From: an uncultured Pelagibacteraceae bacterium
GTDB lineage: Bacteria > Pseudomonadota > Alphaproteobacteria > Pelagibacterales > AG-422-B15
DNA length: 34,576 nt
Direction of reading: 5' to 3'
Assembly: GCA_902605215.1 (NCBI GenBank)
Contig: CACLBX010000006.1
Span: forward strand, 1 to 34,576
The position numbers were made by a program, and so were the translations under genes. Below are positions 1-34,576 of this stretch, in pieces (the stretch's first letter is position 1; each line of letters opens with the position of its first letter). The notes under the pieces are model-generated. The model saw only the letters and a list, made by a program, of their open reading frames with translations. It had not been told where the DNA came from and did no database searches.

Positions 1-2
1 TT

Positions 3-1727
3 AAAAATGTAAAAAATGTAGCAAGTCCTGACTGGCTACAAAAAAAATTAAAGTCAATTGGCTTAAGGCCCATTTCCGCTTTAGTCGATATTACAAATTA
101 TGTAATGTTTGACCAAAATAGACCATTGCATGTCTACGATGCTGATAAAGTTAAAGGGAAAATTATAGTTCGATCAGCTCAAGACGGTGAAAGCTTTAAA
201 GCTTTAGATGAAAAGACCTATAATTTAAAAAATGGTATGTGCACAATTTCAGATGAAGAAAAAGTTTTAGGTTTGGGAGGCATTATGGGAGGTGAAAGTA
301 CGGGGTGTAATTTGGATACCATTAATGTCCTTTTAGAATCTGCACTTTTTGACAACGTAAACACAGCAAGAACAGGAAGAGATTTATCAATATTGAGTGA
401 TGCAAGATACAGATTTGAAAGAGGAATTGATCCAAGGTCAACTTTAGAGGGGATTCACTATGCAACTCAACTAATACTTGAAATATGCGGAGGCGAATGC
501 AGTGAAATTGTATTAGTCGGACAAATATCTGAAACTCTAAATACAATTGATATTTTAGGTAAAAATATAGTTAAAAGATTGGGATTAGAGCTCACCGATG
601 ATGAAATTATTTTAATTTTGAATTCTTTAGGCTTTGGAGCAAAGAAAAATGGTAAGAGTATTCATTGTACAATACCACCATGGCGGCAGGATATTCATGG
701 AGAAGCAGATATAAGTGAGGAAATTATTCGTATTAAAGGATATGAAAATATTCCCACCTCAAATATTAGAGCGATTAATAAGGTCAACAAACATATTCTT
801 AATAGTTCCCAAAAAACAATCTCAAAGGCAAAGCATTTTATAGCATCAGAGGGATACAATGAATTCATTACATTCTCTTTTTCAGATTCCAAGAAAAGTA
901 ATTTTTTTGGTGAAGTTGAAAAATTAAAAATAATCAATCCGATTTCAGAGGATTTAGATATATTAAGACCCAGTCTTATTCCTAACCTACTAGGATCAAT
1001 AAAAAAAAATATAGCGCGTGGAATTGACTCTTTGTCTATTTTTGAAGCTGGCAGTCAGTACATTTCAACCACTCCTGAAGATCAAATTAATTCAATATGC
1101 GGAGTGAAATATGGCTTAAGCAATAGTAAGACTTGGAGAAGTGAAAAAAAAGAATTTGATATTTTTGATGTTAAAAATGATCTATTAAACGTTATAAATT
1201 ATTTAGTACCAGGAAATAAGAAAATTTCAATCTCTGATGAAGCCCCTTCATGGTATCATCCAGGACGCTCAGGTAAGATTATCCTAAACAAGAAAATAGA
1301 GATTGGTTACTTTGGTGAATTACATCCAAGAATTGCAAATAAATTTAAAATAAAAACAAGAGTAAACTTATTTGAGTTAATGATAGATAATGTTCCATTG
1401 ACCGAAAAGAAGACTACGAACAAACCACAACTAATTCTAAGTGATTTTCAAAGTGTAACGAGAGATTTTGCGTTTATACTTGATAAGGATGTTAAAAGTA
1501 GTGATTTAATCAAAGCTGCATTAAATGTTGATACAAAAATAATAAAGAGTGCAGAAATATTTGACTTATTTGAGGACAAAAGTTTGGGAGATGATAAAAA
1601 ATCAATGGCAATTAAAGTTATTTTGCAGTCTGAAGAAAAGACATTAGATGAAAATGAGATTAATAGCTTGAGTTCAAAAATAGTTGAAGCTATTGAAAAA
1701 TCTACTTCTGGAACTGTTCGATCCTAA
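3..1727 (+). CDS. pheT: Phenylalanyl-tRNA synthetase beta subunit, 5' truncated by window edge
   Basis: Frame is open from the window start ([49 protein letters not shown]...), so the ATG at 105 is internal. B3/B4 motif (GIMGGE), B5 and C-terminal FDX-ACB ([11 protein letters not shown]) regions recognisable. Confidence 0.96.
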
Positions 1728-1740
1728 AAATTTATATTCT

Positions 1741-3540
1741 ATGACTGGAACTAAAAATATCAGAAACTTCTCAATTATTGCGCACATTGATCACGGTAAA
1801 TCTACACTTGCAGATAGATTAATACAATTTTGTGGCGGTTTGTCAGAACGTGAGATGAAGTCCCAAGTACTTGATTCAATGGATATTGAACGAGAAAGAG
1901 GGATTACTATTAAAGCACAGACAGTCCAATTAAAGTATAAGGCTAAGGATGGTGAAATCTATACATTGAATATCATAGATACTCCGGGCCATGTTGATTT
2001 CAGCTATGAAGTTAACCGCTCACTCTCAGCGTGTGAAGGCTCACTTCTTGTTGTTGACGCAAGTCAAGGCGTAGAAGCTCAAACACTTGCAAATTTATAC
2101 CAAGCCGTTGAGAATGATCATGTTATTATTCCTGTCTTAAATAAGATTGATTTACCTGCAGCAGATCCTGAGAGAGTAAAAGGACAAATAGATGATATTC
2201 TTGGAATCGATACAAGCAATGTTTTAGAAATTTCGGCAAAATCTGGAATAGGCATAGAAGAGGTACTTGAAACTATTGTAAATGATCTCCCAGCTCCTGT
2301 TGGGAGTTCAACGGAACCTTTAAAAGCATTACTCGTTGATAGTTGGTACGATGCTTACTTAGGTGTTGTAGTTTTAGTAAGAGTTATTGATGGCACATTG
2401 AAAAAAGGCATGGAAGTCAGGTTCCATCAAACTAATACCAAGCATTTAATTGAAAGAATTGGTTGCTTTACTCCCAAAATGATTATCAATGAAGAGATCA
2501 AGACAGGTGAGCTCGGATTTATTACTGCTGCAATTAAAGAGGTTTCTCAAACTAAAGTAGGAGATACTATCATTTTATCAAATGATAAAAAAACACAGCC
2601 ATTACCCGGCTTTAAACCCAGTCAACCTGTAGTATTTTGTGGTCTCTTTCCAACTAATGCAGCAGATTTTAAATTCTTAAAAGATGCTCTTGCAAAATTA
2701 AAGTTAAATGACTCAAGTTTTCATTATGAGCAAGAAACCTCAGCTGCATTAGGCATGGGCTTTAGGTGTGGTTTCTTAGGGTTACTTCACCTTGAGATTA
2801 TTGTTGAACGATTGGACAGAGAATTTGATTTAGATTTAATCACAACAGCTCCGAGTGTGATTTATGACATAGTACTTACTGATGAGAGTAAGATAGAGCT
2901 TCATAATCCAGCAGACATGCCTGAGATAATGAAAATCAAAACAATTTCTGAGCCTTGGATTAAAGCAACTATAATATGTCCAGATGAATATTTAGGTAGC
3001 ATCATTTCACTTTGTGAGGACAAAAGAGGCATTCAAAACGAACTGACGTATTCAGGATCAAGAGTAATACTTACTTATAAGCTGCCACTTAATGAAATTG
3101 TTTTTGATTTTTATGACAAACTAAAATCAATATCAAGTGGATATGCAAGTTTCGATTATGAAATTGATCAGTATATGGAAAGTGATCTTGTTCGTTTAAG
3201 CATTCTAGTTAATGATGAACCTGTTGATGCCTTATCAATTATTGTTCATAGAAACTTTTCTGAGAAGAAGGGAAGAGCAGTTTGTGAAAAACTCAAGGAA
3301 TTAATACCAAGGCATCAGTTTCATATACCTATTCAAGCAGCAATCGGAGGAAAAATAATTGCTCGAGAAACAGTACGTGGATACAGAAAAAACGTAATTG
3401 ACAGAATTCACGGCGGTGGAGCTACGGATAGAAAAAGAAAACTATTAGATAAGCAAAAAAAGGGTAAGCAAAGACTTAGAACTTACGGAAAAGTTGATAT
3501 TCCTCAAGAAGCATTTATCGCTGCTTTGAAGGTTGAATAA
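1741..3540 (+). CDS. lepA: Elongation factor 4 (LepA GTPase)
   Basis: [29 protein letters not shown]..., GTPase G1-G5 motifs, LepA C-terminus ([42 protein letters not shown]). The ORF-track start at 1684 overlaps pheT; start 1741 fits the family. Confidence 0.97.
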
Positions 3541-3630
3541 GGAAAGGTGGCCGAGTGGTTGAAGGCGCACGCTTGGAAAGCGTGTATGCGGGTGACCGTA
3601 TCGTGGGTTCGAATCCCATCCTTTCCGCCA
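3541..3630 (+). tRNA. tRNA-Ser (anticodon GGA), 3' CCA encoded
   Basis: GGAAAGG...CCTTTCC acceptor stem, long variable arm, TGGGTTCGAATCCCA T-arm, anticodon loop CTTGGAAAG, ends GCCA. Confidence 0.96.
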
Positions 3631-3644
3631 TTTAGATAAAAAAA

Positions 3645-5168
3645 TTAAATTATTTTTTTATTTCTTTTTGAGAAATTTTTATTTGGTTTCTTCTTTGATA
3701 AAGAACTGATTGATTTTCTTTTCTTAGATTTTGATTTTGATGGTGACCCTGATTTTGAATTATTAAGCTTAAAAGATCTATTTTTTTTATTATCTCTTGA
3801 ATTAAAAGTTTTATTCTTGAGTCTTTTTTTGTTAGAGAAAGAAGTCGACGTTTCATTATCTCTCTCAATTATATCTTCACCAACTCTTTTTTTCTTTTTA
3901 TAATTACTAGATTTATCTAGTTGAAAATCTCTATTATTATTCCTATTTGAAAATCTGCTAGATCGTGAAGAAACATCTGGAGATGATCTTCCAGATTTTG
4001 AATTAGATAATTTAGATTTATTTCGTAAAGATTTTTTTTTATTTTTAGAAGAATTTGAATTATTTTTTACACTTAGTCTTTTTATAGATGGATCTAACAT
4101 TCTTTCAATTTCATTCCATTTGCTCATTTCTTTTGATGACACAAAAGTTGCTGCTGAGCCATTTGCTTTTGCTCTTCCAGTTCGTCCAAGACGGTGAATA
4201 TAATCTTCAGCCAATTGTGGTAAGTCATAATTTATAACATGCTCAATGTGAGGAACATCAAGTCCCCTAGCGGCAATATCAGTCGCAACCATTATACGAA
4301 ATTTTTTTTCTCTAAATTTTCTCATAACTTTATCACGTTTATTCTGTCTTAAATTTCCATTTAAGGGTTCAGACATAAAGTGATCATGAGATAGATTTTT
4401 TGCCATTTTCACAGTACCATGTTTTGTTTTCACAAATATTAGAACTGTTCCTTCACGTTTTTCAAGCTGTTCAAGTAGAAGTTGATATTTATCTTCGTTT
4501 TTGATTTTTATAACTTCATTTTCAATATTTGTAGCAACAACATTAGATTTACCAACTGAAATTCTTTCAGGACTTATTAAATATTTTCTTGAAAGTTTTA
4601 CAATTTGCTCTGGTAGTGTTGCTGAGTACATAAGTGTTTGTCTTACTCTTGGAACATGCTTTAGAATACGGTCAATTTGAACGCCAAAGCCCATATCAAG
4701 CATTCTGTCTGTCTCATCTAGAACAAGATATTTAATATTATTCAATTTTACAGATTTTCTTTCAATATGATCGTTAATTCGACCTGGGGTACCAACAATT
4801 ACTCTTGGCCTTCTTTTTAATTGCTTTAATTGTTTTGTTATTTGCTCTCCACCAATAAGACAGGCAATGTTTATTGCGTTTTGACCAAACAGTAGTTTAT
4901 CAATTACATCTAACACTTGCTTAGCAAGCTCTCTGGTTGGAGTTAAAATAAGCGCTGCAGCAGATTCATCTCGCATTAATTTTTGTATAAGTGGAATAGA
5001 AAATGCACCCGTCTTTCCTGTTCCTGTTTGAGCTGAGCCTAGAATGTCTTTTCCTTCTAGGGCGATTGGTATTGATTGTTCTTGTATAGGAGTGGGGCTA
5101 ACAAAGCCCATATTAAGAATAGACTTCTCCAATGTTTTAGAAAGACCAAAGTCTTCAAATTTCCCCAT
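3645..5168 (-). CDS. DEAD-box ATP-dependent RNA helicase (RhlE/DeaD-like) with Lys/Ser/Asn-rich C-terminal tail
   Basis: Q motif, AQTGTGKT, PTRELA, DETDRMLDMGF (DETD variant of DEAD), SAT, HRLGRTGR; ~140-residue low-complexity basic tail. Confidence 0.95.
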   Translation of the reverse strand: MGKFEDFGLSKTLEKSILNMGFVSPTPIQEQSIPIALEGKDILGSAQTGTGKTGAFSIPLIQKLMRDESAAALILTPTRELAKQVLDVIDKLLFGQNAINIACLIGGEQITKQLKQLKRRPRVIVGTPGRINDHIERKSVKLNNIKYLVLDETDRMLDMGFGVQIDRILKHVPRVRQTLMYSATLPEQIVKLSRKYLISPERISVGKSNVVATNIENEVIKIKNEDKYQLLLEQLEKREGTVLIFVKTKHGTVKMAKNLSHDHFMSEPLNGNLRQNKRDKVMRKFREKKFRIMVATDIAARGLDVPHIEHVINYDLPQLAEDYIHRLGRTGRAKANGSAATFVSSKEMSKWNEIERMLDPSIKRLSVKNNSNSSKNKKKSLRNKSKLSNSKSGRSSPDVSSRSSRFSNRNNNRDFQLDKSSNYKKKKRVGEDIIERDNETSTSFSNKKRLKNKTFNSRDNKKNRSFKLNNSKSGSPSKSKSKKRKSISSLSKKKPNKNFSKRNKKII

Positions 5169-5354
5169 TTTTATTTCGATTATTATTAAGATGACTATTT
5201 TAATGAACCTTCTAGTGTTTATTCAGATTACTACAAGGATTATTAATTTTCTCAGTATAAGAACAATTATATAGTTTAAAAAAAAATAAGCCGACATGTT
5301 TTAGCTTAATGAATAGATTTGAACTAAACCCTTTCACAAGGTCATTAGATTTTT

Positions 5355-5498
5355 TTAATTGTCTAATTTATTTTCGATATAATCTAATTTTATGCTCAGT
5401 TCTTCGACTTTAGATTTAATTTTTAATATACTTAAAAAGGATACATAAATAATCAAAACTAATATAAATATTCCTGCAATGATGATTACATCTATCAT
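5355..5498 (-). CDS. Candidate 47-aa single-TM small membrane protein (not in ORF track)
   Basis: Manual translation MIDVIIIAGIFILVLIIYVSFLSILKIKSKVEELSIKLDYIENKLDN*: N-terminal TM segment plus amphipathic coiled-coil-like tail. No clear RBS. Confidence 0.45.
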   Translation of the reverse strand: MIDVIIIAGIFILVLIIYVSFLSILKIKSKVEELSIKLDYIENKLDN

Positions 5499-5553
5499 GA
5501 AATAAACTTATTTTGCTGAGAATAAAATAAACTACTTAATATTGATAATAATT

Positions 5554-5718
5554 TTATAAACCGCCGGTGACCAGTCCTACCATTCCAAGGATTAGCCATA
5601 ATACAAGCATAGCTTTTTCATCAAATTTCTTTGTAGTTTCTATACCTTTGATTTGCTTTCTAACAAATAAGCTAAGAAGCAGTGCAAGGACTATTAGATA
5701 TACTATTGTAAACGCCAT
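5554..5718 (-). CDS. Candidate 54-aa two-TM small membrane protein (not in ORF track)
   Basis: Manual translation MAFTIVYLIVLALLLSLFVRKQIKGIETTKKFDEKAMLVLWLILGMVGLVTGGL*: two hydrophobic segments with a basic/charged linker. No clear RBS. Confidence 0.5.
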   Translation of the reverse strand: MAFTIVYLIVLALLLSLFVRKQIKGIETTKKFDEKAMLVLWLILGMVGLVTGGL

Positions 5719-5767
5719 TAGTAATTAGTGTAGCAAGTAAGTAATAATTGTATATAGAATATATGTA

Positions 5768-6970
5768 ATGAAAACTTTTAGACATTCTTCTTCTCTATTA
5801 GTAATAGTTGGTGGCTGTGTTCTTTTATTAGTTTCGTTTGGTATAAGACACTCATCAGGTTTGTATTTAATACCTATTTCAGATCATATTCAGACTGGAC
5901 GAGAAGTGTTTGGCTTCGCTATTGCAATTCAATTCCTTATGATTGGGATTGGATCTCCAATCTTCGGAGCTATTGCTGATAAATATGGTTCGTCTATCGC
6001 TGGCCTTTATGGAGCAATATTTTTCTTAATTGGTCTCTATATGATGTCTCTTGTAGAAGGATCAGGTCTCCTAATAGTTTCACAAGTAGTTTTCGGTTTT
6101 GGTTGTGCTGGATGTGGAACAGCAGTAATTCTTGGAGCTGTAGGAAAAGCGGTTACAGGAAAATACCAAACGTTGTCGTTGGGTATTGTGATGGCTGCAG
6201 GTTCTTTAGGGCAATTCTTAATTGTCCCACTATCTGGATTTATGATCGAAGCAACTGATTGGCAAAAATCAATCGTCTACCTTTGTTTTATATCCTTAAT
6301 AATGATTTTATTCGCTATAACTCTAACAAAATCGTCTTTTAATTCAGGAAAGGATGATCAAGCTGCTCAATCATTAGCATCTGTACTTAATGAGGCCTTT
6401 GCAAATAAAAGCTATGTGTTATTAACGGTAGGTTTTTTTGTATGCGGATTTCATGTTTCATTTGTAGCAACCCATTTACCAGCTTATTTAACTGATCTCT
6501 CATTGCCTTTATGGATTGGTTCTTGGTCACTTGCTTTAATTGGTTTATTTAATGTTTTTGGGACTTTATATTTTGGTCATTTAGGTGATCAAAATTCTAA
6601 AAAAAATCTTCTAGTCATTTTGTACACGCTTCGTGCACTTTTATTCTTAGTATTTATTTTTCTTCCTAAAACTGAGATAACAGTACTAATTTTTGCTGCA
6701 TTACTGGGTATTCTTTGGCTCTCAACTGTTCCTCTTACCAGTGGTATTATTTCTGTAATTTTTGGGACCAAATATATGTCTATGCTGTATGGCTTTACAT
6801 TCCTTTCACATCAAGTTGGTTCATTCATGGGCTCATGGTTTGGAGGTCGTTTTTATGATTTTTATGGATCATACGATATTATGTGGTGGGTATGTGTAGT
6901 TCTTGGTTTTGTATCTGCATTAATGCATTTTCCAATTACTGAAAAACCAATCAAAAGAAAAATTGCTTAA
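5768..6970 (+). CDS. MFS transporter (monocarboxylate/OFA-like, 12 TM)
   Basis: Repeated hydrophobic segments, GAIADKYGSSIAG and YFGHLGDQNSKK loop motifs. Confidence 0.88.
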   Translation: MKTFRHSSSLLVIVGGCVLLLVSFGIRHSSGLYLIPISDHIQTGREVFGFAIAIQFLMIGIGSPIFGAIADKYGSSIAGLYGAIFFLIGLYMMSLVEGSGLLIVSQVVFGFGCAGCGTAVILGAVGKAVTGKYQTLSLGIVMAAGSLGQFLIVPLSGFMIEATDWQKSIVYLCFISLIMILFAITLTKSSFNSGKDDQAAQSLASVLNEAFANKSYVLLTVGFFVCGFHVSFVATHLPAYLTDLSLPLWIGSWSLALIGLFNVFGTLYFGHLGDQNSKKNLLVILYTLRALLFLVFIFLPKTEITVLIFAALLGILWLSTVPLTSGIISVIFGTKYMSMLYGFTFLSHQVGSFMGSWFGGRFYDFYGSYDIMWWVCVVLGFVSALMHFPITEKPIKRKIA

Positions 6971-7027
6971 GCAAATATTAAATTTATTAATTATTTAATT
7001 GATTCTATTACTAAATAAGTTTTCCAC

Positions 7028-7036
7028 TTATCCACA
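7028..7036 (+). promoter_or_regulatory. Perfect DnaA-box consensus TTATCCACA in an intergenic region
   Basis: Exact TTATCCACA, preceded by a degenerate copy TTTTCCACT (7020-7028) and followed by ~65 bp of nearly pure A/T. Single 9-mer matches are expected by chance at about this frequency. Confidence 0.3.
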
Positions 7037-7103
7037 AGTTAAGAAATACAAATAATTTTTTTTTTATTTAATAATTTTTTTTAATAAATTATTATTTATT
7101 TAT

Positions 7104-7210
7104 CGGAACAACAAAGATCGAAAGCCTTTCGGGGAGTTTGTTCAGAGTTAGTCCGGAATTTCGGGGCGATATAGAGACCTTTAGGGGTATTTGTAGTGCC
7201 CCGTTTTTTT
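7104..7210 (+). ncRNA. Candidate structured RNA / 5'-leader attenuator upstream of the LysE-family gene
   Basis: GC-rich island in an AT-rich intergenic. GAACAA(7106-7111)/TTGTTC(7138-7143) enclosing CGAAA-gcc-TTTCG (7119-7131); CGGGGC(7162-7167)/GCCCCG(7198-7203) followed by T7. Confidence 0.5.
7162..7210 (+). terminator. Intrinsic terminator
   Basis: 6-bp perfect GC stem CGGGGC/GCCCCG with a 30-nt internal segment that can itself fold (ACC/GGT), followed by TTTTTTT (7204-7210). Confidence 0.6.
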
Positions 7211-7245
7211 GTGCTTTGTGTCTCAAAATCGGATACAAATTTCAT

Positions 7246-7872
7246 ATGTTTTTAGACTTTACCCTTCTTTATTTTTTTATTCCTTTGTTTTTTGTTATTT
7301 CTATAACCCCAGGTCTTTGCATGACTCTTGCTTTAACTATGGGTATTACCATTGGCCTTAAAAACACGATGAAGATGATGGTTGGGGAACTCATAGGCGT
7401 ATTAATAGTTGCTGGAAGTGCAGTTATTGGTGGTGGGGCAATTATTTCATCATATCCAATGACATTTCTCTTTTTTAAATATGGGGGAGGAATTTATTTG
7501 ATGTTTGTAGGCTATCAAATGTTCAATTCAAGAGGATCATTAGCATTAAACTTAGACGGAACACATTCTTTTGAGATTAATTTTTTAAAGTTAGCAAGTC
7601 AGGGATTTATTACCGCAGTTGCAAACCCTAAGGGATGGGCTTTTTTTATTGCTATGGTACCTGCATTTATCAATTATGACTTAGCGCTCATGCCTCAGAT
7701 GTCAGCATTGGTCGTCATCATTTTAATAATAGAATTCATATCTTTGATGATTTACGCAACTGGTGGACAGATGCTCGGAATTATCTTGAAGAAACAAAAA
7801 AATATTCAATCAATAAATCGTTTAGCAGGTTTACTAATGGTAGGCGTTGGAATTTGGTTAGCTCTTAGTTAG
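7246..7872 (+). CDS. LysE/RhtB-family amino-acid exporter
   Basis: MFLDFTLLYFFIPLFFVISITPGLCMTLALTMGITIGLKNTMKMMVGELIGV...: LysE N-terminal signature (xPGP-like SITPGLC). The ORF-track start at 7138 lies inside the terminator-like region; start at 7246 preferred. Confidence 0.85.
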   Translation: MFLDFTLLYFFIPLFFVISITPGLCMTLALTMGITIGLKNTMKMMVGELIGVLIVAGSAVIGGGAIISSYPMTFLFFKYGGGIYLMFVGYQMFNSRGSLALNLDGTHSFEINFLKLASQGFITAVANPKGWAFFIAMVPAFINYDLALMPQMSALVVIILIIEFISLMIYATGGQMLGIILKKQKNIQSINRLAGLLMVGVGIWLALS

Positions 7873-8604
7873 ACTCTGTTTAAAAAGCATCCCAGGTCCT
7901 TTTGTTGATTCATTCCCAGAACCACGAAACATATGCCATATCATTGCTTGGTTTGAAGATACAACAGGTTTATTCAGTACGCGTTCTGCCTCATCTATTA
8001 TTTTAAATGTTTTCAAATTTGTGCATGAAATAAATACTGCATCACAATCATTTTTTCCAATTTCTAATATTTCTTTCAAACTTTCTCTTTCAGATATTCT
8101 TGCCACTACTGTGTCATCTGACTCATCAAATGACTTCTCTTTTGATATATTAAAGTTATCACTCTGAAGATTTTGTTTGAGTTTTTGACTTACAGATTGT
8201 TCATATGGTGAAACAAATGCAATATCCTTGCATCCAAAGCTATTAAGCGCTTCCTTAACAGCTCTTATTGGATCTGTTATAAAAGCATTTTTATGCCGCC
8301 CTTTAATTAATTTGTTTATTTTTTCAGAGCCAATTACCGTTGCACCCGAGGTACATGCATATCCAATACTGTTAAAGTCAATTTTTGGAAGTAGGTCTAC
8401 TGCAATTGGTAAATCATTTTCCATTTTTGCAAGATTTTCATTATTGACAGATTGGTTACAGGGAATCCTTGAGTGATAAATGGCAACACTCTCATCAAGC
8501 GTGCTTCTTATCTCTTGCTCAATTGTCTCATCACTTTGCAGTACGATTAATCCAAATCTCATACTGTAATAGTCTGGATCATCTAACTTAAAATTCTTCT
8601 CCAT
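7858..8604 (-). CDS. Asp/Glu racemase superfamily protein (maleate isomerase / arylmalonate decarboxylase-like)
   Basis: Two Cys-containing active-site motifs: YACTSGATVIG and AVFISCTNLKTF; PVVSSNQAMIWHMFR C-terminal motif. Confidence 0.85.
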   Translation of the reverse strand: MEKNFKLDDPDYYSMRFGLIVLQSDETIEQEIRSTLDESVAIYHSRIPCNQSVNNENLAKMENDLPIAVDLLPKIDFNSIGYACTSGATVIGSEKINKLIKGRHKNAFITDPIRAVKEALNSFGCKDIAFVSPYEQSVSQKLKQNLQSDNFNISKEKSFDESDDTVVARISERESLKEILEIGKNDCDAVFISCTNLKTFKIIDEAERVLNKPVVSSNQAMIWHMFRGSGNESTKGPGMLFKQSLTKS

Positions 8605-8609
8605 AAAAT

Positions 8610-10130
8610 TTATCTCGCTGCTTTTAATATTACACTTCTAGTTTCTACAGGATCAATCACTGCATCAATTTCAAGGTGGGCTGCAGCTTCAATTGCTTTC
8701 CCTTTTTCATACAATTGATCGACTAATTTATTAAACAGTTCTTCTCTTTTTATTTCATCTTTTATTTCATCAAGTTCTTTTTTGAACCCAAGCTTGATGG
8801 CACCTTCTAATCCCATCGCTCCAAATTCTCCAGTAGGCCATGCAGCCGAGTATACTGGTTGATGAAAGCTTCCTCCAGCTAATGCTTGTGCGCCCAGTCC
8901 GTACCCTTTTCTTAAAAAAATTGTGATTAAAGGTATTTTTATTTGCGAACCTACTTTAAAAAGAGCAGACATTCTTCTAACTGCCCCTTCTTCTTCACTA
9001 TCGGGTCCAACCATAAAACCAGGTGTATCGACTAGAGAAATGATTGGAAGATTTTGAAGATTGCAAAGCTCAATAAAATTTGCAGCTTTATCAGCCGACT
9101 CTGAGTCGATTGCGCCACCCAAGTGTTGACTGTCGCTCGCCATCAAGCCAAATGATTTCCCTTCAATGCGTATAAACCCTGTCACGATACTCTTCCCATA
9201 CATTTGTTTAAGTTCCATAAAGGTATTTTTATCAGAAATAATATTAATTATATTTCTGATTGGATAAGACCACTTTCTATTTTTTGGCATGATGTCTTTT
9301 AATTGAACCTGATCTTCAACTTTCCAATCAACTAAATCACCTTGAAAGTAAGATAGTATTTTCTTCGCAAAATCTGTTGCTTCGGCTTCATCTTTAGCTA
9401 TTAAATCAATAACACCATTTTTTTCATTTACCTCTGATGGACCTATTTCTCTTGGACTATATGATCCAAGACCTCCTCCCTCAATCATTGCTGGGCCTGC
9501 CATGCCAATCCATGAATTTTTAGTAGCTATTCGAATATCTGCACACCCAAATAGAGCGGCGTTGCCTGCAAAACAAAATCCATTATTTATGGCAATTCGT
9601 AAGCACGTTCCAGTAAGACCTCCCCACAAAGCAAAAGTAGGGACATGTAATCCTGCTATGCTTGTATTGATGTCTGTATCGCCTGGTCTACCACCTCCAC
9701 CCTCAGTAAATATAACAATTGGTAGTTTATATTTTTTTGCTTTCTCGCAAATCCGATCAAGCTTCATGTGATGAAAATAACCTTGTGTTCCCGCTAAGAC
9801 TGAATAATCGTATACAATAGCAACAGCATCAGCATCAGCATCAGTTGACTTACTGTCTATTATATTACTATTAATTTTACAGAACCCAGTGATAACGCCA
9901 TCACCAGAAGTTTCCATTAAAAGTTCTTCTTGGCTTTTACGACTTTTTTGAGCCGCTACAGCAAATGCTCCATACTCAAGAAAGCTGTTTTTATCAACAA
10001 GATCATAAAGATTTTCTCTTGCAGTTCTTAAATTTAATTTATGTCGTTTATTTTTTGCTTTTTCTCGAAAATCATCAGTTGTCTTGTGTAGCCGTTCAAT
10101 AAATTCAGCAAAGTTTTTTTTGTCTTCCAT
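8610..10130 (-). CDS. Acyl-CoA carboxylase carboxyltransferase (PccB/AccD-type, beta subunit family)
   Basis: Carboxyltransferase N and C domains: TEGGGGRPGD, SLVDTPGFMVGPDSEEEGAVRR, AWPTGEFGAMGLEGA. Confidence 0.9.
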   Translation of the reverse strand: MEDKKNFAEFIERLHKTTDDFREKAKNKRHKLNLRTARENLYDLVDKNSFLEYGAFAVAAQKSRKSQEELLMETSGDGVITGFCKINSNIIDSKSTDADADAVAIVYDYSVLAGTQGYFHHMKLDRICEKAKKYKLPIVIFTEGGGGRPGDTDINTSIAGLHVPTFALWGGLTGTCLRIAINNGFCFAGNAALFGCADIRIATKNSWIGMAGPAMIEGGGLGSYSPREIGPSEVNEKNGVIDLIAKDEAEATDFAKKILSYFQGDLVDWKVEDQVQLKDIMPKNRKWSYPIRNIINIISDKNTFMELKQMYGKSIVTGFIRIEGKSFGLMASDSQHLGGAIDSESADKAANFIELCNLQNLPIISLVDTPGFMVGPDSEEEGAVRRMSALFKVGSQIKIPLITIFLRKGYGLGAQALAGGSFHQPVYSAAWPTGEFGAMGLEGAIKLGFKKELDEIKDEIKREELFNKLVDQLYEKGKAIEAAAHLEIDAVIDPVETRSVILKAAR

Positions 10131-10138
10131 GTTTAACT

Positions 10139-10669
10139 CTATAGCATTTTTCTCAATATCTTATCCTTTTGAAAAGCATGATGATATATGACGGCACTCA
10201 AATGGATAGAGAAAAGAATTAAAAGAAAATAAGCTGACAAAGCGTGTATTGTATAAAATTTATCAGCGAGTTCAAAGTTGTAGTAATCTATTGATACTTT
10301 CATAATGATAAAATTGACTTCCTCACCAGACATTAAAAGTTTACTTATGCCACTTATAGTTATGACTAATAAAGTCATATAGAAAAGACCATGCACAACT
10401 CGAGAGGCAATAATCTGAATTTTGCCTATTGATATATTATCAATGGGCTTTGTATTAATTGATTTCCATATCAATCTTAATAGTGTTATGTAAAAAATGG
10501 TCATACCAATGATTATATGAACATTCTCAATAGAAAGTTTAAATTCAGAAAACTCAATATTGTCTAAATAAATTCCTAGAGGTAGTTGGAACAGTAATAT
10601 CACAAAAGTAATCCAGTGGAAAAGACGCGCAAGAAATCCATAAGAATTAGTGTCATTTGTAATTTTCAT
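10139..10669 (-). CDS. Cytochrome b561-family di-haem membrane protein
   Basis: Four TM segments with conserved His (ARLFHWITF, NVHIIIGM, RVVHGLFY, IHALSAYFLLILFSIHLSAVIYHH). Confidence 0.85.
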   Translation of the reverse strand: MKITNDTNSYGFLARLFHWITFVILLFQLPLGIYLDNIEFSEFKLSIENVHIIIGMTIFYITLLRLIWKSINTKPIDNISIGKIQIIASRVVHGLFYMTLLVITISGISKLLMSGEEVNFIIMKVSIDYYNFELADKFYTIHALSAYFLLILFSIHLSAVIYHHAFQKDKILRKML

Positions 10670-10686
10670 ATTATATAATTAAGTAC

Positions 10687-11139
10687 ATGATTAATTTTTT
10701 TCAATTTCTAATCTCCTCAATTCTATCGATATTACTATTAATTGTAATTGCTTTTGCGGACGATCATGGAAATATTATTAAGGAAAGAAAGTCACTATTT
10801 AAGCAGAATTATAGTCATGCTAAGAGAATGAGTGCTGAAATTACCAAAGGGAATAATGAGAAAGTGATTGACCTATCACAAAAGATGAGCACAAATTATG
10901 ACAAGCTTTTAGATTTATTTCCGGATAACACCAAAACAGGTTACGATACAGAGGCTTTGCCAACAATATGGCTACAAAAAGAAGAGTTTAATACTCTAAT
11001 GATAGAGACTTCAAATAAAGTTAAAGAGTTTACAATCCTTGCATCCGAACTAACTGGAGATGAATTAAAAAATGCCCAAAAGAAACTAATCTGGTCAAGT
11101 TGTAAGACTTGTCACGATAAGTTTAGAATGCCTCATTAA
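10687..11139 (+). CDS. Cytochrome c'-family protein (signal peptide, C-terminal CxxCH)
   Basis: Signal peptide ending ~IAFADD, four-helix composition, C-terminal SSCKTCHDKFRMPH haem-binding motif. Confidence 0.85.
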   Translation: MINFFQFLISSILSILLLIVIAFADDHGNIIKERKSLFKQNYSHAKRMSAEITKGNNEKVIDLSQKMSTNYDKLLDLFPDNTKTGYDTEALPTIWLQKEEFNTLMIETSNKVKEFTILASELTGDELKNAQKKLIWSSCKTCHDKFRMPH

Positions 11140-11141
11140 AC

Positions 11142-11576
11142 TTAAGCTACAATTGTCATACTAATTATTCTTCTTATGCCAGGATCATTGTTTTTATAAC
11201 GATGTTCAAAAATAAAAACTCCTTGCCATGTTCCCAAATCAAGCTTTTTCTCTTTGATAGGTATATTAATGCTAGTATTTGTTAAAGCTGACTTTATATG
11301 GGCTGGCATATCGTCAGGTCCTTCTTCCCTGTGTGCATAATTTTCTGATTCAGGGACTACACGATCAAAAAAATCTATTATGTCCTTCAGAACATTTGGA
11401 TCAGCATTTTCTTGAATAATAAGTGATGCTGAAGTGTGCTTAATAAATAATGTACACAAACCCTTTGCTATTCTGTGCTTTGCAATAGCCTGGTTTATTA
11501 TTTCAGTGATATTATAAAGCCCTTTGCCATCAATAGTAATTTCGAGTTCTTTTTGGATTAACATTTTAGATATCAA
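11142..11576 (-). CDS. YjbQ/UPF0047 family protein
   Basis: GLCTLFIKHTSASLIIQENADPNVLKDI and LGTWQGVFIFEHR motifs are characteristic. Confidence 0.93.
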   Translation of the reverse strand: MISKMLIQKELEITIDGKGLYNITEIINQAIAKHRIAKGLCTLFIKHTSASLIIQENADPNVLKDIIDFFDRVVPESENYAHREEGPDDMPAHIKSALTNTSINIPIKEKKLDLGTWQGVFIFEHRYKNNDPGIRRIISMTIVA

Positions 11577-11606
11577 TAATTAAGAATTTAAATTAAATTT
11601 AAAATA

Positions 11607-13070
11607 ATGATAAATCATAATGAGTTATTTTCAAATATTGGATTGAATCTCAAAGCAACTTATACCCAGTTGCCTGAGATACTTTTCTCTAAATTAATGC
11701 CCATAAGTGTTAAAGACCCCAAAACTGTAGTCCTTAATAATGAATTATCTTCTGAGCTAGGGATAGATTTTTCAGACTTATCCAGCAAAGACCTCTCTAA
11801 TTTTTTATCTGGTAACCGAATACCCAGTGGGATTGGTCCTTTCGCGCAAGCATACGCTGGTCATCAATTTGGAAATTTTACAATTCTTGGTGATGGAAGA
11901 GCTCTAACCATAGGAGAGCAAAGCACTCCTAAAGGTGAAATTTATGACATTCAGTTTAAAGGATCTGGAAGAACACCATACTCTAGGGGAGGTGATGGAA
12001 GAGCGGCTCTTGGCCCTATGCTTCGTGAATATCTAATGAGTGAAGCCATGTTCTATTTAAATATTCCTACCACAAGAAGTCTTGCTGTGGTTGAAACGGG
12101 AGAAAAAGTTTTAAGAGAGACACCTTTAAAAGGAGCTATCCTAACAAGAGTTGCAGCCAGTCATGTTAGATTTGGAACATTTCAATTCTTAGCAGCTCAC
12201 AAAGACATTGATGCTATGTCAAAATTACTTGACTACTGTATCAAAAGACACTTCCCAGAAATTTTAGATAGTCCAAATAAAGTAATTAAATTTATAGAGT
12301 TAGTGATGTCAAAACAAATTAATCTAATAGTAAACTGGATGCGGGTTGGATTTATACATGGTGTTATGAATACAGACAATTCAACAATTTGCGGAGAAAC
12401 TATAGACTATGGTCCATGCGCCTTCATGGATCAGTATGATCACAAAGCGGTATTCAGTTCTATCGATTTTCAAGGAAGGTATGCCTATGGGAATCAACCA
12501 GCAACTATTCATTGGAATTTAGTTAGACTTACAGAAAGCTTACTGCCTTTAATTGATAAGGATGAGTCAAAATCTCTAGAAGTTGCTCAGTCAACTATTG
12601 ATTCTTTTAGTAATATTTTTAACAAAGAATGGCAAAATATGATGCGATTAAAACTTGGACTAACTGATCAAAGTGAAGAAGACGAAGAATTAATTAAGGA
12701 TTTGCTATCATGGATGCAATCTAAGAAACCAGACTTTACAAATACTTTTGCTAACTTGATGGATAGTAATCATGCAAATGATGAAGAGTTTGAAGATAAT
12801 GATTTTGTGGAATGGAAAAAGAATTGGAAAGAAAGAGTTAATAATAAAGATTATCTAAATATTATGAAAAAAACTAATCCAATTTTGATTCCTAGAAATT
12901 CTTTAGTAGAAGAAGCTCTAAATGAAGCAGAAACAATTGGAAAGCTTGATAAATTTAATGAACTCAATAAAGTAATTGCTTCACCTTACAATATTGAAAA
13001 AGCACCTAAAAAATATTTAGATACACCTAAAAAATCTAATATCCCTTACAAAACCTTTTGTGGAACTTAA
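11607..13070 (+). CDS. selO: SelO/YdiU family protein (pseudokinase AMPylase)
   Basis: AYAGHQFGNFTILGDGRALTIGE, QFKGSGRTPYSRGGDGRAALGPMLREYLMSEAM, GFIHGVMNTDNSTICGETIDYGPCAFMD. Confidence 0.95.
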   Translation: MINHNELFSNIGLNLKATYTQLPEILFSKLMPISVKDPKTVVLNNELSSELGIDFSDLSSKDLSNFLSGNRIPSGIGPFAQAYAGHQFGNFTILGDGRALTIGEQSTPKGEIYDIQFKGSGRTPYSRGGDGRAALGPMLREYLMSEAMFYLNIPTTRSLAVVETGEKVLRETPLKGAILTRVAASHVRFGTFQFLAAHKDIDAMSKLLDYCIKRHFPEILDSPNKVIKFIELVMSKQINLIVNWMRVGFIHGVMNTDNSTICGETIDYGPCAFMDQYDHKAVFSSIDFQGRYAYGNQPATIHWNLVRLTESLLPLIDKDESKSLEVAQSTIDSFSNIFNKEWQNMMRLKLGLTDQSEEDEELIKDLLSWMQSKKPDFTNTFANLMDSNHANDEEFEDNDFVEWKKNWKERVNNKDYLNIMKKTNPILIPRNSLVEEALNEAETIGKLDKFNELNKVIASPYNIEKAPKKYLDTPKKSNIPYKTFCGT

Positions 13071-13825
13071 TTAACTCTAAGTTTCTTTTCTAACCGTCTT
13101 ACTAAATACGAAACAATCAGAATCAAAACTAAATATTCTATAACTAAAAAAGTATAAATTTCTAAGGGTCGATATTGACTGACTACAAGTTCATTAGCTT
13201 TTCTAGTCAACTCGTTTAAACCAATGATAGATACTAGGGACGACATTTTTAACATATATACGAATTGGTTTCCTAATGCAGGTAAGATAATTCTTACAGC
13301 TTGAGGCAGTGTGATGTGATAAAAAATTTGAAAGAAATTCATGCCCATAGACAATCCAGCTTCTTTTTGACCTTTTGGTACGGCCTGAATTCCAGATCTA
13401 AAAATCTCAGCAATAAAAGGACTTTCACATATACTTAGAGCAATTATACCAGCAGTAAATGCAGTAAAATTTAAGTTTAGTAAAACTGGTAGACCATAAT
13501 AAACCCATAAAATCATTACTAAGACAGGTATTGCTCGAATAATTTCTGTATAGCCAATATTTAATGCATAGAGAGTTTTATTTCTTGAAATGCTAGCAAC
13601 AGATACAATTAAACCTAAAAGTATTGCGAATGATATCGAAATCACAGATAGGATTATTGTATACCCTAAGCCGCTGACCAAAAATTCAATATTTGAGAGT
13701 CCTACCTTATTATTTGGTAAAATTACATACCAACCCCATTGATAATTTGAAGAACATCCCATAAATACTAAAAAAACCAGAAACATAGTAAGAGTGGGAA
13801 TTTTTTTGGTGATATTGAAATTCAT
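13067..13825 (-). CDS. Polar amino-acid ABC transporter permease (HisM/GlnP-like)
   Basis: EAA-type loop: EIFRSGIQAVPKGQKEAGLSMGMNFFQIFYHITLPQAVRIILPALGNQFVYMLKMSSL. Start set at MNFNITKK (13825) rather than the ORF-track start. Confidence 0.9.
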   Translation of the reverse strand: MNFNITKKIPTLTMFLVFLVFMGCSSNYQWGWYVILPNNKVGLSNIEFLVSGLGYTIILSVISISFAILLGLIVSVASISRNKTLYALNIGYTEIIRAIPVLVMILWVYYGLPVLLNLNFTAFTAGIIALSICESPFIAEIFRSGIQAVPKGQKEAGLSMGMNFFQIFYHITLPQAVRIILPALGNQFVYMLKMSSLVSIIGLNELTRKANELVVSQYRPLEIYTFLVIEYLVLILIVSYLVRRLEKKLRVN

Positions 13826-13897
13826 GATAAAAAATATAATTGTATAAGTTAAATAACACGTATAATTCTTAAAAAATATTAAAAAAAGGAAAACCAA

Positions 13898-14662
13898 ATG
13901 AAGTTCATTCAAGCCCTATTAATCTCTTTTGCCCTATTTGCCTCATCGTTATCTAATGCATCAACCCTTGATGAGATCATGAAAGCCGGATTACTAAAAG
14001 TCGGAACCACAGGTGATTTTCCTGGTTGGAGCTTTAAAAATCCTGAAACAAATGAATATGAAGGATATGATATTGATGTAGCAAAAAAATTGGCTGAAGA
14101 TATGGGTGTTGATATTGAATTTGTTGCCACTGATTGGAAGAATCTTGTTACAGGCGTAGTAGCATCTAAATATCATATGACTTCTAGCGCTTCTATTACC
14201 ACTAAGAGAGCTTTAACTGCTGGTTATTCAAACTCATATTATGGCACAGGGACAGTCGCGATGACGCTCTCAGAAAATTTAGAAAAAATAGGTAACTGGG
14301 ATAACATTAACAATAGCAATACGACAATTGCAGTTACTTTAGGAACAGTTTTTGAGAATGAGGCCAAAAAATCATTCCCAGATTCAAAATTAGCAATGGT
14401 AGAGGCTCCTGCGCGTGAATATCAAGAGGTTTTATCTGGACGAGCAGATGTATCTCTAACAAGTAAAGTTGATGCCATGAAACTTATTAATTTATACCCA
14501 GAACTATCCATAATAAATATTGATGAACCAAAGAACGCTAAATTGTTTGCAATCTTGTTACCTAGAGACGATCAAGAGTGGATTAATTTTATTAATCATT
14601 GGATTGAGGATCAAAAAAATAGGGGTTTCTTTGATCAAACCGCTTCAAAGTTTGGCTTATAA
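13898..14662 (+). CDS. Periplasmic amino-acid-binding protein (SBP family 3; PheC/cyclohexadienyl dehydratase-like)
   Basis: Signal peptide MKFIQALLISFALFASSLSNA; GLLKVGTTGDFPGWSF...YEGYDIDVAKKLAEDMGV typical of SBP_bac_3. Confidence 0.88.
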   Translation: MKFIQALLISFALFASSLSNASTLDEIMKAGLLKVGTTGDFPGWSFKNPETNEYEGYDIDVAKKLAEDMGVDIEFVATDWKNLVTGVVASKYHMTSSASITTKRALTAGYSNSYYGTGTVAMTLSENLEKIGNWDNINNSNTTIAVTLGTVFENEAKKSFPDSKLAMVEAPAREYQEVLSGRADVSLTSKVDAMKLINLYPELSIINIDEPKNAKLFAILLPRDDQEWINFINHWIEDQKNRGFFDQTASKFGL

Positions 14663-15996
14663 TTTCTCTGCATCAAGCTAATTTGGTAAATAGAAAACTT
14701 ATAGACAGACGCTGCAAAAATATAGTTGATGGTCAGTATAACTAAAAACATCGTGGCAAACTCAACATTTAAATAAACTACAGCAATGGATAGTGCGCTG
14801 ATGGGCAATACGATCATTCTCATTAAATTAATTATCATTTGATAATTTGGTTTTTTAAGACCCTGAAGCAACGCCGATGATATAAAGAAAATTGGATAGC
14901 AAGGACCTGCAAATGCAGCTATTTTTAAATAAGTTGATCCATAAAATATTATTTCTTTATCATCACTAAAAAAATACATTATGTAGTCTGATGAAAAGAA
15001 AATAAATATTCCACACGTTGCCATGAAGATTGTCCCGTAAAGAATTGACTTTTTATATGTATCAAGGATTCTGTTAAAATTTGATGCTCCAAAATTTTGA
15101 CCAACTAGAGCAAGAGTTGAAGCATTCAAGCCTAAAACTGGCAATAAAAATAGCTGTTCGAAACGAATAGCCGCTCCGTATCCTCCTGCAGAATAATCAC
15201 CGTACATTGAAACATAATACAACAGAACAAAAACACCCAGACCAACAAACATCATTGAGCCAATGGCAGGTATGGCTTGAGTAAAGATTTCTTTTTGCAA
15301 ACTAATTTCTGGTATGAAGCATTTCAGATCAAGATATTTTTTTAAGTTAGTACTATTCACCTTTACAATAATATAGATTAAGCCAACGAACTGAGAACAA
15401 AGTGTGGCTAAAGCTATACCTTTGATTCCCATAGCCGGAATAAAAAGTGCTCCATAAATGAATACTGGATTTAAAAATAGATTAAGAAAAAAAGTAAAAA
15501 TTAAAACATTTCTCAATGATTTTGTATCTCCTTTTGAAACTAAAAACGAATTTATAGTTAATTGTAAAAAAAATAGAGAAGCGCCTAAAAAGATTATATT
15601 CATATAATCTTTTGCGTAGAATATAATTTCAGGACTTGTTTTTAAAAAAATTAGAATTGGTTCTGTTCCATAAATACCAACAAATGTTACAAAAATTGAG
15701 ATGATTAAACTGGTGAGAATGGATTGGGCGAGTAAAAGGGATGCTTTTTTCTCATCTCTTTTTCCAAGAGCATTAGAAATCAATGCTGTAATACCTATTG
15801 ATAATCCTGCAGTAAAACCAATGATAATAAAGTAAATTGGAAATGATTTTGCAATAGCAGTGATTGCACCAGGTGCTATTAATCCTGCAAATTTGACATC
15901 AACAATATTGTAAAGTGTTTGAAATAGTGTGCCGACGCTTGAAGGTATGGCAATTTGCCTTATTAAAGTTGAAATATTATCTTTCGTTAGATCCAT
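14635..15996 (-). CDS. MATE-family efflux transporter
   Basis: 12-TM pattern; IRQIAIPSSVGTLFQTLYNIVDVKFAG N-terminal and ALVGQNFGASNFNR motifs. Confidence 0.92.
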   Translation of the reverse strand: MDLTKDNISTLIRQIAIPSSVGTLFQTLYNIVDVKFAGLIAPGAITAIAKSFPIYFIIIGFTAGLSIGITALISNALGKRDEKKASLLLAQSILTSLIISIFVTFVGIYGTEPILIFLKTSPEIIFYAKDYMNIIFLGASLFFLQLTINSFLVSKGDTKSLRNVLIFTFFLNLFLNPVFIYGALFIPAMGIKGIALATLCSQFVGLIYIIVKVNSTNLKKYLDLKCFIPEISLQKEIFTQAIPAIGSMMFVGLGVFVLLYYVSMYGDYSAGGYGAAIRFEQLFLLPVLGLNASTLALVGQNFGASNFNRILDTYKKSILYGTIFMATCGIFIFFSSDYIMYFFSDDKEIIFYGSTYLKIAAFAGPCYPIFFISSALLQGLKKPNYQMIINLMRMIVLPISALSIAVVYLNVEFATMFLVILTINYIFAASVYKFSIYQISLMQRNYKPNFEAV

Positions 15997-16128
15997 GAAA
16001 TTAAGTTATATCTTCTATTTGTGTATCAAAATTTTGCAAATTTTAACTAATAATTCATTAAATTATTATTATTAAAACAATTTACATTTAGCTTATAAAT
16101 CTATAAAAAGCCTCTAAAGATTACGTTT

Positions 16129-16180
16129 TTGTTCCTTTTTCTGGAGTAATACGAAGTCTAAATTAAACAAAAAGGAATAA
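16129..16180 (+). promoter_or_regulatory. cspA 5'-UTR stem sequestering the Shine-Dalgarno
   Basis: TTGTTCCTTTTT (16129-16140) pairs with AAAAAGGAATAA (16169-16180): 12 bp with one G.U; the 3' arm contains AAGGAA 10 nt before the cspA ATG. Confidence 0.5.
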
Positions 16181-16187
16181 GAATAAT

Positions 16188-16394
16188 ATGGCTACTGGTA
16201 CTGTTAAATGGTTTAATCCAAAAAAAGGTTATGGTTTTGTTGCACCTGATGAAGGTGACAAAGACATTTTTGTTCATATCACTGCTGTTCAAGCAGCTGG
16301 TATCAACAGATTGGACGAAGGCCAAAAAATAAGCTTCGACTCTGAAGAAAAAAACGGAAAAGTGTCTGCAGTTAATTTGCAGATTTCAGAATAA
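16188..16394 (+). CDS. cspA: Cold-shock protein (CSD)
   Basis: [38 protein letters not shown]1 and RNP2 motifs intact. Confidence 0.97.
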
Positions 16395-16396
16395 AT

Positions 16397-16774
16397 CTAA
16401 GCAGCTTTATAAATCATATCTAGCCACATAGTGAATTCGTCTATCAATTCACTTGAAGGCTGGATAATTTTCACTCTTTTATCTTTTGTACTTACTTGAG
16501 TTGTAAGTGATCCCTTACTAATTTCATCGTTAATGAAATTTATGATTGTGGCTCTCGATGCCAAATCAGCCATGTTTTTTGTTAAGTATTCTTTAGTGCA
16601 TTCAATTTTATTTATATCTTCATCAAAATGAAATTTCATGATTTCAAAACAAATTCTGATTCCGTAAACAGAGCGTCTAAAATGACTTAGTCTTCCAAAG
16701 ACTTTTTTATCTCCGGCAGAGTCAAAAACTTTAATCTGCTGATTGACACCTTTGAAAATTTTTTCTGATTTCAT
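16397..16774 (-). CDS. Hypothetical protein, winged-helix/MarR-like C-terminal region
   Basis: Good ORF with AGAGG RBS; ASRATIINFINDEISKGSLTTQVSTKDKRVKIIQPSSELIDEF resembles a wing plus recognition helix seen in MarR-like proteins. Confidence 0.6.
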   Translation of the reverse strand: MKSEKIFKGVNQQIKVFDSAGDKKVFGRLSHFRRSVYGIRICFEIMKFHFDEDINKIECTKEYLTKNMADLASRATIINFINDEISKGSLTTQVSTKDKRVKIIQPSSELIDEFTMWLDMIYKAA

Positions 16775-16799
16775 TTTATTACCTCTAATTAAATTAAAT

Positions 16800-16835
16800 T
16801 TATTATTATTTTTTATCGATAAAAATTAATAATAA
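16800..16835. repeat. 36-bp near-perfect palindrome (18-bp arms, one mismatch)
   Basis: TTATTATTATTTTTTATC|GATAAAAATTAATAATAA; located 26 bp upstream of the start codon of the wHTH-like gene. Confidence 0.65.
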
Positions 16836-16930
16836 TTACTTGCCACATTGGCTACTTATATTAGAATGATACTAATTATCAATAAAAGTAGTAAATTTGC
16901 TTCTTCATATTATAAATAAATTTAATAATT

Positions 16931-17158
16931 GTGGATAAAGAGAACTCATCTGCAATTTGGAAGTTAATTCAAGAAACAGGTGATGGCTTGAAAGATAAGC
17001 TTCTACCGCATCCAAATCATCCTAAAGGTAGAAATCCTTACGCTCATGTGGCCTTAATGGTTAAAAATCATTTTGGAATGTCTTACAAGGATGTATCTGA
17101 TGATAAGATGGAGGAAGTAAAAGAATATTTAAACTATCTGAGAGAGAACCCCGAATGA
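16931..17158 (+). CDS. Small conserved-looking hypothetical protein (75 aa)
   Basis: GTG start; soluble composition with LLPHPNHPKGRNPYAHVALMVKNHFG motif; compact intergenic spacing. Confidence 0.6.
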   Translation: MDKENSSAIWKLIQETGDGLKDKLLPHPNHPKGRNPYAHVALMVKNHFGMSYKDVSDDKMEEVKEYLNYLRENPE

Positions 17159-17162
17159 ATAT

Positions 17163-17993
17163 CTAGCTCTTTGGTTTCCATTCCGGTGTGCCAAAAAAAG
17201 ACAAAAGTTTACTTTTAATCCCCTTGGATTTTTTGAAATCTTTATACATTGAATGCCAGAACATAAAGGTAATTTTTATGGGATTGAAGGTATTAACATT
17301 TTCTCGGATTCCATACGTAACTTCTTCTTTTTCTGCTGCATAGGTTCTAAATAATTTATCCCATATAATTAAAAGATTCCCATAATTCTTATCAATATAA
17401 ACTTTGTTGCTGCCGTGGTGCACGCGGTGATGGGAAGGTGTAATGAATATATATTCAAGAATACCAAGTTTATTAACCCATTTAGTATGAGTCAGTAATC
17501 CGTATAACGTAGATACTGCACCTGCTATAGCAGTTATGATTGGATCAAAACCAATGAGAGGCATTAGCGCAAAAAAAGGAACTTTTGTTAAAGGACCAAA
17601 CCATGCTTGTCTGAGAGCCACTGTGAAATTCATTTCCTCACTTGAATGGTGATTCATATGAACAGCCCACAATAGTCTAACTCGATGTGAGCATCGATGA
17701 TACCAATAATATACAAAGTCGATGATTATGAATGTCAGAGCCCATACTAACCAAGTAGGTAAGAGTTCGTTTACCGTAATTAATTTGTATTGATAGAGAA
17801 AAAGTGAAAAAAAGAAGATTGAGCTTTTAGTCATAAGTGACACTGTAACATTACCGAGCAAAAGACCAAATCCAGCAATAGAGTCCTTTAGTTTATAGTA
17901 CCCAAGATTATTAATTGTTGAATATGTCACCTCGCCCGCAATAAGCGCTAAAACGATAGGTAACCCGTACAAATATATATCTAATTCATTCAT
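17163..17993 (-). CDS. Sterol desaturase / fatty acid hydroxylase superfamily membrane protein
   Basis: Histidine clusters YWYHRCSHRVRLLWAVHMNHHSSEEMN and SHHRVHHGSN. Start set to MNELDIYLYG. Confidence 0.92.
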   Translation of the reverse strand: MNELDIYLYGLPIVLALIAGEVTYSTINNLGYYKLKDSIAGFGLLLGNVTVSLMTKSSIFFFSLFLYQYKLITVNELLPTWLVWALTFIIIDFVYYWYHRCSHRVRLLWAVHMNHHSSEEMNFTVALRQAWFGPLTKVPFFALMPLIGFDPIITAIAGAVSTLYGLLTHTKWVNKLGILEYIFITPSHHRVHHGSNKVYIDKNYGNLLIIWDKLFRTYAAEKEEVTYGIRENVNTFNPIKITFMFWHSMYKDFKKSKGIKSKLLSFFGTPEWKPKS

Positions 17994-18040
17994 ATCTATT
18001 TCTATTGAAATATATAACATTAGATCTAAATGATAAAAGT

Positions 18041-18619
18041 ATGAAAAAAATATTATTTGTAACAATAATTACATTTACCCTCATCTTCTCTGCATTTGCT
18101 GCAGGAAGTGGAGGCTCAGGCGGTAGTTCTGGAGGCTCAGGCGGTAGTTCTGGAGGCTCAGGCGGTAGTTCTGGCTCAGGTGGTAGCTCCGGAGATTCGG
18201 GAGGTAGAGGTGAATCAGATGGTTCAGGATACAGAGGTTCAACAGGCTTGGATGCAGAATTAAAAAAAATTATTTTTGAAATAGAGAAAAACAAGAACTA
18301 TGAAGGTGCTCTGAAGGATTTAGAAGTTTATGTTTACGAGAATCCTGAAAATGCCCATGGATGGAATTTTATTGGATTTACAAGTAGAAAGCTCAGTAAG
18401 TATGATGATGCCGAATTATATTATAAAACTGGTCTAGAGATTAATCCTGATCATGAAGGTATATTAGCATACCAGGGGGAACTTTTTCTAGAAACTGAAA
18501 GGTATGAGCAAGCCCTCCAAAACCATGCAAAATTGATAGATCTCTGTAATTTTAATTGTTACGAAAAAAAAGAATTGAGCAGAGCTATTGCTCAATATGA
18601 AAGTGAAAATAATCTCTAA
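18041..18619 (+). CDS. Exported Gly/Ser-rich linker plus TPR protein
   Basis: Signal peptide MKKILFVTIITFTLIFSAFAA, then (GGSGGSS)n-like tract, then TPR-type repeats (NAHGWNFIGFTSRKLSKYDDAELYYKTGLEINPDH). Confidence 0.75.
   Translation: MKKILFVTIITFTLIFSAFAAGSGGSGGSSGGSGGSSGGSGGSSGSGGSSGDSGGRGESDGSGYRGSTGLDAELKKIIFEIEKNKNYEGALKDLEVYVYENPENAHGWNFIGFTSRKLSKYDDAELYYKTGLEINPDHEGILAYQGELFLETERYEQALQNHAKLIDLCNFNCYEKKELSRAIAQYESENNL
18110..18172 (+). repeat. Three perfect tandem copies of a 21-bp unit GGAGGCTCAGGCGGTAGTTCT
   Basis: 18110-18130, 18131-18151 and 18152-18172 identical, followed by degenerate copies to ~18206; in frame (7 aa per unit). Confidence 0.95.
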
Positions 18620-18667
18620 TTTGTTGATTTCTTTGAAATCCCTAATTAAGCTCTAATTAGAAACAAA

Positions 18668-18886
18668 ATGATTAAATTCTTAGTATTCTTTGTATTGGGC
18701 GCAGCAACCTTGTATTTTATCATACGTTCCTTCGTTAATAGTGAGCCTGGAAGAGTAGCAAGATTCTTCAAAGTGATTTTTGTGGCAGCAATTATTTTTA
18801 GCATTGTTTATTTTTTATTCAGAGGGAATGTAGGTTTTCTTGCCCCATTAATAGGTCTCGCTAGAAGATTGCTGGTTGGGTTTTAA
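18668..18886 (+). CDS. Small two-TM protein resembling the N-terminal membrane module of alphaproteobacterial J-domain proteins
   Basis: MIKFLVFFVLGAATLYFIIRSFVNSEPGRVARFFKVIFVAAIIFSIVYFLFRGNVGFLAPLIGLARRLLVGF; no J domain follows. Confidence 0.6.
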   Translation: MIKFLVFFVLGAATLYFIIRSFVNSEPGRVARFFKVIFVAAIIFSIVYFLFRGNVGFLAPLIGLARRLLVGF

Positions 18887-18889
18887 AAG

Positions 18890-20551
18890 ATGGAACAATT
18901 GTTTAGGAAAATTTCAATTATCATCTTCTTTTTTATTTCATCGATTATTTTCTTTACTTCGTGTGATAATGGTTCGGATCAGTCAGCCGCTTTTACAGGT
19001 GTTAGGGTAATAGATAATTCTTATTCTCCACCTGTCGTTCGAATAAATCCTGGGGGCAAAGTACGGTTTAATAATTGGGGCAACAATCCTCATAATGTAA
19101 TTTCTGTTGATGAAAGTTGGGGCTCCCTAGCAGAAATTCCCAAAGGGGATTATCTAGATATAAATTATGAAAATGAGGGGTTATATAAATATTTATGCTC
19201 ATTCCACGCTTCACCAGATGGAAAATGGGGTATGGTTGGTTCTGTTGTTGTAGGTGATATAAATTATGAAGATTATACTAACTTTTCAAAAAAAGATGTG
19301 GTTTCTAGATTTACAGGGAATGTTAGGCACGTACCTGATAAATACGAAACTATTCAAGATGCTGTAAATGCTTCAAACCCGGGTGATCTTGTTTTAATCA
19401 AACCAGGTATTTACTATGAGGAAGTAGTCGTAAACGTTCCCTCAATTACTATCAGAGGTTGGGATAGAAACACAACAATCATTGATGGAGAGTTTGAGAG
19501 AGGTAATGGTGTATTGGTTGCAGGCGTTGATGGAGTAGTCATAGAAAATATAACAGCTAGAAACGCATTGCTTAATGGTTTTTACTGGGCGACGGTGAAA
19601 GGGTATAGGGGTTCTTATTTAACAGCCTATAATAATGGAGATTATGGTGTGTATGCTTTTGATGCTGTAGATGGAGTTTTAGATCATTCTTACGCTTCTG
19701 GTTCACCTGATGCAGGTTTTTATATTGGTCAATGTTATCCATGCGATGCAATTGTAAATGATGTGATTTCTGAAAATAATGGACTTGGTTATTCTGGTAC
19801 AAACTCGGGTGGCTCTCTTTATATTGTAAGTTCAGTGTTTAAAAATAATAAAGGTGGATTGGCGCCCAATACTTTGGACTCAGAACTTCTACCTCCAGAA
19901 AGAGAAACTTTTATTATCGGAAATCTGATTGAAAATAATAACAACTTAGATGCTCCTGCTACTCAATCAACTAATTTATCGCTTGGCAATGGGGTTGTTA
20001 TTGCAGGAGGAAATAACAACATTATCAAAAATAATGTCATAGCCAATCATAATCTTTATGGAGTTATTATAACTGCAACAGCAGATGTGAATTACTGGCC
20101 TGCTCATGGGAATCGGGTTGAAAGTAATTTAATTATAAATTCTAAAAGAGCCGATATTGCATCTAGTGGCTTGTCTAATTTAGGTAATTGTTTTGAAAAC
20201 AATTATTTCAACACATCAATTCCACCTGGCTTACAAACTTTAAATAAATGTGACTCTTCCTTTTTTCCCTTAAGCGCGGATCTATCAGGTATGTGGTCTT
20301 CTCTAGCACGTGTAATTCAGACTGGTAATGGAAACTATAATCAAGGTGATTGGCGTTCATTTGAAGCGCCTGCTAACCAACCTAATATGCCCATTATGGA
20401 TGAATTAAAAAGTCTTGGTTATGATAAAACTACATTGCCTATTACAAAAATATGGAGCTCAGTTAAGCCTGCAGTTGAGGTTTTTAGTCAATATGAGTAT
20501 GTTTTAGACGAAATAGAACTGCCACAAGAAGCTAGAAACTATTTGAACTAA
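18890..20551 (+). CDS. Lipoprotein: cupredoxin domain fused to right-handed parallel beta-helix (NosD/CASH-like)
   Basis: Lipobox-like FFTSC; type-1 Cu ligand pattern NPHNV...YLCSFHASPDGKWGM (H, C, H, M); then YETIQDAVNASNPGDLVLIKPGIYYEEVVV and PbH1-type N-rich repeats. Confidence 0.85.
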   Translation: MEQLFRKISIIIFFFISSIIFFTSCDNGSDQSAAFTGVRVIDNSYSPPVVRINPGGKVRFNNWGNNPHNVISVDESWGSLAEIPKGDYLDINYENEGLYKYLCSFHASPDGKWGMVGSVVVGDINYEDYTNFSKKDVVSRFTGNVRHVPDKYETIQDAVNASNPGDLVLIKPGIYYEEVVVNVPSITIRGWDRNTTIIDGEFERGNGVLVAGVDGVVIENITARNALLNGFYWATVKGYRGSYLTAYNNGDYGVYAFDAVDGVLDHSYASGSPDAGFYIGQCYPCDAIVNDVISENNGLGYSGTNSGGSLYIVSSVFKNNKGGLAPNTLDSELLPPERETFIIGNLIENNNNLDAPATQSTNLSLGNGVVIAGGNNNIIKNNVIANHNLYGVIITATADVNYWPAHGNRVESNLIINSKRADIASSGLSNLGNCFENNYFNTSIPPGLQTLNKCDSSFFPLSADLSGMWSSLARVIQTGNGNYNQGDWRSFEAPANQPNMPIMDELKSLGYDKTTLPITKIWSSVKPAVEVFSQYEYVLDEIELPQEARNYLN

Positions 20552-20591
20552 TCCTCTAATTGTTTAACCTGTAATCAGGAGATAATAATAA

Positions 20592-20912
20592 ATGCCAGGC
20601 GTTACTTTTTTTCCATTAGAGGATGTTCCGTTCTTATCGCTCTTTTTCAATTTTTATGGATATTATCTTCCGATCTTCTTGTATGCCACTTGGACGGCAA
20701 CAGCCTTATTTGACTTACATATTGGCAAATATAGAAGTATTCCTTCTAAAATAACTTGGACACTTGTTTTGATGTTCATTCCTTTAGTTGGCCCACTTAT
20801 TTATCATATGTTTGCAGCTAGGGAATTGGATGTTGTCATTAGAGCTACGATGATTTTTGGAGGCATAGCTGTTATGACAATCGTTTTTCTTTATCTTGGT
20901 CTCGCACTTTAG
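20592..20912 (+). CDS. Small membrane protein, PLDc_N-like
   Basis: WTLVLMFIPLVGPLIYHMFAARE resembles the phospholipase D/nuclease N-terminal membrane motif; CAGGAG RBS. Confidence 0.65.
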   Translation: MPGVTFFPLEDVPFLSLFFNFYGYYLPIFLYATWTATALFDLHIGKYRSIPSKITWTLVLMFIPLVGPLIYHMFAARELDVVIRATMIFGGIAVMTIVFLYLGLAL

Positions 20913-20918
20913 ATAAAA

Positions 20919-21749
20919 GTGAAGTTCGACTCTCGTATAACGCCTATCAAAAGTAATTTAGCCGCCTCTTCATATAGATATATTGTTAAAAGAGCAAAAT
21001 ATTCAAAAGGAACAAAGTACACAGTAGTCTGCTCGTTTGCGCCCTTATATTTAGATAAAAAATCTAAATTAAGTACTCAGCTTTTATTTGGAGAAGAGTG
21101 TATTGCTTATGAAGTATCTAATGGTTGGTCTTGGGTTCAATCATTAAGGGACCAATATGTAGGATACACACCAACAGTTAATCTATCTAAAAAATTATTT
21201 AAGCCTACTCATAAAGTAACATCTCTGCGAACTTACATTTACAAAGAACCTAATATCAAAAGTAAAGATCTGTTATACTTAAGCTTTAATTCAGTTTTAG
21301 AAGTAAAAAAAATAAAAGGAAAATTTTCTCTTGTCAATGGTATTGGTTGGTGTCCGACAAGTGATTTATCTGCTATTGATCAGGCGGGGTTTAATAGAGT
21401 GATATATGCAAAGCAGTATTTAAATACTCCTTATTTATGGGGAGGTCGAGACTCTATGGGGTTAGACTGCTCGGGACTCATTCAAAATATAGTACAAATT
21501 AATAATAAAATATTTCCAAGAGATACTGATATGCAAGAAATTTTCATAACCAAAGAGATTATGCATGAAAAAAAACTTAAGGCAGGAGATCTAATTTTTT
21601 GGGATGGCCATGTAGCTATGATGATTGATAATAAGAATATCATCCATGCTAATGCTTATCATATGAAAACAGCAATAGAGTTATTAAGCACAGCTAAAAA
21701 AAGAATATTCAAAACAAATGGAAAAATAAAAAAAATGGGAAGACTTTAG
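20919..21749 (+). CDS. NlpC/P60 family peptidase with SH3-like N-terminal domains
   Basis: YLWGGRDSMGLDCSGLIQ (catalytic Cys), GHVAMMID (His); SH3-like region GWSWVQSLRDQYVGYTP; GTG start. Confidence 0.9.
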   Translation: MKFDSRITPIKSNLAASSYRYIVKRAKYSKGTKYTVVCSFAPLYLDKKSKLSTQLLFGEECIAYEVSNGWSWVQSLRDQYVGYTPTVNLSKKLFKPTHKVTSLRTYIYKEPNIKSKDLLYLSFNSVLEVKKIKGKFSLVNGIGWCPTSDLSAIDQAGFNRVIYAKQYLNTPYLWGGRDSMGLDCSGLIQNIVQINNKIFPRDTDMQEIFITKEIMHEKKLKAGDLIFWDGHVAMMIDNKNIIHANAYHMKTAIELLSTAKKRIFKTNGKIKKMGRL

Positions 21750-21750
21750 A

Positions 21751-23082
21751 TTAACTAAAGTTAAATTTATTTCTTATAAACCAGAGTAGTAGCAGTGAAG
21801 GTATTACCATTAAGGCAGTAATTATAAAGAATGTCCCCCAATCACCCTGCAGCCAATCTACAAGCGAACCTGACGAGGATGCCATAAGAGTTCTGCCAGC
21901 AGTTCCAAGAGAGGCAAGAAGGGCATACTGTGTTGCAGTATAAGTACGGTCAACAAGTAAAGAAATAAATGTAACAAAAGCAACGGTTGCAAACGCAGCA
22001 GCAAGGTCGTCAAGAAGTACAGCAGCAGCAAATAATAATTCAGACTTATCTGACCATGCCATAAAGCTGAACATTATATTTGTGATAGCCATTGCTATCC
22101 CAGATATAAATAAGGCTTTTATAACTCCTGATTTAATGGCAAACCATCCCCCCAATAGAGTAAAGGTGATTGTTGTAATCCATCCGAGACCTTTTGAATA
22201 AATTGCAATATCAGATTTTGAAAATCCCATCTCGTCATAAAATATAATGGACATTCTTCCAAGAAAAGCCTCACCAATTTTAAAAAGAAAAATGAATCCA
22301 ATAATTAAGAAGCTAATGGTCACACCATTTTTTTTAAAGAAGCTAGTTAGTGGACTGATAATTGTGCTTATAAACCAAGCCGAAAATCCAGCCGCTTTAA
22401 AATTATCTTGATCTTGCTTTTGAGCATTTTGTCTATCATTAGATGTATCTTCAGGAATAAAAAGTAATCCAATATTAAATAAAAGTATTAATAGGCAAAG
22501 AAATATAAAAGTGAGCTGCCAGTAATTTGTAAATCCAACTACTTCTAAATAATCAGCAACAAATAACGTTAACATTCCTCCAATTTTATAACCTGTCCAC
22601 CATCCAACTACAGCAATCGATGCACCTGCAGCCATTGATGCTTTTTCATTTGCAGATATTTGTTCAATTCTAAGAGCGTCAATTGTTATATCTTGTGATG
22701 CTGACGAAATTGCAATTAATAACCCTAAGAAAATAATAACTTCAAGATTATTTATTGGACTTAGAAAACTCCAACAAATAAGACTGCACAAGATTATGAA
22801 TTGAAGAGATATTATCCATGATTTTCTATGACCTATTTTATCTGTTAGAAATGGTATTTTTATTCTATCAATTAAAGGAGCCCACAGAAAGTTAATTGCA
22901 TAAACTCCAAAAATTAAACCTGCCCATCCAATAGTACTTCTTGAAAGTTCAAAGTCTTTTAACCAAAGTGAAAGTGCACTGCCAATTATTACCCATGGGA
23001 AACCACTGATAGCACCCAAAAGTAAAATGCGAAGCATTCTGTTATCAAAATAAATTGATAAACTAACATTTTCTTTTGTCAT
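21751..23082 (-). CDS. AmpG-like MFS permease
   Basis: SGFPWVIIGSALSLWLKDFELSRSTIGWAGL, WAPLIDRIKIPFL..GHRKSWI motifs typical of AmpG family. Confidence 0.85.
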   Translation of the reverse strand: MTKENVSLSIYFDNRMLRILLLGAISGFPWVIIGSALSLWLKDFELSRSTIGWAGLIFGVYAINFLWAPLIDRIKIPFLTDKIGHRKSWIISLQFIILCSLICWSFLSPINNLEVIIFLGLLIAISSASQDITIDALRIEQISANEKASMAAGASIAVVGWWTGYKIGGMLTLFVADYLEVVGFTNYWQLTFIFLCLLILLFNIGLLFIPEDTSNDRQNAQKQDQDNFKAAGFSAWFISTIISPLTSFFKKNGVTISFLIIGFIFLFKIGEAFLGRMSIIFYDEMGFSKSDIAIYSKGLGWITTITFTLLGGWFAIKSGVIKALFISGIAMAITNIMFSFMAWSDKSELLFAAAVLLDDLAAAFATVAFVTFISLLVDRTYTATQYALLASLGTAGRTLMASSSGSLVDWLQGDWGTFFIITALMVIPSLLLLWFIRNKFNFS

Positions 23083-23144
23083 ACTAAATGAGAATAAGGT
23101 TTAGAGCCTGCAGCAGTCAATTAATATATTAAGTAATTATTAAC

Positions 23145-23699
23145 CTATTCAATTGGTGCGGGATTATCGCTAAAACTTCTTAAATAAAGAATAACATTTG
23201 CACGGTCTTTAGCTTTCTTAAGACCAACAAATGACATTTTAGTCCCTTTAATATATTTTTTTGGATTGATCAAATAACTATTTAATTGTTCGAATGTCCA
23301 ATCTCCCTCAAAAGCTGCCATTGCGCTGGAATATTTATAATCATCTTTTGAACCAATATCCTTATTTACAATATTCCATAACCCTGGACCAATTTTATTA
23401 GCTCCACCATTTTCCATAACGTGACACTGTGAACATTTCTTAAAAACTTTTTTACCTTTATCTAGGTCAGCGCTAGCAAGGAGAACTTGAATAGGGTCTT
23501 CCGTGGGAGCTTGGACAACTGCCTCAGTTGAAGTTGCAGCTGCATCCATTAATATTTCATCGCCACCTTCAACTTGATAAGCGGCTACCTTAGGTTTATC
23601 GACGTGATAGAGTATTTCACTAAAATTAGCCAAACCAATAAAGACAAGTGCTACTACTAAAATGCAGGCAACTATTTTATTAATTTCAAATGAATCCAT
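23145..23699 (-). CDS. Membrane-anchored c-type cytochrome (CycM-like)
   Basis: N-terminal TM anchor; GKKVFKKCSQCHVMENGGANKIGPGLW; YLINPKKYIKGTKMSFVGLKK. Confidence 0.92.
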   Translation of the reverse strand: MDSFEINKIVACILVVALVFIGLANFSEILYHVDKPKVAAYQVEGGDEILMDAAATSTEAVVQAPTEDPIQVLLASADLDKGKKVFKKCSQCHVMENGGANKIGPGLWNIVNKDIGSKDDYKYSSAMAAFEGDWTFEQLNSYLINPKKYIKGTKMSFVGLKKAKDRANVILYLRSFSDNPAPIE

Positions 23700-23788
23700 A
23701 ATGTTTTTTAGCTGAATATATGATATTAATTAAACATTATTCTAATTTATTCAAGTTATTATGCGTCTTCTAGTCGCATAAAATCATT

Positions 23789-24529
23789 ATGATTACCCAA
23801 GAAAATACAGCAATTATTATACCTGCAAGACTTCAAGCAAGCAGACTTCCAAATAAACCTTTGCTTGAGATTAATGGCAAGCCAATGATCCAACACGTTT
23901 GGGAAAAGGCTATTTTGTCTCAACTCGGTGAGGTTCTTGTCGCTACAGATAATGTAGACATTAAAAATTTAATTGAAGGATTGGGGGGCAATGCATGCAT
24001 GACATCAGCAAAACATACATCTGGCACTGATCGAATATATGAGGCCTTGAATAAGTTTGATCTAGATCAAAGGATAGAATTTGTAATTAATTTACAAGGT
24101 GATCTTCCAACAATCAATTCACAAGCCCTCAGTACCGTGCTCAGTTTAATTGAAGAAGAGGGATCTGAAATGGGCACCTTAGCATCCGTTTTTAAGGATA
24201 AGTCGGAAATTAAAAAAAATCAGGTTGTTAAAGTATTTTGTGACTACAAAGAAAATGTAAATTCTACTCTGGCGATAAACTTCATAAGGAAGAATGATAA
24301 CTATGATGAAAATAAATTATATCACCACATTGGAATTTATTCATTTAGAAGAGAGACTCTTAAAAAGTTTGTTACTTTATCTCAGACGGAAAGAGAGAAT
24401 AATGAAAAGCTCGAACAATTAAGAGCTTTAGATAATAATATAAAAATAAAAGTTGGTTTAATTGACTTTTTGCCTTTGGGAGTTGACACTCCTGATGATT
24501 TAGAAGAAATTAAAAAGATTATAAAGTGA
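23789..24529 (+). CDS. kdsB: 3-deoxy-manno-octulosonate cytidylyltransferase
   Basis: IIPARLQASRLPNKPLLEINGKPMIQHVWEKA; TSGTDRIYEAL; INLQGDLP. Confidence 0.93.
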   Translation: MITQENTAIIIPARLQASRLPNKPLLEINGKPMIQHVWEKAILSQLGEVLVATDNVDIKNLIEGLGGNACMTSAKHTSGTDRIYEALNKFDLDQRIEFVINLQGDLPTINSQALSTVLSLIEEEGSEMGTLASVFKDKSEIKKNQVVKVFCDYKENVNSTLAINFIRKNDNYDENKLYHHIGIYSFRRETLKKFVTLSQTERENNEKLEQLRALDNNIKIKVGLIDFLPLGVDTPDDLEEIKKIIK

Positions 24530-25362
24530 TGAAAAAAATATCTTACCAAGGTGAATTAGGGGCTTACTCGCATTTAGCATGCAATGAAGCTATGGCAGAC
24601 TATGATTCAGTGCCCTGTCGAACTTTTGAGGCAGCATTAAATTGTGTTAGAGAAGATGAAGCAGATTTAGCAATGATACCAGTTGAGAACTCGGTCGCTG
24701 GTCGAGTAGCTGATATTCATTACTTACTAGGAGATTATGATCTAAAAATTTATGCTGAACATTTCCAGGAAGTAAGGCATCAGCTGCTTGCCAAAAAAGG
24801 AACTTCCATTGATGAAATAAAATTTGTAAGAAGTCATTCGATGGCAATTGGCCAATGTCAGACAGCAATACAAAGATTAGACCTTAAGCCTATCGTTATG
24901 GCTGATACTGCTGGGTCAGCTAAATATATAAGTGAGGCAGGCAAGAATGAGGACTCTGCAATCGCCTCTCACTTAGCTGCAGAAATTTATGGATTAGAGA
25001 TTTTAGAGTCAGATATTCAAGACATGAAGCACAACACAACACGATTTCTCATTATGTCAAAAGGCGCACAACAAAAAAGAGATACAAGCAAATCATATTT
25101 AACTAGTTGTATTTTTGAAGTTCGAAGTGTTCCTTCGGCGTTATATAAAGCACTTGGAGGCTTTGCGACTAACGGAGTAAACTTAACAAAGCTTGAGAGC
25201 TTTATTGTTGACGGTGATTTCAACAAAGCACAGTTTTATATTGATCTTGATGGTCATGTCGATGATAGTTCTGTTAAAGGAGCTCTTGAAGAGTTGTCAT
25301 TCTATACAGAAAAACTTCAGGTTCTTGGTGTTTACCCAAAGCATTCTTATAGGAACCAATAA
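24529..25362 (+). CDS. pheA: Prephenate dehydratase
   Basis: ISYQGELGAYSHLAC; MIPVENSVAGRVADIHYLL; NTTRFLIMSK; ACT domain with NLTKLESF. Start overlaps kdsB stop. Confidence 0.94.
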   Translation: MKKISYQGELGAYSHLACNEAMADYDSVPCRTFEAALNCVREDEADLAMIPVENSVAGRVADIHYLLGDYDLKIYAEHFQEVRHQLLAKKGTSIDEIKFVRSHSMAIGQCQTAIQRLDLKPIVMADTAGSAKYISEAGKNEDSAIASHLAAEIYGLEILESDIQDMKHNTTRFLIMSKGAQQKRDTSKSYLTSCIFEVRSVPSALYKALGGFATNGVNLTKLESFIVDGDFNKAQFYIDLDGHVDDSSVKGALEELSFYTEKLQVLGVYPKHSYRNQ

Positions 25363-25363
25363 T

Positions 25364-26287
25364 TTATTTACTGTGTAACCATTCAACAATAAGTTGATGT
25401 GCTACAGCCATAGCAGGAGGTATCCAGATTCTATCAGGACTTTTGCCAACAAAAATTCTATTTATGTCTTCACGAGATAACCAAACCGCATGTTCAATCT
25501 CATCTTCATCTAAATTAGTTTTGTCATCATCTACATTTGAAAAGCATCCAATCATCAACTGTGAAGAAAAAGGCCATGGCTGCGTAAATTTGTACTCAAC
25601 ACTATTTACATTAAGGCCAACTTCTTCTTTCACTTCCCTTATAACTGCATCCTCAATGGTTTCTCCTGGTTCGAGAAAGCCAGCCAGAGCAGAGTACATT
25701 CTTGGGGGAAAAATCGACTGACGTCCTAAAAGACATTTTTCATTATAAATAGGTAGCATGATAACAACAGGGTCCACGCGAGGGAATAATTCGGTTTTGC
25801 AGTTAACACAAACTTTTTTAGAGCCAGCATCCACTGTTTTGAGTTTTGAATTTTCACACCGACTACAAAAAATATTAACAGCATTCCACTCCACCATTGA
25901 TTTGGCTTGAGCAAGAATTCCTGTATCTTCAGGTGACAGACTTTGAGCAATAGATCTTAAATCGATAAATTTACATCCTATAAAGATTTCTATATCAAAG
26001 TGAGTACGCTCCTTAGTAATATCTATAGCGTAATATTTTATATTTTTCATTTCACCGAGAAAGATAATCTGACAGGCTTCAAAGTGTTTCTTAATCGAGT
26101 CGAACTTAGCTAAATATATTGTAGAATTACTTCCTGGCTCTTTGCTTACTTGAATGAGAGGCTTGCCAGAGTCAAAAATAATATATCTTGCATTAGAGCT
26201 GCTCATAGAGGTTTTTTGCCACTCTTCGTCACTTCTTATGCTAGACATTCTATCTAGAGGATTATTTGCAAATACAATTTTACTCAT
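25364..26287 (-). CDS. nudC: NADH pyrophosphatase / NAD-cap hydrolase (Nudix with Zn ribbon)
   Basis: Zn ribbon CSRCEN...CVNCKTE; FPRVDPVVIMLP; Nudix box GFLEPGETIEDAVIREVKEEVGL. Confidence 0.93.
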   Translation of the reverse strand: MSKIVFANNPLDRMSSIRSDEEWQKTSMSSSNARYIIFDSGKPLIQVSKEPGSNSTIYLAKFDSIKKHFEACQIIFLGEMKNIKYYAIDITKERTHFDIEIFIGCKFIDLRSIAQSLSPEDTGILAQAKSMVEWNAVNIFCSRCENSKLKTVDAGSKKVCVNCKTELFPRVDPVVIMLPIYNEKCLLGRQSIFPPRMYSALAGFLEPGETIEDAVIREVKEEVGLNVNSVEYKFTQPWPFSSQLMIGCFSNVDDDKTNLDEDEIEHAVWLSREDINRIFVGKSPDRIWIPPAMAVAHQLIVEWLHSK

Positions 26288-26338
26288 GAATTTATTTATT
26301 TAATAAACAACATTTAATGATCGTATGCTACAATATTT

Positions 26339-26430
26339 TGGGAGATTGAGTAGACAAGTTATTCGCCAATCCGGTCAGGTCTGAAAAGAAGCAGCCGCAA
26401 CGATGATATTTGGGTTACTTTGATCTCCCA
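26339..26430 (+). ncRNA. ffs: Signal recognition particle 4.5S RNA (bacterial small type)
   Basis: Conserved tip GGTCAGGTCTGAAAAGAAGCAGCC; closing ends TGGGAGAT/ATCTCCCA; lies immediately 5' of dnaX. Confidence 0.93.
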
Positions 26431-26448
26431 CAGAATTAATATAGATAG

Positions 26449-27720
26449 ATGTCAGAACAAAAAAACTTACCAATTCCTCTAAAATATCGACCATTAAAGT
26501 TTAGTGAACTTATTGGTCAAAACCTCATGTCTCAAACTATTCAAAAAGCAATTGAGACAGATCGTATTGCCAATGCGTATTTGCTTACAGGGGTAAGAGG
26601 TGTTGGAAAAACTACAACAGCAAGGATCATTGCTAAATCATTAAATTGTATGAATATAAATTCAAATGATGAAAAAGAGCCATGTGGTGTTTGTGAAAAT
26701 TGTATTGCCATAACAGAGTCGAGGAGTGTTGATGTATATGAAATGGACGCAGCGTCTAGAACAGGTATTGCTGACATAAGAGAGTTGATTGAAGGAGTTC
26801 AATACTCACCTGTATCTTCGAAGTATAAGGTTTATATTATCGACGAAGTTCACATGTTATCTACGGCAGCTTTTAATGGATTGCTTAAGACTTTAGAAGA
26901 GCCACCGCCACATGTTAAATTTATTTTTGCTACAACTGAAGTAAGAAAGATCCCAACAACAATCTTATCTAGATGTCAAAGATATGATCTTAAACGAGTT
27001 GAGCCTGAAGAATTGATTGTATTCCTAAAAAAGATTTGTGATATGGAAACTGTACAATTTGATGAGGGATCTTTAAAAATTATTGCACGAGCAGCTGACG
27101 GCTCAGTTCGAGATGGATTATCAATTTTAGATCAATCAATTACATTTTCGGATAAAGAGTTAACAGAAAATAAAGTAAAAGAAATGATAGGGTTGAATGA
27201 TCCTACTGAAATAATTGATTTTATAAAATTGTTGACTTCAGGTGAGACCGTCAAGTGTATTGAAACGATCAATTCTTTTTATGATAATGGAGCTGATCCA
27301 TCTGTGATTGTTCGTGATTTAATTTCATCCATTCATGACATCTCAATGGTTAAAATAAATGCTGATCAAGGTGTTAAAAACTCGCTGACTGAAGCGGAGT
27401 ATAAAGAAGTTAAGGAAATAGCAGATAATGTTGATTTACCAACACTTTCAATGTTTTGGCAAATGCTAAATAAAGGACTGGGTGAGGTATCAGAATCATT
27501 TTCTCCAATTTCTGCTCTCGAAATGCTGATAATTAGAATTATTTATTTAAATGATATTCCAAAACCCGATCAGTTGATTGGGGGTTTAAACAATTTGGTT
27601 GAAAGTGAGGCCAATAACGTAGAGAGTATAAAAGTTAAAGAAACCAAAGAAATGGATCCAAAACTGAAGGAAATCGTTGATTTTTTTCCTGGCACAAAGG
27701 TGGAGAATTTAGAAGAATAG
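26449..27720 (+). CDS. dnaX: DNA polymerase III clamp-loader subunit (short, gamma-length)
   Basis: LTGVRGVGKTTTARIIAKSLNC Walker A, CGVCENC Zn motif, IIDEVHMLSTAAFNGLLKTLEEPP; stops at 423 aa, 4 nt before next CDS. Confidence 0.93.
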   Translation: MSEQKNLPIPLKYRPLKFSELIGQNLMSQTIQKAIETDRIANAYLLTGVRGVGKTTTARIIAKSLNCMNINSNDEKEPCGVCENCIAITESRSVDVYEMDAASRTGIADIRELIEGVQYSPVSSKYKVYIIDEVHMLSTAAFNGLLKTLEEPPPHVKFIFATTEVRKIPTTILSRCQRYDLKRVEPEELIVFLKKICDMETVQFDEGSLKIIARAADGSVRDGLSILDQSITFSDKELTENKVKEMIGLNDPTEIIDFIKLLTSGETVKCIETINSFYDNGADPSVIVRDLISSIHDISMVKINADQGVKNSLTEAEYKEVKEIADNVDLPTLSMFWQMLNKGLGEVSESFSPISALEMLIIRIIYLNDIPKPDQLIGGLNNLVESEANNVESIKVKETKEMDPKLKEIVDFFPGTKVENLEE

Positions 27721-27724
27721 AAGC

Positions 27725-28048
27725 ATGAATAATTTTAATAATATGATCAAGCAAGCCCAAGAGCTGCAACAGAAAATGGCAGACGCACAACAGAAAGTTG
27801 AGACACTTGAGGCAGAAGGTGTTGCTGGTGGAGGAATTGTAAAGGTTACAATTAATGGAAAGAACAATGTAACCTCAATCAACATCGATGACAGTGTCAT
27901 TGATAAAAATGAAAAAGAAATATTAGAAGATCTTATTATGGCAGCATTTAATGATGCTAAAGAAAAAATACAAAAGAAGATAGCTGATGAAATGAGTTCA
28001 GTTACTGGAGGATTAAAGCTTCCCCCAGGAATGAAACTACCTTTTTAA
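27725..28048 (+). CDS. YbaB/EbfC nucleoid-associated protein
   Basis: MIKQAQELQQKMADAQQKVETLEAEGVAGGGIVKVTINGK; between dnaX and recR as is typical. Confidence 0.93.
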   Translation: MNNFNNMIKQAQELQQKMADAQQKVETLEAEGVAGGGIVKVTINGKNNVTSINIDDSVIDKNEKEILEDLIMAAFNDAKEKIQKKIADEMSSVTGGLKLPPGMKLPF

Positions 28049-28049
28049 A

Positions 28050-28655
28050 ATGCGATCCCGATCATCCAATCCAGAAATTGATAAACTGATATTATTAATT
28101 AGTAAGTTGCCAGGCTTTGGCCCAAAGTCAGCAAGCAGGGCTGCTTTACACCTTTTGAAAAAAAAGGAACAGTTAATGATACCTCTGGCGGAGTCACTTC
28201 TATCATCCAGTGAAAAAATTATCACGTGTGAAGTATGTGGCAACATCGATCTGCATAGCCCATGTAGTATTTGCTATGATGACAAACGTTCAAAAAAACA
28301 AATTTGTGTAGTAGAGAATATTGCTGATCTATGGGCACTAGAAAAAGCGGAAGTATTTAACGGGATGTACCATATTCTTGGAGGCAATCTATCTGCAATA
28401 AATAGTATAGGCCCTGAAGATCTTAATTTAAAAAAACTAAACGATAGGTTGAGAGGTGATGAAGTGGAAGAGGTAATCTTAGCTCTAAGTGCAACCGTAG
28501 ACGGCCAAACTACAGCGCATTATGTTGCAGATACTTTGTCTCAAAAAGATATAGTTGTAAGCCGATTAGGACATGGCGTTCCAGTAGGTGGAGAACTAGA
28601 CTATATGGACGAAGGCACTATCGCAGCTGCTTTAAGCGCGCGCCAGAAGATTTAG
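28050..28655 (+). CDS. recR: Recombination protein RecR
   Basis: LPGFGPKSASRAALHLL, C4 zinc motif CEVCGNIDLHSPCSIC, Toprim CVVENIADLWALEKA. Confidence 0.95.
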   Translation: MRSRSSNPEIDKLILLISKLPGFGPKSASRAALHLLKKKEQLMIPLAESLLSSSEKIITCEVCGNIDLHSPCSICYDDKRSKKQICVVENIADLWALEKAEVFNGMYHILGGNLSAINSIGPEDLNLKKLNDRLRGDEVEEVILALSATVDGQTTAHYVADTLSQKDIVVSRLGHGVPVGGELDYMDEGTIAAALSARQKI

Positions 28656-28725
28656 TTGTGTCTGTTTTCCAATCATTTTTCCATTCAATCTTGACCTTGT
28701 AACTAAGTTAGCCTATCAAAGTTTT

Positions 28726-29262
28726 ATGGCTATAAAGAAAATCCTTACTGCTCCAGATCCTTTTTTAAAGCAGATATCAAATCCGGTGAAGGAAGTGACT
28801 AAAGATATCCAAGTATTAATGGATGACATGCTTGATACTATGTATGACGCTCCTGGTATTGGTTTAGCCGCTGTACAAATTGGAGTTCCTTTGAGAGTAA
28901 TAGTGATGGATATCAGCTGGAGAAATGAAGACGGAAAGAAAGAACCATATTTTTTTGTTAATCCTGAAATCAAAGTAAAGACAAAGATTACTTCAACATA
29001 TGAGGAGGGGTGCCTTTCAGTTCCTGATCAGTATGCTGAAATTGATAGACCAGAGGAATGTGAAGTAAATTACTTGGACTACAATGGGCAGAAATCAACA
29101 TTACATGCTGAGGGACTTCTCGCTACCTGTATTCAACATGAAATGGATCATCTTGAAGGCATTCTATTTATTGATTATTTATCAAATTTGAAAAAAAATA
29201 TGATTGTAAAAAAATTAATCAAGTCAAAAAAACATTCAAGTAAAGAGCGTATCGTCGCTTAA
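28726..29262 (+). CDS. def: Peptide deformylase
   Basis: GIGLAAVQIG, EGCLSVP, QHEMDHLEGILFIDYLS. Confidence 0.96.
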   Translation: MAIKKILTAPDPFLKQISNPVKEVTKDIQVLMDDMLDTMYDAPGIGLAAVQIGVPLRVIVMDISWRNEDGKKEPYFFVNPEIKVKTKITSTYEEGCLSVPDQYAEIDRPEECEVNYLDYNGQKSTLHAEGLLATCIQHEMDHLEGILFIDYLSNLKKNMIVKKLIKSKKHSSKERIVA

Positions 29263-29267
29263 TCAAA

Positions 29268-30188
29268 ATGACTAATTTTAGAATTCTTTTTTTGGGAACA
29301 GCCCCTTTCGGTATACCCACCTTAAAAAAGATAACTACGAGTAGGCATGAGCTTATAGGTGTTTACACATCACCTCCCAAAAAAGCTAATCGTGGAATGA
29401 AAATTTCTAAGTCACCAGTAGCCCTATATGCAGAGGACAATAATTTAAATGTATACTCACCAAAAGAATTACGCTCAATTGAAGAAATTAAGTTCATAAA
29501 AGAAATGAATCTTGATTTTATAATTGTTATTGCCTATGGACTTATACTGCCTGAAGAAATTCTTAATCTTCCAAAATATGGTTGTTACAATCTCCATGCT
29601 TCTATTTTACCAAGGTGGAGAGGGGCGGCGCCTATTCAGAGGTCGATGATTGAGGGAGATGAAGCAACTGGAGTGACTATTATGAAGATGAATAAGGGTC
29701 TTGATACTGGAGATATTGCTTTGCAAGATAAACTCAAAATTAATATTTCAGAAAACTATACAGAATTAGAAACAAGACTTTCATTAATGGGAGCTGATTT
29801 ATTTGAAATATTTTTTAAAGACTCTTTATTCAAAATTAATATGCAGAAGCAAGATGATAATCTGGCTTGTTATGCAGAAAAAATTTCAAAACAAGAAACT
29901 AAGATAGATTGGAAAGAAGATGCAATAAAAATAGTAAGACGCATTAATGCGTACAATCCTAATCCAGGTGCCTGGTTTATGTGGAATAATAAAAGAGTGA
30001 AAATATTAAAAGCAATCGAAGTTGATATTGATGCCGAACCAGGAAAAATTGTTAAAGAAGATCTGAGTATTGGTTGTGGGAATAAATCAATTAGACCATT
30101 AACTTTAAAAGTAGAAGGCAAACAAAGTTGTGGTATAGATGAATTTTTACTGGGCAATAAAATATCAGTAGGTTCAATACTTGAATGA
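29268..30188 (+). CDS. fmt: Methionyl-tRNA formyltransferase
   Basis: FLGTAPFGIPTL; NLHASILPRWRGAAPIQRSMIEGDEATGVTIMKMNKGLDTGD. Confidence 0.96.
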   Translation: MTNFRILFLGTAPFGIPTLKKITTSRHELIGVYTSPPKKANRGMKISKSPVALYAEDNNLNVYSPKELRSIEEIKFIKEMNLDFIIVIAYGLILPEEILNLPKYGCYNLHASILPRWRGAAPIQRSMIEGDEATGVTIMKMNKGLDTGDIALQDKLKINISENYTELETRLSLMGADLFEIFFKDSLFKINMQKQDDNLACYAEKISKQETKIDWKEDAIKIVRRINAYNPNPGAWFMWNNKRVKILKAIEVDIDAEPGKIVKEDLSIGCGNKSIRPLTLKVEGKQSCGIDEFLLGNKISVGSILE

Positions 30189-30925
30189 AACGATACAAAA
30201 TTAAAATCGAGTATGATGGTACACCGTTTATTGGTTGGCAAAGACAAGAAAATGGTCAATCAATACAAGGGGCAATTGAAGATTCAATTAAAAATATATT
30301 CGGTGAAGCCATCACTATATTTGGAGCTGGAAGAACAGATGCAGGTGTTCATGCTATGGGGCAGGTTGCCCATTTCGATATTAATACCAAAGAGCTTGAA
30401 CCGTTTGTAATTAAAAATGCACTCAACGACCATCTTCGCCCTTTTCCAATAGCTATCTTGGATGTTGATGAAGTGGATAATCAATTTCATGCTCGTTTTA
30501 ATGCACTTCAAAGAAAATATTTATACCGAATAGTTAATCGAAAATCTCCCCTAACAATTGAAAAGGGGAGAGCATGGCATGTACATAAGGATATAAAAAT
30601 CGATCCGATGAAGGAGTGTATTTCATTAATTGAAGGAAAGCACGACTTTACAACTTTTCGATCTGCTCATTGTCAATCAGACAGTCCTGTAAAAACAATT
30701 GATAGTCTTAAAATTACTAAATCAGATGAAAATATTTATTTTGGATTTTCTGCAAAATCTTTTTTACATCATCAAGTTAGATCAATTGTTGGCAGTCTTA
30801 AGTTAGTTGGTGAGCGAAGCTGGTCAGTAAATGACTTTGGTGATGCTCTTAGCTCAAAAGAAAGATCTCGTTGTGGGGCCGTTGCTCCTCCAGATGGATT
30901 ATATTTTATGGAAGTAAAATATTAA
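30185..30925 (+). CDS. truA: tRNA pseudouridine(38-40) synthase
   Basis: IEYDGTPFIGWQRQ; GAGRTDAGVHAMGQVAHF; FLHHQVRSIVGSL. ATGA overlap with fmt. Confidence 0.96.
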   Translation: MKRYKIKIEYDGTPFIGWQRQENGQSIQGAIEDSIKNIFGEAITIFGAGRTDAGVHAMGQVAHFDINTKELEPFVIKNALNDHLRPFPIAILDVDEVDNQFHARFNALQRKYLYRIVNRKSPLTIEKGRAWHVHKDIKIDPMKECISLIEGKHDFTTFRSAHCQSDSPVKTIDSLKITKSDENIYFGFSAKSFLHHQVRSIVGSLKLVGERSWSVNDFGDALSSKERSRCGAVAPPDGLYFMEVKY

Positions 30926-30927
30926 GT

Positions 30928-30954
30928 TTAAGAGGCCTTTCTAAGACCTCTTAA
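30928..30954. terminator. Hairpin between convergent truA and transglutaminase genes
   Basis: TTAAGAGG (30928-30935) / CCTCTTAA (30947-30954), perfect 8-bp stem, 11-nt loop; weak T-tract. Confidence 0.5.
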
Positions 30955-31776
30955 TTATTGGGGGGAATTTTCAATCGTTTGAACATGTATATCCAGGTTC
31001 TCAATACTATTGCCATAATAGACACCACGTATTGGTGCTGCAAAACTTGCATCTAATCCACAAGATACTCGAATATATCTTTCATCAGGACAACATTGGT
31101 TTGTTGGGTCAAAACCAATCCAACCAATATCTTTGATATAAAGCTCAGCCCAAGCGTGTGTTGCTTGAAATTTCGAGTCATTTTGATTTTTGTGCATATA
31201 ACCACTTACGTATCTTGCAGGAATACCTAGAGCTTTGGCAGCTGAGATCATTATATGTGCTTGATCTTGGCAGACCCCTTTTTTTTGACTCATAGCTTCG
31301 GCAGCAGTTGTATGAGTATTTGTAGTGTAGGGGACATAACTTATTTGATCAGAAACTAATGCAAGAATACTATGAGCAATTTTTAATGTTTCAGAATTTT
31401 CAAATTTACCTTTTGCGTCTGATGCAAGATCTAATATTTCTTTATTTGGCTGTGTTAAATTTGTATTACGCAAATAGACCAAAGGACTAATTTTGTCGTT
31501 TTTACTATTATAAATTCCGTCTGTGTTAAAGGTTTCAACTTTACCAATTACAGTAAAGTTAATTATTTTGTCTGAGTCATTACTTTTAAAATTTATAATA
31601 TTATTTCCTTCAGCATCTTTAAATATTTCCCCACCTTTTTCAGAATTACGAGTTACGTCCCATTCAATTATCTTTAGGCCGTTATAGGGAGAAGGGATCA
31701 ACTTCGTGGTTTGCATTAAACCTATAAGATTGTCATCGTAGTTGTAGTTTGTTGTATGGTTTACTGTGAGCAACAT
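30955..31776 (-). CDS. Transglutaminase-like cysteine peptidase-fold protein
   Basis: Transglut_N-like start; GVCQDQAHIMISAAKALGIPARYVSGYM; ATHAWAELYIKDIGWIGFDPTN (Cys-His-Asp). Confidence 0.93.
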   Translation of the reverse strand: MLLTVNHTTNYNYDDNLIGLMQTTKLIPSPYNGLKIIEWDVTRNSEKGGEIFKDAEGNNIINFKSNDSDKIINFTVIGKVETFNTDGIYNSKNDKISPLVYLRNTNLTQPNKEILDLASDAKGKFENSETLKIAHSILALVSDQISYVPYTTNTHTTAAEAMSQKKGVCQDQAHIMISAAKALGIPARYVSGYMHKNQNDSKFQATHAWAELYIKDIGWIGFDPTNQCCPDERYIRVSCGLDASFAAPIRGVYYGNSIENLDIHVQTIENSPQ

Positions 31777-31777
31777 A

Positions 31778-32713
31778 TTATTTAAAAAAATGATTTTGTA
31801 TTTGATTGTCTAAATAAGAAATTTTGGAAACAAAGTTTGTTACATATTCATGCAGCCCAAAATCAATTATTGTATCGACCGTCTCAGTTTTAATTGAATT
31901 GTGAACATCTTTTAATCCAGAGTATATGTCTGTTATTTTATCAGGATTACATTTCAAACTATTTAAGTGATAAACAATATTGTTTGTACAAAAGCTTAGT
32001 GAGCGAGAGCAATCGTTGTTAAGAATAAAGAAATGAGCTATTTTTGTGGCTGTAACATCTCCCTCGTAAGCCCATCGAAACGCCCTAAAAGAGGACAAAG
32101 ATCTTAGTAATATAATCCACTGGAGGTTATCTAAATTTCCACCGATATAATCAGCAGTAGGCAAGAGTACGAAATATTTGACGTCAAGTAACCTTGCAGA
32201 GTTATCCGCTCTTTCAATGAAAGTTCCTAAGAAAATAAAGTGATAGCCGTCATTTCTTAACAGTGAGTTAGCCGACCCCCTAAACATGTTTACTTGTTGT
32301 ATTGTCCACTCAGTGAAATTTGGAAGGTCAGATCTTGAATATTTATTTTTTTTAAAATCTAACATTTCCCGGTATGATTTATTAATTGCTATCCATGCTT
32401 CAGGAGTGAATGCCGTTCTTACAACAAGAGCGTTGTTTCGTGCCTTTAATATACAACTGTAAACAGAAGAGGGATTGTCTTCATCAAAAAAAAGATAATC
32501 TTCAACTTTTTCCTGATTTATTTCCTTGTGCTTAGCAAAATAACCTTGAGCAGCACCAGCAGCTGAAAGAACTGAGTCCCACTCATTATGATAGCCTTTA
32601 GGGTTTGGGAAAAGTGACATGCGATAGCCAACATCAAGAAGGCGTGCCATTGTCTCAGCTCGTTCCATATATCTACTAATCCAATATAAATTTTCTGCAG
32701 TTCTGCTTAGCAT
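31778..32713 (-). CDS. Alpha-E domain protein (DUF403)
   Basis: MLSRTAENLYWISRYMERAETMARLLDV; FLGTFIERADNSARLLDVKYF. Confidence 0.93.
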   Translation of the reverse strand: MLSRTAENLYWISRYMERAETMARLLDVGYRMSLFPNPKGYHNEWDSVLSAAGAAQGYFAKHKEINQEKVEDYLFFDEDNPSSVYSCILKARNNALVVRTAFTPEAWIAINKSYREMLDFKKNKYSRSDLPNFTEWTIQQVNMFRGSANSLLRNDGYHFIFLGTFIERADNSARLLDVKYFVLLPTADYIGGNLDNLQWIILLRSLSSFRAFRWAYEGDVTATKIAHFFILNNDCSRSLSFCTNNIVYHLNSLKCNPDKITDIYSGLKDVHNSIKTETVDTIIDFGLHEYVTNFVSKISYLDNQIQNHFFK

Positions 32714-32716
32714 TTA

Positions 32717-34123
32717 TTAATCAGCTAGGACCCAAGTATCCTTTACCCCTCCTCCTTGTGATGAATTAACAACATATGACCCCTTATTGAGAGCAACCCT
32801 TGTTAGTCCTCCCGGACATAATTGAATTTTTTTTCCCATTAAACAAAAAGGCCTCAGATCAACGCGTCTGCCTGTAATTTCATTGTCTATTAGCGTAGGT
32901 GAAGAAGATAGATCTAATGTTGGCTGAGCAATATAACCTCTGGGGTTGTTTTTTAACTTTGATGAAAACTCCTGAATAGTTTCCTTTGTTGACTTAGGCC
33001 CGATTAGCATACCGTAGCCACCAGAACCATCGACTTCCTTCACAACCAAATTGCTTATATTATCTAAAACATATTTTAACTCATCATCTTTTTCACATCT
33101 CCATGTTTCAACATTGTCGAGAATTGGGTTCTCACCAAGATAAAACTTAATCATTTCGGGTACGTAAATGTAAATGGCTTTATCGTCAGCAATACCGCAA
33201 CCTGGCGCCGAGCATATGTTAACCCCCCCTGTGCGATAGGCATGCATAATACCAGGAACACCTATAACTGAGTTAGGGTTATAGAAAAGTGGATCAAGAT
33301 AATTATCATCAATCCGTCTATAAATTATGTCCACTTTCTGAGGACCATCAACAGTTTTCATATAAACTAAATCGTTTTCAACATAAAGATCAGATGCTTC
33401 AACCATTTCAATGCCCATTTGATCTGATAAAAACGTGTGTTCATAATATGCACTGTTTAAATGCCCAGGGGTAAGCAAAACAACTGTAGGTATAGAGCTA
33501 TCGCATTTTTTTGGAGCTAAGCTCATCAATGTTTGCAATAGTCTTGTTGGATAATCGTCAACTCGCATAACCCGATTTGTATGGAATAAATCTGGAAACA
33601 TTTTCATCATAATTTCTCTATTCTCGAGCATGTAAGAAACACCAGATGGAGTTCTGCAGTTATCTTCTAGTACATAGAAATTATCTTTACCTGTTCTAAC
33701 TAAATCTACGCCTATAATCGGACTATAGATTTTTCTTGGGGGAGAAAAGTTGATCATCGATTGATCAAATGAGGCTTTTTTATAAACCAATTCTTCAGGA
33801 ATTATTTTTGCTTTGAATATCTCACCCTTACTATAAATATCTGCTAGGAAAGCATTTAATGCTTTAGTTCTTTGAATTACTCCCTTTTCAATTCGAGACC
33901 ATTCTAAATTTGTTAATATTCTTGGAATTAGATCAAAAGGTATAATCCTTTCTGACATTGTTTCATCTTGAACAGAGAATGTAATTCCAATTCTTTTAAA
34001 GTGACTTTCTGCTTCAATATTTTTCTTTGTAATGATTGTAGACGACATGGTTCTCAGCCATGAATTTACTTTTAAATAATGCTCCCTAATTTGAGCATTG
34101 TCGCTGTACATTTCATCAAACAT
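32717..34123 (-). CDS. Circularly permuted ATP-grasp protein (DUF404/DUF407)
   Basis: VQDETMSERIIPFDLIPRIL; GVDLVRTGKDNFYVLEDNCRTPSGVSYMLENR; VVKEVDGSGGYGMLIGP; RRVDLRPFCLMG. Confidence 0.94.
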   Translation of the reverse strand: MFDEMYSDNAQIREHYLKVNSWLRTMSSTIITKKNIEAESHFKRIGITFSVQDETMSERIIPFDLIPRILTNLEWSRIEKGVIQRTKALNAFLADIYSKGEIFKAKIIPEELVYKKASFDQSMINFSPPRKIYSPIIGVDLVRTGKDNFYVLEDNCRTPSGVSYMLENREIMMKMFPDLFHTNRVMRVDDYPTRLLQTLMSLAPKKCDSSIPTVVLLTPGHLNSAYYEHTFLSDQMGIEMVEASDLYVENDLVYMKTVDGPQKVDIIYRRIDDNYLDPLFYNPNSVIGVPGIMHAYRTGGVNICSAPGCGIADDKAIYIYVPEMIKFYLGENPILDNVETWRCEKDDELKYVLDNISNLVVKEVDGSGGYGMLIGPKSTKETIQEFSSKLKNNPRGYIAQPTLDLSSSPTLIDNEITGRRVDLRPFCLMGKKIQLCPGGLTRVALNKGSYVVNSSQGGGVKDTWVLAD

Positions 34124-34227
34124 GAGGTCAACTTACATAAATGACGAAATTATTTAATTTCATGCATTTGCCAAATTGACAGACTAATTTTCTGTAAAAA
34201 CATTTAGAAAATAAATAAACAGATCGC

Positions 34228-34329
34228 ATGAAGAAAAAAATTGAAAAAAGCTTTAATTATTCGCTCAAGTACTTTCCTGGATTAATAGTTGCCTACTTCA
34301 TTTTCTTAATTTTTGGCCCAATTCTCTAA
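34228..34329 (+). CDS. Candidate 33-aa single-TM microprotein (not in ORF track)
   Basis: Manual translation MKKKIEKSFNYSLKYFPGLIVAYFIFLIFGPIL*: basic N-terminus plus TM. Weak RBS. Confidence 0.4.
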   Translation: MKKKIEKSFNYSLKYFPGLIVAYFIFLIFGPIL

Positions 34330-34338
34330 GGTTTTATT

Positions 34339-34431
34339 ATGTTTGGAACTAAATGGAACTTTAACCCGTCGCCTATTAAGTTAGATATAGCACTAACAAT
34401 ATTCTTAATGCTCTTGATTATACCCAAGTAA
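34339..34431 (+). CDS. Candidate 30-aa single-TM microprotein (not in ORF track)
   Basis: Manual translation MFGTKWNFNPSPIKLDIALTIFLMLLIIPK*: AAGG RBS-like sequence ~8 nt upstream, 9 nt after the preceding ORF. Confidence 0.4.
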   Translation: MFGTKWNFNPSPIKLDIALTIFLMLLIIPK

Positions 34432-34458
34432 GTTTACTATTAGAATTTGGTAATTAAG

Positions 34459-34576
34459 CTAGTTAAAATATTTATTCAAGATAAGTAGATAAATATCTTT
34501 AAGGTTTTTAATATCTTGTAATTTTACGTGCTCATCTATCTGGTGCGCCGTTTCACCAATGAGACCAAACTCGGCG
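34459..34576 (-). CDS. dapE: Succinyl-diaminopimelate desuccinylase, C-terminal fragment cut by window edge
   Basis: - strand open to the edge: AEFGLIGETAHQIDEHVKLQDIKNLKDIYLLILNKYFN*, matching the DapE C-terminal motif (EFGLxGxxxHxxDE). Confidence 0.85.
   Translation of the reverse strand, partial: AEFGLIGETAHQIDEHVKLQDIKNLKDIYLLILNKYFN

Follow-up and report, generated by a model that had tools for sequence, protein, structure and literature searches.

In the window, the stretch of 34,576 nucleotides analysed here (contig 6 of an 874-kb genome that is 53% complete), the region between the stop codon of an MFS gene (position 6970) and the ATG of a LysE-family exporter gene (position 7246) probably contains a gene for a stand-alone, non-coding small RNA, found in the SAR11 family to which AG-422-B15 belongs. 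RNA polymerase would start at around A7102, at the RNA's own promoter, and transcription would stop at the U-tract near position 7210, releasing an RNA of about 108 nucleotides made up of two hairpins, each located under a CCUUUCGGGG-type tetraloop. The released RNA would act in trans, most likely with the nearly invariant apical part of hairpin 1 presented to a protein, the ribosome or RNA polymerase and not used as an Hfq-type seed. Conservation, the geometry of promoter and terminator, the pairing of hairpin 2 and the independence from LysE follow from comparison of the sequences of homologous loci. The features are listed in Table 1.

Table 1. Features of the RNA unit and its surroundings (positions in the window).
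Feature	Position	Strand	Basis
-35-like element, TTTAAT (putative, weak match to TTGACA)	7067–7072	+	position-wise conservation in 42 aligned loci
-10 element of the predicted sRNA promoter, TATTAT	7090–7095	+	conservation over 42 loci; also found in consensus scan
Predicted sRNA gene of about 108 nt with two hairpins and an invariant AUCGG at its 5' end	7102–7210	+	DNA search, covariance model R1 and fold test
Hairpin 1 (P1), with basal CGG/CCG, A/U-rich middle stem and purine internal loops	7104–7155	+	minimum free energy (MFE) structures
Apical hairpin of hairpin 1, CGAA-AG-CCY-UUCG-RGG-AG-UUUG, nearly invariant	7119–7140	+	columns 18–39 of alignments A1/A4
Terminator stem (hairpin 2) with CCUUUNGGGG as its cap	7162–7203	+	covariation
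U-tract of the intrinsic terminator	7204–7210	+	terminator scan; homologue alignment
LysE-family exporter gene, regarded as a neighbour of the RNA unit	7246–7872	+	PF01810, E 1e-20

Extent, predicted promoter and distribution of the RNA unit

The unit lies in a GC-rich island, as the preliminary description of this region had reported; the GC content is about 48%, compared to 7–20% in the neighbouring intergenic DNA. The sequence elements named there are all found in the letters: GAACAA/TTGTTC, CGAAA-gcc-TTTCG, CGGGGC/GCCCCG followed by T7, and the repeats TTTCGGGG (at 7127 and 7159) and TTTAGGGG (at 7180). Its layout holds with regard to the 35-nucleotide gap between the T-tract and the ATG, while the limits of the unit have been corrected to 7102–7210, preceded by the promoter at 7090–7095. 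Covariance model R1 scores the unit at 129 bits. The predicted fold of the 108-nucleotide segment 7102–7209 has an energy of -35.3 kcal/mol (z = -3.3) and is better than that of all 200 dinucleotide shuffles; the fold z-scores are weak in two of the homologues, L022 (-1.8) and L042 (-1.0). When the genus's two subgroups are compared, sequence identity is 78% in the RNA, 52% upstream of it and 37% in the stretch separating it from LysE.

A TANNNT box ends 5 to 7 nucleotides before the invariant ATCGG in all 42 homologous loci, where composition shuffles lead one to expect 20.6 of 42; as the loci are related, the count does not amount to 42 independent events. The middle bases of the box vary (TATTAT, TAGAAT, TAACAT and TATCGT), and the count takes in the three loci with other neighbour genes. 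At -35 to -30 from the start of the RNA, most homologues have TTTAAA or TTTAAT. This predicted promoter puts the transcription start at about A7102. At the distal end, the terminator scan gives one terminator-like site in the island, and seven to nine T residues follow GCCCCG in nearly all homologues. Two attributes of a stand-alone small RNA gene, an upstream promoter of its own (on sequence evidence) and a conserved intrinsic terminator, are thus present.

Judged from its reading frames, the RNA segment is not coding, because the reading frame of LysE extends upstream for no more than six codons in most genomes of subgroup B and because a 2-nucleotide length difference between the subgroups breaks the frames on both strands. 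The longer open reading frame starting at TTG 7138, which the preliminary description had raised as a test, is an extension that is not conserved. An open reading frame on the minus strand was also discarded: it is open in single frames, but the frames change between the subgroups.

Conservation in relatives, also put forward as a test, is found. Searches of the DNA combined with model R1 revealed one strong copy in 40 of the 43 genomes from the genus of the host; those in which it was missed, three in number, are 55–64% complete. Two of the three genomes of the sister genus g4, of the same family, contain one copy each, and no RNA was found in genera g2 and g3 of this family, which include a 98%-complete genome. 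Around 244 sampled Pelagibacterales genomes from outside the host family yielded no credible copy and 289 genomes sampled from the class yielded the window's own copy only, bearing in mind that the filters were stricter whenever a search took in more than 40 genomes, so that very diverged copies could be lost. Family f2 (including genome G058) likewise gave no credible copy; model matches at 14–19 bits occur there, and those inspected resemble ordinary short terminators or coding sequence. When 84,980 named genomes were scanned for the pattern of the conserved core, it was present in 39 stretches, nearly all from Pelagibacteraceae or Pelagibacterales and including the single amplified genome (SAG) AG-422-B15. 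Carriage by viruses was considered as well, and the core pattern is not matched exactly anywhere in the IMG/VR contigs. By this distribution, the RNA belongs to the SAR11 family containing AG-422-B15.

A copy of SAR11 type is also located on a 4-kb contig (CAJWRJ010000047.1) in a metagenome-assembled genome labelled "uncultured Legionellales". Its score and sequence equal those of several copies of the AG-422-B15 group, and the label is probably the result of misbinning.

Predicted secondary structure

The MAFFT alignment (A1) is off by one column for loci L040 to L042; the two hairpins were realigned separately (A3 and A4) before pairs were counted. In hairpin 2, 92.4% of the cells are paired and 18 cells are changed on both sides. 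Its covariation score was reached by none of 500 shuffles and slid controls are 42–70% paired; kinship between the sequences may make the shuffle control look better than it is, and the weight is carried by the slid control together with four pairs that are changed on both sides. Covariation supports the predicted terminator hairpin, and together with conservation bears out the assignment of CGGGGC/GCCCCG plus T7 as an intrinsic terminator.

Hairpin 1 is similar in outline in the MFE structures of L001, L015, L040, L041 and L042. In L016, of subgroup B, it folds differently at the base, and in the models this subgroup may form a different base of hairpin 1. The apical hairpin shows no covariation, because nothing varies there, and the basal stems contain few compensatory changes and many unpaired cells. 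Covariation, suggested earlier as a check, is hence seen in hairpin 2, while in hairpin 1 it is weak or uninformative; pairing in the apical part is plausible. The pairing of CGAAA with UUUCG and of GAACAA with UUGUUC, as drawn in the preliminary description, is not the conserved one, although the letters are present: the homologues keep CGAA-AG-CCY(UUCG)RGG-AG-UUUG, and L042 contains CCGAAAUCCCCUUGGGGAGUUUG without a UUUCG partner.

Mutually exclusive folds, with copies of CGGGG competing for the single CCCCG, had been proposed too. In the calculated ensemble, which is free of pseudoknots and ligands, the alternative with CGGGG copy 1 has a weight of about 5e-10 and costs 15 kcal/mol. CGGGG copy 3 is lost in L040 and L041. 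Bistable CGGGG/CCCCG switching is absent from the predicted ensemble, and this proposal was abandoned.

Gene neighbourhood and relation to LysE

LysE is located directly 3' of the RNA in 39 of the 42 loci. The distance from the U-tract to its ATG is 27–35 nucleotides in nearly all of them and near-constant within the subgroups (35 nucleotides in one, mostly 28 in the other). With a strong terminator 5' of the gene, such an arrangement would fit a transcription-attenuation leader or riboswitch, in which a ligand or translation opens the terminator and LysE is made when its substrate accumulates. We consider this highly improbable. Three loci from two genera (L040, L041 and L042) keep the ATCGG, the TANNNT -10 box and the terminator, but the gene downstream is convergent instead of co-oriented; a leader function is therefore impossible there. 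In L042, from genome G020 of the host's own genus, the adjoining downstream open reading frame runs on the other strand, and LysE is found some 5 kb beyond. In the two loci of genus g4, the gene towards which the RNA converges is a small open reading frame (L040) or a DUF3299 gene, a firm gene (L041). The small open reading frames beside L040 and L042 have no match in Pfam. Furthermore, LysE orthologues without the RNA exist in three genomes: in G020 the orthologue is placed 6 nucleotides behind an alternative oxidase gene (L102, 700–2124), unlike in the rest of the genus, in G043 there is no RNA in front of it, and in G045 it is found on another contig, beside sequence that reads as the amino-terminus of a DEAD-box helicase. 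The folding results point the same way, with no antiterminator fold in the ensemble and covariation backing the terminator fold only.

Going by these comparisons, the RNA and LysE are separable, since LysE is absent beside the RNA in three loci and LysE orthologues occur without it. The preliminary description had left the choice between a LysE leader and an independent terminated small RNA. The latter is favoured by conservation of the RNA in unrelated neighbourhoods, as expected for a stand-alone gene, and the leader or riboswitch is mostly refuted at the level of sequence. The position before an exporter had suggested a riboswitch, a natural misreading that comparison across neighbourhoods corrects to an independent gene.

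Within the 28–35 nucleotide gap, no separate promoter for LysE is evident. Given this, the adjacency in most loci and the near-constant spacing, LysE may depend on read-through. The RNA could then have a dual function, as a trans-acting small RNA whose partial read-through supplies the LysE mRNA, tying the exporter to the small RNA promoter in the host's genus. This is compatible with a stand-alone small RNA, so the confidence placed in one does not exclude the other, and we regard it as rather unlikely. It would account for the adjacency being kept across most of the genus, but the local SAR11 gene order is conserved generally, with MFS, LysE, Amdase and carboxyl transferase genes staying together, so the adjacency needs no function; moreover, the gap itself is poorly conserved. 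The gene with the Pfam Amdase match (arylmalonate decarboxylase family; 7858–8604, minus strand) is convergent with LysE, overlaps its 3' end by 15 bases and is found beside it across the genus.

If the element were not an RNA gene but a conserved signal for termination or processing that belongs to the gene upstream, it would also end in a strong terminator, and in the window the MFS gene is indeed upstream on the same strand. Against this very doubtful interpretation, the upstream neighbour differs, being MFS in the window, DUF2061 in L037 and aldehyde dehydrogenase in L040; the -10 box is found directly 5' of the RNA in every one of the loci; and the first half of the RNA is as well conserved as the terminator half, with a mean column identity of 86% in each. 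In L037, of subgroup B, the DUF2061 membrane-protein gene (1151–1375) is inserted between the MFS gene and the small RNA, a place where the window has none.

Possible mode of action and comparison with known RNAs

Profile searches detected no Hfq gene in 51 SAR11 genomes and no ProQ gene in 39; likewise, CsrA was found in none of 39 and Rfam 6S RNA in none of 59. Control genomes were positive in each case, and many of the SAR11 genomes searched are nearly complete. The Hfq expected in the host of an Hfq-dependent small RNA is thus missing from the window's genome, at its 53% completeness, and from complete relatives. Within the RNA, the longest conserved exposed stretch 5' of the U-tract is four nucleotides long, the UUCG loop; most of the conserved bases lie in pairs, and a search for a conserved exposed seed gave none.

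The pairing of the conserved bases, together with the failure to detect an Hfq or a ProQ gene, makes protein binding likelier than an antisense seed. If the RNA is a stand-alone small RNA, we give protein binding, rather than a chaperone-assisted antisense seed, roughly even chances. The RNA may also pair directly with other RNAs, free of a chaperone. A more specific idea, which we put forward only tentatively, is that this lineage-specific small RNA captures a core protein (for example RNA polymerase, part of the ribosome or some unknown regulator) with its nearly invariant UUCG-capped hairpin. If so, it would stand in, specifically in SAR11, for the usual RNA regulators, as Hfq, ProQ, CsrA and 6S RNA are not detectable. 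SAR11 bacteria rank with the most abundant of the sea, yet their transcription regulators are few, and a conserved stand-alone small RNA in bacteria with none of these four detectable would offer an entry to chaperone-free RNA regulation.

The label "unclassified" in the preliminary description remains valid for Rfam: with release 15, the window and three divergent homologues, searched both at the gathering threshold and at permissive ones, gave only chance matches to the RNA and none at gathering. Among these are a match to CRISPR-DR66 and one of L041 to the lncRNA KCNQ1OT1_1, with a low E value (0.005) but far below gathering (14.3 of 70 bits). Elsewhere, the window contains a bacterial small SRP RNA (26337–26435; RF00169, 51.5 bits) and a tRNA-Ser(GGA) (3541–3630). 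The RNA appears to represent a small RNA family absent from Rfam and undescribed in open-licence papers, the literature covered; it may have been sighted earlier among ocean-metatranscriptome small RNAs.

The RNA shows a weak resemblance to suhB/mmgR (RF00519), an alphaproteobacterial small RNA with a GCCCUUC..GGG..GUUU hairpin and a U-rich terminator. It is seen in L016 alone (12.3 bits against a gathering threshold of 41, E about 2); the other homologues do not match, and this assignment was rejected. Like 6S RNA (RF00013), the RNA is a small single-copy RNA gene, but it contains two separate hairpins instead of a long rod with a central bubble, and the Rfam 6S model has no match in the window segment.

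Two elements known from SAR11 were also compared, using G058 (1,308,759 bases), which we take to be "Cand. P. ubique" HTCC1062. At the coordinates of Meyer et al. 2009, this genome has a RhtB/LysE-family gene, as expected. Neither the rhtB element (G058, 1297623–1297755) nor the copy of the SAR11_0636 element in this genome matches R1, and both were discarded as homologues. Meyer et al. described the two in "Cand. P. ubique" (PMC2704228). The rhtB element is a hairpin before a LysE-family (RhtB) gene, followed by a U-tract in about half of the examples (PMC2704228). The RNA presented here shares the location of a hairpin in front of a LysE-family gene; however, the rhtB element is a single bulged hairpin of unrelated sequence, before a LysE paralogue 24% identical to that of the window. 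The SAR11_0636 element differs in sequence and has a three-stem junction fold. Its authors judged it to be probably a separately transcribed non-coding RNA, as its neighbours vary (PMC2704228), and the two are alike in being structured SAR11 RNAs with varying neighbours.
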